Assembly: GCA_021405325.1 (NCBI GenBank)
Contig: QWII01000126.1
Location: 1-64,000 of the forward strand
Length of the DNA: 64,000 nt
DNA from: Caldilinea sp. CFX5
GTDB taxonomy: Bacteria > Chloroflexota > Anaerolineae > Caldilineales > Caldilineaceae
Reading direction: 5' to 3'
This document shows, in pieces, positions 1 through 64,000 of this stretch. The notes below the pieces were generated by a model that worked only from the letters and a program-made list of their open reading frames with translations, was not told the origin of the DNA and did not search any database. The position numbers were made by a program, and so were the translations under genes. The first letter of the stretch is position 1, and every line of letters begins with the position of its first letter.

Positions 1-1
1 T

Positions 2-802
2 TGGCGTTGGTTGCCGCACTATCGCTATCTGCGCGATCTGATTGCACAAGGCGCGGTGGGACGCCTCTATCATGCCCAGTTCCACTTTATGGCCGGCAAT
101 GGGCGTAACCCCGCCTACGCCTGGCGCTTTGACCCGCAACGGGCCAGCGGCGCCCTCGGCGACTACGGCTCCCACATGATCGATCTGGCCCGCTTTCTGG
201 TGGGGGACATTGCACGAGTCAACGCCCGACTAGCGACCCATGCCCCGCGCAACGGACTCGATGGTCGGCCGCGCTATGGCGCTTACGATGCGGCGACCTT
301 GCTGATCGAATTTCTTTACGGCGGTCAGGCTACAATTGCGGTCAGCGCGGTGGCGCGCACCCACGATCCCGCGCTCGAACACGCGGTTGTCTTGCACGGC
401 GAAGCTGGTTCGCTGACCATGACTTTTGGCCTCTTTACGGCTCCACCCAAAGTGCAACTTGCCACTGGCGACAACGGTTTTCAGGAACTCGCCATTCCGG
501 ATCATTATCGGCTGGGGCTTGAGCCGGCGCAGCCGGTGGGTCCGCAGATGGGGGCGCTCTTCAGCCAGGCTGGCATGGGCAGCCGCAGCTTTGTCGATGC
601 CATTCTGGCCGGGCAGACCGTTGCACCAAGTTTTTACGATGGCTGGCAAACGCAACGGGTGATCGATGCGGCGCTAACATCGCATGAAAGTGGCGGATGG
701 GCGGAGGTGTGCGACCTATCTGTAGTCCCTTATCGTCAGCCATCAACCGAGATTCTCCAACACAATGCACCTGCCCATCCGCCCATCAACGCTCGTGTGT
801 AA
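2..802 (+). CDS. Gfo/Idh/MocA-family oxidoreductase, C-terminal part (5' end outside window)
   Basis: The frame is open from the first bases of the window, so the N-terminal NAD(P)-binding Rossmann half lies upstream and only the C-terminal alpha/beta domain is seen. The stretch GALGDYGSHMIDLARFLVG is the signature of this family's substrate-binding domain (GD.G.H..D), and the remainder aligns by eye with the complete paralogue that follows at 1001-2092 (H.RYL..L...G.IGR near the start, GSH in the middle, SRSFVDAI near the end). Family members are NAD(P)-dependent dehydrogenases of sugars, inositols and similar polyols in the cytoplasm. The two paralogues in a row suggest one catabolic locus, but the substrate cannot be read from sequence. 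Family sure; exact reaction unknown. Confidence 0.85.
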   Translation, partial: WRWLPHYRYLRDLIAQGAVGRLYHAQFHFMAGNGRNPAYAWRFDPQRASGALGDYGSHMIDLARFLVGDIARVNARLATHAPRNGLDGRPRYGAYDAATLLIEFLYGGQATIAVSAVARTHDPALEHAVVLHGEAGSLTMTFGLFTAPPKVQLATGDNGFQELAIPDHYRLGLEPAQPVGPQMGALFSQAGMGSRSFVDAILAGQTVAPSFYDGWQTQRVIDAALTSHESGGWAEVCDLSVVPYRQPSTEILQHNAPAHPPINARV

Positions 803-917
803 ACGGTCTGAAAGCGAACTGGCGACAGCATCGCCCACCACACAATGCTCTAGTAATCGGTGTACAAAAACCTGTTAGGAAACGATGAGATTTGTGGAAT
901 TTTTGTGGAAAAATCGC

Positions 918-946
918 TTGCATTGGGAAAACGTTCCTACTAAACT
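918..946 (+). promoter_or_regulatory. weak candidate promoter for the Gfo/Idh/MocA gene at 1001
   Basis: TTGCAT, a 17-base spacer and TAAACT lie 55 bases upstream of the start codon at 1001. Both boxes match the sigma-70 consensus only partly, so this is a weak call. The rest of 803-1000 holds no gene. Confidence 0.3.
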
Positions 947-1000
947 GGCGCATAGATTGACAATCAATCGCGAACAACCCACACAAGGAGGAAGTGCAAG

Positions 1001-2092
1001 ATGGCAGACAAAATTCGGATTGGGGTGATTGGCACAAGCGGGTATACAAGTTTTCTGCTATCGACACTAGCCACCTGTGAAGACGCTGAGATTGCCGCGA
1101 TCTGTGGCCGCACGCGTACACGAGCAGAGGAATTGGCAGCTAAGTATCAGGTTGCCCAAGTTTTTACCGATTATACGGCGATGATCAAAAGCGGACGACT
1201 GGATGGCGTCATCGTTGCCAGCCCTGATGACCTCCACTATCCAATGGTGATGGCGGCGCTGAAAGCCAAGCTGCATGTGCTGTGCGAAAAGCCGCTGGGA
1301 TTGACGGTGGCTGAAGCCCAGGCAATGTTTGAAATGGCAGAAGAAGTTGGCGTCAAACATCTGGTTGAGTTCACGGTGCGCTGGATGCCGCACAGCCGCT
1401 ATCTGCACCAACTTGTGCAGGAAGGCTATATTGGCCGGGCCACCCAGTACTACTTTCATCACTATGGGGATCGCGCTTTAGACGACGGCTACGAATGGCG
1501 TTGGGATGCCGCCCGTTCGCTGGGCCAGTTGGGCGATACGGGTTCGCATACGATTGCGCTGGCGCTGTGGCTGGGCGGCGAGATTCGTAGCGTCAGCGCA
1601 CATCTGGCGTCCTTTTCGCAGCGCCTGAATCCCGCAGGCCAACCGCTTGTTGGCGCCAATGAATCGGCCCAACTCCTCATCGACTTTGCCGATGGCGCCC
1701 ACGGCGTGATCCAACTCAACCAGCATACCCACATGGGGGAGCGGGGACGGGACTATCGCGCCGAACTACACGGCGAAGCAGGCCGAGTGGAAGTCGATTG
1801 GTGGTGGGGGAAGTTTGGCGGAATGGGTCAGGTTGTTATGCGCGGTGTTCGTCGCGGCGAGAAGGAGTTCCAGAAGCTGGAAATTCCAGAGCATCTCTTG
1901 CAGGGCATTGACCCTGGCGATATTATGGGCGTCTTTCACAAACAGATGGTCGGTCCCCGGCTCTTTGTCGACGCCATCCGGCGCGATTACCAGCCGGAGC
2001 CTGGTTTTGACGTGGGGGTCAAAGCGCAAAAGGTGCTGAATGCCGCGATGGAATCCCATCAGACGGGGCAGCGTGTGTACATCGACAGATGA
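1001..2092 (+). CDS. Gfo/Idh/MocA-family NAD(P)-dependent oxidoreductase
   Basis: A full-length 363-residue member. The N-terminus IRIGVIGTSGYTSF is the dinucleotide-binding loop of the Rossmann fold, CEKPLGLT around residue 96-103 carries the family EKP motif whose lysine normally takes part in catalysis, and GDTGSHTIALALWLGG near residue 175-190 is the C-domain signature with the conserved histidine. The start is supported by an AAGGAGG ribosome site nine bases upstream. It is probably a sugar or polyol dehydrogenase. It follows a paralogue by 200 bases and is followed by a methyltransferase after 45 bases, so it could be co-transcribed with either. Substrate not identifiable from sequence. 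Confidence 0.9.
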   Translation: MADKIRIGVIGTSGYTSFLLSTLATCEDAEIAAICGRTRTRAEELAAKYQVAQVFTDYTAMIKSGRLDGVIVASPDDLHYPMVMAALKAKLHVLCEKPLGLTVAEAQAMFEMAEEVGVKHLVEFTVRWMPHSRYLHQLVQEGYIGRATQYYFHHYGDRALDDGYEWRWDAARSLGQLGDTGSHTIALALWLGGEIRSVSAHLASFSQRLNPAGQPLVGANESAQLLIDFADGAHGVIQLNQHTHMGERGRDYRAELHGEAGRVEVDWWWGKFGGMGQVVMRGVRRGEKEFQKLEIPEHLLQGIDPGDIMGVFHKQMVGPRLFVDAIRRDYQPEPGFDVGVKAQKVLNAAMESHQTGQRVYIDR

Positions 2093-2137
2093 TACAGATG
2101 AACATCTATACAAAGTAAAGTTGCAAAGGATTCAACC

Positions 2138-2977
2138 ATGTCACAAGAACCCAGATCAAACAAAGTTCGTCAGGAAGAATATGGACCGCGCAACACCCCT
2201 TTTCAACGGCGCATGGTGAGACGCAGCGCTGAGAAGCAGGCAGCATTTTTGTTGCCGCACCTGCGTCCGGGCATGAGTCTGCTCGATTGCGGTTGTGGGC
2301 CTGGATCGATCACCATCGGGTTGGCAAGAGTGGTCGCGCCGGGTGCGGTCGTCGGCGTTGACATCAGTCCAGGCGAGGTCGAACGATCCAGACAACTGGC
2401 TGCCGAACAGGGCGTTGTCAACGTACAGTTCGAGACCGGCAATGTGTACGAACTGCCCTTCGCCGATGCCAGCTTTGATGCAGCCTTCTCAAACGCACTG
2501 CTCGATCATCTCCGTGATCCGGTCGCTGCCTTACGCGAGATGCGACGGGTGCTGAAAGCGAATGGGGTGCTTGGCGTGCGCACGGCAGATCGAGATGGCT
2601 ATCTGTTCGTTCCCCCAAATCCGCTGATTGAGAAAGATAGCACATGGGGTGAGCAATGGAAGAAGGATCAAGGGGTGAGTGTACGTATCGGCAAGAATAT
2701 ACGCGCCATGCTGCGTGAAGCCGGCTTTGCCCGTACGGCAGCGTCTGCCTCCTACGACTCTTATGGCACAGCAGATGAGGTACGTGAGTTAGCAGAGGCC
2801 ATGGCCGCCGGGCTGTTGGCGGGTCGGGCTGGTACGCAGACAGGCAACCCCCGCCAGCCGGATCGAGCCGAGGTGGAAGCCATTGCCGCGGCTTATCGGG
2901 CGTGGGGAGAATCACCGGATGCCTTCTTTGCGATGAGCTTCTGCGAAGGGTTGGGTTGGTGCAGTGCCGGTGCGTGA
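2138..2977 (+). CDS. SAM-dependent class I methyltransferase (UbiE/COQ5-like)
   Basis: 279 residues. Residues 46-60 (MSLLDCGCGPGSITI) form motif I of class I methyltransferases, VVGVDISPGEVERSR is motif II with the acidic residue that binds the SAM ribose, and FADASFDAAFSNALLDHLRDP is the post-motif region typical of UbiE-type small-molecule methyltransferases. AAAGGA precedes the ATG by eight bases. The last 66 bases overlap, tail to tail, the end of the NB-ARC regulator on the other strand (2912-5599), so both C-termini are constrained by one stretch of DNA. Substrate unknown. Confidence 0.88.
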   Translation: MSQEPRSNKVRQEEYGPRNTPFQRRMVRRSAEKQAAFLLPHLRPGMSLLDCGCGPGSITIGLARVVAPGAVVGVDISPGEVERSRQLAAEQGVVNVQFETGNVYELPFADASFDAAFSNALLDHLRDPVAALREMRRVLKANGVLGVRTADRDGYLFVPPNPLIEKDSTWGEQWKKDQGVSVRIGKNIRAMLREAGFARTAASASYDSYGTADEVRELAEAMAAGLLAGRAGTQTGNPRQPDRAEVEAIAAAYRAWGESPDAFFAMSFCEGLGWCSAGA

Positions 2978-5599
2978 GGAGAAAACCGGTAGCGCTTGTA
3001 CAAGTTGTAGCGTAAAAGCGTCATTCAGTGCCATTTGCTGACCGATTGCAGATGCCTCGGTAAAGAGTGAGGGGTCAAGCATTGCCCGTGCCTTTGTCAG
3101 GTCCGCATCAACTTGGGCGCGAACTGGCTCCACGAGTATGCAATAGACGCGTTGGCGTGTCACTTCAGCAAAGCTAAAGAGCGCAACCGCGTGTTGGTAG
3201 TGCTGGCGCACCACGGCCAATCGCGCAGCGACAAAGAGGCAGTTCACCAACGCAGTTCCAATCCAACGTGGATCAAACTGGTAGTTCAGACATTGCACCA
3301 GCCACTGTTCAGCTTCTTCTGGCTTGCCCTCCCAGAGGGCAGTCTCTGCCAGATAAATGCAGATGCGAGATAAATAAAGTTTGTCTCTTATCGTCGTCCA
3401 GATTGCCAAACTCTCCAACAGTAGCCGGCGTGCCTCTACAGCATCGTTATGATATAAGGCCGTAAGCGCCAAAATAGGTTTTGTCTTGGCTATCACTGCC
3501 GGATGAATGCCAATGGTGGCAGTTGTTACGGCTTGCTGCAGAAAGGAGTGTGCCTGTGTGAGATCGCCCTGTAAAAGCGCAAGCCGGCCTAGATTCCCTA
3601 AACAAGCCGCCACACCACTGCCGAACCCTCTTGCCTCACTACAGTGGCGACTTTCCTGTACTAGCGCAGTCGCTTGCGCAAAACGCCCAAAATCGATCAA
3701 GCGGGCAGCATAATTGTCTGCCACAGCACTCCGTATAAAAAGATAATCTGAGCTAACACCAAATGCATTACCCAATCCTGATGATTCGTTTGCTTCACGT
3801 GCGAAGGCCATCGCCTTTTCCCACATTGCCGCAGCTTGGGTGAAATCAGGGGTGGCTACCGCAGCAAAATGCCAGGCGCCTGCACACAGTGGCTTGACAG
3901 AGCATTGTTCTGTCAAGCCGATGAGTTCGCTTGTATAGCGGTTGACGGTTTCAAATCCCTCCAATGCGCGTGCAACACTGAAAAAATTAATCAATAGCGC
4001 CAAGCGCAACTCAAGAGAAAAGCGGTGACGATGAGGAAGCGCAGCTTCGATCCAGCCCAGTTCTTCATACCAATGACCACGCATCCGACAATACCAACCG
4101 GCTGCCAGGATCAACCATGCGGTATCATCATAGCGGTTTCGGTCGAGTGTCCATTGGACAGCAGCGCGCAGGTTGTCATGCTCTCTTTGTAGACGCGCAA
4201 ACCAGACAGCAGTCTTTGGCCCCCGCAACTCTTCATCAACCGTGCGGAAGTATTGCAGATAAAACGCATAGTGCCGTTGGCGCGCCGCTTCTACTTCCCC
4301 ATGCCGCTGTAACTGCTCCAACGCAAACTCGCGGATGGTCTCCAACAGAGCAAAACGCTGCTCGCCATCGGCCAGAGTTTCGGCGCGCACCAGGCTTTTA
4401 CCGATGAGCGACTGGAGATCGGCGACCAACGCGGGCGAATCGCCAATTGCTTTAACCGCCGCCAGATCAAAGCCGCCGACAAAGACGCCCAACCGCCGGA
4501 ACAGCATCTGTTCTTCTGCATTCAACAAGGCGTAACTGCGTTCGATGGCATGGCGCAGGGTGCGATGCTGCGGCGGTAAATCGTGTGCGCCATTGACCAA
4601 CAGATCCAGCGGATGCGCTTGCAATTGGCGCAATAATTGGGCTGGTGCGAAGAGTTCAACCTGCGCCGCGCATAGTTCCAACGCCAGCGGTAGACAGTCG
4701 AGCCGGGTGCAAATGGCGGCAATGGTGGAACGGTTTTCTGCGGTGAGCCGAAAGTCCTCATCCACGGCCCGGGCGCGTTGGGCAAAGAGTTCCACGGCGG
4801 ATGGCAGGTCAAGCGGCGGCGCCTTGCAGCGCTGTTCCGCCCGTAAATGGAGCCGTTCCCGGCTGGTCGCCAGGATCGTCACCGTGGGACATTCGGCCAG
4901 CAACGTGGCAATCAACGGGCCGGCGCCTGCGATCTGCTCCAGGTTGTCCAGCAGCAGGAGCAGTTGTTGGTGGCGCAAAAGCTCGATCAAGCGGCTTTCC
5001 GGTGCGTTTCTGCTGGCATCGCCCGGTGCAATGATGGTCAGCAAGGTGGTCGCCAGCAACAGTGCATCCGGCACAGTCGCCAAGGGGATAAAGCGAGCGC
5101 CATCGGGATAGTGGTGCTGAACCCGCGTCGCCACCGCCAAGGCCAGCGTCGTCTTGCCCACCCCCGGCGGCCCCACCAGCGTCAACAACCGTCCGCCGTG
5201 GCCCAACAGGCGATTGCTGAGTTGATCGACAAGTGTGGTGCGGCCAACCAATGCCACCGGCAGCGCCGGCAAGCGCGCGGGATTGGCCGACTGTGCCGCC
5301 ATTCCAGGCGTGGCGGCAGGCGTTGGCAGCGGTGACGGCGCAGGTAGCTGTTCGCCACGGGCAATGGCGACACTTTCGATGAGATGGGCGGCCAGCGCGG
5401 GGTTATCCTGTAACCCCAACGCCGGGATAAAGTGGGTGCGTACCAACGCCAGATCCGGCTGCCGCTGTCCCTTTTCCAAGCCGGAGATCAGCGAGTCGCT
5501 GTAACCGAGCGCGGCGGCGAGGTCGCGCTGGGTCATGCCGGCGCGTTTGCGTAGTTGTTTTAATAGATCACCAAACGGCAACGTCGGCGTCATGGGCAT
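2912..5599 (-). CDS. helix-turn-helix / NB-ARC ATPase / TPR regulator (STAND family)
   Basis: 895 residues. Residues about 8-62 are an XRE-type helix-turn-helix (FGDLLKQLRKRAGMTQRDLA, then SLISGLEKGQRQPDL). A P-loop ATPase of the NB-ARC/STAND class follows, with Walker A GPPGVGKTTLA near residue 142 and a Walker B-like LLLLLDNLEQI near 210. The rest, from about residue 400, is helical and repetitive in the manner of TPR regulators. STAND proteins are signal switches in which repeat domains sense a ligand and the ATPase drives oligomerisation; with an HTH they usually act as transcription regulators, but defence roles exist in the class. The start overlaps the upstream antitoxin-like gene by 32 bases, suggesting translational coupling. 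The 3' end overlaps the convergent methyltransferase. Ligand and targets unknown. Confidence 0.85.
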   Translation of the reverse strand: MPMTPTLPFGDLLKQLRKRAGMTQRDLAAALGYSDSLISGLEKGQRQPDLALVRTHFIPALGLQDNPALAAHLIESVAIARGEQLPAPSPLPTPAATPGMAAQSANPARLPALPVALVGRTTLVDQLSNRLLGHGGRLLTLVGPPGVGKTTLALAVATRVQHHYPDGARFIPLATVPDALLLATTLLTIIAPGDASRNAPESRLIELLRHQQLLLLLDNLEQIAGAGPLIATLLAECPTVTILATSRERLHLRAEQRCKAPPLDLPSAVELFAQRARAVDEDFRLTAENRSTIAAICTRLDCLPLALELCAAQVELFAPAQLLRQLQAHPLDLLVNGAHDLPPQHRTLRHAIERSYALLNAEEQMLFRRLGVFVGGFDLAAVKAIGDSPALVADLQSLIGKSLVRAETLADGEQRFALLETIREFALEQLQRHGEVEAARQRHYAFYLQYFRTVDEELRGPKTAVWFARLQREHDNLRAAVQWTLDRNRYDDTAWLILAAGWYCRMRGHWYEELGWIEAALPHRHRFSLELRLALLINFFSVARALEGFETVNRYTSELIGLTEQCSVKPLCAGAWHFAAVATPDFTQAAAMWEKAMAFAREANESSGLGNAFGVSSDYLFIRSAVADNYAARLIDFGRFAQATALVQESRHCSEARGFGSGVAACLGNLGRLALLQGDLTQAHSFLQQAVTTATIGIHPAVIAKTKPILALTALYHNDAVEARRLLLESLAIWTTIRDKLYLSRICIYLAETALWEGKPEEAEQWLVQCLNYQFDPRWIGTALVNCLFVAARLAVVRQHYQHAVALFSFAEVTRQRVYCILVEPVRAQVDADLTKARAMLDPSLFTEASAIGQQMALNDAFTLQLVQALPVFSSRTGTAPTQPFAEAHRKEGIR

Positions 5600-5900
5600 T
5601 CGGGTTAACCAGATCGACTTCTATCGCCAGTCGCAAGCCACAACTGTGGAGCAAGGCCGTGAGGCTTGACAGTTGCGGATTGCCATTTGCGCCTAACATG
5701 CGGTACAAATTTTCGCGGTTTAGGTTTGCTGCACGGGCAGCATTGCTCATCCCCCTTGCTTCCGCGACATCGCGCAATGCCAAGAGAAACCCTGGCAAAT
5801 CGCCCTCTGCCAGTGCTGCATCGAGATAGGCAGCCGCCTCAGCCGGGTCTTGCAATGCTTGCTGTAACCCTTCTTCATACCTTGCAACAACAGCGTTCAT
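5568..5900 (-). CDS. HTH antidote protein of an addiction module (HI1420-type), toxin not seen
   Basis: 110 residues. The protein has the layout of the 'downstream' antidotes of RelE/HigB-like modules: an N-terminal acidic segment with repeated Ala (DPAEAAAYLDAALAEGD), a central LRDVAEARGMSNAARAANLN helix-turn-helix, then RENLYRMLGANGNPQLSSL, the typical end of the recognition helix. GGAGGT lies five bases before the ATG. In known modules the toxin gene sits directly upstream; here the upstream DNA is the end of the IscB element, so the toxin appears to have been lost or displaced. Its 3' end overlaps the NB-ARC regulator start by 32 bases. Function as a free-standing regulator is possible. 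Confidence 0.8.
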   Translation of the reverse strand: MNAVVARYEEGLQQALQDPAEAAAYLDAALAEGDLPGFLLALRDVAEARGMSNAARAANLNRENLYRMLGANGNPQLSSLTALLHSCGLRLAIEVDLVNPNAHDADVAVW

Positions 5901-5918
5901 GATCTTACCTCCGGGAAA

Positions 5919-5938
5919 CCAACGGCTTCAGCCGTTGG
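5919..5938 (-). repeat. right-end hairpin of the IscB element
   Basis: CCAACGGC and GCCGTTGG form a perfect palindrome around a 4-base loop. It lies between the end of iscB and the ribosome site (GGAGGT) of the antidote gene, and its loop side shares ACGGCTGAAGC with the left-end hairpin at 7497-7517. Confidence 0.7.
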
Positions 5939-5989
5939 AGGGATAGGAGGCTGTTCCGGTGGCCTACTAGGCGCGAACAGGGGCTACGC

Positions 5990-7267
5990 TCAATTAGCAT
6001 AGCTATACCCGTCCGACGCGTGCAACCTCTGACAATATTTCCAACTAATGCCATCTGTCTTGCCAACCAAAAAACTTCCTTTGGCACGTACCGCAACCCG
6101 ACCAGTATGGACGCCTTTGTTTTTGCCGGTTGGGACAATCGCCCGGACAATATCGCCCGTCTGAAAGCCCTTGACAATGCGGTTTTGCTTTGCCCCTGTG
6201 CGCGGAAAACCGTACTTGTCCGGTCGGCACATTTGCCTGGACTGCCTACCAACGGCTTTGATTACCAGCGGCTTTTGTTCTGGGCAAAGACTGACCGATT
6301 GCCCAGACTGGCCGACGCAAGCGGCGTCGATCCAGTGGGCTTTAGGATAGCCGTTGGTTGTGCGGTTAAACTTTGTCCGACCGCCCGTTCCAATTTCGAC
6401 GGGTAAACCAGTTGCATCAAACATCCGCCAGACAGCCCAACGGACAGAGTTAACCGCGCTGGCGTCTTTTAGCGGCTTCTTGGCAAGGGCTTGCACGCCG
6501 GGATGACCAAACTCAGCAGCGGTTTGATTGCCCTTGCGCTGATTGCAACCATGACAAGCCAGACAGAGATTACTCACTCGGCTGGAACCGCCCCGGCTTT
6601 TCGGCGTGATATGTTCGATCTCTAGCGGGATGTCGGTACTCCCGCAATAGCAGCACTTCCGGTCAAACTTTTCGAGAAGATATTCCCGCACTTCGTAGCC
6701 TTGCAATTCGCCTTGCTGATATTCAACGCCGCTAATTTCTGCATCCTGCATGAGTTGGGTATCGAATTGCACCAATTCCATGCTGATCGACTGGACATTG
6801 CACAGCTTGAGAAAGCGTACTAGCCACGTTTGTAGGTTGTTGACCCGACTCTGCAAGGATGGCGCTAACCAACCCTTTGGGTCGCACCCAGGGGGTTCCC
6901 GCCTCCGGGCGCGGTTGTTGAATCGCGGTTGGCGATAGCGGGTTTTGCGCTGGCGTCTACCGCGGCGAATTGCACGGCGGCTTTCTAGCGCGTTCTTGAT
7001 CTGTTGCCCGCGGTGTTCCAGTTCAGCCGCAAAGACAACCGTATCGCCCTGGACTAATGCAAGGCCGGTTGTCTTACTGCCGGGGTCAACCTTGACGGTG
7101 ACAGGGGCCGGTTCTGCATCTGGCTTGGCTTCCTTCAAAATTATAGTGAAGGGAAATCTACGATAGACCGCGGCTTTTCCGTCGTCTAGCATTTGACGCG
7201 CTCGCACTGGCCGGCATGGCGTTAGCGGTCTCTTGTTCGTATCTAGTACAAAAACTCGGTTCGGCAT
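5990..7267 (-). CDS. iscB: IscB RNA-guided nuclease (RuvC/HNH, Cas9 ancestor family)
   Basis: 425 residues from the ATG at 7267; a longer frame exists but the family N-terminus starts here (MPNRVFVLDTNKRPLTPC, the PLMP domain). In order: RuvC-I with the catalytic aspartate in VKVDPGSKTTGLAL (about residue 70), an arginine-rich bridge helix (RRAIRRGRRQRKTRYRQPRF), RuvC-II with the glutamate in ISMELVQF, an HNH domain with two CxxC-like zinc pairs and IEHITPKSRGGS followed by NLCLACHGCNQRKGN, and RuvC-III with HWIDAACVG. All expected catalytic residues are present, so the nuclease looks intact. IscB proteins cut DNA guided by an omega RNA made from the DNA just upstream of the gene, which is present here. 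Length is normal for the family. No adjacent transposase. Confidence 0.93.
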   Translation of the reverse strand: MPNRVFVLDTNKRPLTPCRPVRARQMLDDGKAAVYRRFPFTIILKEAKPDAEPAPVTVKVDPGSKTTGLALVQGDTVVFAAELEHRGQQIKNALESRRAIRRGRRQRKTRYRQPRFNNRARRREPPGCDPKGWLAPSLQSRVNNLQTWLVRFLKLCNVQSISMELVQFDTQLMQDAEISGVEYQQGELQGYEVREYLLEKFDRKCCYCGSTDIPLEIEHITPKSRGGSSRVSNLCLACHGCNQRKGNQTAAEFGHPGVQALAKKPLKDASAVNSVRWAVWRMFDATGLPVEIGTGGRTKFNRTTNGYPKAHWIDAACVGQSGQSVSLCPEQKPLVIKAVGRQSRQMCRPDKYGFPRTGAKQNRIVKGFQTGDIVRAIVPTGKNKGVHTGRVAVRAKGSFLVGKTDGISWKYCQRLHASDGYSYAN

Positions 7268-7490
7268 TGATAGCCTTTCAGCCCTTGCGGGCGTAATGTT
7301 CCCCTCGGAAATGGTAGAAAAGCTTTTTGCATCCAACACACTGTTGTCTTCCCAAAGACCTCGCTTAATGTTGGACAGCAGAGCCAGAAGCTAGGGCGTC
7401 ACCGCTGGGTGCTATGACCTTTCTAACGTAGCTTTCGCTGATCCTGGTAAATTACTTTGCGGCTGAAGCGCTCGAACTTTTAGGTTTTTC
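7268..7490 (-). ncRNA. omega RNA (HEARO RNA) scaffold of IscB
   Basis: The 220 bases directly upstream of iscB contain no ORF but several clear hairpins when read on the minus strand: CTTTTAG/CTAAAAG with a 6-base loop at the distal end, AGC-GAAA-GCT, TCCAACA/TGTTGGA enclosing GTCTT/AAGAC, and GCCC-GCAA-GGGC just before the ribosome site. This place and style match the omega/HEARO RNAs known to sit 5' of iscB. In the family the guide is the 5' extension of this RNA, taken from sequence outside the element; which bases that is here depends on the exact left end, which I cannot fix. Confidence 0.72.
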
Positions 7491-7496
7491 TAAAAG

Positions 7497-7517
7497 CCCA
7501 CGTGCTTCAGCCGTGGG
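7497..7517 (-). repeat. left-end hairpin of the IscB element
   Basis: CCCACG and CGTGGG pair around a 9-base loop. It lies between the omega RNA region and the stop codon (7522-7524) of the peroxidase-like gene. Together with 5919-5938 it brackets the element. Confidence 0.65.
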
Positions 7518-7521
7518 ATAT

Positions 7522-8106
7522 TTACGATTGACGTGTAGTTGCCACCGGCTCGCCCAACGTTTGCATTAAGCGATTGGCCCAAGCGAACATGGCGGTGGCG
7601 TGGGTGAGATCGAGGATTTCCTGGTCGGTCAACCCCAACTGGCGCAAGGGGGTGAGATCGTCGCTGGTCAAAGCTGAGGGGGCGCGGGTCAATTTGACGG
7701 CGAAGTCCACAATGGCCCGTTCCCGTGGCGGCAATCCAGCTTCGACGCCTTCGGCGATCAGCCGTTGCATGATTTCCGGGCGTTTGGTTAATTGAATATA
7801 GCGCTGGATGTGGACAGATGCACAGTAGACGCAACCATTGACCCGTGAAACTGCCACCGCCGCCAACTCGCGATCCGCTCGTGGCAACCCTCTGGGGCCA
7901 TACATAATGGCATTGTAGAGCCGCGACCGCTCCCGTAGCACATCGACATCACGCACCAGCAGCAGATAGTATGGCGACGTTTTGGCTGTGGGAGTGCTTT
8001 CTTCCAGCACGGCGATCTGTGCGGGCGTTGCCGTTTCCAGGGCAATCGGGTCAAGCCAGGCGCGCCAATCGACGGGGTCAGCGGTAAATTTGAGTTTCTC
8101 TGCCAT
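7522..8106 (-). CDS. peroxidase-related carboxymuconolactone-decarboxylase-fold protein (Avi_7169-like)
   Basis: 194 residues. The motif NGCVYCASVHIQR near residue 90-102 is the CxxC...H active site of AhpD-like alkylhydroperoxidases; it sits in the all-helical CMD fold. Related proteins with this arrangement occur as a pair with a second CMD protein lacking the cysteines, next to a luciferase-like monooxygenase, and that is the arrangement seen here (8106-8621 and 9818-10828). Start ATG overlaps the stop of the upstream partner by one base (TAATG), so translation is coupled. The stop codon is immediately beside the left end of the IscB element. Substrate unknown; an oxidative-stress role is inferred. 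Confidence 0.82.
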   Translation of the reverse strand: MAEKLKFTADPVDWRAWLDPIALETATPAQIAVLEESTPTAKTSPYYLLLVRDVDVLRERSRLYNAIMYGPRGLPRADRELAAVAVSRVNGCVYCASVHIQRYIQLTKRPEIMQRLIAEGVEAGLPPRERAIVDFAVKLTRAPSALTSDDLTPLRQLGLTDQEILDLTHATAMFAWANRLMQTLGEPVATTRQS

Positions 8107-8621
8107 TATGCCTCCTCCGCCAAAACGGTTAATACTGTCAGCGTGCGCACCTGGAAACTGAGAAAGGCGATCAGTTGCGAAAGGGTGACAATCGCCGTGA
8201 CACTCAGCCCGCTGGCTTGCAATGCGGCCAAATCGGCTGGGGTGGCGGCGCCGGGGGTGCGTGTCACCAGATCGACATGGCGCATGATGGCTGTCGTGCG
8301 GGGGTCCAGGGTGACGCTGCGGTCACGTTGTTCGAGAAGGGCCACCTGTTCCGGTGTAACGCCCAGCGCCGCCAGTAGTTGCCGGTAGTGCGCCAAGAGG
8401 GTCGGGGTGGCGTTCAAGGCCGCCACCCGCAACGCCACCTGGGCGCGCTCAACCGCCGTCAGGTCAGCCGTATCAGCCGGTGCAAAAAGTTTCTCATAGC
8501 TACCCTGCGTGTGGCGCACCACCTCCGGTCGCAACGCCCGAACTCCCGCTAATGGTGAGTCCGCGGCCAGTCCCGCAAGCTGGTTCATCAGATCAAGGGC
8601 GCCGACTTCCTCTTGAGCCAT
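8106..8621 (-). CDS. CMD-domain protein without active-site cysteines (Avi_7170-like)
   Basis: 171 residues from the ATG at 8621, chosen because AAAGGAAG precedes it at normal distance; an in-frame upstream start at 8654 would run into a hairpin. The protein is helical and has the CMD-like core (LTAVERAQVALRVAALNATPTLLAHYRQLL) but no CxxC, so it is unlikely to be a peroxidase by itself. It is translationally coupled to the active-site-bearing partner at 7522-8106. Pairs of this kind are found beside luciferase-like FMN monooxygenases in other bacteria (Avi_7169/Avi_7170 families). Assignment rests on neighbourhood and length more than on motifs. Confidence 0.7.
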   Translation of the reverse strand: MAQEEVGALDLMNQLAGLAADSPLAGVRALRPEVVRHTQGSYEKLFAPADTADLTAVERAQVALRVAALNATPTLLAHYRQLLAALGVTPEQVALLEQRDRSVTLDPRTTAIMRHVDLVTRTPGAATPADLAALQASGLSVTAIVTLSQLIAFLSFQVRTLTVLTVLAEEA

Positions 8622-8650
8622 TCGTGCTTCCTTTCTATGCAATGGTGGGA

Positions 8651-8710
8651 ACACAACAACGGATTTAGGAAGGAACGGATTTTTGTTCCTTCCTAAATCC
8701 GTTGTTGTGT
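8651..8710. repeat. perfect 26-bp intergenic hairpin
   Basis: Arms 8651-8676 and 8685-8710 are perfectly complementary around an 8-base loop. It fills the gap between the thioredoxin-fusion gene and the CMD pair, both on the minus strand. No T-run follows on the minus strand, so it is not a canonical intrinsic terminator; it may stabilise mRNA ends or be a mobile palindrome. Confidence 0.85.
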
Positions 8711-8719
8711 GTTGTGTCC

Positions 8720-9643
8720 TTACGCCAACCGTTCGCGCACTGCTTGTAGGATCGTTTCTGATTCGGGAAAGCCGCCGTCGCGGTACATGGAATGGACCAG
8801 ATCGCCATTGACGACCACATCAAAAGTGCCATCTTGCCACGGGATCAGTTCAATGGCGGCCAGATCATAGGTGAAAGCGTGCATCAACGCGCTGGTCAAT
8901 TCAAGCGTTTGCGGTTCGTATCCACAAGAGGCGCAATAGGTGATGCTGACTTTGGCCTGGCTGCGACGCGTGGGCGCGGCGCCGTTGCTGTGACCATTGA
9001 CCGCCGTCGGGACGCTGGCTACATTGGTGGCGACCGCGGGGGCAACACCCTTTTCGATCAACTTGCGGAGATCACGGATCACCTCCCGGTCGGCGAAGGC
9101 GCGATGCTCTTCGCGGAAGGCGCCATAGGCCTGCATCAACCGATTGCGCGCTTCCTCAGGATATTGCCCAAAGGGGGTGTCCGGCGGGACATCTTTGAGG
9201 ATGGGGTCGGTGGCGAAGAGGTGTTCGCGCATCTCCGCTTGCATCTTGCTAATGACTGCCGGGCGCTCGATCCAGTGACCAAGCTCCTGGAAGTTGGGAT
9301 CAGAGACCACAAAGACCGGAATTGAGCGGAATTGCCCCTCTTTCAGATATTGATCCATAATGTCCAGATTTTGGTCACGTAGGAAAATGCGTACATCCAG
9401 CTTGCCGCTCGCTTCCGCCATGCGCCCCAACACCGGCAGGTTGTTGATCACATCGCCACACCAATCCTCGGCCAGCACCAGCACATGAAATGGCGCCGGC
9501 AATTGGCTAAAAAAGGCCAGATCAGATGGTTCCAGCACAACGGCCGCTTCATTGGCCAACAAGCGCTCCTGGTTGCGCGTCATCTGCGCCTTGTATTCGG
9601 CATAGGTTTGCCCTTGGGCAAACCGCTCCTTTGTTACAGCCAT
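8720..9643 (-). CDS. thioredoxin-like / SelW-like (Rdx) fusion protein
   Basis: 307 residues with two redox domains. Residues about 1-190 resemble the Thioredoxin_9 family: HVLVLAEDWCGDVINNLPVL carries a WCGD site with a single cysteine instead of CxxC, followed by RIFLRDQNLDIMDQYL and SIPVFVVSD with the cis-proline. A 25-residue Ala/Gly/Asn-rich linker follows (near 205-230). The C-terminal 75 residues, beginning VSITYCASCGYEPQTLEL, look like the Rdx/SelT-SelW-SelH family with a CxxC motif in the usual first loop. Such domains are commonly separate proteins. AAAGGAAA precedes the ATG. It sits in a minus-strand cluster with CMD-fold and luciferase-like proteins, consistent with redox work. 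Partner unknown. Confidence 0.8.
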   Translation of the reverse strand: MAVTKERFAQGQTYAEYKAQMTRNQERLLANEAAVVLEPSDLAFFSQLPAPFHVLVLAEDWCGDVINNLPVLGRMAEASGKLDVRIFLRDQNLDIMDQYLKEGQFRSIPVFVVSDPNFQELGHWIERPAVISKMQAEMREHLFATDPILKDVPPDTPFGQYPEEARNRLMQAYGAFREEHRAFADREVIRDLRKLIEKGVAPAVATNVASVPTAVNGHSNGAAPTRRSQAKVSITYCASCGYEPQTLELTSALMHAFTYDLAAIELIPWQDGTFDVVVNGDLVHSMYRDGGFPESETILQAVRERLA

Positions 9644-9817
9644 GACACTTTCCTTTCAAGGTCTTTTGGTAAATTGGCAAAAAATTGAATAACCTATGTT
9701 TCAGGAGATTGAGAGATAAAGAGGTTGAGAGATTCTAAGCAACAATCGCTCAATCGCTGTATCTCTTTATTATTGGTTCATTATGCCGTTGTTTCGTCTC
9801 TTTGAATGCAGGGGTTC

Positions 9818-10828
9818 TCACGGTGACGCCGCTGGTTGGGGATGCCAGCCAAGCGCCGGCGCGATCCGGGTGGCGATCGCTTCCAACATTTGAATCGACT
9901 GGGCTAACGGCGGTTTGACAGGATTGAATTGAAGGATCAAATCGGTGGTATAGGGCAAAACACGGTCGGTTGCTAAGGTTGCGGCGACCTCTTCAGGATG
10001 ACCATACGCAATGTGCATCCGCTGGCAGTAGCCTGCCAGGTCGAGACCGGGCGGCAGGTTGCCCTGTTTAACCATCAGTTCAGCCGATTGCATCACACCG
10101 GTGCGCAATTCACGCAGCGCCGTTGCCCGGTCGGTTGCCGGATAAACACCGCGGGAAAGGCCAATGCGCGGTGGTGTTGGTCGACCGCGCCAACTCGCCC
10201 TGTACGCGTCAGCGACCGGCAGTTGGACGAGATCGGTTGGCTCGGCGTGACCCCAGGCGGCGCGCGCCAGCATCAACCCGACTCCTTGTTGCCCAACATA
10301 CTCGGCGCCACGAACACTCAAAGCACTCTGCCAGAGCCGGTCGATCAGAGTCGGCGCCGGCGGTTGGAGCCGTTGACCGCTCTGTCCTAAGGGCTCGCCG
10401 CGCAAGGCTTGTTGGAGAAGCTGTAAACCTTCGGTGGTTAGCGCGTGGCGTCTGGCCGTATCGACGCCGAACGCTTGAAATTCCGCGGCATCACCACCGC
10501 TGCCAACGCCTAATTCGAGCCGGCCATTGCTCAATGCATCGACCACGGCAGCATCTTCCGCCACGCGCAAAGGATGCTCTAAGGGCAAAATGACAATGGA
10601 GGTGCCAAGGCGTAGACGACGCGTCCGTTCGGCGGCGACGGCCAGGAAGGGAAAGGGCGAGGGCAGACAACCACTCCGTTCCTTGAAGTGATGTTGGGCG
10701 ACCCAGACCACATCAAAGCCCAGTTGGTCGGCGGCGACAAAGAGGTCTAAGGTTTCTTGATAGATCCGGCGTGGATCATCAGCGCCTTCCAGATGGGTTA
10801 AAAAACCGAGGCGGAAGGGTTGATTCAT
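9818..10828 (-). CDS. LLM-class (luciferase-like) FMN-dependent monooxygenase
   Basis: 336 residues forming the bacterial luciferase TIM barrel: FRLGFLTHLEGADDPRRIY at the N-terminus, LGFDVVWVAQHHFKER (the conserved E/Q-H-H loop), LRLGTSIVILPLEHPLRVAE and LSNGRLELGVGSGGDAAEF. The family oxidises small organic substrates with reduced FMN supplied by a partner reductase. It fits the KPN_01858-like group that occurs with pairs of CMD-fold proteins, and such a pair is downstream on the same strand. AGGGGAGCC precedes the ATG. Substrate unknown. Confidence 0.87.
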   Translation of the reverse strand: MNQPFRLGFLTHLEGADDPRRIYQETLDLFVAADQLGFDVVWVAQHHFKERSGCLPSPFPFLAVAAERTRRLRLGTSIVILPLEHPLRVAEDAAVVDALSNGRLELGVGSGGDAAEFQAFGVDTARRHALTTEGLQLLQQALRGEPLGQSGQRLQPPAPTLIDRLWQSALSVRGAEYVGQQGVGLMLARAAWGHAEPTDLVQLPVADAYRASWRGRPTPPRIGLSRGVYPATDRATALRELRTGVMQSAELMVKQGNLPPGLDLAGYCQRMHIAYGHPEEVAATLATDRVLPYTTDLILQFNPVKPPLAQSIQMLEAIATRIAPALGWHPQPAASP

Positions 10829-10968
10829 GAGTTGGCTCCCCTGTGGTCAAAACGCGACCAGCAACGCGACAGCAGAACGCTGTCTTGTCTATGATAGCCG
10901 ATAACAGTGGGAATGCCAATCCGCCTTTATGAAGTGGGAACACCTATAATCATGAAAAGCAGATTTTG

Positions 10969-11027
10969 ATCAAAGATTACGCAAATTTCACAGATTTTTC
11001 TAGGTGTCAATCTGCGTAATCTTTGAT
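10969..11027. repeat. 15-bp hairpin of the ATCAAAGATTACGCA family
   Basis: Arms ATCAAAGATTACGCA (10969-10983) and its perfect complement (11013-11027) enclose 29 bases. A close relative with a single G-U pair is at 43405-43475. Confidence 0.8.
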
Positions 11028-11072
11028 GATGTACAGAATCAGGGTTGTAGGGAAAATTGTGCTGTGGTTTTC

Positions 11073-11164
11073 GTAACTGCTCAGGTGCGTGGCACTGGTC
11101 AGGAGTAGATTGTTCATCCTACGATTGTTTGACCAGTGCCGCGCACCTGAGGCTGAGTAGTTAC
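11073..11164. repeat. palindromic element with GTAACT ends, copy 1
   Basis: Outer ends GTAACTGCT and AGTAGTTAC are inverted. The inner arms 11081-11100 and 11131-11150 pair over 20 bp with one G-U. Related ends are seen at 15872-15937 and 59943-59999. Confidence 0.7.
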
Positions 11165-11572
11165 TGGTTTTCTATGAATAGCCGGACCCTCTGCTGGTAG
11201 CGGACCGTTTTACTGGGCCAATCAGTTCCCGGTCGGCAGCGTTACTTCGTTTTGCGCCTGTCACTAAAACGGGGAACCCAGACGCTCCAAATATTCATGC
11301 GAATTTTGCTTGCTGTGTGCATGGGTGGTCTCCTCTGGTTTATTTTGCAGTTCTGCTGTTGGTTGCCTGCATTGTAATGGTTTCTGCCGCTTTTGGCTGT
11401 CCGCTACACGACAGCTTACCTGTGCGCTACCGCACAGGTCGGAATGACAAGGGGCAAGAATTCCATCAATCGGCAGAGGTGGCGCCGGTAAGGTTTGACT
11501 ATAATAGAGGCCAACCCGTTGATTTACCTCCCTTGGCCGGCCCTTGACCGGCTACGGCAACAGGAGATGCCC

Positions 11573-13582
11573 ATGTTACTCTGCCACTGGTTGCGCAACC
11601 TGCGCTGGCTGATTGCGTTTGCACTTTTTATTGGTTGGCTCGGTTATCATCTGCTGGCGGCGCAACCACGCCCAGCCTTTAGTGCAACGCCACCACAACA
11701 TACGCAAGTCGCCGGCATTCCGTTGACCACCACCCTGCCTGCCCAACTTTTTCTTCCCTTCGTTGCTGGTCGGCCCCCGGCGCGGCTGGTCATCGCCGCC
11801 GCCCACATCGACAGCGTGATCAGCGGTGAAGGTGACGAAGCGATTCTGCTCTGGAATATTGGCGGCGCCAGTCAGGCATTGGCCGGCTGGCAACTCGCCA
11901 CGCTGACGCGCCAGAGTACCTTTCCGCTCACCAGTACACTCACCCTGGCGCCGGGAGAACGGCTCTGGTGCGCCGCCGCGGCTGTCACCTTTGCCCACTC
12001 CTTTGGCGAAGCGCCGGCCTGTGAATGGGCGGAAGATAGCGATCCTGCCGTTCCCAATTTGACCGGTAAGTTGTCGTTGACCAATGGCGGCGGCCACCTC
12101 TACTTGCGCAACGCTCAGGGTGAAACAGTGGATACCTTGATCTATGGCAACAGTACACAACCGGCGACCGGGTGGACCGGCGCCGCTGCGCAGATTTACA
12201 CGCGTGGCGATGTGGTGACAGAAGGACAGATCTGGCAACGCAAGCGCAACCCCATCACCGGGTGGCCGCTCGATAGCAATCGCGCCAGCGACTGGGCCGG
12301 CGATCTAGCCGATCTACGGTGGGGCCGCCAGGCGCGTCTGCCAGGGTGGCTGGGCTGGACGCCGTCCGAATTGGCGCGCCCCCAAGATGGAATTGCCACC
12401 GCGAATGTAACTGTTGCCGTCGGCCCCGAAGGGCTATATCAACCGCTGGCGGCGCTATTGGCGAGTGCAACCACCACGCTCGACTTGAGTCTCTATACCC
12501 TGGAACATCGCGATCTGGCTCAGCTCATCGCCGATGCGGCGCGCCGGGGTGTACGGGTTCGTTTGCTGCTGGAAGGTAGTCCGCCCGGCGGGATCAGCGA
12601 TTTGCAGAAGTGGTGTGTGGCAACCATTGCCGGCGCCGGCGCCGAGGTGCGTTATCTAGCGGCCGCCCCCGGCGCGCCCAACGGCTACCGGCCGCGCTAC
12701 CGTTTCTTCCATGCCAAATATGGCGTGATCGACGGACAACGTGTCTTTAATGGGACCGAGAATTTCACCTATGATGCCATGCCCGTGGCGACGGATCGAC
12801 CGGTTGGCGGTCGGCGCGGCTTCTACTTGCTCACCGATGCGCCGCCGGTCGTCACTGCGCTGCAACGGCTCTTTGCCTATGATTGGGCGCCGGAGCGTTT
12901 TCTCGATCTCCACCCTTTCGACCCCAGCCATGCCAAGTATGGCGGTCCGCCGGCTGATTTTATCTGGCCGCCGACACCCGTTTATACCGTCACGGTGTCA
13001 CCCTTTCGTGATGCTGTCACCATCAACGCAACAGCGCAATTCACTGTCGTCAGTACACCGGAAAACGCCATGCGCCCCGATGCCGGCCTTCACGCCTTGC
13101 TGGCCCAAGCCGGCGCCGGCGATGAAATTTTGGTGATACAGCTCTATGAACACAAGAACTGGGGTGATAGCGTGAGTAACCCGGTCGCCGATCCGAACCC
13201 ACGCTTACAAGCGATGATCGACGCCGCGCGCCGGGGCGCACGAGTGCGTATCCTACTGGACAGTTTTTTCGATGAGCCGGAGGCGATTCGCAGCAACCGC
13301 GCCACGGTCGATTATGTCCGCGCCCTGGCCAAAGCCGAAGGGCTGGACATCGATGCCCGCACCGGCAACCCAACCCTCGGTGGCATTCATGCCAAGGTCG
13401 TGTTGGTGCGGCTAGGTGATCGCTACTGGTCAGCGGTGGGCAGTCTCAATGGCGGCGAGATTAGTCACAAGCTGAATCGGGAAGTTGTCGTTATCACCGA
13501 TGTGACGGCTGTCTACCAACGGTTAGCCGAGGTGTTTGCCTGGGATTGGGTAAGCGGTGCTGTTGCAACGGTGCAACAGTAG
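11573..13582 (+). CDS. secreted phospholipase-D-like protein with lamin-tail domain
   Basis: 669 residues from the ATG at 11573, chosen for AGGAG six bases upstream; an earlier in-frame start at 11495 lacks this. The N-terminus has a hydrophobic segment (LIAFALFIGWLGYHLL), a signal anchor or peptide. Residues about 70-190 resemble a lamin-tail (LTD) beta-sandwich with AILLWNIGGASQALAGWQL. Two phospholipase-D-like halves follow, with HxK motifs in HAKYGVIDGQRVFNGTENF and HAKVVLVRLGDRYWSAVGS; both keep His and Lys, the second has a less standard acidic position. PLD-fold enzymes cleave phosphodiesters of lipids or nucleic acids; the LTD domain is common in secreted nucleases. Exported nuclease or lipase is inferred. 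Confidence 0.8.
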   Translation: MLLCHWLRNLRWLIAFALFIGWLGYHLLAAQPRPAFSATPPQHTQVAGIPLTTTLPAQLFLPFVAGRPPARLVIAAAHIDSVISGEGDEAILLWNIGGASQALAGWQLATLTRQSTFPLTSTLTLAPGERLWCAAAAVTFAHSFGEAPACEWAEDSDPAVPNLTGKLSLTNGGGHLYLRNAQGETVDTLIYGNSTQPATGWTGAAAQIYTRGDVVTEGQIWQRKRNPITGWPLDSNRASDWAGDLADLRWGRQARLPGWLGWTPSELARPQDGIATANVTVAVGPEGLYQPLAALLASATTTLDLSLYTLEHRDLAQLIADAARRGVRVRLLLEGSPPGGISDLQKWCVATIAGAGAEVRYLAAAPGAPNGYRPRYRFFHAKYGVIDGQRVFNGTENFTYDAMPVATDRPVGGRRGFYLLTDAPPVVTALQRLFAYDWAPERFLDLHPFDPSHAKYGGPPADFIWPPTPVYTVTVSPFRDAVTINATAQFTVVSTPENAMRPDAGLHALLAQAGAGDEILVIQLYEHKNWGDSVSNPVADPNPRLQAMIDAARRGARVRILLDSFFDEPEAIRSNRATVDYVRALAKAEGLDIDARTGNPTLGGIHAKVVLVRLGDRYWSAVGSLNGGEISHKLNREVVVITDVTAVYQRLAEVFAWDWVSGAVATVQQ

Positions 13583-13810
13583 GGTTTTGCGCGGTAGTAA
13601 AGACTGATGAAGGTTAGGAACTTGTCACGCCGGCGGCGATGACCTACAGTTACCGCTTTATTTTCGTAACGTTCATTAGTCTTCGCGACGCCGCGAAGAC
13701 TAATGGGAGTTAGGAATTTGTTTCGGTAATCGTAGGTGCGGTTTGTAACCGCACGGTTCCCAGGGAGCAAGTGCGGTTACAAACCGCACCTTAATGTTCA
13801 TAAGTCTTTA
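13583..13810. repeat. dispersed palindrome cluster, copy A
   Basis: The whole gap between two convergent genes is repeat. It contains the 32-base unit beginning GGAACTTGTCACGCC (13617-13648), a perfect 13-bp hairpin (13675-13704, ATTAGTCTTCGCG arms) and a perfect 21-bp hairpin (13734-13754 with 13771-13791, AGGTGCGGTTTGTAACCGCA arms). The same modules in the same order and orientation recur at 52436-52735. Confidence 0.85.
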
Positions 13811-14842
13811 CTACGGTTCAACAGGCAGCGAGCCACTCATTATCAGCCCATGACATTCACCAAAGGTCAAGCCGGAGCCGCAAAAGCAAGGCGCATCCGC
13901 CGCCACTGGGGCGAAGAAATCGTCAGGGCCGGGGAGAAGGTTAAAATAACCATCCGGCGGGGTTTGGTCAAAGAAGGGTTCGGCCTGCGCCAAGCCAGGG
14001 AAGTGGGCGTAGAGGTTTTGCCGCAGATCGAGTGAACGGATGGCGAAGGGAAAGGCGAAGTGATGCGTTTCTTGCACCTGGGTGGCCCGTTCGATCAACG
14101 CATCGTGATCAAGGGCGGTGTTGGCGCTGGCATAGACTAAAATATTGCCGACCGGTAAGGGGTTGACATAGATCATGGGGAAAACTCGTTGCAGGCCCTT
14201 GATCCGGGATAACAGATAAGGATCACTGGCCAGAAAATTCGCCACCAGCACACCGTCAGTCGTCAAGCGTTGGCGACAGAGCGTATAAAACTCCACTGTA
14301 CTCATGCGGTAGGGAACATAACCGCGATCCAGAAAGACATCGACAAAGATAAAGTCATAAGGTTCTCGTTGCGCGGCCAGCCATTCCCGGCCATCGGCCA
14401 GCGCCACCTGTAGGCGTTCATCCAGCCCCAAGCCAAAGTAGCGCGTCGCCATGTCGATGATGGCCGGCTCAATCTCGGTACAATCAATCGTTACCGTGGG
14501 AAAATAGTGATGCAACACCAACGGGACACAGCCGCCGCCCAATCCTGCCACATAAACCCGCTTGGGTTGCGGCTGCCAGAGTAATCCCAACAGTGCGGTC
14601 TGGGTATAATCATCATAGAGCGCCAGCGGGTCATCCAGCCGCATCTCCGATTGCATCACCCCCGAATCCGGATGTTGCGGGTCGAGCAGCCAAAGGCGAA
14701 GGTTGCCTTCCCCTTTGGTGACAATGACAAAATACGCACCATGCAACTCAGCATAGAGCGTACCCTCCGCTGCTTCCTGTAACGGTTGTAGGCGCGCCAT
14801 CATGGCTTGCCGGTTTTTTGTAAGCCAGGTTGTATCGTCCAT
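13811..14842 (-). CDS. spermidine-synthase-like methyltransferase fused to a SEC-C metal-binding tail
   Basis: 343 residues. The core has the spermidine-synthase/SAM-binding layout: RVYVAGLGGGCVPLVLHHYF (motif I region), TIDCTEIEPAIIDMATRYF (acidic loop), VALADGREWL and YDFIFVDVFLDRGYVP. The canonical substrate residues of true polyamine synthases are not obvious, so it is better called a spermidine-synthase-like protein. The last 35 residues carry CFCGSGLTFGECHG, a SEC-C-type C-x-C...C-H zinc motif known from SecA and other proteins. That tail is unusual in this family. No strong ribosome site is visible. Role unknown; SEC-C suggests binding to another protein or to the ribosome. Confidence 0.75.
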   Translation of the reverse strand: MDDTTWLTKNRQAMMARLQPLQEAAEGTLYAELHGAYFVIVTKGEGNLRLWLLDPQHPDSGVMQSEMRLDDPLALYDDYTQTALLGLLWQPQPKRVYVAGLGGGCVPLVLHHYFPTVTIDCTEIEPAIIDMATRYFGLGLDERLQVALADGREWLAAQREPYDFIFVDVFLDRGYVPYRMSTVEFYTLCRQRLTTDGVLVANFLASDPYLLSRIKGLQRVFPMIYVNPLPVGNILVYASANTALDHDALIERATQVQETHHFAFPFAIRSLDLRQNLYAHFPGLAQAEPFFDQTPPDGYFNLLPGPDDFFAPVAADAPCFCGSGLTFGECHGLIMSGSLPVEP

Positions 14843-14874
14843 GTGCTGATTTGCCGGTTTGTGTGTATAATGGG

Positions 14875-14977
14875 GTAGATAGGGAGATAGGTAAACAGGT
14901 AAACAGGTAAACAGGTGCAGAACGGAACCTGTCTACCTGTCTACCTGTCTACCTGTCTACCTGTCTACCTGTCTACC
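14875..14977. repeat. octamer-repeat hairpin (GTAAACAG / CTGTCTAC units)
   Basis: Three GTAAACAG-like units on the left face six CTGTCTAC units on the right, so the transcript could fold in several registers. It lies between divergent genes, ending 23 bases before the ribosome site of the methyltransferase at 15005. Relatives at 18411-18510 and 26133-26235. Confidence 0.85.
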
Positions 14978-15004
14978 AATTTACCAAACTAAGGAGCCAA
15001 TGCT

Positions 15005-15775
15005 GTGACTACCCAAGCCGTTGACGAACTCGATCTGCATGGTGCGCGGGCGGCCCTGCGCGGTAACCCCAGCTTTGTCTGGCGCGCCGGGCAGGATCGC
15101 CGCCTACAGATGATTGTACACTGGGCGCCGCCAACGGCTAAATCCAAGTTGGCGGCGGTGCTGGTTAATGGTTGTGGGGTGGGCATGTATGTCAAAGCGT
15201 TACAGCCCTACAGTGAGCAGATCTATGGTCTCGATATTGAGGCGGAGCATCTCCGGCGCGCGGCCACTAATGTCGCGCGCGCGCATTTGCAACTGGCCGC
15301 CTGTGAAGCGCTGCCCTATCCGGCTAACTTCTTTGATTTGGTGTTGAGCCACGAAGTGATCGAGCATGTGACCGACGACCGGGCCACTGCCGCTGAAATG
15401 GTGCGTGTGTTAAAACCGGGGGGCCGGGCGATCGTCTTTGCGCCTAATCGGCTCTATCCCTTTGAGACTCACGGTCACTATTGGCAAGGGGAGTACCATT
15501 TCGGCAACACGCCGCTCATCAACTACCTGCCCGATTTTATCCGCAATGAACTGGCGCCCCACGTTCGTGCCTACACCGCACGCGGACTGCGTAGCCTCTT
15601 TATCGGCCAGCCGGTGCGAGTTATTCACCATACCCAGATTTACCCCGGCTATGATAATCTTGTCCAACGCCGGCCGGCGTTGGGCCAGTGGTTGCGCCGC
15701 TTCACCTATGCACTGGAAAGTTCGCCCTTGACCAGCTTTGGCATCAGCCATCTGTTGGTGCTAGAGAAGGTGTGA
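15005..15775 (+). CDS. SAM-dependent class I methyltransferase
   Basis: 256 residues, starting with GTG after AAGGAG at nine bases' distance. VLVNGCGVGMYVKAL is motif I, IYGLDIEAEHLRRA motif II and LVLSHEVIEHVTDD the later acidic region; MVRVLKPGGRAIVFAPNRLYPFETHG is typical of the group that acts on small lipids, glycans or isoprenoids. Preceded by an octamer-repeat hairpin and followed by palindromes. No neighbours point to a substrate. Confidence 0.85.
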   Translation: MTTQAVDELDLHGARAALRGNPSFVWRAGQDRRLQMIVHWAPPTAKSKLAAVLVNGCGVGMYVKALQPYSEQIYGLDIEAEHLRRAATNVARAHLQLAACEALPYPANFFDLVLSHEVIEHVTDDRATAAEMVRVLKPGGRAIVFAPNRLYPFETHGHYWQGEYHFGNTPLINYLPDFIRNELAPHVRAYTARGLRSLFIGQPVRVIHHTQIYPGYDNLVQRRPALGQWLRRFTYALESSPLTSFGISHLLVLEKV

Positions 15776-15809
15776 GCACCAAAAATTTGTGTAACCAAAG
15801 CAAGTTTTA

Positions 15810-15866
15810 GTTTACACCGCTAGGAAGAAACAGGGTAAAACCGCGTTCCTTCCTAGCTGCGTACAC
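15810..15866. repeat. imperfect hairpin of the TAGGAAGAAAC family
   Basis: CTAGGAAGAA and TTCCTTCCTAG arms around an AT-richer loop. Similar hairpins with CACGGATAGG-AGAA arms are at 36634-36694 and 53688-53748, all between gene ends. Confidence 0.6.
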
Positions 15867-15871
15867 AAAAG

Positions 15872-15937
15872 GTAACTACTAACCCGCTCGCCGCCGGTCC
15901 ATGACCGGCGGCGAGCGGGCAGCGGCTTGGCAGTTAC
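15872..15937. repeat. palindromic element with GTAACT ends, copy 2
   Basis: Inner hairpin is a perfect 17-bp stem (15883-15899 with 15903-15919, CCCGCTCGCCGCCGGTC arm) with a 3-base loop; outer ends GTAACTACT and GCAGTTAC are inverted. Related to 11073-11164 and 59943-59999. Confidence 0.75.
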
Positions 15938-15985
15938 AGCAAAAGTTTGTATAGCCATTAGGCGCGGGCGGCGGCGTTAGGCAAA

Positions 15986-16774
15986 CTATTCAGTGATGAT
16001 GACCAGCGTGCCAGGGTTCTCTTTGCTGCTTTTATACCAGGTGGTTTTGCCATCCCATTCCGGCCCGGCCCAGTCAAAGAGCCATTTGGCATCGGTATTG
16101 GTCATGTTCAGGCAACCATGACTCATGGGATGGCCGAAGTTGTTGTGCCAGTAGGTGCCGTGAAAGCTGTAATCTTCGTAGAAGTATTGCACCCACTTGA
16201 CGCCCGGCAAGTAGTAGTAGTTGCGCCCTTCGCCGCCGGACATCACCTGTTCGGAAACTTTGGTGCGAATGCGAAACTCGCCAGTGACCGTGGGGGTGCC
16301 GGGTAGCCCCGATGAGATGATAAAGGCGCGCACCGCTTTTTCACCCTCATAGGCGATGACAAGCTGTTCGCTGAGATCGACTCGAATCCAACGCTCCTCG
16401 TTCGGCGATTTGATCGGGGTCAAATGCGCCAACGATTGGGGTAAGAACGCCGTCGTGCGGCGGTCAACATCATCCTGGTAAGCGCGCTTAATGAGCGGGC
16501 CTACCAGCGGCTTAGTAAAAGGCAACGGCGGTTTGACGGCCAGATGCGTGGCGCCGGGCGCCTCATCGGTGTCGCTATTATGAGAAGTCGCCAACGTCGA
16601 AGAAGCGTCGATGGCCTGGCTGGCGCCACTGCTTACCCCATCAACGGCTACACCCACCGGGCTTTGCGCCAGTAGTACCATCGGCGTACTCAGGGATAAG
16701 ACAAAAAAGAACAGGGTGCCCAGAAGTGTATGACACAATGGTCGCCGGGTCATGCACCAAATCTTACCACTCAA
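15986..16774 (-). CDS. L,D-transpeptidase (YkuD domain), exported
   Basis: 262 residues if the TTG at 16774 is the start, which I prefer because AAAGGAG lies seven bases upstream; an ATG at 16753 is an alternative. The N-terminus after a basic stretch is hydrophobic ([20 protein letters not shown]), a signal peptide. The catalytic region [20 protein letters not shown] matches the YkuD motif HX(14-17)SHGCxN, with the nucleophilic Cys. These enzymes make 3-3 cross-links in peptidoglycan or tether proteins to it. A second L,D-transpeptidase with three LysM domains is 1.7 kb away beyond xylB on the same strand. Confidence 0.9.
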
Positions 16775-16913
16775 GCGAAAACTCCTTTCCAACAATCAGT
16801 ATTGTAAGAGATTGACAAAGTAGGCAATCATAGGCTAAATAGCATACAATCAGTACCGTTGATCTGTTTGCCAACCTACGCGCCAACCCACTTTGTGATA
16901 AAGGAACAAAACA

Positions 16914-18410
16914 ATGACTTACTTACTTGGCATTGATGTTTCAACCACCGCCACCAAAGCGCTCTTGATCGATGAACGCGGCGCCGTGGTTGCCGTTGCC
17001 GCCACCGAATATGATTTTGAAACGCCCCAACCCTTGTGGAGTGAGCAAGACCCGGCGCTCTGGTGGTACGGCGCCATTCGTAGCATTCGTGCGGTTCTTG
17101 AACAATCCGGCGTTGATCCGTCCGCCATTCATGGCATTGGCTTAACCGGCCAAATGCACGGGCTGGTCTTGCTGGATGGCGCTGGCCAGGTGCTGCGGCC
17201 CGCTATTCTCTGGAACGACCAACGCACCGCCGCCCAGTGCGATGAAATTCGCGCCCGGCTGGGTAAAGCCAAACTCATCGCATACACGGGGAACGACGCC
17301 CTCACTGGTTTTACCGCCCCCAAAATTCTCTGGGTGCGTGACCATGAACCGCATGTCTATGACCGCATTCGGCACATCTTGCTGCCCAAAGACTTTGTCC
17401 GCTACCAACTGACCGGTGAACCGGCCATGGATTGCGCTGACGGCGCCGGTACGTTGTTACTCGACCTCAAAAAGCGTAACTGGTCTACTGAGGTGCTGGA
17501 CGCCCTCGCCATCCCACGCGACTGGATGCCGCCCATCTTTGAAGGCCCGGCCATTACCGGTCGCCTGACCGCTGACGCCGCTACGGCCACCGGTTTACCG
17601 GTCGGCACCCCCGTGATTGCCGGCGGTGGCGATCAGGCTGCCCAAGCGGTGGGCGTCGGCGCTGTCCAGGAAGGCATTATTGCGCTTACGTTGGGAACAT
17701 CGGGGGTCGTCTTTGGCAGTGTCAACCATCCTTTCTTTGAACCGGAAGGCCGGCTCCACGCTTTCTGTCACTCGGTTCCCGGTCGTTGGCATCTGATGGG
17801 GGTGATGTTATCTGCCGCCGGCAGTCTCCGCTGGTATCGCGATACCGTTGCCCCCGGCACTGACTATGATCAATTGTTGCAACCCGCCGCTGCGATCCCT
17901 GCCGGCTGCGAAGGGCTGCTCTTCTTGCCCTATCTGACCGGCGAACGCACCCCGCACCCCGATCCGTTGGCTCGTGGTTCCTTTGTCGGTCTCACCGTGC
18001 GTCACACCCTGCCCCACATGACCCGTGCGGTGTTGGAGGGGGTGGCCTTTGGCTTGCGTGATAGCTTTGAACTAATGAAAGGCGTTGGTCTGAGCGCCAT
18101 CCAGCAAGTGCGGGTCTCCGGCGGCGGCGCTCGTAGTCCCCTCTGGCGCCAGATTCTGGCCGATGTGTTGGGCAGCGAATTAGTCACCGTCAACACCACC
18201 GAAGGGGCCGCTTATGGCGCTGCCCTCCTCGCCGGTGTTGGCGCCGGTGTGTGGAACAGCGTTGATGATGCCTGCGCCACCACCATCCAAACCACCGGCC
18301 GCACCACCCCGAACCCTGCCGCCGTCGCCTACTACAACCGGGCCTACGTCCAATATCGCGACCTCTACCCGCTCCTCAAGCCGGTCTTTGCCAATCTGGC
18401 GAGCCTGTAG
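16914..18410 (+). CDS. xylB: xylulokinase
   Basis: 498 residues, the standard length. FGGY-kinase features: YLLGIDVSTTATKALLID at the start (phosphate 1 motif with the conserved Asp), GLTGQMHGLVLLD typical of xylulokinases, AILWNDQRTAAQC, APKILWVRDHEP, PVIAGGGDQAAQAVGVGAV (catalytic-loop Asp) and QVRVSGGGARSPLWRQILAD. It phosphorylates D-xylulose to xylulose 5-phosphate, feeding the pentose phosphate pathway. No xylose isomerase is adjacent. AAAGGAACAA precedes the ATG. Flanked by L,D-transpeptidase genes on the other strand. Confidence 0.93.
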   Translation: MTYLLGIDVSTTATKALLIDERGAVVAVAATEYDFETPQPLWSEQDPALWWYGAIRSIRAVLEQSGVDPSAIHGIGLTGQMHGLVLLDGAGQVLRPAILWNDQRTAAQCDEIRARLGKAKLIAYTGNDALTGFTAPKILWVRDHEPHVYDRIRHILLPKDFVRYQLTGEPAMDCADGAGTLLLDLKKRNWSTEVLDALAIPRDWMPPIFEGPAITGRLTADAATATGLPVGTPVIAGGGDQAAQAVGVGAVQEGIIALTLGTSGVVFGSVNHPFFEPEGRLHAFCHSVPGRWHLMGVMLSAAGSLRWYRDTVAPGTDYDQLLQPAAAIPAGCEGLLFLPYLTGERTPHPDPLARGSFVGLTVRHTLPHMTRAVLEGVAFGLRDSFELMKGVGLSAIQQVRVSGGGARSPLWRQILADVLGSELVTVNTTEGAAYGAALLAGVGAGVWNSVDDACATTIQTTGRTTPNPAAVAYYNRAYVQYRDLYPLLKPVFANLASL

Positions 18411-18510
18411 GCAGGTAGACAGGGAGACAGGTAGACAGGTAGACAGGTAGATACGACCTATTACCCTGTGTCCCTGTGTCCCTATCTACCTGTCTACCTA
18501 TCTACCTATC
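18411..18510. repeat. octamer-repeat hairpin (GTAGACAG / CTGTCTAC units)
   Basis: GTAGACAG units on the left face CTATCTAC/CTGTCTAC units on the right. It exactly fills the gap between the convergent stops of xylB and the LysM transpeptidase, a place where terminators are expected. Confidence 0.88.
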
Positions 18511-18513
18511 CCA

Positions 18514-19608
18514 TCAATAATGCACGTACACTTCCGTCCCTATCGGTGCCCAGTTGTAGAGAATTTGGGCCTCGCCGGGGGTCATGTTGACACAGCCGTG
18601 GCTCATGGGGGCGCCAAAGTTGTTGTGCCAATAGGCGCCGTGGATGGCATAGCCGCTGTAGAAATACATGACCCAAGGCACGCCGGGCAGGTCATAGCCG
18701 GGGCCGACCATGCGTTGACTGCTGTACTTGCGGCCGATAGAGAAGCGCCCGGTGACGGTGGGCGTCGCCGATAGCCCGGAACTGATGTAGGTGTGCAGAA
18801 CGGCAACATCGCCCTGCCAGGCCGTCAACGTTTGATTGCTCAGGTTGACCTCGATCCAACGGCGCCCATCCTTCGGGGCTGAGGCCAGGTTGATCGTTGG
18901 CGCCGTCGGTTTTGCTTCCGGCTGAATGCGCAAGCGCTGGCCGACCCAGACAAATTTTTCATGGGGCAGCCCATTGGCGCGTAGGATTGCTTCGACCGTG
19001 GTATTATGTTCTTCCGCCAACGCGGCTAAGGTATCACCGGCTTTAAAGACATAGATACTTGCTAACTTCGGCTCGGCAGCTTTCTCGTCTTTCACTACGG
19101 CGACCCGCGCCGTGAGGCGTAACTTTTGGCCGACCCAGACCACATTGGGATTGCTCAAACCATTCAGGCGCAGCAAATCGTTGGTGGTCAGGCCATTGCT
19201 TTTGGCAATCTGCGAGAGGGTATCGCCACGCCCTACCACATAGTAACCATTGCCATTGGGTAAGCGGTTGCCGCTGGGCTTTTGCGCGGCCGTTTCCTTC
19301 TCATTGGGCGTTGCGGCCAATCCCGGAATCACCAACCGCTGACCGACATAGATGTAGTCCGGGTTGCTGATGCCGTTGCTTGCCATGAGGGTGCGCATAC
19401 TCACATTGTAGCGCTTGGCAATGACGCTCAGGCTTTCTCCCCGTGCAACCGTGTGAACGCCATCATTGGCATAGAGCGCCGGCGTCCAAAGCGTTGCGCC
19501 GAGTAGAACCAGCAGCGCGCCAAAAACACGAATTACGCTGGCTTGTTTGAAAACGGCTGCCCACTGCGCTTGTTGGAAGATTGGCTGGAACAAAAGCTTA
19601 ATTCGCAT
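18514..19608 (-). CDS. LysM (x3) L,D-transpeptidase, exported
   Basis: 364 residues. An N-terminal hydrophobic segment (VIRVFGALLVLLGATLWTPA) is followed by three LysM repeats, at about residues 52-95, 120-163 and 185-228, each with the H/Y-TVxxGESLSxIA-like start and N-GLSNPxxVWVGQKL-like end. The last 120 residues are a YkuD domain with HGAYWHNNFGAPMSHGCVNM, keeping His and Cys. LysM binds glycan strands and anchors the enzyme in the wall. GAAAGG precedes the ATG. Related to the shorter enzyme at 15986-16774, whose active-site stretch is nearly the same. Confidence 0.93.
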   Translation of the reverse strand: MRIKLLFQPIFQQAQWAAVFKQASVIRVFGALLVLLGATLWTPALYANDGVHTVARGESLSVIAKRYNVSMRTLMASNGISNPDYIYVGQRLVIPGLAATPNEKETAAQKPSGNRLPNGNGYYVVGRGDTLSQIAKSNGLTTNDLLRLNGLSNPNVVWVGQKLRLTARVAVVKDEKAAEPKLASIYVFKAGDTLAALAEEHNTTVEAILRANGLPHEKFVWVGQRLRIQPEAKPTAPTINLASAPKDGRRWIEVNLSNQTLTAWQGDVAVLHTYISSGLSATPTVTGRFSIGRKYSSQRMVGPGYDLPGVPWVMYFYSGYAIHGAYWHNNFGAPMSHGCVNMTPGEAQILYNWAPIGTEVYVHY

Positions 19609-19690
19609 AATAGCAACCTTTCGTTCAACAAAACAATTTTTGTAGATGAACGTTCGGCGGAATGTATTGGTTCATCAATAAAAACAGAAT

Positions 19691-19767
19691 CAGTAGTCCG
19701 CAGTCGTATAGTCCAGAGTCCAGAGTCGGGTTATTGCGATCCTGGTTGTGTTGCGGTCTACTGAGAA
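19691..19767. repeat. CAGTAGTCCGCAG...CTACTGAG palindrome, copy 1
   Basis: Begins CAGTAGTCCGCAGTCGTATA and ends GCGGTCTACTGAGAAT, inverted ends TCAGTAG/CTACTGA. The same beginning and end occur at 61882-61962; the left half also at 36698-36729. Confidence 0.7.
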
Positions 19768-19780
19768 TCAGCCCCTGGAT

Positions 19781-20812
19781 TTAACTAACATACATACTGG
19801 CCCAATTTGTCTGATCAGCGCGCATGGCAATGGCGAGTACGCCATCAGGCCCAAAGTTGGAGGCCAGGTAGCGCAATGATTGCGGGCGGTCATCGCCGCC
19901 TTCATCGGTCAGCAGCAACTGTTCACAAAAGGCTGCAATGTCCTGAATAATACGCTCATAGCGGTAATAGGCCAACGCCGTCGGATTGACCTCGGTCGGG
20001 CCATATCCCTGATAAAAAAACGCCTCTTCTGTTTCCGGTTTATGCCAACCGCCGCCTAACCCGCCGCCCGCAAACATCAAATCGCGCTCTTTCGGCGCCC
20101 ACAGTGGCGCATCCCAATCGACAATGTAGAGGAAGCCACCGGCGTCAATCAGAAAATTGCCGGCGTGCAGATCGGTATGGCAAACCGTATAGGTCAGCGG
20201 TTGTTTCTGTAACTGTTGGGCAAGCTGCTCGGTGCGGGCGATAAGTTCGAGAATGGTGGTGCGATTGCTTTGTAAAAGCTGGGCCGCTTGCTGGGCGACC
20301 GGCTCGGTAAAGGTCTCAACCGCCGTTTGGGCCAGAAAGTTTTTAACGCTGGTGCGCCACTGGGCAGAATAGGCTTCTCGGGCAATAGCGCTCGTTAGGG
20401 CAGGGGAGAAGGTTGTTGTGTGAATTCGTTTCAGCGCCGTCCCCAGTGTGCGCCAATGGGCTTCGGTCAGCGCCACTTCATAGCCATTCCCCCCCTCGAC
20501 AAACCGGTAGAGAATCACTTTGAAGTCGTCCAGCGTCGTCCACAGGCAACCGTTGTTGGCAGGTAGGGGGGGAATAATTTGAGGAACGCCCTGGTCGCTC
20601 AGATATTTGGGTAAGGCCACAGCCGTTTCATCAAAAGGTCCACGGCGTAACTTGACAAAGTAGGCTGTGACAGCCGCAGTAACGGCCCGATAAACGGCGG
20701 CATTGACATCGGCGCCAACCGGCAGAAAGGCGAGCTGGTCGGCCTCCATCCCATAGGCATTCCGCAGACAGGCAACTATCTTTTCATCGGAAAGATCCGG
20801 TTTTTCCAGCAT
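19781..20812 (-). CDS. aminoglycoside-phosphotransferase-family kinase
   Basis: 343 residues of the protein-kinase-like APH fold. VCHTDLHAGNFLIDAGGFLYIVDWD contains the catalytic-loop HxDxxxxN and the metal-binding D-W-D. AAVYRAVTAAVTAYFVKL near the N-terminus fits the ATP-binding beta-sheet with its lysine. The family phosphorylates aminoglycosides, choline, homoserine, sugars or other small molecules, and this one cannot be assigned. The start has no clear ribosome site. Stop is 38 bases after a dispersed repeat. No partner genes. Confidence 0.8.
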   Translation of the reverse strand: MLEKPDLSDEKIVACLRNAYGMEADQLAFLPVGADVNAAVYRAVTAAVTAYFVKLRRGPFDETAVALPKYLSDQGVPQIIPPLPANNGCLWTTLDDFKVILYRFVEGGNGYEVALTEAHWRTLGTALKRIHTTTFSPALTSAIAREAYSAQWRTSVKNFLAQTAVETFTEPVAQQAAQLLQSNRTTILELIARTEQLAQQLQKQPLTYTVCHTDLHAGNFLIDAGGFLYIVDWDAPLWAPKERDLMFAGGGLGGGWHKPETEEAFFYQGYGPTEVNPTALAYYRYERIIQDIAAFCEQLLLTDEGGDDRPQSLRYLASNFGPDGVLAIAMRADQTNWASMYVS

Positions 20813-20902
20813 GAGCGTGCGCCGTTTTCGCTGTGAAAAGTAGGATAAGCATTAATGGCTACAACCATACCGGGTCGTTTATACGGTTGCAGATATGAAA
20901 AA

Positions 20903-20960
20903 GGAGTTATACAGTCATTGAAGTCGTCAACGTTCGGCTATCCAATAACTGTATAACTCC
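20903..20960 (-). terminator. intrinsic terminator of the tRNA-Leu gene
   Basis: Arms 20948-20960 and 20903-20915 form a perfect 13-bp stem (GGAGTTATACAGT) and the minus strand continues with CCTTTTTC. It lies ten bases beyond the tRNA 3' end. Confidence 0.8.
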
Positions 20961-20969
20961 CCAAGGAAG

Positions 20970-21481
<512 letters not shown>

Positions 21482-21490
21482 TCTAGCCCC

Positions 21491-21519
21491 ATTGTATGCT
21501 GTTTTGAGAGAAATGTCAA
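21491..21519 (-). promoter_or_regulatory. sigma-70-type promoter of tRNA-Leu(UAA)
   Basis: On the minus strand TTGACA (21514-21519), 17 bases, then TACAAT (21491-21496). Start would fall about six bases before the tRNA 5' end. Confidence 0.8.
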
Positions 21520-21560
21520 CCCATCTCAGGTTGCAAACACACATTTTTATTCTTGCAACC

Positions 21561-21674
21561 TTACAGCGGCCCCCAAAGCGCACCCACCAACAACAGCAGA
21601 AACAAGACAACCAGCACGAGTAACTTCCAGCCATCCAGCGGCCATTCAAAATAAGGCGGTCTTTGGTCATTCAT
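21561..21674 (-). CDS. 37-residue single-pass membrane peptide
   Basis: The frame begins with ATG at 21674 and overlaps the stop of the upstream HhH protein by four bases (ATGA), so it is translationally coupled. The peptide starts MNDQRPPYFEWPLDGWK and continues with an unbroken hydrophobic helix (LLVLVVLFLLLLVGALWGPL) to the stop at 21561. A soluble charged N-terminus and a C-terminal membrane helix suggest a small membrane subunit. No known family is recognised. It is the last gene of its operon, 42 bases before the tRNA-Leu promoter. Confidence 0.65.
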   Translation of the reverse strand: MNDQRPPYFEWPLDGWKLLVLVVLFLLLLVGALWGPL

Positions 21675-22777
21675 GCCAGCAGTCCTTCGTTGCGCCGTTT
21701 CATATTCGCCAACCGTACAGCCGCGGCGATCCACCCTTCAAAATCATTCTCTTCGCCAACGGTGGGCGCAGGAACGATCTTCGCCAGTTCATCGGGCAGG
21801 GCGCCGGCCAGTTGTTCATAGGTGCAGAGGCCCGCTTTGTAGAGCAGATCGGCGGTGATGGCGCCGATGCCGTCGATGCGGGTGAAATCATCGAGCGGCC
21901 CACGGAAGGTGGTCTGCCAGCGTTGATACTTTTCCGCCAGTTCACGCGCTTGGGTGCGCCAGGCGTTGATGTCGGCATTGGGTTTGGCCCGCGTAACGCG
22001 GCGCAAGGTTTCAAGATCGCTTTCGGCCATCTGGCGCCAGGTGTAGATGCCAACGCCATAGAGGCGCCGTTTGTACGCTTCCCCAACGCCGCGAATCATT
22101 GCTAAGTTGTCGGGGTGATCAAGGGCTGGATCGGCGGTCGTCGTCACTGTGGCTGATTGAACGGTCGGCGGCGGCGTTGCGACTGACGTGGCGCGTGGTG
22201 CGTGCGCTTCCACCCCGTTCAGCGGCGCGGCCGACTGTTCTGTGCCATTCCGGCTCTCAGCGCCAGACAAGGTCGTGGCAACCAGGGGCGGATCCGGTCG
22301 CTTTTGCGCTGCGGTCAGCGTGGCGACGGGCGCTGTGGTGGATAGCTCTGACGGGTGAGCAACCGGCGCCTGGGCCACGGCATTCTGTAAAGCCGCCAGT
22401 GTCGCCGGGTTGATGCGGGCCGGGGTCGTGACAACGGGTTCAGGGGGGGGCGCCACGATGACCTTGGCCCGTGGTTCAGCGCCCATTTCGACGCTATCAG
22501 CCGTAGCGTGCTGTTCACTTTCCAGGTAGACGCCCGGGCTGCGATAGGAAAAGGCCCAAGCCGGATTCGATTCGTCCTGCGCTGCGTCATCGTGATCCAG
22601 GCGCGGGTTGTCAACAGGCGCGGGATAAGCAGTGGTCGCCGCCGCCTGTCCTCCTTGCGCCTGTCGTTTACCCCGGTAATATAGCCACTCCCAGAGGGTG
22701 GAAGCCGCAAAGCCGAGAATAAAACCGGCCAGCACCAACCACAGCCCTTGAAAGGAGAGGAACTCTATACCCGCCAC
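21671..22777 (-). CDS. membrane-anchored protein with helix-hairpin-helix (DUF4332-like) repeats
   Basis: 368 residues. Residues 10-38 (LWLVLAGFILGFAASTLWEWLYYR) are one membrane helix; 40-230 are low complexity rich in Ala, Pro, Thr and Val; the last 130 residues hold two helix-hairpin-helix units, DNLAMIRGVGEAYKRRLYGVGIYT and DDFTRIDGIGAITADLLYKAGLCTYEQLA. The G-V-G/G-I-G turns are typical of HhH motifs that bind DNA or mediate assembly, as in proteins annotated with DUF4332. A good promoter (22854-22881) precedes it. It is coupled to the 37-residue membrane peptide. Function unknown; DNA tethering to the membrane is only a guess. Confidence 0.7.
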   Translation of the reverse strand: MAGIEFLSFQGLWLVLAGFILGFAASTLWEWLYYRGKRQAQGGQAAATTAYPAPVDNPRLDHDDAAQDESNPAWAFSYRSPGVYLESEQHATADSVEMGAEPRAKVIVAPPPEPVVTTPARINPATLAALQNAVAQAPVAHPSELSTTAPVATLTAAQKRPDPPLVATTLSGAESRNGTEQSAAPLNGVEAHAPRATSVATPPPTVQSATVTTTADPALDHPDNLAMIRGVGEAYKRRLYGVGIYTWRQMAESDLETLRRVTRAKPNADINAWRTQARELAEKYQRWQTTFRGPLDDFTRIDGIGAITADLLYKAGLCTYEQLAGALPDELAKIVPAPTVGEENDFEGWIAAAVRLANMKRRNEGLLA

Positions 22778-22853
22778 GATTGCCTCATGTCTCTGCTCAG
22801 AAAAATTGTCGTACCTATTTGCGCCAGCAAATTACAACGAATGTCGCGGCTCT

Positions 22854-22881
22854 ATCATACCATAAGCTGGATAGATGTCAA
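22854..22881 (-). promoter_or_regulatory. promoter of the HhH membrane protein gene
   Basis: Minus strand TTGACA (22876-22881), 16 bases, TATGAT (22854-22859). Confidence 0.65.
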
Positions 22882-22911
22882 CGCAGGGTGTAAAGTTTCG
22901 TAAGCGCTAAG

Positions 22912-22980
22912 GCGAGTGCGTTGCACGGGTCAGCCCATAATGCTATTACAGGATGGTGGTGACCCGTGCAACGCACTCGC
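22912..22980. repeat. perfect 21-bp intergenic hairpin
   Basis: Arms 22912-22932 and 22960-22980 (GCGAGTGCGTTGCACGGGTC...) are perfect complements around 27 bases. It lies right after the stop of the RNA methyltransferase, with no T-run on the minus strand. Confidence 0.85.
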
Positions 22981-22984
22981 TGGT

Positions 22985-23773
22985 CTACCAGTTTACCTGC
23001 CGGCGTTGGCGCGCCGCCTCAAAAAGAATCACCGTACCCGCCATTGCGGCGTTGAGTGATTCAACCTGGCCGTGCATGGGAATGGCAATTGACTGGGCCA
23101 CTTGATATGCGGTTGGGCTGGCGCCCGCCGCTTCGCCCCCCACAACGAGGGCCGCAGGCGCGCGCCAATCGACGGCATCATAGGCCAGGGACGCGCCAGC
23201 CTGGGCCAGATAGACCGTCATGTCCGTCGGTAACAAGGCTTGGATGGCCGGCCAATTCGGGCAAAGGCGCAACGGCAGCCGAAAATGGGCGCCCATGCCG
23301 GCGCGCAAGACTTTGTCGTTGTAGGGATCAACCGTTTCCGGGCCAAAGATCGCCAGCGTTACCCCCGCCGCCTCGGCAGCGCGCAAAAGTGTGCCGGCGT
23401 TACCGGGGTCGCGCACCTGATCGAGAATCAAGACGAAATCGACACGCGCCGGTAGTGGCAACACAGGCAACGTCACCACAGCGACAACGCCTTGCGGCGT
23501 CACCGTTTCGGTCAGCGAAGCCAGCACAGCGACGTTACAGGCCAACAGGTCAACCTTGGCTGCCGTAAGCGTTGCCAGCAACTGTTGGGCTTCTCCATGC
23601 TCCGCGACCAGTTCAGGCGCAAAATAGAGTTCGCGCACCGGCGCCCCGCTCTGGAACGCATCGCGCACCAGGCGCACCCCTTCCAGCAGGAGGGCGTTGC
23701 TTTTGTGGCGCTGTCGCCGTCGTTGCAATTTACGCGCTTCTTTGACGCGGGCGTTGTCGAGACTGGTGATCAT
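22985..23773 (-). CDS. TrmH/SpoU-family RNA 2'-O-methyltransferase
   Basis: 262 residues of the SPOUT class. The N-terminal part ITSLDNARVKEARKLQRRRQ is the substrate-binding extension of 23S rRNA methyltransferases. The knot motifs are VDFVLILDQVRDPGNAGTLLRAAEAAG (motif 1, with N and R), LALVVGGEAAG-like motif 2 (AALVVGGEAAGASP) and IPMHGQVESLNAAMAGTVILFE (motif 3, with N and the SAM-binding loop). It would methylate a ribose in rRNA or tRNA. It lies downstream of rplT on the same strand but beyond a terminator. Confidence 0.9.
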   Translation of the reverse strand: MITSLDNARVKEARKLQRRRQRHKSNALLLEGVRLVRDAFQSGAPVRELYFAPELVAEHGEAQQLLATLTAAKVDLLACNVAVLASLTETVTPQGVVAVVTLPVLPLPARVDFVLILDQVRDPGNAGTLLRAAEAAGVTLAIFGPETVDPYNDKVLRAGMGAHFRLPLRLCPNWPAIQALLPTDMTVYLAQAGASLAYDAVDWRAPAALVVGGEAAGASPTAYQVAQSIAIPMHGQVESLNAAMAGTVILFEAARQRRQVNW

Positions 23774-23800
23774 GGCTGGGTTGGTTGGCTAGTTCGTTGA

Positions 23801-23847
23801 TTGGTTAATTCGGTGGTTGAGCTTGTCGAAACCACCGAATTAACCAA
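23801..23847. repeat. perfect 18-bp hairpin
   Basis: TTGGTTAATTCGGTGGTT (23801-23818) pairs with 23830-23847 around an 11-base loop. Located between rplT and the RNA methyltransferase. Confidence 0.8.
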
Positions 23848-23854
23848 TGTCGAG

Positions 23855-23888
23855 AAAATAAGAACGGCAGGAGCCAATGCCCCTGCCG
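23855..23888 (-). terminator. intrinsic terminator of the infC-rpmI-rplT operon
   Basis: On the minus strand CGGCAGG...CCTGCCG (23882-23888 with 23865-23871) is followed by TTCTTATTTTC. It lies 29 bases after the rplT stop. Confidence 0.7.
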
Positions 23889-23916
23889 TCATCTGTCTGC
23901 CAGTTGAAAAGGATGC

Positions 23917-24273
23917 TTAACTCAATTGCGCCTTGGCGACTTCGGCCAATTTAGCAAAGGCGCCGGCGTCGTGGATGGCAAGGTGCGACAACACTTTGCG
24001 ATCCACCTGGACATTGGCCTGCTTCAAGCCATGAACAAACTGACTGTAGTTCAGATCATTCAGGCGGGCAGCGGCATTGATACGCGCAATCCAGAGGCGG
24101 CGGAAATCCCGCTTGCGATTGCGGCGGTCGCGGAAAGCATAGAAGAGCGACTTGAGCATGGCTTCGTTGGCGCGGCGGAACAGCCGATGTTTGGAGCCAA
24201 GTTGGCCTTTGGTAAATTTCAAAACTTTTTTATGCCGACGATGGGCATAAACCTTTGGTCGTGAACGTGGCAT
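23917..24273 (-). CDS. rplT: 50S ribosomal protein L20
   Basis: 118 residues, the normal length. The N-terminus MPRSRPKVYAHRRHKKVLKF is basic and disordered as in all L20 proteins, then GQLGSKHRLFRRANEAMLKS and FRRLWIARINAAARLNDLNYS, the most conserved stretch. L20 binds 23S rRNA early in assembly and in several bacteria represses its own operon by binding the leader. Third gene after infC and rpmI on the same strand; a 185-bp spacer with an octamer-type repeat separates it from rpmI. Confidence 0.97.
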   Translation of the reverse strand: MPRSRPKVYAHRRHKKVLKFTKGQLGSKHRLFRRANEAMLKSLFYAFRDRRNRKRDFRRLWIARINAAARLNDLNYSQFVHGLKQANVQVDRKVLSHLAIHDAGAFAKLAEVAKAQLS

Positions 24274-24358
24274 TTTTTCTTATTCCTTTCCGTGAGGGCG
24301 GAATCTGCTGACAGATCCTCTTCTGGGCCGATCACGTGCTGGTCAATTGGATTATTTA

Positions 24359-24451
24359 CAGTAAATCAGTCGGACAGTAGTTCAGTAAGACAGTAAATCA
24401 GTGAGACAGTTTACACTGCTGTACTGTCCTACTGAACCACTGACCTACTGT
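24359..24451. repeat. octamer-repeat imperfect hairpin (CAGTAAGA/ CAGTGAGA type) inside the ribosomal operon
   Basis: CAGTAAATCAGT, CAGTAAGA and CAGTGAGA units on one side, CTGTCCTA/CTGACCTA units on the other. It fills the rpmI-rplT spacer. Relatives at 33364-33455 and 41202-41302. Confidence 0.75.
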
Positions 24452-24458
24452 TCCATGG

Positions 24459-24665
24459 CTATTCAGCGGCGCTGCCAGCAATCTTCTTGACCAACTTCAC
24501 ATTGGCCTTGACGGTGCTGGGAATCGCGTGGCGGAAGTCGCTGTTGACGTTACTCCGCTTCTTGCGGCGCAAGTGGGTGCGACCGGCGCGCATCCGCATC
24601 AGTTTCCCATTTTTGGTAATGCGGAAGCGCTTGGCCGCGCCCTTGTGTGTCTTTAACTTTGGCAT
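24459..24665 (-). CDS. rpmI: 50S ribosomal protein L35
   Basis: 68 residues. [20 protein letters not shown] is the family's invariant N-terminus, and [25 protein letters not shown]... follows. Small, very basic, part of the 50S subunit. Second gene of the infC-rpmI-rplT operon, with an attenuator-like hairpin 55 bases upstream of its start. Confidence 0.96.
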
Positions 24666-24720
24666 AATCGTCCTCTTCTATACAACTCAACCGGCAAAAC
24701 TTCGCAACTGGCAGACATAT

Positions 24721-24744
24721 AAAAACGGGCATTTGCCCGTTTTT
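24721..24744 (-). terminator. attenuator-like terminator upstream of rpmI
   Basis: AAAAACGGGC/GCCCGTTTTT forms a 10-bp stem with a 4-base loop and a U-rich 3' side. It lies in the 207-base leader between infC and rpmI, 56 bases before the rpmI start. In Bacillus and others such leader terminators mediate L20 control; here that is inference. Confidence 0.7.
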
Positions 24745-24872
24745 ATGTACAACTGTTTTTTTGTCCATCCGCAGACGTTACCAACCCGTACTCATGTCTT
24801 TTATACGGTCTATCTGGTGACGATCGTGGATAACAAAGTAGGACCCAGGAAAACAGGGTCAAGTTACCCAGG

Positions 24873-25409
24873 CTACGATGGCGTCAGCAGCATGATCATG
24901 CTGCGACCATCAAAGGACGGCATGGATTCTACGGTCGTCACATCTTTGACTTCCTCAGCAACGCGTTGTAACAACTCCTGCGCTACTTCGGGATGGGCCA
25001 TTTCACGCCCTTTGAACTTGATGCGCACACGAGTCTTGGCGCCGTCTTTGGCAAATTTGCGGATTTTGGTGAGCGCAACTTGAATATCATGCTCGTCCGT
25101 GCGCGGACTCAGTTTCAGCTCTTTGATCTCGATCTGCTTCTGCGCTTTGCGGGATTCCCGTTCGCGCTTCTGCTTCTCATAGAGATATTTCCCATAATCC
25201 ATCAGACGGCAAACCGGCGGATTGGCATTCGGGGCCACTTCCACCAAATCCAGTTCCCGTTGCATGGCGATGTTCAGCGCATCACGCACCTGCATCACCC
25301 CAAGCTGTGAACCGTCTCCATCGATGACTCGAACCTCGCGCGCGCGAATCTGATGATTCACCCGCGTCTCAATCTGGGCACTTCGGTAAGGGGCAGCGCT
25401 TCTTCCTAT
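24873..25409 (-). CDS. infC: translation initiation factor IF-3, probable AUA start
   Basis: 178 residues from an ATA at 25407-25409. VNHQIRAREVRVIDGDGSQLGVM, then LDLVEVAPNANPPVCRLMDYGK (IF3-N), LSPRTDEHDIQVALTKIRKF and KFKGREMAHPEVAQELL (IF3-C) leave no doubt of the family. AAGGAG ends seven bases before the ATA, and no ATG or GTG is in a usable place; the open frame's only earlier initiator is a TTG at 25430 that would lie upstream of the ribosome site. infC commonly uses a non-standard codon (AUU in E. coli), which lets IF-3 limit its own synthesis. Promoter at 25456-25485. First gene of the operon. Confidence 0.93.
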   Translation of the reverse strand: MGRSAAPYRSAQIETRVNHQIRAREVRVIDGDGSQLGVMQVRDALNIAMQRELDLVEVAPNANPPVCRLMDYGKYLYEKQKRERESRKAQKQIEIKELKLSPRTDEHDIQVALTKIRKFAKDGAKTRVRIKFKGREMAHPEVAQELLQRVAEEVKDVTTVESMPSFDGRSMIMLLTPS

Positions 25410-25455
25410 GGTCGGACTCCTTCGAATCAAAAAAGTATAAACAAAATGAGTCTAT

Positions 25456-25481
25456 AGTATAGCACTGAAAAGCGGTGCGCG

Positions 25482-25485
<4 letters not shown>
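25456..25485 (-). promoter_or_regulatory. promoter of infC-rpmI-rplT
   Basis: Minus strand TTGACG (25480-25485), 18 bases, TATACT (25456-25461). The -35 box overlaps the end of pdxT. Confidence 0.7.
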
Positions 25486-26132
<647 letters not shown>

Positions 26133-26235
26133 AGGTAGACAGGTAGACAGGTAGACAGGTAGACAGGTAGACAGGTAAATAGGTAGACGCGTCTGTACGT
26201 GTTTACCTGTCTACCTATTTACCTATCTACCTACC
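26133..26235. repeat. octamer-repeat hairpin between pdxS and pdxT
   Basis: Five GTAGACAG-type units face CTGTCTAC/CTATTTAC units. It occupies the whole intergenic space between the pdxS stop (26239) and the pdxT start codon. Relatives at 14875-14977 and 18411-18510. Confidence 0.9.
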
Positions 26236-26238
26236 AGG

Positions 26239-27159
26239 TTACCAGCCGCGATGGGCCATCTTCTCCTGTTCCGAGAGGGTGTCGAGGTTGATGCCGACCA
26301 TCGGTTCGCCCAGGTCTTCGCTGATTTCGGCGAGGATCTTGGGGTCGTTGTAGTGGGTGACGGCTTGGACAATGGCGAGGGCGCGCTTGGCCGGGTTGCC
26401 GCTCTTGAAGATGCCGGAGCCGACAAAGACGCCATCGACCCCCAGTTGCATCATGAGCGCCGCATCCGCCGGGGTGGCGACGCCGCCAGCAGCAAAGTTG
26501 ACCACGGGTAATTTGCCCAGTTCGGCGGTCTGCTTGACCAGATCGTAGGGCGCCTGAATGTTCTTGGCGTAGGCGAAGAGTTCGTCTTCGTCCATGCACT
26601 TGATGCGGCGAATTTCGCCCATAACGGTGCGGGCGTGGCGAACGGCTTCGACGACGTTGCCGGTGCCGGCTTCGCCCTTGGTGCGGATCATGGCCGCGCC
26701 TTCGGCGACGCGGCGTAACGCTTCTCCCAGGTTGCGGCAACCACAGACAAAGGGCACCTTGAACTTGTGCTTGTTGATATGGTTGTCTTCATCGGCGGGG
26801 GTCAAGACTTCGCTTTCGTCCACATAGTCTACGCCCAGCGCTTCCAGAATTTGGGCCTCGACAATGTGGCCAATGCGCGCCTTCGCCATCACGGGGATGG
26901 TCACGGCGCTGATGATCTCCTTGATCTTGCGCGGGTCGCTCATACGGGCCACGCCGCCATCTTTGCGGATGTCCGCCGGGACGCGTTCCAACGCCATGAC
27001 GGCGCAGGCGCCGGCTTCTTCGGCAATGCGCGCCTGTTCCGCCGTGACCACATCCATAATCACGCCGCCCTTGAGCATCTGCGCCAGGCCGACTTTGACG
27101 GCAAAGGTGCCGGTGTCGGCGCCCTGAACTTTTCCGTTGCTGCCATTGTTACTACTCAT
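26239..27159 (-). CDS. pdxS: pyridoxal 5'-phosphate synthase lyase subunit
   Basis: 306 residues, slightly longer at the N-terminus than usual. [41 protein letters not shown] is the beginning of the barrel; [33 protein letters not shown] contains the lysine and surrounding acids of the PLP-forming site, and [20 protein letters not shown] is the phosphate-binding loop. It makes PLP directly from ribulose or ribose 5-phosphate, glyceraldehyde 3-phosphate and ammonia from PdxT. GGAGGGGGAA precedes the ATG. Followed by pdxT. Confidence 0.98.
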
Positions 27160-27342
27160 TGCTCGTTCCCCCTCCGGTAAAATCGGTTACAGTGCGCCAG
27201 TGATCTTACTCAGGAAAATCGCCGGTCGCTGCTTGAATAGCTAGATATAGCTGAAGAAGTAACAGAGATTGTAATCGATTTGAACGATTCAGGAAAATCG
27301 CGATCAGGCGCAACAGTGGAGCAGTTCTGCCACGGCGAGGAA

Positions 27343-27378
27343 CACAAGGCCCTTAGCCAACCGGCTAAGGGCCTTGTG
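27343..27378. terminator. 16-bp hairpin downstream of the secreted repeat protein
   Basis: CACAAGGCCCTTAGCC, loop AACC, and the perfect complement to 27378. It lies 68 bases after the stop of the 27446-29800 gene and 180 bases before the pdxS start. Shape suits a transcription terminator but no T-run follows, so termination is inferred. Confidence 0.6.
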
Positions 27379-27445
27379 CGGACAGGGGTCAGTGGAAGAT
27401 AGGGCAGTTATTAGCAACTGCCGGTAGACAACTTACGGGTTGCGA

Positions 27446-29800
27446 TTACTGATTGCGAGCGGTTGGCAGGAAGACGCGCTTGTCCAGCGCTTCCCCGCCG
27501 AAACCGCCGGCCCCAGAGTTGCACATGCTCCGGATGCCGTTATTATAGTTATCCAGGGCCGTCTTGAGCTGGATAGCGTAAGCACGGGTGTTGGTTCCGC
27601 CAAAGCCAATGCTTAAGGCGGAGCCTGGGCCTTGGTAACCGACAGCGGTTAAGAAGGCAACCGCATCCTTGATGATTGGGCAGATACATGGATTCGCGCC
27701 ATTGGCAACATTCAGTTGGGCCGCCAGCAATTGGGCTGCCAGACAGCCAGCCGCATTGGCGTCCGAGGACGCTGCGTTACTGCAATTGTTTGCCGCAAAG
27801 ACTTTAGCCGCCTTTACAATGTCCGTCCCGACCGAGTAGTCGCCTAGCTTACCAACAACACAATCAGTGCAGATGATCCGCTCCAGGTACGTCACAGCCC
27901 ATGGGCCATTGTTGCTACAACCAGTTCCCTTCGGGAGGCTCTTACAGTCTGCGGCTCCGGTCTGGGCCAGGTGATTGCCCCAATACCCGACGGTCAGGGC
28001 AGCCTTGAAGCTGCACACACGCACCGTCGCGTTGTCGGAGCCGGTTGAGCTACTGTCATTTGTGGTAAATGTGGCCGTGTTGATGAAATCGGCGCAGGCG
28101 CCAGCCGCCGGGCCAGTGAAGGTCAAAGAGTAGCTGAACGTTTTCGGGTTGGGATCACCCACACAGGCGGTTCCCAGTGTCACATCGTCGCTCGTGTCAC
28201 CGGGTGTAGCCTTATCATCGACCACAGTCACGCACTCGTCAATGGCGTTGACGGTTGCAGTGGCAAAATCAAAGTTAGCCGTGCCTGAAGCAGCGCCATT
28301 GGGGGTATGGGCGGCATCGGCATCCCAGGTGGCGGTGGCGGTATTGGTTTTGGTGCCACTGCCGGGGTCGCTGTTAAAGGTGCAGGAGTAATTTAGTGTG
28401 ACCGACTGGCCTGCAGAAACTGTGACTTGGGTTCCACCGGTAACGGAACAAGATCCACCAGGCAGGGAGTCGCTCACGTCGGCAACAATGTCTTGCCAAT
28501 CGTTCGGGTTGGCGACCGTAATCGTGCCGGCTACCTGCCAGTTGCTTTGCGTGCCGGCATTGTGTGACACAGCGATGTTGTAGTTGAAGGTTGCGGGTTG
28601 GCCCTGATCGACCGTAGCGGAGTCCGAACCAACGACGGCTTTTTCGATAGTCCATTCATAGGTCAGGTCGTAGGACGGCGTCGCGGTCTTTTCGACGGTG
28701 AGATCCGCGCCCTGGCAATCCTTGACGGTTACGCTGGCCGACGGGTTAGCTGAAGCACCGGCTGTTGTTATCCTGGCGGTGTTTGTATGCGGGGTGCAGG
28801 TGCCGGCTGGGTCGGTGTAGGTCGTCTGATAGGTCTGTGAGCCGGTGTCGGTGAACTGCCACGACTTACCGTTGCTGTCGGTGACGTCGATCGCGTCATT
28901 GACCTTGGTCGTCGGCGCGCCGAAGGTGTAGTCCGCCGTGCCGGTTCCACTCGTATGCGGCGAGCCGATGTTTGGCCAGGTGGCGGTGGCAGTGTTGGTG
29001 CCGCTGCCAGGGTTGACGCCGAATGTGCAGACGTAATCAGCAGTTGTATCGCTGTTTGCTGCCACATCTACAGAAGCGGGCGTTACGGTGCATGTGCCGC
29101 CGGGTGTTGAATCCGACAGGCTCACACCATTGACCGCGAAAGAGTTGGGGTTATGCACGGTGATTTTGCCAGACACAGCCCAACCACTGTCCGTGCCCCC
29201 ATCTTTCGTCACAGCTACTGTGAAGGTGGTAGGGGCGCTCTCGCCCCCACCAGCCGAATATACGGTTGTGGGGTTGGCGCTCTTGTCAATCGTCCAATCG
29301 AAGGTGCGGGTGTAGGAAGCTACGGCGGTCTTTTCTACGATGAGGTCAACGGCAGTCGGCGGTACATAGCAAAAGTTGATATGGCTGATGTTTTTGTAGG
29401 TGCCATAGGGGGCCGGACCCGGCGTTGAGAGACCAATATCCCCTGTACTGCCGGTGGGGCTATAGTTGTAAACGAAGGCTCCGTCAACGCCATCCTTGGC
29501 GATAACGGCAAGGACGCTGATGTTGGATGTCCAGTCGAAACTCGCGGTTATTGTTGGGGACAATGAACTAGGCTGAGTGATATTAACCGTTAGCGTGCCG
29601 TTGCTGAAGGTGCCGCCAACAGCCGGCCCAGGGACCCTGAGTTCCACGGATCCAGGAATGATGTCACTGCAGTCCTTTCCATCGTTATTTGCGCCCCCAA
29701 CATGGATCGGGGTAACCGAAGCCGCCTGTGCCGCGCCTGTTATTCCTAGCGCCAGCACCAGCGTCAGGACCAGCCAGGAAATTCTTCTTACATTTTTCAT
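27446..29800 (-). CDS. large secreted repeat protein (DUF11-like / TIGR01451-like domains)
   Basis: 784 residues from the ATG at 29800, preferred because AAGGAG precedes it; an earlier in-frame start exists. MKNVRRISWLVLTLVLALGITGAAQAA is a signal peptide. Two long repeats, each beginning DLxVEKTA.xSYxxTxxWTIxK and ending in a CTF..PGSGT.TATATW segment, sit near residues 165-300 and 345-490, followed by a related beta domain. The last 180 residues begin AALTVGYWGNHLAQTGA and are cysteine-rich with Asn/Ala repeats. No membrane anchor or sortase motif; it ends VFLPTARNQ. Such repeats occur in surface and sheath proteins. The role is unknown; a cell-envelope or filament surface part is likely. 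Confidence 0.75.
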   Translation of the reverse strand: MKNVRRISWLVLTLVLALGITGAAQAASVTPIHVGGANNDGKDCSDIIPGSVELRVPGPAVGGTFSNGTLTVNITQPSSLSPTITASFDWTSNISVLAVIAKDGVDGAFVYNYSPTGSTGDIGLSTPGPAPYGTYKNISHINFCYVPPTAVDLIVEKTAVASYTRTFDWTIDKSANPTTVYSAGGGESAPTTFTVAVTKDGGTDSGWAVSGKITVHNPNSFAVNGVSLSDSTPGGTCTVTPASVDVAANSDTTADYVCTFGVNPGSGTNTATATWPNIGSPHTSGTGTADYTFGAPTTKVNDAIDVTDSNGKSWQFTDTGSQTYQTTYTDPAGTCTPHTNTARITTAGASANPSASVTVKDCQGADLTVEKTATPSYDLTYEWTIEKAVVGSDSATVDQGQPATFNYNIAVSHNAGTQSNWQVAGTITVANPNDWQDIVADVSDSLPGGSCSVTGGTQVTVSAGQSVTLNYSCTFNSDPGSGTKTNTATATWDADAAHTPNGAASGTANFDFATATVNAIDECVTVVDDKATPGDTSDDVTLGTACVGDPNPKTFSYSLTFTGPAAGACADFINTATFTTNDSSSTGSDNATVRVCSFKAALTVGYWGNHLAQTGAADCKSLPKGTGCSNNGPWAVTYLERIICTDCVVGKLGDYSVGTDIVKAAKVFAANNCSNAASSDANAAGCLAAQLLAAQLNVANGANPCICPIIKDAVAFLTAVGYQGPGSALSIGFGGTNTRAYAIQLKTALDNYNNGIRSMCNSGAGGFGGEALDKRVFLPTARNQ

Positions 29801-30328
29801 GATAGTCTCCTTATTAACCATGATTGTTCTTCAGCAGCCTGACTACGGAATGGAGTCCCCTGCTAGATAAAATACTCCATCCGTACAACTTACCTCCTTT
29901 CTGTCTGTAAGCGTAGTCTGGAAACGAGGGATAAGCGTGCTATTTGGGTACAAAAAGCTGTAAACCCAATAGAACCTATGTTCTGTTTTGCCTGAACCAC
30001 TAGTTGCCCAGGTAAGGAACAGCCCTGTTACGATGATTCCGCCCTATTGATTTTTCTGCGTGTTGGATTTAGTAAGGCTTACACAAATGTTGGTGGCAAA
30101 GTTATGATGATGTAAGTCGATTCTGTGCGGCTCTTACCATAGCACATACCTCTTACAAGTATAACAGCCAATTCTCACCATAATCTAAAAAGTTCTAAAT
30201 ATTAACTCGATATTTACCGTTAAATATCAATTTCTTTACGGCGTTTTTTAACCGTCATCCGCTGTGCGCTAGCGATCCATTAATAATGCAACAATAAAAC
30301 TTACGATTCAGGTGTAAATAGCCGCAGC
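29801..30328. other. 528-bp AT-richer upstream region
   Basis: Spacer between the secreted protein and the regulator gene 30329-31054, both on the minus strand. It holds GGATGGAGT/ACTCCAT in the leader (29845-29880), which can form a hairpin, and GATATTTA-CCGT-TAAATATC at 30209-30228, a perfect inverted repeat that could be an operator. No gene seen. Confidence 0.5.
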
Positions 30329-31054
30329 TTATCGTTGCTTCTGAAATTGGTAGCCAATGCCGTGGATGGTGTGCAGATAGCGGGGATGTTTGGGGTCAGG
30401 TTCAATTTTGCGGCGGAGACGTGAGATGTAGACGTGGACATATTGAATACTCTCGCGATATTCCCACCCCCAGGTGTGATCGAGCAACTCAGCATAATTA
30501 CAAATCTGTTCAGCGTGGGCAACTAAATATAATAACAACTTACGCTCGGCAGTAGTCAGATGAACGGATTTCCCCTTGACCAGCACTCGTTGCCGCTGGT
30601 TGTCAATGGTCAAGTAAGCATCAGCGTAAGCAACGGTCGGTTTGGCGCTCGGTAGGGAGCGCAACCGAAAAAACGCCTTTACACGCGCAAGCAGGAACCT
30701 GAGAGAAAAGGGGAGCATAATGGTATCGACGATTAGGTCTTGATCCAGGGCATTGACCAAGCTATCGCTATCATCCCGTTCAACAAGGGCCATGACTGGT
30801 GTATTGGTGATTTCCCGGATGTAAGTGAGCAACGGTTGCCCATCCAATGGCGGTAGCCCAAAATCAAGCAAGATCAGATCCGGGTGATGGTCGTACAGTT
30901 GGCGCAGCGCTCGCCGGCCGTTTTCTGCTGTATGTACCGTGATGGTGGTGCCGACAAAGCTTTGTTGGACAAGGCGCGACAACTCCACATCTTTGTGTAC
31001 AAAGAGAAGTTGATGCGTCTGCTCGCCGCTACCGGCGTGTTTATTCGTTGCCAT
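30329..31054 (-). CDS. OmpR-type winged-helix regulator with partly altered receiver
   Basis: 241 residues from the ATG at 31054 (a GTG at 31066 is an alternative). Residues about 15-130 look like a receiver: PDLILLDFGLPPLDG keeps the phospho-acceptor Asp, but the acidic pair near the N-terminus reads VHKD and the conserved Lys before the last Pro is replaced (IMLPFS). The C-terminal part (KSVHLTTAERKLLLYLVAHAEQICNYAELLDHTW, YVHVYISRLRRKIE, HTIHGIGYQF) is a standard OmpR/PhoB DNA-binding domain. Phosphorylation may be weak or absent. It follows another regulator (31088) and precedes the secreted protein gene. No histidine kinase is near. Confidence 0.8.
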   Translation of the reverse strand: MATNKHAGSGEQTHQLLFVHKDVELSRLVQQSFVGTTITVHTAENGRRALRQLYDHHPDLILLDFGLPPLDGQPLLTYIREITNTPVMALVERDDSDSLVNALDQDLIVDTIMLPFSLRFLLARVKAFFRLRSLPSAKPTVAYADAYLTIDNQRQRVLVKGKSVHLTTAERKLLLYLVAHAEQICNYAELLDHTWGWEYRESIQYVHVYISRLRRKIEPDPKHPRYLHTIHGIGYQFQKQR

Positions 31055-31087
31055 GAGGGATCTCACAATTTAGGCTTTGCAATGGCC

Positions 31088-31873
31088 TTATATCAACACG
31101 TCCTTATCTGTGCTGTGCCGTTCCGTTCTGTGCCGTTCAGTTCTATGCTGTTCAGTAATACCGGTGTAATCAAAGGCGTAGCCAACGCCATAATGGCTGA
31201 CCAGGCGCCGTGGCCGCCGGGGATCATGCTCGATTTTCCGGCGCAAACGCCAGACCAGGGTCTGTAGATCAGGAAGGTGATCGTGGTCTGATGCGTTTCC
31301 CAACGCCGTCAAAAGTTGTTGGTGGGAAAGAATGCGACCGGCGTTGGCGATCAGATAGATCAAGAGTTGGTATTCGACAGCGCTCAGTTGATGAACTACT
31401 TTGTCCAGAATCACTTGATACTGAAGATGGTCGACGATGAGATCAGCCGGCGCAGAGGGGGTTGCCGTCAGCAGCGCCGGCTGTGGCGCCAGTTGCTGCT
31501 GCTGTTGTAGCGTTTGTTGGATATGGGCCAATAACGTTGCCGGTTGTATGGGGCGCGCCAACGTAGTGATGGCCGTATCGGTCGCTAAAAGTGCATCACT
31601 GCCATACGCCCCTACTTCGCGCAGGAGAAGAATGGGCGTATCGGCAAAATTACGAATGCGCTGGCACACCTGTTCACAGGAAAGATCCGTCAGGGCGTCA
31701 TGGAGAATGAGCAGATCAGGTTTCTGCCCATAGAAGAGACGCAGCCCTTCCAACCCGGTAAATGCGGTATAGAGATTATAACCGTGGATCGACGCAATCA
31801 ATTGCGCCACTTGTTGGTCGGTCAACAAATGGCTAATGAGCAGAAGAATGCTAACAACAAGACCCATACACAT
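31088..31873 (-). CDS. OmpR-type regulator with degenerate receiver
   Basis: 261 residues from ATG 31873, which has GGAGG nine bases upstream. The receiver-like part SILLLISHLLTDQQVAQLIA... lacks the N-terminal acidic pair, and the strand that normally ends in the phospho-acceptor reads PDLLILHDALTD, with His where Asp is expected, so phosphorylation of the usual residue is unlikely. The winged helix (HQLSAVEYQLLIYLIANAGRILSHQQLL, LQTLVWRLRRKIE, YGVGYAFDY) is complete. A tandem CRERHSTE-like run, EQHRTERHRTERHSTD, ends the protein, from a short DNA repeat (CGGCACAGAACGG-type). Forms a pair with 30329-31054. Confidence 0.75.
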   Translation of the reverse strand: MCMGLVVSILLLISHLLTDQQVAQLIASIHGYNLYTAFTGLEGLRLFYGQKPDLLILHDALTDLSCEQVCQRIRNFADTPILLLREVGAYGSDALLATDTAITTLARPIQPATLLAHIQQTLQQQQQLAPQPALLTATPSAPADLIVDHLQYQVILDKVVHQLSAVEYQLLIYLIANAGRILSHQQLLTALGNASDHDHLPDLQTLVWRLRRKIEHDPRRPRRLVSHYGVGYAFDYTGITEQHRTERHRTERHSTDKDVLI

Positions 31874-32055
31874 AGTGGCAAACCTCCGGGGAATGGCTTT
31901 CTCATCCCACACGCCTACGGTGGTCATTCGGTGGCGGCAAAGCATACTTTGTTGTTAACCGGAAAATTGCTGGGTATCATATCATAAAGCCGAAAAAGTG
32001 CAAAATGAATTGCATAATGATTTCCAGAAAATATTAATTGTAAGTTTCCCAAACT

Positions 32056-32087
32056 AAAAGACCTACTCCATGAGAAGCAGGTCTTTT
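32056..32087 (-). terminator. intrinsic terminator after the molybdopterin oxidoreductase
   Basis: AAAAGACCT (32056-32064) pairs with AGGTCTTTT (32079-32087); reading minus-ward the stem ends in a T-run. It is 26 bases after the stop at 32113. Confidence 0.75.
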
Positions 32088-32112
32088 AATGAGTAAGGTT
32101 TTGTGTAAAATG

Positions 32113-32745
32113 TTACCAACCAAAACGCTCTTCGCGCCACGGGTCGCCTTCCATGTGATAGCCGTACCGCTCCCAGAAACCGGGGCGGTCAGCAGCCATA
32201 AATTCCAACCCGCGAATCCACTTGGCGCTCTTCCAAAAATATTTTTTCGGCACCAGCAACCGCATGGGGTAGCCATGATCGGGTTCCAGCGGCTGCCCTT
32301 CATAGCGATAGGCCAACATCGTGTCGTCATCGTCGAGTACATCCAGCCCGATGTTGGTGGTGAAGTTGTTTTCACAATGGGCCATAACATGGGTCGCTTC
32401 CGGCTTGACCTGGATCAATTGCCGAAAGGTACGCCAGGGGATACCCATCCAGGTGGTGTCCAATTTGCTCCAGCGGGTGACACAGTGGATGTCCACCGTC
32501 TGTTGGTTGGTCGGCAACGCCATCATGTCGCCCCAGGTGAAGGTTTTCTCTTCTTCCACCAGGCCAAAGACGCGAAAGGTCCAGTTGTCCAGATTTTCAT
32601 AGTGGGGTGTATCGCCATAGTGCAAGACGGGAAAGCGTTCCGTCACAAATTGTCCCGGCGGCACGCGTGCATCCTGGTTTTCTTTGGGGACGTTGGTCAC
32701 TTTTTTTAATCGCTCAACCCGCTTAAAAGGATTTTCAAACCGCAT
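32113..32745 (-). CDS. sulfite-oxidase-like molybdopterin-dependent oxidoreductase
   Basis: 210 residues. [18 protein letters not shown] and [21 protein letters not shown] contain the Moco-binding Cys of the sulfite oxidase fold; [27 protein letters not shown] and FWERYGYH are also family marks. It lacks a Tat signal and haem domain, so it is a cytoplasmic or peripheral YedY/YuiH-like member rather than a classical sulfite oxidase. AAAGGGAGT precedes the ATG. Its substrate is unknown. Stands alone. Confidence 0.87.
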
Positions 32746-32815
32746 TTGTCACTCCCTTTTTATCTCAATCCGCTCTTTGGCGCCGGCTCAACCCTACACA
32801 CATCGCTTTACTGAT

Positions 32816-32844
32816 TTTACCATGAGTTGAATTGCTTCTATAAT
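32816..32844 (+). promoter_or_regulatory. candidate promoter of the MaoC gene
   Basis: TTTACC, 17 bases, TATAAT; the ATG follows 48 bases later. Confidence 0.5.
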
Positions 32845-32892
32845 CGTTGCTACTGACAGACACTCTAATGCAAAGCTGGAAGGAAGCACTGG

Positions 32893-33369
32893 ATGAGTAC
32901 ACGGAAACTGGCCAAACCGGTTGGCCTCTATTTTGATGAATTTGAAATCGGCGACCAGGTGGAAAGCGTCGGGCGCACCATCACCGAAACCGACATTGTC
33001 AACTTTGCCGGCATCTCCGGCGACTGGAACTTGATCCACTCCGACGCTGAGTATAGCAAAACGCAGATGTTCGGCCAACGCGTGGCCCACGGCCTCTTGA
33101 TCCTGAGCATTGCCAGCGGACAGGCGGTGCGCCTCGGCTTTATGGAAGATACGATCATGGCCTTTCGCGGCCTGGAATGGAAATTTGTCAAGCCAGTCTT
33201 GATCGGCGACACCATCCGTCTGCGCGTCACCATTGAAGAGAAAAAGGAAATGCGGCGTATGGGCGGCGGTCTGGTCAACTTCAAGATGGAAGTAATCAAC
33301 CAGAACAACGAAGTCTGCCAGCGCGGCAACTGGGATATTCTCTGCAAAAGCCGCCAAGTTGAACAGTGA
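32893..33369 (+). CDS. MaoC-like dehydratase (hot-dog fold)
   Basis: 158 residues. FEIGDQVESVGRTITETDIVNFAGISGDWNLIHSDAEYSKTQMFG has the hydratase 2 motif (A/S)G D x N x x H, with D and H catalytic, and QRVAHGLLILSIASGQAV is the matching second strand. The fold hydrates enoyl-CoA or related thioesters. GGAAGGAAGC precedes the ATG. Its stop codon overlaps the start of the octamer repeat (33364-33455). Confidence 0.9.
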   Translation: MSTRKLAKPVGLYFDEFEIGDQVESVGRTITETDIVNFAGISGDWNLIHSDAEYSKTQMFGQRVAHGLLILSIASGQAVRLGFMEDTIMAFRGLEWKFVKPVLIGDTIRLRVTIEEKKEMRRMGGGLVNFKMEVINQNNEVCQRGNWDILCKSRQVEQ

Positions 33370-33455
33370 GACAGTGAGACAGTGAGACAGTAAGACAGTC
33401 AATCAGGGTATAGCAGACTGACCGACTGTCTCACTGTCTCACTGTCTCACTGACC
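33364..33455. repeat. octamer-repeat hairpin (CAGTGAGA / CTGTCTCA units)
   Basis: CAGTGAGA repeats and CTGTCTCA repeats face each other. It covers the MaoC stop codon and ends 11 bases before the promoter of the sulfonate operon. Confidence 0.88.
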
Positions 33456-33465
33456 CACCATAGAT

Positions 33466-33494
33466 TTGACAGTTTGACGCTACTCAACTATGAT
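33466..33494 (+). promoter_or_regulatory. strong sigma-70-type promoter of the sulfonate ABC operon
   Basis: TTGACA, exactly 17 bases, TATGAT: a near-consensus promoter. Transcription would start near 33501 and give a 350-base leader before the ATPase gene. Confidence 0.85.
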
Positions 33495-33537
33495 TTGCAA
33501 CTGTTATTTTCATTACCATTGCATCTAAGGATCAATC

Positions 33538-33642
33538 ATGTTCGCCCGGCGCCCGGTTTGTTGCCAATTTGTTTGCTGCTGTTGTTGCTGTTGTCCAGAG
33601 CGGAGACAGGGGTCTTCGTCGCTGGCGCGCGGCACTGCCTAG
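33538..33642 (+). CDS. poly-cysteine leader peptide (34 aa)
   Basis: ATG with AAGG seven bases upstream, 34 codons, stop TAG. Codons 8-19 read CCQFVCCCCCCC: nine Cys codons in twelve, seven of them in a row, followed by Pro. The rest is Arg/Ser/Gly-rich (MFARRPV before, PERRQGSSSLARGTA after). The peptide is in a leader between a strong promoter and a terminator (33709-33745), upstream of an ABC operon for sulfur compounds. The design is that of amino-acid-responsive attenuators: a ribosome stalled for lack of Cys-tRNA would alter leader folding. Poly-Cys leader peptides with this role are known from mycobacteria, not to my knowledge from Chloroflexota. Confidence 0.8.
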   Translation: MFARRPVCCQFVCCCCCCCPERRQGSSSLARGTA

Positions 33643-33673
33643 CCAGAACGAACGAAAACGCCACTGTCTCTGC
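33600..33673 (+). promoter_or_regulatory. leader stem sensitive to ribosome position
   Basis: GCGGAGACAG (33600-33609) pairs over 10 bp, one G-U, with 33664-33673. It starts six bases after the last Cys codon, so a ribosome stalled on the Cys run would cover its 5' arm. I could not find a convincing competing antiterminator. Confidence 0.5.
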
Positions 33674-33708
33674 GCAAACAGGGATGGTGGCCATAAAAGA
33701 GAGCAACG

Positions 33709-33745
33709 AGCGCTCAGGTCACGCTGACCTGGGCGCTTTTTATTT
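33709..33745 (+). terminator. intrinsic terminator in the leader
   Basis: AGCGCTCAGGTCA (33709-33721) and 33725-33737 form a 13-bp stem with one G-U, loop CGC, then CTTTTTATTT. It lies 67 bases after the leader stop and 110 before the ATPase start. Confidence 0.85.
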
Positions 33746-33759
33746 GGCCCTCTCCTAGC

Positions 33760-33830
33760 CTCCCCAAAAGGGGAGGAACCGTTGGCGCCGTGATAGCCCC
33801 CTCCCTGTTGGGGAGGGCTGGGGTGGGGCG
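33760..33830. repeat. two G/C-run hairpins before the ATPase gene
   Basis: CCTCCCCAAAAGGGGAGG (33759-33776) and CCCTCCCTGTTGGGGAGGG (33801-33819) are short palindromes of the type widely dispersed in some genomes. The second lies close to the ribosome site region of the ATPase gene. Confidence 0.6.
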
Positions 33831-33854
33831 CACTGTCAAAGATCGAGGAACGTT

Positions 33855-34643
33855 ATGTCAGAATCAGTTACCTTTGCGCGCATCAACAAAAGCTTTACAC
33901 CAGTGCAAGCCATCGGCGGCTCATCAAGTGCGGCAGTCACACCGGTCTTGACCAAAATCGATCTGCAAATTCGCGCCGGTGAATTTGTCGCCATTGTCGG
34001 GCCGAGCGGCTGCGGCAAATCGACCTTGCTGCGCCTGATCGCCGGTCTCGAACAGCCGTCGGGCGGGACGGTGGCGATTGGCGACCGCCCCGTGCAAGGG
34101 GTGGATCGGCGCTGCGCCCTCATGTTTCAGGAGCCGCGCCTCTTGCCCTGGAAGACGATTCGCCAGAATGTGCAACTGGCCGTGCGTGGGGAAGCGAAGG
34201 CCCATTCGGAACAGTGGCTGGCGCAGGTGGGTTTGCAGGGTTTTGTCGATGCCCTGCCCCACCAACTCTCCGGCGGCATGGCGCAGCGGGCGGCGTTGGC
34301 CCGTGCCTTGGTCGGACGCCCCCAAGTTTTGCTGTTGGACGAACCCTTTGCTGCGCTCGATGCCCTGACCAAGTTGCAAATGCAGGACTTGCTGATCGAA
34401 ACGGTGCAAGCCGCCGGCGCGACGGTAGTTATGGTGACGCATGATATTGACGAAGCGGTTTACCTGGCCGATCGCGTCGTCATTTTAGGCCAGCGTCCGG
34501 CCACGATTGTCGCCAGCTACCACTCCACCCTGCCCCGTCCCCGCGACCGCAGCCACCCGGAGTTAGCAGGATTGCGTAGTCAAATTCTAGAGCATTTTGG
34601 TCTGGCGCACCATAAAGTCGCGCCGCCTACAGAGATTTTTTAA
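33855..34643 (+). CDS. ABC transporter ATPase, nitrate/sulfonate/taurine type
   Basis: 262 residues. GPSGCGKSTLLRLIAG is Walker A; LSGGMAQRAALARALVGRP the signature; VLLLDEPFAALDALTKLQMQ Walker B with D-loop; VTHDIDEAVYLADRVVIL the H-loop. This is the SsuB/TauB/NrtD class. With the following binding protein and permease it makes a complete importer for aliphatic sulfonates, taurine or a related anion. Sulfur supply is favoured by the Cys leader peptide upstream, not by the ATPase itself. The leader suggests that its expression depends on cysteine level. A terminator-like hairpin follows at 34656-34682. Confidence 0.92.
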   Translation: MSESVTFARINKSFTPVQAIGGSSSAAVTPVLTKIDLQIRAGEFVAIVGPSGCGKSTLLRLIAGLEQPSGGTVAIGDRPVQGVDRRCALMFQEPRLLPWKTIRQNVQLAVRGEAKAHSEQWLAQVGLQGFVDALPHQLSGGMAQRAALARALVGRPQVLLLDEPFAALDALTKLQMQDLLIETVQAAGATVVMVTHDIDEAVYLADRVVILGQRPATIVASYHSTLPRPRDRSHPELAGLRSQILEHFGLAHHKVAPPTEIF

Positions 34644-34655
34644 CAGTGGTTTTTT

Positions 34656-34682
34656 AACGCCGGTTTTTTGGGGCGTTATTTT
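34656..34682 (+). terminator. terminator-like hairpin between ATPase and binding protein
   Basis: AACGCC and GGCGTT pair around ten bases and are followed by ATTTTTT. It may lower expression of downstream genes or, because binding protein is needed most, mark a second start; partial read-through is likely. Confidence 0.6.
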
Positions 34683-34730
34683 TTATTGTGACCCACAACC
34701 AACAAAGCAACCGACAAGAAAGAGAACGTT

Positions 34731-35741
34731 ATGAAATTACGGATTTTGCTGCCCTTGTTCCTCTGCCTATCCTTATTGTTGACCGCCTGTCCTGCACCCG
34801 CGTCGCCAGGCGCCGCACCGGCCGCCGCTGAAGGGGCGGCCAAACCGGAGGTGATCCGCCTCGACTATGCCTATTACAACCCCAGCAGCCTTGTGTTACG
34901 TAAGTTTGGCTGGCTGGAAGAGGAACTGGCGAAAGAGAATATTCAGGTCGAATGGGTATTGAGCGCCGGCAGCAACAAAGCCAACGAATTCCTGCGCTCG
35001 GAAGCCATCGACTTTGGCTCCACCGCCGGCGCGGCGGCGCTGCTGGCGAAGGCCAACGGTTCGCCCATTGAAACCGTCTACATCTTCTCCAAGCCCGAAT
35101 GGACGGCCTTGGTCGTGGGCAAGGATTCGCCGCTGCAGAGTGTGGCCGAGTTGAAGGGTAAGAAGATCGCCGCCACCAAAGGCACCGACCCCTATTTCTT
35201 CCTGCTGCGTTCGCTCCATGAAAATGGCCTCTCCGCTGCCGATGTCGAAATTATCAACCTGCAACATGCCGATGGTCGCACCGCTCTGGAACGGGGTGAA
35301 GTTGATGCCTGGGCCGGTCTCGATCCTTTTATGGCGCAGACCGAGTTGGAGCAGGGGTCGCGCCTGCTTTATCGTAACATTGATTTCAACAGCTTTGGCT
35401 TCCTCAACGCCCGCAGCGAATTTACCAGCGCCTACCCGCAGCATACCGAACTTGTTCTGGCTCAATATGAGCGCGCCCGCCAGTGGATTCTGGACAATCA
35501 GGAAGAGGCGGCGCAAATTCTGGCTGATGAAGCCAAATTGTCGCTTGATGTCGCTAAGCGGGAACTCTTTGAGCGCATTGTGCTGACCGAAAGCCCCGTT
35601 CCCGGTGAAGCGCAACATGCGGCGTTGACGGCCATCATCCCCATCTTCACTGCCGAAAATCAGGTGAAGGAAGGGACCGATGTCGCCGCCGTGTTGGACG
35701 AGCTGTTTAATACCAAGTTTATTGAGGCTGTGATCAAGTAG
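34731..35741 (+). CDS. ABC transporter substrate-binding lipoprotein (sulfonate/NMT1-like)
   Basis: 336 residues. LLPLFLCLSLLLTAC is a lipoprotein signal with lipobox LTAC; the Cys is residue 20. The mature protein has the type II periplasmic fold used by SsuA/TauA: IRLDYAYYNPSSLVLRKFGWLEEELAKENI, VEWVLSAGSNKANEFLRSEAIDFGSTAGAAAL, VAELKGKKIAATKGTDPYFFLLR, and DGRTALERGEVDAWAGLDPF. This is an anion-binding family seen with sulfonate importers. In a monoderm or simple-envelope Chloroflexota it would be anchored in the membrane and face out. AAGAGAACG precedes the ATG. Confidence 0.9.
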   Translation: MKLRILLPLFLCLSLLLTACPAPASPGAAPAAAEGAAKPEVIRLDYAYYNPSSLVLRKFGWLEEELAKENIQVEWVLSAGSNKANEFLRSEAIDFGSTAGAAALLAKANGSPIETVYIFSKPEWTALVVGKDSPLQSVAELKGKKIAATKGTDPYFFLLRSLHENGLSAADVEIINLQHADGRTALERGEVDAWAGLDPFMAQTELEQGSRLLYRNIDFNSFGFLNARSEFTSAYPQHTELVLAQYERARQWILDNQEEAAQILADEAKLSLDVAKRELFERIVLTESPVPGEAQHAALTAIIPIFTAENQVKEGTDVAAVLDELFNTKFIEAVIK

Positions 35742-35764
35742 CCGGAAATGAAGATGGGCCGGAA

Positions 35765-36616
35765 ATGAAGATGGAAATAGAAGAGCCATTGGTGCAAGCG
35801 CCTATGACACAGTCAGTTATCCCACCACGCATCCCTCTGCCCCAAGCGCCCAAGTGGCAGAGTGGCGGTTGGCGTCCGTGGATCTTGCCATTGCTCTTGC
35901 TGGCGCTCTGGCAGACGGTGGTGACGGTTGGCATCTTTGATCGTAGCCAACTGCCGGCGCCGCTGGATGTGGTGAGCGCCATGCGGGAGATGATCAATCG
36001 CAATGAGTTGCATATTCACATTGGCGCCAGTCTTTTGCGCGTCCTCCAAGGCTTTGCCGTCGGCTCGGCCATTGCCCTGCTCTTAGGTTTGGCGGTGGGT
36101 CTCTCACGCGAGGTGGAAAGCTTTGTTGCGCCGACATTGCAAGCGATTCGGGCAGTGCCGTCGCTGGCGTGGGTGCCGCTGCTAATTTTGTGGATGGGGA
36201 TTGATGAAGCGCCGAAGATCACGCTGGTGGCGATTGGCGCCTTCTTCCCGGTCTACACCAACCTGGTGGCCGGTATCCGAGGCATTGACCGCAAGCTGAT
36301 CGAAGTCGGTCGCGCCTATGGCTTGCGTACCCATGAGATGATCCGCCACATCCTCCTGCCGGCGGCGCTGCCCTCCCTCAGCACCGGCTTGCGCATTGGG
36401 CTGGCGCAGGGGTGGCTTTTCCTGGTGGCAGCGGAGTTGATCGCGGCGTCGCGCGGGTTGGGCTTCCTGCTCATTGACAGCCAGAACACCGGGCGTTCCG
36501 ACATTATTGTCCTCAGCATTGTGCTGCTGGCGCTGCTGGGCAAGACCAGTGACTGGCTCCTGCAACGGCTCGAACGGCGCCTGCTCCACTGGCAGGACGC
36601 CTTTAAGGGCAACTGA
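35765..36616 (+). CDS. ABC transporter permease, SsuC/TauC type
   Basis: 283 residues, six or seven membrane helices. GASLLRVLQGFAVGSAIALLLGLAVGLS near residue 80-110 is typical of SsuC; EVGRAYGLRTHEMIRHILLPAALPSLSTGLRIGLAQGW is the EAA-like loop that contacts the ATPase. Third gene of the operon, 23 bases after the binding protein. Ribosome site is weak (CCGGAA). Confidence 0.92.
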   Translation: MKMEIEEPLVQAPMTQSVIPPRIPLPQAPKWQSGGWRPWILPLLLLALWQTVVTVGIFDRSQLPAPLDVVSAMREMINRNELHIHIGASLLRVLQGFAVGSAIALLLGLAVGLSREVESFVAPTLQAIRAVPSLAWVPLLILWMGIDEAPKITLVAIGAFFPVYTNLVAGIRGIDRKLIEVGRAYGLRTHEMIRHILLPAALPSLSTGLRIGLAQGWLFLVAAELIAASRGLGFLLIDSQNTGRSDIIVLSIVLLALLGKTSDWLLQRLERRLLHWQDAFKGN

Positions 36617-36925
36617 GCTAGGACAAATTAGTTAACACGGATAGGGAAGATCACGGATAGACACATTAAATCAGTGTTTCTTCCTATCTGTGTATACTCA
36701 GTAGTCCGCAGCCGTGCAGTTCAAAGTCCAGAAGCACTTTCCTCTTTACACTTTCCCCTGGCTGCTCCAATAGGCGTTGGGAAGCGCTTTTTTTTGCCCA
36801 TTGACGGCCTAGCCGCGAAATGGTATTATGCTTACTAGCAGTAGCGCTTACCCCTTTTCCTTGTCAACAACCATTCTTTCCATTTTTTTTAATCCCGATT
36901 TCTTTTACGCTAAGGGAGGAACTTT
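36617..36925. other. 309-bp spacer before the sugar-binding protein
   Basis: Contains a hairpin with CACGGATAGG/TTCCTATCTGTG arms (36634-36694), the left part of the CAGTAGTCCGCAG repeat (36698-36729), a run GCGCTTTTTTTT near 36785 and the promoter at 36801-36829. No gene. Confidence 0.7.
36801..36829 (+). promoter_or_regulatory. promoter of the sugar-binding protein gene
   Basis: TTGACG, 17 bases, TATTAT with an extended TGG before the -10. ATG is 97 bases downstream. Confidence 0.75.
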
Positions 36926-38347
36926 ATGCAGGACGAAACAAAACAGCGGGGTCATCTGAGTCGTCGCGCCTTTTTGCGGCTGGCCGGGATGACGGCCGCA
37001 ACCGGTGTATTGGTTGCCTGTGCCGCGCCGACTGCCGAGCAACCGGCGGCTGAGGCCGGCGGGGGGGCGGCGGCCCCCGCCGGTGAAGGTGTGACCGTCA
37101 CCTATCAGATGTTTGACGCCGAATTGACCGAAGCCGAAATCAAACAGTTCCAGGAAGCCAACCCCGGCATCAAGATCACCCGTGAAGAGCCGGACGCCAC
37201 CAAATACTTCGCGGCCCTGGCCGCCGGCACCCCGCCCGATCTCTTCCGTCTGCAAGCGCCCCAGTTCCCGCTCCTGCTGGCGCGCAAGGTTCCGCTTAAT
37301 CTGCAATCCTATATTGATGTCAGCGATGTGATCAAGACCGATGATCTGGCGTCGTCGAATAATTACTACCGTTCCAGCGGCGGCGCCCTGGAAATCGGCG
37401 ATGGCGATGTCTATGGCATGGTCAAGGATTGGTCACCCGACATGACCATCTGGGCCAACCTGGATGCAATTGAAGAGGCGGGGCTGGCTGTCCCCAGCTT
37501 TGAGGAGCCGATGGATTATGTCGATCTCGCCGCCTATGCTGAAAAGCTGACCAAGTTTGACGGTGATCGCGTCGCCATGCGCGGCTTTGATACGAACATG
37601 CCCTGGGTCGAACGCTTCTGGATGGTCTGGTTGGAGAGCCTGGATAGCTCGCTCTTCAATGAGGATTTCACCAAGATCGACCTGGTGCAAAATCCGCTGG
37701 CCCGTGAAGCGGTCGAATATCACTACAAGTTGGCCGAAGCCAAATTTAGCGCCAGCCCGATCAGCCCTAGCCCTTCCTGGCCTGGGCAGGATTTTGCCAA
37801 TGGCGAGTTGGCGATTGTGCAATATGGCTTCTGGTTCAGCGGCGGCATCCCGCTCTGGGCCAACGACGCCATCAAGCCGAAGATCGACGAAGGACGGTTG
37901 GTCATGTTGCCTTCCCCCACCTGGAAGGGCAAGAAGCGCGGCCCGACCATTACGGCCACCGCCTCGATTGTCACCGGCGCGACCAAATACCCGGATGAGT
38001 CCTACAAGGTCTTTGAGTGGTACAACGCGCGCGAACCAGCCGACAATCGCGCCGCCAGCGGCTGGGGCGTGCCGGCGCTCAAGTCAATGTATGACAAGAT
38101 CCCGAAAGAAGGCACCTATCGCTCGCAGGTCTGGGGCGTGTTGGAAAAAGAGATGGAATTCGCCGACACTGCCGTCCGCTTCAATCCCTATCTGCAAGGC
38201 GGCGAGCCGGGCGTAGTCGCCGCGCTCTTCCTCCAGTTCTATGAACAGGCGCTCAAAGGCGAGATGAGCTTTGATGAACTGCTCCAAAAACTGGAAGACG
38301 AGACGAATGTGGCGATCCAGGATGGGATTGACCAGATTGGTGGGTAG
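36926..38347 (+). CDS. sugar ABC transporter solute-binding lipoprotein, Tat-exported
   Basis: 473 residues. LSRRAFLRLAGMTAATGVLVAC combines a twin-arginine motif with a lipobox, so it is exported folded and lipidated. GGAAAPAGEGVTVTYQMFDAELTEAEIKQFQEANPGIKITREEP is the start of the family-1 fold; WLESLDSSLFNEDF and ALFLQFYEQALKGEMSFDELLQKLEDETN are also typical of carbohydrate-binding SBPs. GGGAGGAAC precedes the ATG. The matching permeases are 3.1 kb downstream (41501-43386), separated by a beta-propeller protein. The sugar is unknown. Confidence 0.92.
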   Translation: MQDETKQRGHLSRRAFLRLAGMTAATGVLVACAAPTAEQPAAEAGGGAAAPAGEGVTVTYQMFDAELTEAEIKQFQEANPGIKITREEPDATKYFAALAAGTPPDLFRLQAPQFPLLLARKVPLNLQSYIDVSDVIKTDDLASSNNYYRSSGGALEIGDGDVYGMVKDWSPDMTIWANLDAIEEAGLAVPSFEEPMDYVDLAAYAEKLTKFDGDRVAMRGFDTNMPWVERFWMVWLESLDSSLFNEDFTKIDLVQNPLAREAVEYHYKLAEAKFSASPISPSPSWPGQDFANGELAIVQYGFWFSGGIPLWANDAIKPKIDEGRLVMLPSPTWKGKKRGPTITATASIVTGATKYPDESYKVFEWYNAREPADNRAASGWGVPALKSMYDKIPKEGTYRSQVWGVLEKEMEFADTAVRFNPYLQGGEPGVVAALFLQFYEQALKGEMSFDELLQKLEDETNVAIQDGIDQIGG

Positions 38348-38698
38348 ATGCAACTGATTTAGCCGCAGATAAGCGGGTGCATCATCAGGTTCGCGCGTGT
38401 CCAGAACGTGTGCGGTTTCGACCCGCCACACCTGACAGGTGTTCGCACTTCCCGCCGATGAGCCAATCAGGTTATTTCAACCTTGGTCGGCTCCACAACG
38501 GACAGACGCTGTTGTGTGTGATTTTGGGGAGCCAATCGAGCCGGAAAAGGTGGCAAGCCGGGAAGCGGATTTGCCACCTTACCGATTATGACTTATTTCA
38601 CAAAACTTTACGATTACCGATTTATTTTTGTAACCTTCATTAGCCGTGGAGAGTAGTCACACAATTTGTGTTATATTGTCATTCAAAGAGGTGAAGTC
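38348..38698. other. 351-bp spacer with hairpins
   Basis: Contains AAGGTGGCAA/TTGCCACCTT (38547-38556 with 38571-38580) and fragments of the dispersed repeat (ACTTTACGATTACCGATTTA near 38600). TTATAT near 38671 may be a -10 box for the next gene. No convincing ORF. Confidence 0.6.
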
Positions 38699-41146
38699 AT
38701 GGCACAAGAACCCATTAAGTCAACAGGGGATGGCGTCGAAGTTTTAAGCGCAGAGCGCGGGCCACTGGGCTGGTTTCTGCCACGCATTGAGGAGACCTAT
38801 TCACGCTTGGCGCCGCGCGACGCCGCGCCGCCGCCAACCCCGGCGGCGATGCCATTGGGCGGCGAAGCCTTTGCCAGCAACTTACAACCAGGGCAGGGTG
38901 AATCAGTTCTCGCTCAAGTTAGCCCGACCGTTTGGCGTGATCGGCTCGCCGAATACAAACAACGCAAAGCGGCGGCGCTTCTGCATCCCCTCCCCATGGC
39001 GCTTCCGCCCGGCGCACCGGCGCTACCCGGCGCCAACAATTGGCGACCGCTCGGTCCCACCGTTGTCCTGCAGGGACAGACCGTCGGTAATCAACCTGTT
39101 GCCGGACGCATCGTCGGCCTGGCCGTTGCCCCTGGCGGCAACATTGTCTATGCCGCGGCGGCCGCCGGCGGGGTCTTCCGCTCCGATGATGGCGGGGCGC
39201 GCTGGCGTTCGCTAATGGATGGCTTTGACATCGACCCGATGAACTTTGCCAGCGCCAGCCTGGCCTGCGGCGCCATTGCCATCGACCCGAATGATCCCAA
39301 TCGGGTCTATGTCGGTACGGGTGAGGGCGACACCCACAGTATGTTCAGCCACCGCATCGTGAACGCCCTACCGGCCTATCGCGGGATTGGGCCAATTCGC
39401 ACCGATGATGGCGGGCAAACCTGGCATACCGAACTAACCGCCGATGCCTCACCGGAAGTTGATCTGGCCGGCAAGGCTTTCTTTGCCCTAGCCGTCGATC
39501 CCCAAGATCGGGAGAATGTGTTGGCGGCAACGACCAATGGCATTTATCAGCGCGTCGCGCAGACCGATGGCTCCTTTGCGTGGGTGCGGCGGAGCGAGGG
39601 GCTATATTCGAGCATGGTGGTCGCCCGCACCGGCAATACTAAACGTTTCTTTGCCGCCAAATGGGGCGTTGGCGTTTTTCATTCCACCGATGGCGTGGCG
39701 TGGCGTAAAACTGGTAAGAAATTTCCAACCAACAATGTCGGCCGGATTGCGCTGGGCGTGCAGTCAAACAACCCCAGCCGCGTCTATGCCTTTGTCGCCG
39801 ATAGCGACGGCGCATTGCATGGCGTCTACCGCCTGGACACCATTGGCGGTGAATGGAAAAAAATTGCGAATGTGCCGGATGTCCTCCCCGGCACCCAGGG
39901 CAGTTATGACTTGACCGTTGCCGTCGATCCGCAAGACAGCAATCTGATTTATCTCGGCGGCGACCGCATCGATGTCACGCCCTGGTCTGGCTCTGTGTGG
40001 CGCTGTCTGATCAAAGCCGATGGTACGGGGTACAAAGTCGATAAATCAGCCTCGATTGGCGCCCATGCCCACGCCGACGTTCATGTACTGGTTCACACCC
40101 CCGGCATTTCCGAAGAACTCTGGTGCGGGTGTGATGGGGGTGTATTTTTGAATCGCGCACCGCGCGGAACCGGTCAATTTGGCAGCCGCAATGACGGTCT
40201 CGCCTGCCTGTGCAGCAACTTTCTTTGTCAGCATCCGACTGATCCGAACATTCTTTTCACCGGCCTGCAAGATAATGGCACAGCCTGGACCGCCTCCGGG
40301 CCAATTTGGAGTCATGTCAGCGGTGGCGACGGCGGTTATTGTCTTGTCAACTGGCATGATCCCAAACAGGTTCTCGTCTTTGCCAATGGCACCGTGCTGC
40401 GTTCGCTCACCGGTGGCAATTCGCATTTTGCCTGGTCATCGAGTTGGGACTTTCCGTGGGCCACCATGACCCAACCAATTGTCAGCCCCCAATACGATCC
40501 GGATCCGGCCCATGCGGCTGATGCCAGTCTGGTAGCGGTTGGGGCGGGTGTACAAGTTTGGGTCTCGACCGATTTTGCCGAATCCTGGTCTTCGCACTTT
40601 CAATTACCGGATGAAGTCGGCGCCATCTTTGCCCTGGCCTTTGCATCGACACACCGCCTGTTTGTCGGTACATCAGCCGGGCGCGTCTTTCGCGCTGATT
40701 TCGCCAACAATCAATGGACAGTGACCCGGATCGATAATGTCAACGCCGGCCCGCTCGGCTTTAGCGGCTTGATCACCGATATTGCCATCGACTGGTCAGA
40801 CAACACCCTGGCATCGATCTATGTTGTCTTTGGCGGTATGGGCAATTTTCAGCATGTTTGGCATTTTGACAGCGCCCAATGGGCGGCGCGCAGCGGCGCT
40901 GTCGGCGGGAATGCGCTGCTTGATATTGAGCATAATGCCCTGGTTGTCGATCCAACGGCGCCCGAAAATCTTTATGTTGGCGCTGATATTGGCGTTTGGC
41001 ATTCGCCGGATAGTGGGCAGAATTGGAACCCTTTGCAGAATGGTCTGCCGGATGCCCCCGTCTTTGATCTACAGATTCATCCAACCCAACGCCTGCTCCG
41101 CGCGGCAACCTATGGGCGGGGGATTTACGAAATCCGGCTCAATTAA
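38699..41146 (+). CDS. VPS10/sortilin-like beta-propeller protein
   Basis: 815 residues from the ATG at 38699, which has AGAGGTGAAG upstream. No signal peptide or membrane helix is visible. After about 100 Pro/Ala-rich residues, repeats of the Asp-box/BNR type follow: SDDGGARWRSL, TDDGGQTWHTEL, STDGVAWRKTG, STDFAESWSSHFQ and SPDSGQNWNPLQ. These are the S-x-D-x-G-x-T/N-W motifs of sialidase and VPS10 propellers. No sialidase catalytic residues are recognised, so enzymatic activity is uncertain; glycan or protein binding is possible. It lies between the sugar-binding protein and its permeases. Confidence 0.75.
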   Translation: MAQEPIKSTGDGVEVLSAERGPLGWFLPRIEETYSRLAPRDAAPPPTPAAMPLGGEAFASNLQPGQGESVLAQVSPTVWRDRLAEYKQRKAAALLHPLPMALPPGAPALPGANNWRPLGPTVVLQGQTVGNQPVAGRIVGLAVAPGGNIVYAAAAAGGVFRSDDGGARWRSLMDGFDIDPMNFASASLACGAIAIDPNDPNRVYVGTGEGDTHSMFSHRIVNALPAYRGIGPIRTDDGGQTWHTELTADASPEVDLAGKAFFALAVDPQDRENVLAATTNGIYQRVAQTDGSFAWVRRSEGLYSSMVVARTGNTKRFFAAKWGVGVFHSTDGVAWRKTGKKFPTNNVGRIALGVQSNNPSRVYAFVADSDGALHGVYRLDTIGGEWKKIANVPDVLPGTQGSYDLTVAVDPQDSNLIYLGGDRIDVTPWSGSVWRCLIKADGTGYKVDKSASIGAHAHADVHVLVHTPGISEELWCGCDGGVFLNRAPRGTGQFGSRNDGLACLCSNFLCQHPTDPNILFTGLQDNGTAWTASGPIWSHVSGGDGGYCLVNWHDPKQVLVFANGTVLRSLTGGNSHFAWSSSWDFPWATMTQPIVSPQYDPDPAHAADASLVAVGAGVQVWVSTDFAESWSSHFQLPDEVGAIFALAFASTHRLFVGTSAGRVFRADFANNQWTVTRIDNVNAGPLGFSGLITDIAIDWSDNTLASIYVVFGGMGNFQHVWHFDSAQWAARSGAVGGNALLDIEHNALVVDPTAPENLYVGADIGVWHSPDSGQNWNPLQNGLPDAPVFDLQIHPTQRLLRAATYGRGIYEIRLN

Positions 41147-41151
41147 GCCGG

Positions 41152-41181
41152 TTGCAGCTTTGGTTATGATCCAGGTATAAT
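41152..41181 (+). promoter_or_regulatory. candidate promoter of the sugar permease operon
   Basis: TTGCAG, 18-base spacer, TATAAT, starting just after the propeller gene stop. Confidence 0.5.
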
Positions 41182-41201
41182 AGTAGTACAGAGCGGCCTA
41201 A

Positions 41202-41302
41202 GTAAGCCAGTAGGTCAGTAGGTCAGTAGGTCAGTAGGACAGTAAGTCAGTCACTGTCTCACTGTCTCACTGTCTCACTGGCCTGTCTCACTGTCTCACT
41301 GG
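41202..41302. repeat. octamer-repeat hairpin (CAGTAGGT / CTGTCTCA units)
   Basis: CAGTAGGT units on the left (four) face CTGTCTCA units on the right. It lies in the leader of the permease operon. Relatives at 24359-24451 and 33364-33455. Confidence 0.85.
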
Positions 41303-41500
41303 CAACTATGGGTTTATTTACGCCGTCGTGTAGTAGTGCTTTGAGGCGGAGTACATTCTGTAAATTCCTAATGATTACGTCTTTCCCCTTCTTTTCAGTG
41401 GCCTAAAGAAGGGGGAAGGCGTAACGTTCCTTGTTGTGAAACCAACCGCGCAGCATAAAAGTGTGACAGCGCAAATCTTAAGGCCCAATCTGCATAACGC

Positions 41501-42487
41501 ATGGCAAACCTAGCACAAACCACTTCAACCATTCTCCCCCGGCAAACTCACAAGCGCGCTTGGTGGCAACCCCGCTCGCGCCGCGCGGCCCGGCGACTGG
41601 CCTTCTACCTGATGATCAGCCCGTGGCTAATTGGCTTTCTGGCGCTGGGGGTGATTCCGCTGGTTGTCGGCTTTATGGCCTCATTCACCAACTATGACGG
41701 CTTGAATGTCGATGCCTATAAGTGGATCGGCATGAGGAATTACAACCGGATCTTTCAGGACTCAGAGGCAATCTACGCCTTTCAGCGCACCTTGCTCTGG
41801 AGCGCGCTCAATGTGCCGATCTGGTTGGCGCTCTCGTTTACGCTGGCGCTGATCTTGAACCAGGGCATTCGGGCGCGCGGCTTTTTCCGCACGCTCTTTT
41901 ACCTGCCCAGCATTATTCCGGCGGTGGGCGCGGTCTGGGCGTGGCGATTGTTGCTCGATCCCAACAACGGTGTGGTCAATGCCATCATCAGCATCTTCCG
42001 CCCCGGCACCGCGATCCTCTGGACGACTGATTATGCACTGGAATCGCTGACCATGTTGGCGGTCTGGCAGGGGGCGGGCGTGGGCATGGTGATCTTCCTG
42101 GCCGGTCTGCAAGGCATTCCGCGCGAACTGGAAGAGGCGGCCAACCTGGATGGCGCGTCAACATTGCAAACGTTCCGCCATATTACCATTCCGCTGATGA
42201 CGCCGGTGATCTTCTTCCAACTGATCCTGGGGATTATCGGCTCGTTACAACAATTTGCCCTGCCCATGTTGCTGGCCGGCGGACGCATGGGGTCGGTGCC
42301 GCCGCGCGATGCCTACTTCTTTGTCGTTCATGTCATGCGCCAGATCTTCACCTTTTCGCGCTTTGGCTATGGGCTGGCGCTCATGTGGGTGTTGTTTGTG
42401 GTGGTGGTGATCCTGACGATCCTCGTCTTCCGCACCAGTCGCTATTGGGTCTTTTATGAAGTTGATGTTGAAGGGGAAAAGCGATGA
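41501..42487 (+). CDS. sugar ABC transporter permease, MalF/UgpA type
   Basis: 328 residues, six membrane helices. AWWQPRSRRAARRLAFYLMISPWLIGFLALGVIPLVVGFMAS is the family N-terminus; EEAANLDGASTLQTFRHITIPLMTPVIFFQLILGIIGSLQQF is the EAA loop and following helix. The pair of permeases imports an oligosaccharide or sugar with an ATPase of the MsmX/UgpC kind that is not encoded here. Stop overlaps the next gene by four bases (ATGA), so translation is coupled. Confidence 0.94.
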   Translation: MANLAQTTSTILPRQTHKRAWWQPRSRRAARRLAFYLMISPWLIGFLALGVIPLVVGFMASFTNYDGLNVDAYKWIGMRNYNRIFQDSEAIYAFQRTLLWSALNVPIWLALSFTLALILNQGIRARGFFRTLFYLPSIIPAVGAVWAWRLLLDPNNGVVNAIISIFRPGTAILWTTDYALESLTMLAVWQGAGVGMVIFLAGLQGIPRELEEAANLDGASTLQTFRHITIPLMTPVIFFQLILGIIGSLQQFALPMLLAGGRMGSVPPRDAYFFVVHVMRQIFTFSRFGYGLALMWVLFVVVVILTILVFRTSRYWVFYEVDVEGEKR

Positions 42488-43386
42488 CCACTGTCACCCA
42501 CACTGTCACCCACCGGGCCGCTGCCACTTCGTCCATGCGTCGTGATCGCGCGATGAAGCGCTGGCGCGTCATGATCTCCTATATCCTTTTGTACTTTACC
42601 GCTGCGGTGATGGCTGCGCCGATTGTCTGGATGATTCTCTCGTCGCTCAAATCGGAGCCGGAATTTACCCAATATCCGCCGATCATCCTGGCCGACCCGA
42701 TCCGCTGGGACAACTATTGGAGCGCGCTGACCTGGATCCCCTTCTTCCGCTACACCTGGAATTCCACCTTCCTGGCGACGATGTTCGCCACCTTTACCGT
42801 CGTGACCAGCGCCATGGTCGGCTTTGCCTTTGCGCGGCTGGAAGCGCCGGGGAAGGCCAAACTCTTTGCCATTGTCGTCTCGCTCTTAATGGTGCCGTCG
42901 ATTGTGACGATCATTCCCCAGTTTGTCATCTTTGCTCGCCTGGGCTTGACCAATAGCTACTGGCCCTGGTTGCTCTGGGGTATTGCCGCTTCGCCCTTTC
43001 ACATCTTTCTCTTCCGCCAATTCTTCACCGCTATCCCGCGCGATCTGGAAGATGCCGCCGAGGTGGATGGCGCCGGCCCCTTCCGCGTCTTCTGGCAGAT
43101 TTTCCTACCCAATGCCAAACCGGCGCTGGCGACTTCCTTTATTCTTAACTTTGTCGGCGTTTGGGGTGACTGGGTGGCGCCGGTCATCTATCTTGATGAT
43201 CTCAAGACGACGCTGGCGGTCAAACTGGCAACGCCCACTTATACCAACCCAGGCAACGTGACCGGCCAGATCTTTGTGACGATCACACTGGCCGCCGCCG
43301 TGATCTACACGATTCCGCCGGTGATTATGTTCTTCATTGCCCAAAAGAATATTATGGAAGGCGTGGTGACGACCGGGTTGAAATAG
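42484..43386 (+). CDS. sugar ABC transporter permease, MalG/UgpE type
   Basis: 300 residues, six helices. VMISYILLYFTAAVMAAPIVWMILSSLK, GFAFARLEAPGKAKLFAIVVSLLMVPSIVTIIPQFVIFARLGL and EDAAEVDGAGPFRVFWQIFLPNAKPALATSF (EAA loop) mark the MalG-like family. Coupled to the MalF-like gene by an ATGA overlap. No ATPase gene follows; a shared one elsewhere is likely. Confidence 0.94.
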   Translation: MTTVTHTVTHRAAATSSMRRDRAMKRWRVMISYILLYFTAAVMAAPIVWMILSSLKSEPEFTQYPPIILADPIRWDNYWSALTWIPFFRYTWNSTFLATMFATFTVVTSAMVGFAFARLEAPGKAKLFAIVVSLLMVPSIVTIIPQFVIFARLGLTNSYWPWLLWGIAASPFHIFLFRQFFTAIPRDLEDAAEVDGAGPFRVFWQIFLPNAKPALATSFILNFVGVWGDWVAPVIYLDDLKTTLAVKLATPTYTNPGNVTGQIFVTITLAAAVIYTIPPVIMFFIAQKNIMEGVVTTGLK

Positions 43387-43404
43387 AACCAGCGATTACA
43401 AATC

Positions 43405-43475
43405 ATCAAAGATTATGCAGATTAGGCAGATGAAATTCAAGAAAGAAAATCTGCGCAATCGGCGTAATCTTTGAT
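43405..43475. repeat. hairpin of the ATCAAAGATTAYGC family, copy 2
   Basis: ATCAAAGATTATGC (43405-43418) pairs with 43462-43475 over 14 bp with one G-U. It lies between the permease stop and the response regulator stop, a convergent gap. Confidence 0.75.
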
Positions 43476-43485
43476 AAATGTTCGA

Positions 43486-44133
43486 TTATGTTAATCCTTT
43501 GTTGCGCGCTAGGAGTGCTAGGGCCGTCCGGTCGGCCACTTGCAATTTGCTGAGGATATTCGACACATGATTGCGCACCGTCTTCTGGCTGAGGGTCAGA
43601 CGGTGCGCAATTTCGTTGTTGTTATAGCCTTGACCAATAAGCGCCAGTACTTCATGTTCACGCGCGGTCAATTCGGGGAAGAGACCTTGGGGGGCGTCGG
43701 GGCGCATATTGGCAAAGAAGGTCACCAGTTTGCGCGCAATGGTTGGACTAAAGAGCGCTTCGCCTCTAGCGACGGCGGCGACGGTGCGCAACATCTCCTC
43801 TTGATCCGCGCCTTTGAGCAGATAGCCGCGGGCGCCGGCGCGCATGGCGGCAAAGACCGATTCATCATCCTCAAACATCGTGACCATGATCACGCCGATG
43901 TGGGGGCTGGTCTGCACAATGCGGCGGGTGGCTTCAATGCCGTTGAGCGCCGGCATCTGAATGTCCATCAAGACCACATCGGGCTGCAACTCTTCGGCCA
44001 GCGCCACCGCTCGTTGCCCATCGCCGGCCTCGCCTACAACACTGGTCTCCGGGCGTGAGCTAAAGACAGCGCGTAAGCCATCGCGAAAGAGGGTATGGTC
44101 GTCGGCGATGAGAATCTGAATCGGTTCACGCAT
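43486..44133 (-). CDS. NarL/FixJ-family response regulator
   Basis: 215 residues from ATG 44133. IQILIADDHTLFRDGLRAVF gives the acidic pair, VVLMDIQMPALNGIEATR the phospho-acceptor Asp, and GARGYLLKGAD the Lys. C-terminal FPELTAREHEVLALIGQGYNNNEIAHRLTLSQKTVRNHVSNI is a LuxR-type HTH. It is the partner of the histidine kinase at 44614-46803 in the same operon; a DinB-like gene is between them. Confidence 0.93.
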   Translation of the reverse strand: MREPIQILIADDHTLFRDGLRAVFSSRPETSVVGEAGDGQRAVALAEELQPDVVLMDIQMPALNGIEATRRIVQTSPHIGVIMVTMFEDDESVFAAMRAGARGYLLKGADQEEMLRTVAAVARGEALFSPTIARKLVTFFANMRPDAPQGLFPELTAREHEVLALIGQGYNNNEIAHRLTLSQKTVRNHVSNILSKLQVADRTALALLARNKGLT

Positions 44134-44137
44134 GCGT

Positions 44138-44617
44138 CTACTTCCCGACGGTGGCCTTGATGCTCGCCATGTGGTGGTCAATATGCCAAATCAAGATGTT
44201 TTCAATCACTTGTTGCGTACTCATAACACCGCCAAAAGCGGTGACATGGGCGGAACGGTCTAGCTGTTCGTCACTAAAGCCGCCTACCATACCAGCGGCT
44301 TTGGCGCCGCCCTGCTGTAATGCCGCCAGCACATCGGCTTTGCTCACGTTGGCATAGTCGGCAGCATGTTGCGCATTCAGCTGGTTAAACATTTCCATCG
44401 TCAAGGCCGGCAGTTCAGCACTTGTGGCAATCAGATAGGCCAGCCCGGCCACCGGTTCATGGGAGCCGCCAATATGATGCGCAGCCACGCGCACGCGCCA
44501 ACCTTCACCACTGGTGACTTTGTTCAAATCAGCCTCAGAACAACCCTCAATGTACTGGATCATGGCATTGTTTGCCGCCGCAAACCGTTGGACAAGTTCC
44601 TGCGCCCGTTGGCTCAT
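44138..44617 (-). CDS. DinB-like / maleylpyruvate-isomerase-fold protein
   Basis: 159 residues. RAQELVQRFAAANNAMIQYI and VRVAAHHIGGSHEPVAG then ILIWHIDHHMASI supply three histidines in the arrangement of the DinB metal-binding bundle. Proteins of this fold are thiol-dependent S-transferases or hydrolases; the reaction here is unknown. The ATG overlaps the histidine kinase stop by four bases (ATGA) and the response regulator begins four bases after its own stop. It is inserted between kinase and regulator of one two-component system. Confidence 0.82.
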   Translation of the reverse strand: MSQRAQELVQRFAAANNAMIQYIEGCSEADLNKVTSGEGWRVRVAAHHIGGSHEPVAGLAYLIATSAELPALTMEMFNQLNAQHAADYANVSKADVLAALQQGGAKAAGMVGGFSDEQLDRSAHVTAFGGVMSTQQVIENILIWHIDHHMASIKATVGK

Positions 44618-46803
44618 ACTGCATCCTCCTTTGTTGAAACAAACAATTTGGGAAAAGCGGAGACGACCAATGGCAAGTGGGCTGTGAGTTGTGTCCCGCC
44701 GCTGGTGGACGCCCCCAGCGTAAAAACGCCGCCCAACTCTTCGGCGCGTTCCCGCATGGAGCGTAAGCCAACACCGGCTACATCAGTTGACGAAAGACCC
44801 TTGCCATCATCACAAATCGTCAAATGGATTTGAGCATTGACGATCTGCAACCTGATTATACACCGTTGGGCCGCCGCATGGCGAATAACATTGGCAAGCG
44901 CCTCCAACACAATGTGATAAGCCGCCACTTCCACCGCCGCCGGTAGGGTCGGCAACTGGTCAGGCGTGTCCAAGGTAATCTGCAAGTTGGCCTCTTGGGT
45001 CGATGCCAGGTGTTGACGCAACGCCGAAAGCAAGCCCAATTGATCCAGCGCCGGTGGTCGCAAGTTGTGGACGATACGCCGCAAGTCGGTCAACGCCGCT
45101 TGGGTTTGCGTTTTGTATTCTACGAGCAAACGGTCGGCCTGCGCCGGCTTATGGGCGATCAGGTTACGTGCGGCGTCGATCTTGAGAGTCAAGGTTGCCA
45201 GTTGCGGCCCTAGCCCATCGTGTAAATCGCGCCGCAAGCGCCGCCGTTCCTCCTCGCGCGCCATTACCAACTGTTCCCGCGCCCGTTGCAGATCGAGGGT
45301 CAGCCGCAGGGCATGAATGGCGACGCCCGCTTCATGGGCGATCTCCTGCAAGAGACGATAATCGCCCGGTGTCAGCCATTCATCGGGGCGGCGGGGGGCG
45401 ACCAACAACTGCCCCAGCACTTCATGGCGGTACGCCAGCGGCAGCCGTTCTAACAGCGCCGGCGCTTTGCCCCACTCTGCCATGACCTGACTCGTTTCCT
45501 CCTGTTGCAAGGCGACCGCGGCATAGGGCACCTTCAAGGTTTGCGTGATCGTGCGGGCAATGGTCGGCAATAGCTCTTCCGGGGCGACGGTCATGGCCAG
45601 TTGTTGGCGCAATTGATGCAAGACCTGCACCGGCTCATCGCGCTGCCCGTACATGAGCCGATTCACCATCTGTTGTAGCCACTGGCGCAACGGGTGAAAG
45701 AGCAGAGCGACCACACCCGTCACCAACATGGAGAGCAGCCAATCTTCCTGGCTCTGTAACAGAGCGCTCGACAGCCCAACCGCCACCACATAGACGCCGA
45801 CGACAAAACCGGTCAACGTGCCATAGACCAGGCTGCGGTTGATCAACCGATCAAAATCCCAGAGCCGGTAGCGGACAACGGTGACAAAGAGCATAAGCGG
45901 AATCGTCGTAAAGATTAGGGGAAAGACGAAAAAGGTGATCTGCTCAAAGCGGCGCTCATACGCCAAAGTCAACCCCAGTGCCGGCAAGGTAAAGAGCAGG
46001 CCGATAAGCAAAAGCAGTAACCCTGCCCCTAAGGACAACAGCATGCTTAGCAATAGCACTTTGCTCTGTTGCCGGGCTTCGGCCTGGGTGGCGCGTTGAT
46101 AGCGGGCAATCTGCGCCGCAATACCGATCAGGGGAACGACCAACCCAAAAAAGAAAACCAAGCCGGGCGGTTCACCATCCGTAACATTGGCAGCCCCAAA
46201 GCCCAAAAAGAAAAGCAGGAGGACATAGCCGATTCGCAAGCCAGCGCGCACATCCGGCCAGGGCAATCGCTGGGCAAAAGGGAGATCGGGGAGCGTACCA
46301 TCGGGAAAGAAGGTTAAGCCGATGGCATAGGCCAGACCGCTGATGAGATGGTAGTTGGTATGCCACTCGTTGATCAAGGGCGCAGAGAAGTCGAGTACGG
46401 CATGGGCCGGCCAGTTAAAGACCGCCGCCGTCCCCACCATGCCCACGGCCAACGCACGCGCCACCCAATCGCGGGGGCGTAGCCAGACCATGCCCAACGC
46501 CGCCACCAGATTGACGACGCTGAAAAGGTAGTAGAAGAGGTAATAATAGGGCGGTTGCGTATAGAGCGAACTAAGCCGGAGCAGGCGGATGATATAGGCC
46601 AGGGCGGAATCACGCGCGACGCTCTGCGACCAGTCAACCAGCAGTTGGTAAAAACTGGTTGACGCCGCGGCCAGCCCACTCGCCAGGCCAAGCAGTAACC
46701 AGAGTAGCGCCCCCGCGACATAGAGTAGAAAAAGCGTCGCAAACAGGTTGTGGGGTAGCCGTTGCATGAGAGCCGATGCGAAAGTGCGCAGTTGACTGGA
46801 CAT
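44614..46803 (-). CDS. membrane-bound NarL-type histidine kinase
   Basis: 729 residues. The N-terminal 370 residues hold about ten hydrophobic helices; about 390-510 look like a GAF-type sensor domain; then REEERRRLRRDLHDGLGPQLATL with the phospho-acceptor His (HisKA_3), and AAYHIVLEALANVIRHAAAQ, LTICDDGKGLSST, GLRSMRERAEELGG of the HATPase domain. Signal unknown. Coupled downstream to a DinB-like gene and the regulator; preceded by a multi-helix protein with a 16-base gap. Confidence 0.9.
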   Translation of the reverse strand: MSSQLRTFASALMQRLPHNLFATLFLLYVAGALLWLLLGLASGLAAASTSFYQLLVDWSQSVARDSALAYIIRLLRLSSLYTQPPYYYLFYYLFSVVNLVAALGMVWLRPRDWVARALAVGMVGTAAVFNWPAHAVLDFSAPLINEWHTNYHLISGLAYAIGLTFFPDGTLPDLPFAQRLPWPDVRAGLRIGYVLLLFFLGFGAANVTDGEPPGLVFFFGLVVPLIGIAAQIARYQRATQAEARQQSKVLLLSMLLSLGAGLLLLLIGLLFTLPALGLTLAYERRFEQITFFVFPLIFTTIPLMLFVTVVRYRLWDFDRLINRSLVYGTLTGFVVGVYVVAVGLSSALLQSQEDWLLSMLVTGVVALLFHPLRQWLQQMVNRLMYGQRDEPVQVLHQLRQQLAMTVAPEELLPTIARTITQTLKVPYAAVALQQEETSQVMAEWGKAPALLERLPLAYRHEVLGQLLVAPRRPDEWLTPGDYRLLQEIAHEAGVAIHALRLTLDLQRAREQLVMAREEERRRLRRDLHDGLGPQLATLTLKIDAARNLIAHKPAQADRLLVEYKTQTQAALTDLRRIVHNLRPPALDQLGLLSALRQHLASTQEANLQITLDTPDQLPTLPAAVEVAAYHIVLEALANVIRHAAAQRCIIRLQIVNAQIHLTICDDGKGLSSTDVAGVGLRSMRERAEELGGVFTLGASTSGGTQLTAHLPLVVSAFPKLFVSTKEDAV

Positions 46804-46819
46804 AGTGCTTTGTTGATAA

Positions 46820-47905
46820 CTACACTCGCCGCCAGGCCACCCAACTCAACCCGACCGGCAGGAGCAACCAAATCGTTAGATACGGCGCCACGGCAACCGC
46901 CGCTTGTACACCGGTCCAACCACGCAACTGCATAGCCGGTGTTACAAGGATCAACAACCAGAGCAGGAGGAAAACCATACCAAAGCTGACCAACGCCAGG
47001 CAGATCGCGAGCCGCGCCGGTTGGCGCCAAGACCACAGCAAAGCGCCGACAACACAGAGCGCCAGTCCCCACCAGACCACCCACTCTCCCCAACTCCCGC
47101 TTTGGCCGCGCGCCAGGAAGGTGAAAAAGGGTTCAGAACGAAAGAAGATCGCGGCCAACAGTAACTGCCCCAGGCCGATCAGTTTCACGACCGGCTGGTC
47201 TACGGCTAACCAGAAGAGCAGCAGATGCAACCCACAAAAACAGAAGATGACCAAAGCCCCCCACAACACCAAAAACTCACGCATGGCATGAAAGGCAATG
47301 CCGCTGCTGCCAACCAGTCGGCTCACCAGTTGCGGAATACGTACATTATTGCTCAAAGCGAACAGATTGACAAAGACGAAACCCACAAGCGCCAGGAAGA
47401 CCAGCAACCAAAGGAGACCAACCGGTCGCGGTCTGGCGGCGATGGATGGCGTCAACCGGTGTACAGTATAGGCTAAGAGCGGGCAAAAGAGCAGGGGCAA
47501 GGCCACAAAGAGCGGCGCGCCAATCCAGGACGGCGCCAACGCCGCTTCGCCTGTCCGCGCGCCGACAAAGGGTTGCACAGCCACGGCGGCCAGCATGATG
47601 CTTAAGAGCAAAGCATTAGTGCGCCAATGCCAGGGCAACCAACGGGCCAGCAGCGCATACAGGACGCCAATCACACTGCCGACAAAGGCGCCCATCAAGA
47701 GCAACCCCAGCGTCCCCGTCGCCGTCGCCGAGGGTGGGATGCCCATGATCAACGCCACCAGCCGCATCGCCACCCGCGACCCGCCGCCCAAAATGAGCAA
47801 CCCCCACAGGCCGCCACTCACCAACCCCGCCGCCGGGCGCTTGAGGTTGACGGTCCACTGTTGCATTGGTAATCGCCAAGGTTGAAGTAGCTTGCTGTTC
47901 GTCAT
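46820..47905 (-). CDS. polytopic membrane protein, first gene of the two-component operon
   Basis: 361 residues, mostly hydrophobic with about ten predicted membrane helices. No family is recognised. RVAMRLVALIMGIPPSATATGTLGLLLMGAFVGSVIGVLYALLARWL and later helices are unlike a transporter motif I know. TAGGAGGA gives a good start. 16 bases before the kinase, so it is likely co-transcribed and could be a sensor or effector of that system. Confidence 0.7.
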   Translation of the reverse strand: MTNSKLLQPWRLPMQQWTVNLKRPAAGLVSGGLWGLLILGGGSRVAMRLVALIMGIPPSATATGTLGLLLMGAFVGSVIGVLYALLARWLPWHWRTNALLLSIMLAAVAVQPFVGARTGEAALAPSWIGAPLFVALPLLFCPLLAYTVHRLTPSIAARPRPVGLLWLLVFLALVGFVFVNLFALSNNVRIPQLVSRLVGSSGIAFHAMREFLVLWGALVIFCFCGLHLLLFWLAVDQPVVKLIGLGQLLLAAIFFRSEPFFTFLARGQSGSWGEWVVWWGLALCVVGALLWSWRQPARLAICLALVSFGMVFLLLWLLILVTPAMQLRGWTGVQAAVAVAPYLTIWLLLPVGLSWVAWRRV

Positions 47906-47921
47906 GGGGTCCTCCTACATG

Positions 47922-47985
47922 GTAGGTGCGGTTGCAAACCGCACGGTTTCCATTAAAATTCGTTCGGCTGCAAACCGCACCTACT
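47922..47985. repeat. palindrome related to the GTGCGGTTTGTAACCGCAC family
   Basis: GTAGGTGCGGTT-GCAA (47922-47937) and CTGCAAACCGCACCTAC (47969-47985) pair with one bulge. Related to 13734-13791 and 52481-52534. Confidence 0.7.
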
Positions 47986-48130
47986 GCACCGTCACCGTCA
48001 TCACCTGCATGGCATACATACCGGGCAGAGCAATGTGGGCGCCATCCGCTGCTTGCAGACAGAGCGTGTAGTCGCCGGGGAGTAAATCCAGGGTCGTTTG
48101 GCTTTGCCCTTGCCCATAGTGCCATTCATG
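47981..48130 (-). pseudogene. C-terminal fragment of a DUF4399-like protein
   Basis: On the minus strand the frame ends EWHYGQGQSQTTLDLLPGDYTLCLQ..., then GMYAMQVMTVTVQ and stop, which matches the end of DUF4399 proteins (HFGGGQTETTLDLPPG-like). Upstream of about 48130 the frame no longer resembles the family, and no conserved start is seen, so it appears to be a decayed remnant. Its end touches the palindrome at 47985. Confidence 0.55.
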
Positions 48131-48297
48131 CTCTCCTAATAAATCATTGTGAAAGAAAGGTAGAAAATCCAAATCCTGGCAAACGGCTGCAAAGCGTTGC
48201 GTTGTTTGTGCCGCTTTACCAGGGCAGCATAGCCTATCACATGTCCCCTCAGCATGAGGCAACTGTCCCGACCTTGCGGGAACTGTAGACGCCTGAG

Positions 48298-48326
48298 TTG
48301 CCGGGATAAAAGAACAGTGGTATACT
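48298..48326 (+). promoter_or_regulatory. promoter of the YdhR-like gene
   Basis: TTGCCG, 17 bases, TATACT, with TGG just before the -10 box. The leader to 48490 is 157 bases and structured. Confidence 0.7.
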
Positions 48327-48339
48327 GTAGCCGGATCCC

Positions 48340-48480
48340 CCTATCGTTTCGATGGTAGGGTGCAGAGCCGTAGCCTTTGGGTTGCGGCTCTAGCTGTTTT
48401 ATCCGCCAATGGCGCCATTGGGGGAATCCTCGCCGCTGGACCAATCCCTGTTGCAACCTCATGAAAATATTGTCAAAGGA
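48340..48480 (+). promoter_or_regulatory. structured leader of the YdhR-like gene
   Basis: Contains AGAGCCG (48364-48370) pairing with CGGCTCT (48385-48391), followed by AGCTGTTTT, an attenuator-like hairpin, and CCAATGGCGCCATTGG (48406-48421), a perfect palindrome. It matches no riboswitch class I recognise. Confidence 0.5.
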
Positions 48481-48489
48481 GCGTAAATC

Positions 48490-48822
48490 ATGGTACTGAC
48501 GCTTTTACAGATCGATTTTCCGGCGAACGGCCCGTGGGGGGACGCAATGGCTGCGGCCTATAGCGGACTCGCCGCTGTCATTGCTGAGACGCCGGGCCTG
48601 CTCTGGAAAATTTGGACTGAAGATGAAGCCACCCGCTGCACCGGCGGCATCTACCTCTTTGTGGATCGCCCCTCAGCGGAAGCCTACCTGGCTATTCATA
48701 CGGCCCGGCTAGCTTCGTTTGGCATCACGGAGATTCGCGCCAAACTCTTTGCCGTCAACGCCCCGCTGACGGCCGTCACCCGCGGCGCGCCGATCACTGC
48801 TGATCTCCTTGCCGCTGGATGA
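48490..48822 (+). CDS. YdhR-like putative monooxygenase
   Basis: 110 residues, the family length. LLQIDFPANGPWGDAMAAAYSGLA, then ETPGLLWKIWTEDEATRCTGGIYLFVDRPSAEAYLAIHTARLASFGI, is very close to YdhR of E. coli, a dimeric ferredoxin-like-fold protein suspected to be a monooxygenase. AAAGGAGCG precedes the ATG. Stands alone behind its own promoter and structured leader. Confidence 0.88.
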   Translation: MVLTLLQIDFPANGPWGDAMAAAYSGLAAVIAETPGLLWKIWTEDEATRCTGGIYLFVDRPSAEAYLAIHTARLASFGITEIRAKLFAVNAPLTAVTRGAPITADLLAAG

Positions 48823-48987
48823 ATCAGCGTCAAAGTAGTTGCGTAAGACCTACTTAACTTTAGCAGAACGAAAACTTTGTGCTACAATAGCCGACACACT
48901 GCCATCGTTTGTAACTGTTCAAGATTATACGCCGGCCACCCTGCCCTGAACAGCTACGACCCTTTTTCCATTCATGCAACAAGCGCT

Positions 48988-49218
48988 ATGCAAATCAATG
49001 TCACCTTGGTTGGTTCCTTGCGCGATAAATTGCCCAAGGCTGCCAAAGGCAAAACGACCCTCCTGTTGCCCGACGACGCCACCGTGGCCGATGCCATTGC
49101 CCAGCTTGGCCTGAGCGGCACCGTTGCGGCCGGCATTAGCGGTATTGCCGTTGACCACAGCCACCGCCTGCAACCGGGTGACGAATTACAACTCTTTCGC
49201 CAACTGGGCGGCGGCTAA
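48988..49218 (+). CDS. MoaD/ThiS-like sulfur carrier
   Basis: 76 residues from ATG 48988. Beta-grasp protein ending in QLGGG, whose terminal Gly-Gly becomes thiocarboxylated. The preceding part INVTLVGSLRDKLPKA and ATVADAIAQLGL is MoaD-like. It is 96 bases before an aldehyde ferredoxin oxidoreductase, and such MoaD-like proteins often accompany tungsten enzymes. Confidence 0.88.
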   Translation: MQINVTLVGSLRDKLPKAAKGKTTLLLPDDATVADAIAQLGLSGTVAAGISGIAVDHSHRLQPGDELQLFRQLGGG

Positions 49219-49222
49219 ACTC

Positions 49223-49288
49223 AAAGGATGAAGGATGAAGCGTGAAAGAGCGCGATTTTCATCCTTCATCCCTCATCCTTCATCCTTA
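49223..49288. repeat. hairpin of GGATGAA units
   Basis: AAGGATGAAGGATGAAG faces CATCCTTCATCC/CTCATCCTTCATCC. It lies between the MoaD-like stop and the ribosome site of the oxidoreductase. Confidence 0.75.
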
Positions 49289-49313
49289 ACCAGTCAAGAG
49301 AAAGGAGCATCTT

Positions 49314-51254
49314 ATGGCACTCGGCTACGCAGGAAAAATTCTGCATGTCAATCTGACCACCGGCGATCTCACGGTGGAGACGCCGCCGGAAAGCTTCTAC
49401 CGCCAGTATATGGGGGGCAGTGCGCTTAACATGCACTATATCCTGCGCAATATGAAGGCTGGGGTAGACCCACTGGGGCCGGATAACATGCTCTGTCTCT
49501 CACTGGGCGTCACCACCGGCGCCGCGGTCTCCGGTCAGAGCCGCATGACCGCCACCGCCAAAAGCCCGCTCACCGGCGCCATTGGCGACGCCCAGGCCGG
49601 CGGCTTCTTCCCGGCCGAGATGAAATTTGCCGGCTTTGACGCCTTTATCATCACCGGCCAGTCGCCCAAACCAGTTTATCTCTGGGTGCATGATGGTGAG
49701 TACGAATTGCGCGACGCCAGTCACCTCTGGGGCAAGGTTACGGGTGAAGTAGACCATATCCTCAAAGCTGAGTTGGGCGACGACGCCATTGAAATCGCCC
49801 AGTGTGGCCCGGCGGGCGAAAATGGCGTGCGCTTTGCTGCCATTATGAACATGAGTAACCGCGCCAATGGCCGCACCGGCATGGGCGCGGTGATGGGGAG
49901 CAAGAAGCTCAAGGCGGTGGTCGTGCGCGGCAAGAATGGGAAGCGCGCCTACGCCGTGGCCGATAAGAAAACGCTCAATGAAATCGCCCGTAAAGGTGCC
50001 AAAGCGCTGCCCACCTCCGACGCCGCTGGTCTGGCCAAATATGGCACGGCGGAAACCACGGGTGTCCAACAGGCGGTCGGTATGTTGCCCTCCTTCAACT
50101 TCAACAGCGGCGTCTTTGCCGGCTGGGAAAAGATCGACGGCGTGACCATGTATGACACCATTCTCGACGGCGCAGAGACTGATGAGCAGGACCGCAAGGG
50201 TCGCGACACCTGCTACAGTTGCACCGTGCGCTGCAAACGGGTCGTGCGCATTGACGAAGGCCCCTACAAGGTCGATCCCTACTACGGCGGCCCCGAATAT
50301 GAGACCACCTCGACCTTTGGCAACTACTGCGGCATTGACGACCTCGCCGCGGTCGCCTATGCCAATCAGTTGTGCAACATGTATGGCATGGATACCATCT
50401 CCTGTGGCGCCACCATTGCCTGGGCGATGGAGTGCTGGGCCAACGGCAAGCTCACCGCCGCCGACACCGGTGGTCTTGAGTTGAGCTATGGCAACGCGGC
50501 GGCAATGGTGACGATGACCGAACAGATCGCCAAGGGCGAAGGCTTTGGCAAAATCCTGGCGTTAGGTTCTGCCCAGGCCGCCCAGGTGATTGGCCGTGAC
50601 ACCGCAGACTATCTCATCACCAGCAAGGGGCAGGAAGCGCCGGCCCACATGCCGCAAATGAAATGCAGCCTCTCGCTTATCTACGCCGTCAACCCCTTTG
50701 GCGCTGACCACCAGAGCAGTGAACACGATCCTTGCTACGAAGGGCAAGCCGTGGCCTACCCCAAACGACTAGGCGACATCGGCTTGAGCAAGCCGCAGCC
50801 GGTGCGCTCGCTGGGGCCGGAAAAGGTTGAATTTGCCCGCGTCACCCAGTACAGCTACAGCGCGCTTGATAGCGTCAACGTCTGTCAATTTGTCTATGGC
50901 CCGGCCTGGCAGCTTTACGACATGGAAGATTTACAGCAGATGGTCAACGCCGTCACCGGTTGGGATGTGACCATCGCCGAGTTGCAAGCGGTGGGCGAAC
51001 GGCGGCTGAACATGCTGCGCGCCTTTAACGCCCGTGAAGGCATCGACCGCCGCCAGGACAAATTGCCCGAAAAGATGTTCAAAAAGGCGCTCATCGGTGG
51101 CCCCAGCGATGGTATCAAGGTGGACAAGGCCGAATGGGAAGCCGCTCTCGATGAATACTACCGCCAGAACGACTGGGATGAAAACGGCGTCCCCAGTCGC
51201 GCCAAGTTGACGGCGCTGGGGCTTGGTTGGGTGGCGGATCAACTGCCGGCGTAA
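49314..51254 (+). CDS. tungsten-containing aldehyde ferredoxin oxidoreductase family protein
   Basis: 646 residues. GYAGKILHVNLTTGDLTVETPPESFYRQYMGGSALN is the conserved N-terminal domain with the pterin-binding region; SGQSRMTATAKSPLTGAIGDAQAGGFF follows. CYSCTVRC near residue 305 and later Cys residues bind the [4Fe-4S] cluster. The family oxidises aldehydes with ferredoxin; the tungstopterin subgroup and substrate cannot be told. AGAAAGGAGC precedes the ATG. Accompanied by a MoaD-like protein; no electron-carrier gene is next to it. Confidence 0.92.
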   Translation: MALGYAGKILHVNLTTGDLTVETPPESFYRQYMGGSALNMHYILRNMKAGVDPLGPDNMLCLSLGVTTGAAVSGQSRMTATAKSPLTGAIGDAQAGGFFPAEMKFAGFDAFIITGQSPKPVYLWVHDGEYELRDASHLWGKVTGEVDHILKAELGDDAIEIAQCGPAGENGVRFAAIMNMSNRANGRTGMGAVMGSKKLKAVVVRGKNGKRAYAVADKKTLNEIARKGAKALPTSDAAGLAKYGTAETTGVQQAVGMLPSFNFNSGVFAGWEKIDGVTMYDTILDGAETDEQDRKGRDTCYSCTVRCKRVVRIDEGPYKVDPYYGGPEYETTSTFGNYCGIDDLAAVAYANQLCNMYGMDTISCGATIAWAMECWANGKLTAADTGGLELSYGNAAAMVTMTEQIAKGEGFGKILALGSAQAAQVIGRDTADYLITSKGQEAPAHMPQMKCSLSLIYAVNPFGADHQSSEHDPCYEGQAVAYPKRLGDIGLSKPQPVRSLGPEKVEFARVTQYSYSALDSVNVCQFVYGPAWQLYDMEDLQQMVNAVTGWDVTIAELQAVGERRLNMLRAFNAREGIDRRQDKLPEKMFKKALIGGPSDGIKVDKAEWEAALDEYYRQNDWDENGVPSRAKLTALGLGWVADQLPA

Positions 51255-51268
51255 CGTTTACCCAAATT

Positions 51269-51339
51269 AACTACAACGAATTGGGGGATCAACGAATTGG
51301 CGCGTACCCAATTCGTTGATCCCCCAATTCGTTGTAGTT
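51269..51339. repeat. perfect 32-bp hairpin after the oxidoreductase
   Basis: Arms 51269-51300 and 51308-51339 are perfectly complementary around a 7-base loop; each arm contains AACGAATTGG twice. It is the longest perfect palindrome in the window. Located between two plus-strand genes, no T-run. Confidence 0.9.
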
Positions 51340-51435
51340 ATCCGATGCGCGGTAGAATAGCGATGACACGCAGGAGAAGCTTGTTTGCTCTTGCACCCTG
51401 GTTCGGGTGTACAACGCCCTTGGAAGGAGACGACA

Positions 51436-52386
51436 ATGGCAGAAAATCCTAAAACGCAAGTGGTTGATCACCCGGCACCCGCCATTCCCGTGAAGGGCCA
51501 TGCGTCGTGGTCAACGCCGGCCCATCCGCTGGAAGTGAATGGCTTTCATACCGAAATCGGCCTTGCGTCCCCCGGCGACGCATCCCCCGGCGACGCATCC
51601 CCCGGCGACTTTGTGTCGGCAGAGGAGTTCCTGGCCCACTACAGCGAACATCCCGATTTTACTTATGAATGGAACAACGGCATCTTGGAGGAGAAGCCTG
51701 TGCCAACGATTGGTCAATTTAAGCTCTACCGCTGGTTTCTCCAAATTCTGGCCTGCTACCTGGAAGTGAACCACTTTGCCGAATCGGCCATGTTTGAATT
51801 TCTGGCGCAAATGAAATTGCCGAATAAAAGTGTAAAACGCAAGCCCGACCTGTTGGTGGTGCGCCACGACAACCGCAACCCGTTGCACGACGATGATAGC
51901 TCGTACAGTGGCGTCTGTGATCTTTGTGTGGAACTGTTGTCCACATCGAGTGAGAAAGAGATTGATCGCGATATCAAGGACAAAAAGGCCGAGTACGCCG
52001 CCGCCGGCATTCGCGAATATTTTATCCTGGATCACACGGGCGAGTATATGGAGTTCTACCGGCTAGGCGCTAACGGCGAATATGAAGCCGTGCAACCGGA
52101 CGCTGACGGCATTGTGCGGTCAGACGTGCTGCCCGGTTTTCAATTCCGCTGGGGTGATCTTTACCGCCGACCGCCCTTGAATGAATTGGTGGAAGATCCC
52201 ATTTATAACCAGTTTGTCATTCCCAATTATCAACTGCTCAAAAGCTATGCCGAAGAAGAACGCCAGCGCGCCGACGATGCTGAACAACTAGCCCAACAAG
52301 CCACCCAACGGGCCGCGGCGGCCGAACAATTGTTGGCGCTCTATGCCGAACAGTTGCGCGCCTTGGGTATCGAGCCGAAAGCCTGA
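51436..52386 (+). CDS. Uma2-family (DUF820) putative endonuclease
   Basis: 316 residues from ATG 51436, which has AAGGAGACG upstream. EEFLAHYSEHPDFTYEWNNGILEE, then KPDLLVVRHDN and CVELLSTSSEKEIDRDIKDKKAEYAAAGIREYFILD, keep the PD-(D/E)XK-like core of Uma2 proteins. A 15-base DNA unit occurs three times in a row (51565-51609) and encodes ASPGD repeats. The C-terminus is a heptad-like helix rich in Ala/Gln/Glu. Uma2 proteins are abundant in cyanobacteria and Chloroflexota; their role is unknown. Confidence 0.85.
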   Translation: MAENPKTQVVDHPAPAIPVKGHASWSTPAHPLEVNGFHTEIGLASPGDASPGDASPGDFVSAEEFLAHYSEHPDFTYEWNNGILEEKPVPTIGQFKLYRWFLQILACYLEVNHFAESAMFEFLAQMKLPNKSVKRKPDLLVVRHDNRNPLHDDDSSYSGVCDLCVELLSTSSEKEIDRDIKDKKAEYAAAGIREYFILDHTGEYMEFYRLGANGEYEAVQPDADGIVRSDVLPGFQFRWGDLYRRPPLNELVEDPIYNQFVIPNYQLLKSYAEEERQRADDAEQLAQQATQRAAAAEQLLALYAEQLRALGIEPKA

Positions 52387-52807
52387 TGAAGCCAGCGGAA
52401 TACGCACAGTCTGAATCATGAGAGTAACCATAGGAAAGACTTATGAAGGTTAGGAAAATAAACCGGTAATCGTAGTAATCGTAGGTGCGGTTTGTAACCG
52501 CACGGTTCTCAGGGAACAAGTGCGGTTACAAACCGATTACCGAAACAAATTTTTAACTCCCATCAGTCTTCCCCCAGCGCCGCAAAGACTAATGAAGGGT
52601 AGCGAATTGTTTCGGTAATCCTTGGAACTTGTCACGCCGGCGGCGATGACCTACAGGAACTTGTCACGCCGGCGGCGATGACCTACAGTTACCGATTTGT
52701 TTTCGTAATGTTCATTAGTCTTTACTACGGTTACTCTGTTAAGACTTGTGTAACAGCGCGATAATAGATGTAGCAAACATGAAAAATGACCGGGAAAGGA
52801 GCGCGCA
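52387..52807. repeat. dispersed palindrome cluster, copy B
   Basis: Holds the same modules as 13583-13810: AGGTGCGGTTTGTAACCGCA hairpin (from about 52482), two direct copies of a 32-base unit GGAACTTGTCACGCC... (52624-52655 and 52656-52687), and ACCGATTTGTTTTCGTAATG. The region otherwise has no gene. GATAAT near 52761 might be part of a promoter for the next gene. Confidence 0.85.
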
Positions 52808-53635
52808 ATGACGTTACGGATTGCAGCTTGTCAGATGAATTCGCAGGGCGATAAGGATCGCAACCTGGCGACGGCGGAACGGTTGATCGATGAGGCGGCG
52901 CACCAGGGAGCGCAGATGGTCGGGCTGCCGGAAATGTTCAACTTGTTGGCCGATGATGAGGCGACAGTAGCCGGGGCGGAAGGCGAGGATGGGCCGACAA
53001 GTCAACTGTTGCGACAGAAAGCGCGCCAGCATCAAATCTACCTCCACGGCGGCAGCATTCCCACCGTCATCCCCGGCAGTGACCGCATCGGCAACACCAC
53101 CTTTGTCTTTGATCCGGAGGGGGCGATCATTGCTCGTTACCAAAAGATTCATCTCTTTGACATCCACATTGAAGGGCAGAAGAACTACAAAGAATCCGCC
53201 CGTGTGGCCCCCGGTGATGAGATGGTGACCTTTGAAACCGAGCAGGGCAACTTTGGCCTGACGATCTGTTATGATATCCGCTTTCCGGAACTCTACCGCG
53301 CCTTGACGCTGGCCGGCGCACGGGTCATCTTTCACCCGGCGGCCTTCACCCTCTACACCGGCAAAGACCACTGGGAGACGCTGATTCGCGCCCGCGCGAT
53401 TGAGAATCAAGTCTACATGGTCTCACCGGCGCAGATCGGCAGCCACGGCAATGGGAAACAGTGCTTTGGCAACACCATGATTGTGGACCCCTGGGGCACC
53501 GTCCTCGCTCGTGCGCCCGAACGAGAGTGTGTGGTGGTGGCCGCGGTCGATTACGCCACGCAGGATAAAGTGCGTGCCGAATTGCCCTCCTTAAAGCACC
53601 GACGACCGGATGTGTATGATCCCCAAAAACGATAA
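52808..53635 (+). CDS. carbon-nitrogen hydrolase (nitrilase superfamily)
   Basis: 275 residues. The triad is seen: Glu in GLPEMFNLLADD, Lys in RYQKIHLFDIH, Cys in GLTICYDIRFPELYR. YKESARVAPGDEMVTFETEQGNFG and HRRPDVYDPQ fit the Nit1-type group. These enzymes hydrolyse amides such as deaminated glutathione or omega-amides. AAAGGAGCG precedes the ATG. Stands between two unrelated genes. Confidence 0.92.
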   Translation: MTLRIAACQMNSQGDKDRNLATAERLIDEAAHQGAQMVGLPEMFNLLADDEATVAGAEGEDGPTSQLLRQKARQHQIYLHGGSIPTVIPGSDRIGNTTFVFDPEGAIIARYQKIHLFDIHIEGQKNYKESARVAPGDEMVTFETEQGNFGLTICYDIRFPELYRALTLAGARVIFHPAAFTLYTGKDHWETLIRARAIENQVYMVSPAQIGSHGNGKQCFGNTMIVDPWGTVLARAPERECVVVAAVDYATQDKVRAELPSLKHRRPDVYDPQKR

Positions 53636-53687
53636 CGCGTGGCGATCTGGTTATAGAGCTGCACCTGGATAAGCCCAAAGCAGAGAA

Positions 53688-53748
53688 GTTTACACGGATA
53701 GGGAGAAACACTGTTTTTTATCCGAGCTTCTTCCTATCCGTGTAAGCT
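53688..53748. repeat. hairpin of the CACGGATAGG family
   Basis: TTTACACGGATAGG and CCTATCCGTGTAA arms pair. Similar elements at 36634-36694 and, more loosely, 15810-15866. Confidence 0.7.
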
Positions 53749-53763
53749 ATGCCTTCGCCGCTC

Positions 53764-54915
53764 CTATCCGCGCACCATATAGCCATTTTCTGTGACGGCG
53801 CGATGGAAGATCGCCTCATCCAGGGTCATACCGAAGCCGGCGGTGGCGGGTACGCTGACCTGACCCTCTTCAATGACATAGCCGGGGGCGTCGATCCCAG
53901 GTGTGCTGGCCTCATCCCATTCGGCAAAGGTGAAGCCCGTCACCGCGGCGGCCAGATGGGGCGCGGTGTAATTGCCGATATGACCGCCGTAATGATGGGG
54001 CGCAGTGCGCACGCCCCAGGCATCCAATTGTTGACCGAGCGCTAGCCATTGGGTAAAGCTGTGGCTGTGAATGTCATATTGAATGACCTCGACCAGCCCT
54101 TCCCGCGCCCAGTCGAGGAGCAGCGGGGCGGCCCAGCCTTCGCCGTCGGCAATCAGAGTGGCGATACCCTCCGCTTGTAACCACGCTTTCAGGTCGCGGT
54201 AGAGAACCGGGTCTTCGTGAAAGGCTTCTTCCATCCAGAAGACATTGGCTGCGGCGGTTTCGCCCAACACTCGCTTGGTCAGGTTCAAATTGTAGCCATT
54301 GTTGGCGTCAATCATGATTTTGCCGCTGGGGCCGGTCACCGCGCACACGCCGTGGATGATGGCAATGTCACGCTGGGTGCCGGCTTCCAGCGGTAGATGC
54401 CGCGCGCCACGCCCGACCTTGATCTTAAAATGGCGGTGGCCGCGGGCGTACCCCTGCTGCGCTTCGTCGGTCAGCAACGCCACGCCTTCGTCTTGATCGG
54501 CTAAATGTAGATCATCGAAATAGAGCGAGGTGTCATAACAGGGGACGCGCAACGCCGCCGGTGCATCTTTGCCCACATAGCCCGCCGCCACTTGATAAAC
54601 GGGTTGTCCCAATTGCTTACCCACCAGATCCCAGAGCGGGAAATCAAAGGGACGTCCCAACACCGTGCTGCCCTGCCCAGGGAGAAACAATTCCGCCAAC
54701 GAATGACCGATAATGCGCTGGGCATCCTGTGCTGTGGCCCGTGAATGACCAATGCCACTGCTGCCGTCATCCAGTGTCAAGCGCGCAAATGGTACCCGCA
54801 CGGTCAAGCCATGTTCACCCAACCGGGCGTTGCAACCGGCGTGACGTGGCCGTTGGCCCTCCAGTATCGCCCATTCAACAGCAACTACTTTGCGACTGAG
54901 AACTTGTCCATTCAT
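53764..54915 (-). CDS. mandelate racemase/muconate lactonizing enzyme-family protein
   Basis: 383 residues of the enolase superfamily. HFKIKVG carries the KxK, KIMIDANNGYN the first metal Asp, VFWMEEAFHEDPV the Glu, and ATLIADGEGWA the third ligand. No clear His-Asp dyad was found, so the reaction type cannot be given. The barrel is probably involved in sugar-acid dehydration or epimerisation. Preceded and followed by palindromes. Confidence 0.85.
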   Translation of the reverse strand: MNGQVLSRKVVAVEWAILEGQRPRHAGCNARLGEHGLTVRVPFARLTLDDGSSGIGHSRATAQDAQRIIGHSLAELFLPGQGSTVLGRPFDFPLWDLVGKQLGQPVYQVAAGYVGKDAPAALRVPCYDTSLYFDDLHLADQDEGVALLTDEAQQGYARGHRHFKIKVGRGARHLPLEAGTQRDIAIIHGVCAVTGPSGKIMIDANNGYNLNLTKRVLGETAAANVFWMEEAFHEDPVLYRDLKAWLQAEGIATLIADGEGWAAPLLLDWAREGLVEVIQYDIHSHSFTQWLALGQQLDAWGVRTAPHHYGGHIGNYTAPHLAAAVTGFTFAEWDEASTPGIDAPGYVIEEGQVSVPATAGFGMTLDEAIFHRAVTENGYMVRG

Positions 54916-55353
54916 GATGTATTCTCTTTCTATTCAACCGAAACCCAGGAGCAGGTAAGGACCAGTGTGGTTTTCGTAGCCATCGACCTCAAGTCGGGGG
55001 CTTTCAGGAAACCAAGAGGGATAGTCTGTCATTCTGAAAGAATCTCTAGGGCAAAATACCGCAGAGATTCTTTCAGAATGACAGGCGGGTCTTGCAGGTT
55101 TTCCGATGCCATTTCTTCTCTTGATGCCGACGGCTACGGAAACCATATCGACCCCTACCACACCCCTGAGATTTTTACAGGTTAAAAATTGCTGATGCCA
55201 TCATAACAAAGCGATAAGCAGTAGCACAACTACCGAAAACGATCACCGCCTCCTGTAGGTAGGCAAAAAAGCCGGTTGACCCGCCGCGCAATGTGCGTTA
55301 CACTGGGGTGACACGGACATTCATTTGCTTCAACAAAGGGTAGGCAACGGATC
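54916..55353. repeat. 438-bp spacer with a nested imperfect palindrome
   Basis: Outer arms about 54965-54995 and 55120-55148 (GTTTTCGTAGCCATCGAC type) pair with several mismatches and enclose a perfect 21-bp hairpin (55027-55047 with 55063-55083, TGTCATTCTGAAAGAATCTC arm). The whole looks like a small non-autonomous element. A promoter lies at 55276-55304. Confidence 0.65.
55276..55304 (+). promoter_or_regulatory. promoter of the aspartoacylase-like / CocE-like pair
   Basis: TTGACC, 17 bases, TACACT; the ATG is 50 bases downstream. Confidence 0.65.
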
Positions 55354-56373
55354 ATGACCCAACCTCACATTATCCACAATCCAACAACGATCGACTTTGA
55401 CCGTCCCGGCAAGACGCTCTATGAAGTGGCCTTTCATTATGACGGCACTTGGGGTAATGCCCTGGTGCCGCTGGCGGTAATCAACGGCACAGCCGGCCCT
55501 GGTCCCGGCGTGGCCTGTTTTGGCGGCACCCATGGCAATGAGTATGAAGGGCAGATGGCCGTCTGGCGCCTGCTCCATGAACTTAACCCCGCCGAAATCA
55601 GCGGGCGGGTGCTGCTTATGCCGCGGCTCAACACGCCGGCCTGTATCAGCGGCACGCGCGAATCGCAAATCGATGGCGTTAATATGAATCGCGCCTTTCC
55701 CGGCGATCCCCGTGGTACAATCACTTATCGCATTGCCGACTTTGTCACAACCCATATTCTGCCACGGGTGGATGTTGTGTTAGATATTCATGCGGCTGGT
55801 CGCGGCGGCCATTTCCCCTTTTGCTCCTCGTTTCATCTGGTGCCTGACCCCAAACAATATGCCGAGATGAAGACGGTCGCTGCGCTCTTTGACACACCGT
55901 TCATCTTTATCTATTCCAGCGAGATGGCGCGCGGCCTGTTGACCGACCAGGCCGAAGCAATGGGCAAAATCACCATCGGCGGCGAGTTCGGCCATTCGGA
56001 AGCTGTCTCGGAACGGGGCTTGCAACATGCCTATGAGGGCATCAAAAATGTCCTGCGTCATTATAAGATGTTGCCGGGAGAGATTGTGAAAGTGGATCCT
56101 GCCCGTGGCACGCCCCCCAAACTGGTCTCCGCCATTCATCTGGATGAGTACATTCCCGCACCGAACACCGGTGTCTATGCGCCGTTGCTGGAAGTAGGCG
56201 CGGCGGTAGAGGGGGGACAGTTAGTCGGCTGGCTCTATGATTTCGAGCGGCTGGGCGAAGCGCCGCTAGAAGTGCGTGCGCCCCGCCGCGGCTATATCTT
56301 GTTGCAACCCTTCCAGGCGCCAATCAAAAAAGGGGATACCATGCTGGTAATCGCCCAGGAGGTCATCGACTAA
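55354..56373 (+). CDS. succinylglutamate desuccinylase/aspartoacylase-family protein
   Basis: 339 residues. VACFGGTHGNEYEGQ gives the zinc-binding His and Glu, VNMNRAFPGDPRGT the Arg loop, and VDVVLDIHAAGRGG the second His. This M14-like fold deacylates N-acyl amino acids or related amides. Its stop overlaps the next start by one base (TAATG). Ribosome site GGTAGG is modest. Confidence 0.9.
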   Translation: MTQPHIIHNPTTIDFDRPGKTLYEVAFHYDGTWGNALVPLAVINGTAGPGPGVACFGGTHGNEYEGQMAVWRLLHELNPAEISGRVLLMPRLNTPACISGTRESQIDGVNMNRAFPGDPRGTITYRIADFVTTHILPRVDVVLDIHAAGRGGHFPFCSSFHLVPDPKQYAEMKTVAALFDTPFIFIYSSEMARGLLTDQAEAMGKITIGGEFGHSEAVSERGLQHAYEGIKNVLRHYKMLPGEIVKVDPARGTPPKLVSAIHLDEYIPAPNTGVYAPLLEVGAAVEGGQLVGWLYDFERLGEAPLEVRAPRRGYILLQPFQAPIKKGDTMLVIAQEVID

Positions 56374-58289
56374 TGGCTACCACTGACAAACCCTACAGCC
56401 TGCTCATTGCCAAAGACATCCTGGTCCCCATGCGCGACGGCGTGCGGCTGGCGACCGATCTCTACCGCCCGGCGCAGGAGGGCGAACCGTTGCCCGGCCC
56501 GTTTCCCACGATTCTGTGCCGCACGCCCTATAACAAAAGCGACCGGCGTTATATTGAAATTGCCGAGTTCTTCACCCCGCGCGGCTACGTCACCGTCCTG
56601 CAAGACCTGCGGGGGCGCTATCAATCGGAGGGATTGGGCCAATACTTTCACACGGCCAACCCCCATGACGGCATCGACGGCTATGATACCATCGAGTGGA
56701 TTGCTGCCAAACCCTGGTCGAGCGGCAAAGTGGGCATGGTCGGCAGCTCCTTTGCGGCGGTAGTGCAGGTGGCGGCGGCATTGGAACGGCCACCCCATCT
56801 CACCGCCATCTGGCCCGATGTGACGCCGACCAACAACTTCTTTCACCAGGCGCGCGAAGGGGGCGCCATGCAGTTGCACATGTTCTGGGCGCTCTTTGTC
56901 CACGCTCAGGATGAGTTGTCAATCTGGCACGACCCAGTCGCACAACAGAAGGTGTGGGAAGGGTTGCGCCAGATGCGCCAGTGGGTGCGCGCCATGCCCT
57001 GGCAGCCAGGACAAACACCCCTTGCTGTCGTCCCGCGCCTGGAACAGATCCTCTTTGATTACTACACACGAGGCGAGTATGACGACTTCTGGGCGCAAAA
57101 GTGCAACAACTTTGAAGCCTTTTATGCTGATCACGCCGACATCCCCGGTCTCTTCTCCGGCGGGTGGTTCGACCCCTACGCCACGGCCATGACCGCTTAT
57201 TACAGCAGCATGGCCCGCCAAAACAGCGCACCACAACGATTGCTCATGGGGCCGTGGACGCATGTGGGAATGCGGGGCGATTCGTCCTTTGCCGGCGATG
57301 TTGATTTTGGGCCGGCCAGCGTCTGGGGTGTGCAGCGGTACTTTGCCGAGCAGTTGCGCTACTTTGATCGTCATCTGAAAGGAGTAACCACCGAGTCAGT
57401 CGATGACCCGCCGGTGCGCATCTTTGTCATGGGCGGTGGTGACGGGCATCGCACGGCGCAGGGCAAATTCTTTCATGGCGGCCAGTGGCGCGATGAGCAG
57501 GAGTGGCCGCCGGCGCGCACGCAGTACACCAACTACTACTTGCACGCCGACGGCAGCTTGCGCCCCGAACCGCCAACCGTTGCAGCAGCATCATTAAGCT
57601 ACGACTTCGACCCGAATCACCCCGTCCCAACCATCGGCGGCAGCCTCTGCGGCATTATGGAATTGCCGCCGGATACGGGCGATCTCGACGATATGTGGCG
57701 GCGGTTCCTATCGCCGGTGTTGCGGTTACGCCATCTTGTCGGGCTAGGCGCGGCGCACCAGAAGGAAGAACCGGGCATCTTTGGCGCCGAACCGCCCTAT
57801 CCGCTGTTGGCCGACCGACCGGATGTCCTGGTTTTCCAGACCGAACCGTTGACAGCCGATGTTGAGGTGACGGGATCGATTACGGTTCATCTGTGGATTT
57901 CCTCTTCGGCGCTGGACACCGATTTTACCGCCAAGCTGGTTGATGTCTACCCGCCCAATGCCGACTATCCGAACGGTTATCAGATGAATATCATCGATTC
58001 GGTGTTGCGCGTGCGCTATCGCAACCGTTGGGAACAGGAGGAATTGATGACGCCAGAGCAAATCTATCCCATCCAGATCACCCTGGCGCCGACCAGCAAT
58101 TGCTTTCAGGCTGGTCATCGCCTCCGGCTCGATATTTCCAGCAGCAACTTCCCCCGGCTGGATGTCAACCCGAATACCGGGGAGCCGGTCGGCAAACATA
58201 CGCATACGGTGGTGGCGCGCAATACGATCTACTGTGATCGTGACCACCCTTCGTATGTCCGCTTGCCCTTGATCCCACTAGAAACCTAA
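56373..58289 (+). CDS. CocE/NonD-family hydrolase (X-Pro dipeptidyl-peptidase-like)
   Basis: 638 residues. KDILVPMRDGVRLATDLYRPA is the family N-terminus, GKVGMVGSSFAAVVQVAAAL the nucleophile elbow, and the C-terminal jelly-roll-like domain with VEVTGSITVHLWISSSALDTDFTAKLVDVYPP follows. Members hydrolyse cocaine-like esters, X-prolyl peptides or beta-lactam side chains. Translationally coupled to the aspartoacylase-like gene, so the pair may act on one acyl/amino substrate. Confidence 0.92.
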   Translation: MATTDKPYSLLIAKDILVPMRDGVRLATDLYRPAQEGEPLPGPFPTILCRTPYNKSDRRYIEIAEFFTPRGYVTVLQDLRGRYQSEGLGQYFHTANPHDGIDGYDTIEWIAAKPWSSGKVGMVGSSFAAVVQVAAALERPPHLTAIWPDVTPTNNFFHQAREGGAMQLHMFWALFVHAQDELSIWHDPVAQQKVWEGLRQMRQWVRAMPWQPGQTPLAVVPRLEQILFDYYTRGEYDDFWAQKCNNFEAFYADHADIPGLFSGGWFDPYATAMTAYYSSMARQNSAPQRLLMGPWTHVGMRGDSSFAGDVDFGPASVWGVQRYFAEQLRYFDRHLKGVTTESVDDPPVRIFVMGGGDGHRTAQGKFFHGGQWRDEQEWPPARTQYTNYYLHADGSLRPEPPTVAAASLSYDFDPNHPVPTIGGSLCGIMELPPDTGDLDDMWRRFLSPVLRLRHLVGLGAAHQKEEPGIFGAEPPYPLLADRPDVLVFQTEPLTADVEVTGSITVHLWISSSALDTDFTAKLVDVYPPNADYPNGYQMNIIDSVLRVRYRNRWEQEELMTPEQIYPIQITLAPTSNCFQAGHRLRLDISSSNFPRLDVNPNTGEPVGKHTHTVVARNTIYCDRDHPSYVRLPLIPLET

Positions 58290-58333
58290 CTATGCCATAA
58301 CCCACCATTCCGTTCCTACGCCACTCATCGGGG

Positions 58334-58558
58334 TGTGACCCGCCGCGGTCTGTTTCAAGTTGGGGACAAGGGCGCCGGGGCGGGGCGAGAGACAGTGCGC
58401 CAAACCAATGGCGACCGATGGCATTGACTCGGCGCGTGCCTGGGCCGTGCGTCTGGCTTGTGATGGCTTGTGGGTTAGCGAACTATATGATAGTTTCCAT
58501 CCGGACGGTAATTTGCGCAAGGCGCCGAAGCCGAACTATTACGACTGGTGGCATAAGT
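58334..58558 (+). pseudogene. possible decayed TetR-family C-terminus
   Basis: The frame reads GIDSARAWAVRLACDGLWVSELYDSFHPD, like the ends of TetR regulators (AxxLAxDGLWL.). No HTH is found upstream, the frame opens after a stop at about 58333 and the part directly precedes an MFS exporter, a usual partner of TetR genes. It is likely a remnant. The open frame continues past the exporter start. Confidence 0.35.
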
Positions 58559-59824
58559 ATGACGACGCAAACAATGGAGCAGGTTGAAACTGTGCAGTTG
58601 GCCGACAACTGGCGACCCCGCTTTTTCCTGATCTGGACAGGTCAAGCGCTTTCGCTTATCGGCAGTGCGTTGACCCAATTTGTGCTGCTCTGGTGGATCA
58701 CCGAGACGACCGGCTCGGCAGCGGCGCTAGCGACGGCCGGGGTGATGGCGCTGCTGCCCCAGGCGATCTTTGGCCCGTTGGGCGGCGTCGTGGCGGACCG
58801 CTGGAGCCGGCGGGTGATTATGATTGTTGCCGATGCGATTACGGCGTTATGTATGATGGTGTTGATCGCGCTCTTTGCCACGGGCAATATTCAACTCTGG
58901 CAAATTTATGCTCTGCTGTTTGTCCGCTCTGCAATGCAAGCTTTTCAGGCGCCGGCAGCGACAGCCAGCACGGCCATGCTCGTGCCGAAGGAGTGGTTGC
59001 CACGGGTGGCCGGCTTCAACCAGACCTTGCAGGGGGTGATGACCATCGCTGCCGCACCGCTGGGCGCGCTGGCGTTGGCCTTTTTGCCAACCCAGGGCGC
59101 GTTGATGATCGATGTCGTTACCGCGCTTGTCGGGATTTTGCCGCTGCTCTTCTTTCGTATTCCACAGAAAGCGGTTGCCAGCAGTGGCGGCATGGCGAGG
59201 AGCCTGGTCGCTGATCTACGCGCCGGTGTGCGTTATGTGCTGGCGGAACGGGGCATTGCCATGCTGCTCGCCATCATGGGATTGATCGTCATGACCATTA
59301 TGCCCATGTTTTCCCTGACGCCACTGCTGGTGAAAGAGCACTTTGCCGGCGGCGTCAACCAGGTGGCGCTGATGGAGGGCTTATCCGGCGTGGGCATTAT
59401 TTTGGGCGGGCTGCTGATCGGTTTCTGGCCGATCTTCCGGCGGCGCATTGTCACCGTCCTGGTCTCCTTTGCGGTCTCTTGTTTTACGGTGGCGTTGGTC
59501 GCCGTTGCGCCCAGTGATTGGTTCTGGTTGGGCATCTTCTGGTGGTTTGTCAGCGGCCTCACCTACTCGACCGGCAACGCGCCGCTGATGGCGATTATCC
59601 AGCATGTGGTGCCGAATGAGATGCAAGGGCGGGTCTTTTCCCTGATGAACACTGTGATCGGGCTGGCTGGGCCGGTGGGGTTGGCGGTGGTTGGGCCGTT
59701 AGGGGAAGCGTTGGGGGTTGTCGGCGTCTTTGTTCTGGGGGGCGTCCTCTCGGCGTTGATTTGTCTGGCCGGTCTGTTGTCACCGGCATTGATGAACATC
59801 GAAAAGGCGCCAGCGTCGGCGTGA
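58559..59824 (+). CDS. MFS transporter (drug/enterobactin-exporter-like)
   Basis: 421 residues from ATG 58559; a longer in-frame start would extend into the TetR-like remnant. WRPRFFLIWTGQALSLIGSALTQFVLLWWIT and GGVVADRWSRRVIMIVADAITALCMMVLI are typical of the EntS/macrolide-efflux group (motif A, D-R-x-x-R-R). Twelve helices. No clear ribosome site. Likely exports a small molecule. Confidence 0.87.
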   Translation: MTTQTMEQVETVQLADNWRPRFFLIWTGQALSLIGSALTQFVLLWWITETTGSAAALATAGVMALLPQAIFGPLGGVVADRWSRRVIMIVADAITALCMMVLIALFATGNIQLWQIYALLFVRSAMQAFQAPAATASTAMLVPKEWLPRVAGFNQTLQGVMTIAAAPLGALALAFLPTQGALMIDVVTALVGILPLLFFRIPQKAVASSGGMARSLVADLRAGVRYVLAERGIAMLLAIMGLIVMTIMPMFSLTPLLVKEHFAGGVNQVALMEGLSGVGIILGGLLIGFWPIFRRRIVTVLVSFAVSCFTVALVAVAPSDWFWLGIFWWFVSGLTYSTGNAPLMAIIQHVVPNEMQGRVFSLMNTVIGLAGPVGLAVVGPLGEALGVVGVFVLGGVLSALICLAGLLSPALMNIEKAPASA

Positions 59825-59942
59825 CGCTTGGGCAACCCAGGTGTCCAAGCCACCAAGACACTACGTCTCTTGACTAGACGTTACCGCCCATCGTCATGAT
59901 CACATGCGCTATGGAACGACTGATTCAAGTTGTTGTATTTGG

Positions 59943-59999
59943 GTAACTGCTAACCCCGCGCCTAGCCGGTCACGGACCGGCTAGGCGCTTAGTGATTAC
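59943..59999. repeat. palindromic element with GTAACT ends, copy 3
   Basis: GTAACTGCT and AGTGATTAC are the outer ends; the inner hairpin is a perfect 13-bp stem (59958-59970 with 59976-59988, GCGCCTAGCCGGT arm) and a 5-base loop. The rest of 59825-60119 has no gene. Confidence 0.7.
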
Positions 60000-60119
60000 G
60001 TGTTTTGACAGTATTCTGACATGAGCAAGTGATTAGAAGAATGATAAATTAAGTTTATGTAAACAAATTGCCGTCGTACACAACAATTCATCACTATTCA
60101 TCCACGGCCAGAGGACGCT

Positions 60120-60578
60120 ATGACTGCTGAAGCTAATCGGTTTTTCAAGTACATTCGCTTGCTGTTGCTAACCCTGGTGCTGGGCCGCAGCCTCTATTCC
60201 TGTGTTTTCACACCGGCGGCACTGCCGCCGGCGCTCCTCCTACCGGCAACGCTACCGGCTGCCTATCGCGTGCCGCCGACCATTGTGAGCGATCAAGTGC
60301 AGATCGTCACCGTTGACCCAACGCGTCTAACCGGACGTTTTAGCCTAACGCTCTTTGATGACACCACCTATGTCGCCTTGGTTGACCGGGTGGAGGAACA
60401 GGGGCCGGGCCATTTTGTCTGGATCGGCCATCTGTCCGGGCAACGCGACAGCCTCGTCCAGGTGACGGTGGCGGAACAGGTGGTGAGCGGATTTATTGAG
60501 CTAAAGGATGTCCACTATGAATTACAGCGTCTGCATGATAACTTTTATGCACTCTACACAGAGGATGTCCTAACGTAG
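60120..60578 (+). CDS. stand-alone propeptide-like domain of secreted metalloproteases
   Basis: 152 residues. A hydrophobic N-terminus (YIRLLLLTLVLGRSLYSC) is a signal peptide with a possible lipobox-like Cys. The rest, RFSLTLFDDTTYVALVDRVEEQGPGHFVWIGHLSGQRDSLVQVTVAEQVVSGFIELKDVHYEL, resembles the N-terminal domain of secreted reprolysin-like zinc proteases (LTLFDD.TY.AxVDR...W.GxL). The stop at 60578 ends it before any HExxH protease domain, and the next gene begins 4 bases later on the other strand. It may be an inhibitor or a truncated remnant. Confidence 0.55.
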   Translation: MTAEANRFFKYIRLLLLTLVLGRSLYSCVFTPAALPPALLLPATLPAAYRVPPTIVSDQVQIVTVDPTRLTGRFSLTLFDDTTYVALVDRVEEQGPGHFVWIGHLSGQRDSLVQVTVAEQVVSGFIELKDVHYELQRLHDNFYALYTEDVLT

Positions 60579-60582
60579 CGTA

Positions 60583-61728
60583 CTATCGCTCCACCGTCAC
60601 GGCATAGAGGCCCTCGATATAGGGATACTTATCTTCCAGATCGGCGGCCAACGCGACGCCGAAACCTGCGCGATTGGGCAGCGTCAAATGGCCCTTGTCG
60701 ATCACCGGCGGGTTGGCCAGGATGTCCCACTGGAGCGGCCCCTGAATCATACAGAGTTCGACCATACGCGGGTTGGGCAGAGCGGCGACGAGGTGGGCAT
60801 GGGCCATACACATCAGCCCGTTGTGCCAACTGTGCGGCGCAAAATCGATGCCATAGCGCTCGGCAGCCGCGGCAATCCGCAGACATTCAGTGATACCGGC
60901 CAACCCCGCATCGGGCTGGACAATGCCGTAGGCTTTTTTCTCCAGATAGGGGCGAAATTGTTCCAACGTGGCGTACTGTTCGCCCCCCGTAATCGGCATA
61001 GCGACGGCGGCGTTGAGTTTGGCATAGCCGTCAATGTCGCTCTGCGGAATTGGTTCTTCAAACCAAGTGAAGCCAAGCCAATCTAACTCCTGGGCAATGG
61101 TCAACGCGTCATCGACGCTAAGACGCTGGTTGCCGTCGAGCATCAATTCCATGCGCCCATTGACGGCCTGCACGAGTTCGCGCACCAGCCCCAAAAAGCG
61201 ATCTACCGTCACGCCATCCCAACTCCATTCAGTGCCGATACGAAATTTGAGTGCTGTATACCCTTGTCCGATATACCCCAGCGCTTCTTCGATCAGTTGA
61301 TCCGGGTGCAGCCGCCAATCATAGCGGCAGCCGCTGGAGGCATAAAGGCGAACCGTATCGAGCGGTTTAGCGGTGAGCAACGCACTGACCCGTTTGCCGG
61401 CGATCTTGCCGCGCAAATCCCAGAGTGCACAATCGATACCGGCCACGGCGCAATCATGCGCCCAGGAACGCCCGTTGGGGTTCGGCGTGATGGTGCGATC
61501 TGTCGGGTCTTTGCCGATCAACTCGGCGGATAGCCACTGCACCCAGTCACGGATGAGCAGCGGCCAGCCATAGGCGCTGGCTTCACCGATGCCGGTCACC
61601 CCGTCATCGGTATGAATGACAACAATGGCGCAGTCCGCCTTGATCGTCCGATAGCGGGCAGTGATCCACTGGCGTTCCGGCTCGTGTAACCGGGAGAGGC
61701 AAAGGGTCTCCAATTTGGTGATCTTCAT
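60583..61728 (-). CDS. mandelate racemase/muconate lactonizing enzyme-family protein
   Basis: 381 residues from ATG 61728, which has GGAGGT seven bases upstream. The barrel has ALKFRIGTEWSW (K-x-R), MELMLDGNQRLSV (Asp), GFTWFEEPIP (Glu), ITGGEQYAT (Glu) and FAPHSWHNGLMC (His). This is the MR-type set of metal ligands and a base His, suggesting acid-sugar dehydration or racemisation. Related to 53764-54915 but with a different active site. Convergent with 60120-60578 by 4 bases. Confidence 0.88.
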   Translation of the reverse strand: MKITKLETLCLSRLHEPERQWITARYRTIKADCAIVVIHTDDGVTGIGEASAYGWPLLIRDWVQWLSAELIGKDPTDRTITPNPNGRSWAHDCAVAGIDCALWDLRGKIAGKRVSALLTAKPLDTVRLYASSGCRYDWRLHPDQLIEEALGYIGQGYTALKFRIGTEWSWDGVTVDRFLGLVRELVQAVNGRMELMLDGNQRLSVDDALTIAQELDWLGFTWFEEPIPQSDIDGYAKLNAAVAMPITGGEQYATLEQFRPYLEKKAYGIVQPDAGLAGITECLRIAAAAERYGIDFAPHSWHNGLMCMAHAHLVAALPNPRMVELCMIQGPLQWDILANPPVIDKGHLTLPNRAGFGVALAADLEDKYPYIEGLYAVTVER

Positions 61729-61788
61729 CGGCACTACCTCCACGACTTTACTTGATTTGGTTGAAAGGATGATAACGTCAACTCTGCT

Positions 61789-61817
61789 ATTGTAGCATGA
61801 GTTGACCTTGCTGAAAA
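61789..61817 (-). promoter_or_regulatory. candidate promoter of the enolase-superfamily gene
   Basis: Minus strand TTTTCA (61812-61817), 17 bases, TACAAT (61789-61794). Confidence 0.4.
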
Positions 61818-61881
61818 TCGGGGGGAGAGCGCAAAAGTTTGACGCTACGTCCATCAGCCGGTAAACTATGCTGTTTGTATA

Positions 61882-61962
61882 ATCAGTAGTCCGCAGTCGT
61901 ATAGTCGCGTAGTCCAAACCCGGTCTATGACAAGCACGGTACGTCGCGATCTACTGAGAATT
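61882..61962. repeat. CAGTAGTCCGCAG...CTACTGAG palindrome, copy 2
   Basis: Same ends as 19691-19767: TCAGTAGTCCGCAGTCGTAT at the left, CTACTGAGAATT at the right. The centres differ. Confidence 0.75.
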
Positions 61963-62059
61963 AAATAACGATTAAGCTGATAAGGGTGATCCACAGAAAC
62001 TAATCAAGCTCCCGGCCACCTTGTCACCTTGTCATCTTGTCAGTCCCAAGGGAGAAAGC

Positions 62060-62827
62060 ATGAAACACGTTTTAATTACGGGCGCTGCCGGCAATCTGGG
62101 GCGCAAATTGACCAACCATCTGCAAGGTCGCTATGAACTGCGCTTGCTGGATCGCCAAAGCAACGATGACGGCCAGATTCGGACCGCACCGTTAGAACAT
62201 TGGGATGCCGCTTGGGTGCAACACTTTGCCGGCGTTGACACTGTGGTGCATCTGGCCGCCAACCCCAATCCCATGCCCGATTGGTTTGAGTTGTTAGAAT
62301 CCAACATGGACACTGTTGTCAATGTTTTCAATGCCGCCGCCCAACAAGGTGTCAAGCGGGTGATCTACGCCAGTTCCAACCACGCCATGGGCCAATACAA
62401 AGACATTCTCGAACCGGCCCAAATCACGACCACCATTCCCCAACGCCCCGGCACCAGCGTCGTGCGCGACGGACAGCACCTGACCACCCTCCCCTACGGC
62501 GCGATGAAACTGCTGGGCGAACGGGTGGGCAAATGTTTCGCCGATGCCTATAACATGGAGGTGATCGCCGTGCGCATCGGTTGGGTGCAACGGGGTGAAA
62601 ACCTGCCCAGCGCCATTCCGGCGGATCGCGAGCATTGGTATCGCTTCATGTGGCTCTCTAATCGCGATTTCTGTCACCTGATGGAACGGGGCATCGAAGC
62701 CGACCTGGGGGATGTCCGTTTTGCCGTCGTCAACGGCATGTCCAACAACACCGGGATGCGCTGGGACATTGACTACACCCGACAATTGCTGGGGTACGCC
62801 CCCCAGGATGATGTCATGGCAGGGTGA
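62060..62827 (+). CDS. NAD-dependent epimerase/dehydratase-family protein (uronate-dehydrogenase-like)
   Basis: 255 residues from ATG 62060. KHVLITGAAGNLGRKLTNHL is the Rossmann loop, VDTVVHLAANPNPMPDWFEL and VIYASSNHAMGQYKD the Ser region, TTLPYGAMKLLGERVGKCF the YxxxK. It resembles uronate dehydrogenases, which oxidise glucuronate or galacturonate to lactones. The nearby sugar-acid enzymes agree. GGGAGAAAGC precedes the ATG. Confidence 0.83.
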   Translation: MKHVLITGAAGNLGRKLTNHLQGRYELRLLDRQSNDDGQIRTAPLEHWDAAWVQHFAGVDTVVHLAANPNPMPDWFELLESNMDTVVNVFNAAAQQGVKRVIYASSNHAMGQYKDILEPAQITTTIPQRPGTSVVRDGQHLTTLPYGAMKLLGERVGKCFADAYNMEVIAVRIGWVQRGENLPSAIPADREHWYRFMWLSNRDFCHLMERGIEADLGDVRFAVVNGMSNNTGMRWDIDYTRQLLGYAPQDDVMAG

Positions 62828-62840
62828 CAACCGCCGGATC

Positions 62841-62998
62841 CAACGGATTCTAGACAGGAAGGGATTAGCCACCCTATGTGACGAACATTCCCTTTGTCCT
62901 TAGCCGGAAGAATATAGCCCTAACTGAAGGATAAACCGGCAAGGTAATCGGTCGCCCGCCAAGGCCGTAGCTAATCCGTTCCTATCCCGAATCCGTTG
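62841..62998. repeat. long imperfect palindrome
   Basis: CAACGGATTC (62841-62850) and GAATCCGTTG (62989-62998) are perfect ends, with GGGATTAGC/GCTAATCC inside. It lies between convergent genes and resembles a divergent form of the CGGATTTAGGAAGGAAC hairpin at 8651-8710. Confidence 0.6.
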
Positions 62999-63008
62999 TT
63001 TCGGGCTG

Positions 63009-63674
63009 TTACGCGCGCCGTTGGGCAAACAACCAGGTGTACAACTCAGGATTGGCATAGGTTGCCGTCCAGGCGTCGTGATCGGCGTCGGGGTAGATCG
63101 TCAAGCGGGGATGACCGCCGGCGGCTTGGAGGGCGGCGACAATCTTTGCTGAATTTTCCACCGGGACGATTGGATCTTTGGCGCCGTGAAAAACCCAGAT
63201 CGGTTTGTCTTTGAGCGCGACCACCCGCTGAAGAAAATCGGGGGTGGGGATTCGGCCACAGATCAGCGCCAGGGCGGCAAAGCGCTTTGCTTGTTCGACC
63301 GCCAGCAACCAGCCGCCGCGCGCCCCCATACTCAGCCCGGTGAGATAAACACGGTCCGGATCGACCGGCAGATGCGTTGTCGCCTGATCGAGCAAGCGCG
63401 TCAGCGTATCGATCAGATCCGGCCACTCATGGGTCAGCGGGCACTGGGGCGAAATGGCGATATAATCAGCCGTCGGCTCTTCATCCATGACCTTAGCAAG
63501 ACCGTACTTGCGCACCAGATTAATCTCAGCACCCCGTTCACCCCGCCCATGCAAAAAGAGCACCAACGGCCACCGGCGCCCCGGTTCTGTCCAATAGCCT
63601 GGCGGCAAATGCAACAGATAGCGCAAGCGCAACCCACCCCGCTCTCCATCCACAAACGTATATGCCTTTTGCAT
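63009..63674 (-). CDS. alpha/beta-hydrolase esterase (carboxylesterase/phospholipase-like)
   Basis: 221 residues from ATG 63674 (a GTG at 63677 is an alternative). LVLFLHGRGERG is the oxyanion loop, YLTGLSMGARGGWLLA the nucleophile Ser, and PIWVFHGAKDPIVPVENSAK and DADHDAW the Asp-His. It fits the small esterase group near prolyl oligopeptidase-like or phospholipase/carboxylesterase hydrolases. AGGGGGAGG precedes it. Between a uronate-dehydrogenase-like gene and a sugar isomerase-like gene. Confidence 0.87.
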   Translation of the reverse strand: MQKAYTFVDGERGGLRLRYLLHLPPGYWTEPGRRWPLVLFLHGRGERGAEINLVRKYGLAKVMDEEPTADYIAISPQCPLTHEWPDLIDTLTRLLDQATTHLPVDPDRVYLTGLSMGARGGWLLAVEQAKRFAALALICGRIPTPDFLQRVVALKDKPIWVFHGAKDPIVPVENSAKIVAALQAAGGHPRLTIYPDADHDAWTATYANPELYTWLFAQRRA

Positions 63675-63723
63675 CACCCTCCCCCTTCCCCTTGCTTCTC
63701 ATCTTCCTGTCTTCTTGTCTTGC

Positions 63724-64000
63724 TCACTGCAATCCCATCTGCACCAAATTTCGGTAGCTAATCGCCAGGCTTTCAAAGGGATCGCGTTGACAAATGTCCT
63801 GCTCCACGGCATACCATTCGACGCCGCTCTCGGCGCACGCCGCCAGGATCGCCGGCCAGTTGAGATTGCCTTCGCCCACCTCGGCCATCCACTGGCTGCC
63901 TAGACGGGGATGCGCCGGCTCGGCGATGACCATGTCCTTGAGGTGGATGACCGGCATCCGCTGCTTGACCTTCTGAATCCACGCTACTGGGTCGCCGCCG
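63724..64000 (-). CDS. sugar phosphate isomerase/epimerase-family protein, C-terminal part
   Basis: The frame is open to the window's end, so only the last 92 residues are seen. VIHLKDMVIAEPAHPRLGSQWMAEVGEGNLNWPAILAACAESGVEWYAVEQDI is the end of the xylose-isomerase-like TIM barrel, with the metal ligands in HLKD and the Glu in VEQD. Enzymes of this fold act on sugars or inositols. It fits the sugar-acid cluster at this end and the Gfo/Idh/MocA genes at the other. Confidence 0.85.
   Translation of the reverse strand, partial: GGDPVAWIQKVKQRMPVIHLKDMVIAEPAHPRLGSQWMAEVGEGNLNWPAILAACAESGVEWYAVEQDICQRDPFESLAISYRNLVQMGLQ

Follow-up and report, generated by a model that had tools for sequence, protein, structure and literature searches.

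The DNA analysed here, termed the window, is a 64,000-nt stretch of Caldilinea sp. CFX5, and all coordinates are positions within it. It carries a three-gene ABC transporter operon, ssuBAC:

33855..34643, + strand: ssuB, ABC ATPase; best NCBIfam match is the aliphatic sulfonates ATPase model (238.8 bits, below its cut-off of 395)
34731..35741, + strand: ssuA, substrate-binding protein; TIGR01728 SsuA_fam (235.3 bits, above its cut-off of 163.5)
35765..36616, + strand: ssuC, permease; scores highest against SsuC (210.6 bits; cut-off 347, not reached)

The initial annotation had placed the ATPase, binding protein and permease in the SsuBAC/TauBAC class, and these matches agree with it, the binding protein passing its family cut-off and the other two proteins finding their best match among sulfonate models. 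Sulfonates are an established source of sulfur for cysteine, and with a sulfonate as its predicted substrate the operon would belong to cysteine metabolism. Between ssuB and ssuA, at 34655-34678, a hairpin (TAACGCC/GGCGTTA) followed by TTTTTTATT is terminator-like, with a loop that exceeds the limit of 8 set in the terminator scan.

The region upstream of ssuB contains the following elements:

33466..33494, + strand: promoter-like site TTGACA-17-TATGAT, 11/12 consensus matches; predicted transcript start ~33501
33527..33531, + strand: Shine-Dalgarno sequence (SD) AAGGA, assigned from sequence, 6 nt 5' of the leader ATG at 33538
33538..33642, + strand: leader peptide frame MFARRPVCCQFVCCCCCCCPERRQGSSSLARGTA, 34 codons, SD-led, stop codon at 33640-33642
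33559..33594, + strand: Cys codon cluster, codons 8-19, putative stall site for ribosomes starved of Cys-tRNA
33600..33673, + strand: helix A, arms GCGGAGACAG (33600-33609) and CTGTCTCTGC (33664-33673), 10 bp (one G-U), extended by inner pairs
33617..33632, + strand: weak candidate antiterminator arm, pairs from 33706, -14.5 kcal/mol, no better than shuffles
33660..33691, + strand: hairpin B, 33660-33672 with 33679-33691, -21.2 kcal/mol, mutually exclusive with helix A
33708..33738, + strand: intrinsic terminator, 14 bp, loop 3, tail TTTATTT, -24.6 kcal/mol
33747..33829, no strand assigned: palindromic repeat separating the terminator from ssuB, parts of which recur in related genomes

Cysteine occupies leader codons 8, 9 and 13-19, which is nine of twelve codons, and ~37 nt separate the predicted transcript start from the leader ATG. 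The promoter-like site ranks best among five detected between 32800 and 38000 on both strands, where shuffles average 1.9, and the promoter scan revealed no second + strand site between maoC and ssuB. Since the only promoter-like site found lies upstream of the terminator, ssuBAC would need read-through, barring an undetected promoter. The near-consensus promoter, the Cys-rich frame with its good ribosome site, the 10-bp stem and the clear intrinsic terminator reported in the initial annotation were all recovered.

A run of this kind might be a chance TGY microsatellite in an untranslated leader, with the Cys frame unused. Consistent with such an origin, a second frame of the run would give poly-Leu and the opposite strand poly-Gln; the overlapping Leu-frame ORF was rejected as a real protein as no homologue was found, which counts against it. 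The frequency of comparable frames was determined in 500-nt tiles covering the whole window on both strands (n = 254), counting frames no longer than 70 codons in which some six-codon stretch includes four or more Cys. Only one tile of the 254 passes, the one containing the leader frame; the tiling and the length limit passed over a further CCCCC run, in a 98-codon frame (31437-31733) that opposes a longer ORF on the other strand. Among 3000 dinucleotide shuffles of 33495-33854, SD-led frames with at least four Cys in six codons occurred twice and frames with at least five never, and the latter result argues against chance.

Relatives of the leader were sought in the genomes nearest to the window. 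The protein encoded at 26239-27159, which we take to be PdxS-like, has its closest counterpart (91%) in genome G332 among 396 class-sample genomes, and the order of G332, comprising 46 genomes, was searched as the nearest order. No SsuA was found in these 46 genomes at E values up to 1e-90, and SsuA protein matches at 85-96% identity came from other sources, one of them named Caldilineaceae. The leader DNA itself matched nothing in the 46 genomes, all matches falling in the repeat (33747-33831); stretches of 33747-33829 repeat in 4/46 of them, with 16 matches in G488. The SsuA-family paralogues of the nearest order (L210-L216) displayed neither a SAM riboswitch nor a credible Cys leader, a search of viral contigs gave nothing useful, and five leader peptides had no match in NCBIfam. 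The comparisons of the window's ssu leader include no close relative, which leaves room for the chance reading.

A blind scan for six consecutive TGY codons bears on the same question. Such runs occur in 29/46 nearest-order genomes at 46 places (manual count), judged by the frames covering the run and not by downstream annotation, with L141 represented by its longer run of two. The majority are antisense to longer ORFs or in another of their frames, or adjoin insertion elements, which suits a chance origin. In genome G500, a MDVVCCCCCC frame occurs three times (L151, L152 and L154), each time behind an ATPase gene that by eye looks insertion-sequence-like; these copies were rejected as leaders. 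Exactly 1/46 places is an SD-led leader, found in G561, with a TTGACA-17-TATACT promoter and a 52-codon frame whose peptide ends in SCCCCCCSCLCS. The operon lying 279 nt downstream comprises genes for assimilatory sulfite reductase (703 bits against a cut-off of 457), for CysH and for siroheme synthesis. Genomes average about one six-TGY place, yet the window's run falls in the frame of an SD-led start codon, has a promoter before it and a terminator after it, and stands 5' of a sulfur operon that in relatives has a SAM riboswitch at this place. On these grounds, and with independent Cys leaders 5' of sulfite-reductase genes, we consider a chance origin improbable, and it is very likely that the leader senses cysteine.

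Many related ssu operons carry a different sensor at this position. An SsuA alignment used to scan GTDB genomes yielded 80 loci. Within two sets of scanned loci the SAM-I riboswitch (Rfam RF00162) was matched in 10/12 and 8/12, the misses being L011, L012, L017, L018, L029 and L030; it was matched in 4/6 further ssu loci (misses L095 and L097), some from genomes already scanned, giving 22 relatives' loci overall, some of them duplicates. All 14 scanned Chloroflexota/Thermomicrobiota loci with ssuBAC gene order, among which L019 is cut off after ssuA, have SAM-I at the same place. SAM-I in these loci thereby shares operon and position with the window's Cys leader, and in L001 a terminator-like hairpin, identified by eye, stands behind the riboswitch, comparable to the terminator of the window. 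They differ in that SAM-I is a SAM-binding aptamer, which the window is without: no SAM-I was found across the 64-kb window with Rfam, and a riboswitch hidden in the window was rejected since RF00162 was found neither window-wide nor in the leader at E values up to 10. As a control, at least three Cys in six codons within 650 nt upstream were present in 1/14 of the SAM-I loci of the same gene order (L001). The Cys-rich frame of L045 was rejected as a leader, as it sits 5' of that locus's own SAM riboswitch. In Bacillales, Clostridiaceae and Chloroflexi, various genes controlled by SAM riboswitches are described as probably functioning in cysteine/methionine metabolism or transport (PMC3766115).

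In a midpoint-rooted tree of 38 SsuA proteins, the window falls in a group of 11 whose other ten members all belong to SAM-I operons, with a support of 92/87, below the tool's star threshold. Because SAM-I is absent from the window although its SsuA groups with SAM-I operons, the sensor on ssuBAC was probably exchanged, SAM-I for a Cys leader, and riboswitch loss in the window's lineage is the simplest reading of the tree. Related Cys-rich short frames (..PSSCGCCPCMPRAGA and ..TSPCGCCCMPRAGA) were also observed 5' of a homologous ssu operon in Actinotalea (Actinomycetota; L055, 3801-3890, and L068, 275-478), and given these frames Cys leaders of ssu operons may have more than one origin.

Sulfite-reductase genes provide a second, larger set of loci. 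Sulfite-reductase relatives occur in 5/46 nearest-order and 16/396 class-sample genomes, giving 18 distinct loci of which the 500 nt upstream were examined; the nine proteins tested further all score above the assimilatory sulfite reductase cut-off. Frames with at least three Cys in six codons lie upstream of 14/18 loci (antisense 0/18; shuffles mean 2.21, max 6), frames with at least four upstream of 11/18 (antisense 0/18; shuffles mean 0.14, max 1), and SD-led frames with at least four upstream of 5/18 (shuffles 0.01, max 1). The frame of L231 was discounted because a separate 188-codon + strand frame, which extends as far as the gene, encloses it, and without L231 the first two counts become 13/18 and 10/18. 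In control tiles of real sequence the same thresholds were reached in 69/876 and 1/876 cases, respectively. Four loci (L224, L226, L233 and L234) have no Cys-rich frame in the 500 nt upstream, and the Cys frames of L222, L225, L232 and L235 have a longer open frame on the opposite strand.

Two forms of leader were observed at these loci. The five nearest-order loci, L218-L222, have leaders of 32-52 codons with Cys codons at or adjoining the end, preceded in four of the five by a TTGACA-17-TATnCT promoter, and the terminator scan found no strong terminator between leader and gene. L218 and L219 share a hairpin that begins two bases into the stop codon of the leader and is built from different paired bases. 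The other form, seen in 8/13 leader-bearing loci (L223, L225, L227, L228, L229, L230, L232 and L235), has a terminator with a T tract 22-51 nt past the stop codon; the window leader is of this form, its terminator starting 65 nt past the stop codon. Four loci (L227, L228, L229 and L230) present the tandem order leader-terminator-leader-terminator-gene; L227, L228 and L230 are near-identical (95% mean column identity) and L229 differs in sequence. The limits of leaders and terminators in these modules were set by eye, as were the choices of the L229 terminator, omitted by the scan, and of the L235 terminator used in the antiterminator test, for which the scan gave a shorter one.

That test considered the RNA from the first Cys codons to the terminator and its pairing with the terminator 5' arm. 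The best antiterminator beats at least 97% of shuffles in 8/12 modules, or 5/8 after merging near-identical ones; L225, L232, module 2 of L229 and module 2 of L228 gave no significant antiterminator, and L228 has a C in place of a paired T of its near-twins. In the significant modules the antiterminator 5' arm lies -28 to +33 nt from the leader stop codon and begins 26-38 nt past the first Cys codon, across or near the stop codon. This placement is consistent with classical attenuation logic, because the arm would clear a ribosome stalled on the Cys codons and would be covered by one at the stop codon.

The RNA folds of the window leader resolve the picture in part. The segment 33596-33695 folds better than its shuffles (z -3.1); the longer segment 33541-33700 does not (z -1.0). 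Helix A including its inner pairs (33598-33675) reaches -40.3 kcal/mol. An inverted array of TGAGACAG units at 33367-33455, between maoC and the promoter, contains GAGACAG/CTGTCTC words that are also the core of helix A, and folding of 33365-33460 gives -59.8 kcal/mol; in view of the shared words, helix A may be derived from a repeat. The effect of a ribosome was modelled by blocking 17 nt before and 15 nt after a codon start (12 at the stop codon) in a transcript folded to 33745. Pair probabilities in helix A then peak at 0.67 in the free transcript and at 0.96 once a ribosome occupies the stop codon; the maximum is 0.32 for a ribosome at C13 and 0.39 for one at C16, and it falls to 0 at C19. 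Stalling is thereby computed to shift helix A toward hairpin B, and these folds agree with the proposal of the initial annotation that a stalled ribosome would disrupt the 10-bp stem, which is weaker at C13 and C16, lost at C19 and most probable when the ribosome has reached the stop codon.

The folds of the ribosome-occupied leader follow the proposal as far as the stem, which responds to ribosome position, but not as far as the terminator, which forms in every state: its core pairs have a probability of 1.0 in all five states folded to 33745. Hairpin B and the terminator do not overlap, and the best rival pairing for the terminator 5' arm amounts to -17.9 kcal/mol versus -24.6 kcal/mol for the terminator. 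The candidate arm at 33617-33632 lies 23 to 8 nt 5' of the stop codon, at about the position of the arms in the sulfite-reductase modules. When the best pairing with the terminator 5' arm was compared with shuffles, 255/300 were as good in one test and a fraction of 0.75 of 500 in a second; no candidate antiterminator beats shuffles, and the initial annotation had likewise not resolved the antiterminator arm. The class of device is well supported, in contrast to the exact switch of the window copy.

Two mutually exclusive folds in a segment more stable than its shuffles would also suit a metabolite riboswitch of a new class that regulates the terminator, the short frame being incidental. Rfam searches speak against it, as no family reached its gathering score in the leader and, at E values up to 10 over the leader proper, all matches were far below gathering, the best on the + strand being proV RNA with 19.9 of 88.5 bits. 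No T-box was found in the whole window, or at E values up to 10 over 33380-33900. Such a riboswitch would moreover make the Cys frame a coincidence, and we regard it as very improbable.

In the reading we prefer, ribosome-mediated attenuation responds to charged Cys-tRNA and governs ssuBAC through the terminator at 33708; we assign this reading a probability of about two in three. Its elements can be read from the DNA: the promoter-like site, the SD, the Cys run, the terminator, the operon, the absence of SAM-I and the leader-terminator modules of the class. The trp, his and leu leader-peptide attenuators combine codons of the end product, a terminator and the operon of that pathway, and the window shares all three: a short frame, predicted to be translated, with a run of codons for the presumed regulating amino acid, and an intrinsic terminator (33708-33738) between the leader and the first gene of a predicted sulfur operon. 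It differs from them in that an antiterminator was not found in the window copy. Transcription would begin at ~33501 and a ribosome would load at 33538, as the SD suggests. With ample Cys-tRNA the ribosome would clear the nine Cys codons and end at 33640-33642, and with a ribosome at the stop codon the terminator at 33708-33738 would halt transcription. With scarce Cys-tRNA the ribosome would presumably stall on the Cys codons and the RNA beyond would fold differently, and the altered fold would let the polymerase read through into ssuBAC, if coupling and signal are as supposed.

Attenuation of sulfur uptake by Cys-tRNA, as first put forward in the initial annotation, gains from the SAM-I riboswitch at that place in 14/14 relatives and from the Cys leaders of the class. 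The folds do not connect it to termination: hairpin B misses the terminator, the terminator always forms and no antiterminator beats shuffles. The same folds, in which neither helix A nor hairpin B displaces the terminator, would fit a device in which Cys-tRNA is sensed and stalling acts on Rho, or on the ssuB message by way of its translation or stability, the terminator at 33708 being merely leaky. The window's best candidate antiterminator, no better than shuffles, fits this device as well, and so do the L218-L222 leaders, which end in or near Cys codons with no strong terminator behind, and the mycobacterial cys leaders, described as lacking conserved terminators (PMC1262725). Against it stand the plain leader-terminator layout of eight related class loci, several with a significant antiterminator, and the same layout with a strong terminator in the window, and on these grounds we find action through Rho or the ssuB message unlikely.

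Returning to the attenuator, a broader proposal joins two parts: that Chloroflexota possess a Cys-tRNA attenuation regulon in which sulfite-reductase operons are preceded by leaders and intrinsic terminators, in some cases as a series of two, and that SAM-I was displaced from the ssu operon of the window's lineage, the signal changing from SAM to charged Cys-tRNA. On balance we lean toward both parts holding together.

Cysteine leaders are known from other phyla. Mycobacteria, named in the initial annotation, do have them, and they are also in print for Propionibacterium, Bifidobacterium (PMC1262725) and Rhodobacterales cysS (PMC8632094). The polycysteine short ORFs of mycobacteria, which are leaderless, exert cysteine-responsive operon control (Canestrari 2020, as cited) and, as cited, resemble the window in having contiguous Cys codons in a short frame; the window frame is by contrast SD-led, with a predicted 5' leader of ~37 nt and a 14-bp terminator. 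In Mycobacterium, Propionibacterium acnes and Bifidobacterium longum, runs of Cys codons precede cys/cbs genes (PMC1262725), and these leaders carry their Cys codons close to the stop and lack a conserved terminator, unlike the window; the L218-L222 leaders resemble this actinobacterial form more than the window leader does. A close layout is that of uORFC-8-2 upstream of Rhodobacterales cysS, for which ribosome-mediated attenuation by Cys-tRNA was proposed (PMC8632094) and which, like the window, has a short frame with tandem Cys codons followed by an intrinsic terminator. This motif has two Cys codons, usually at 14 and 15, before cysS in alphaproteobacteria, whereas the window has nine (8, 9 and 13-19), before ssuBAC, in Chloroflexota, and so falls outside that family.

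For Chloroflexota, where the initial annotation knew of no Cys leader, we noticed no report in the literature searched, most subscription papers being outside its reach. Within that literature, what is new here is the phylum, the operon, the probable exchange for SAM-I and the tandem modules in relatives, the kind of device being already known. If the proposal is correct, ribosome-mediated cysteine attenuation with intrinsic terminators extends to a phylum for which no report was found, and one operon documents a natural swap of RNA sensors, from a SAM aptamer to a translating ribosome. The tandem Cys leader-terminator modules before sulfite reductase offer a testable case of two attenuators in series.

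Elsewhere in the window, at 5990-7525 on the - strand, a HEARO RNA (123.1 bits; 7293-7525) adjoins an RRXRR/HNH protein, a layout that we take to be that of IscB with its guide RNA.
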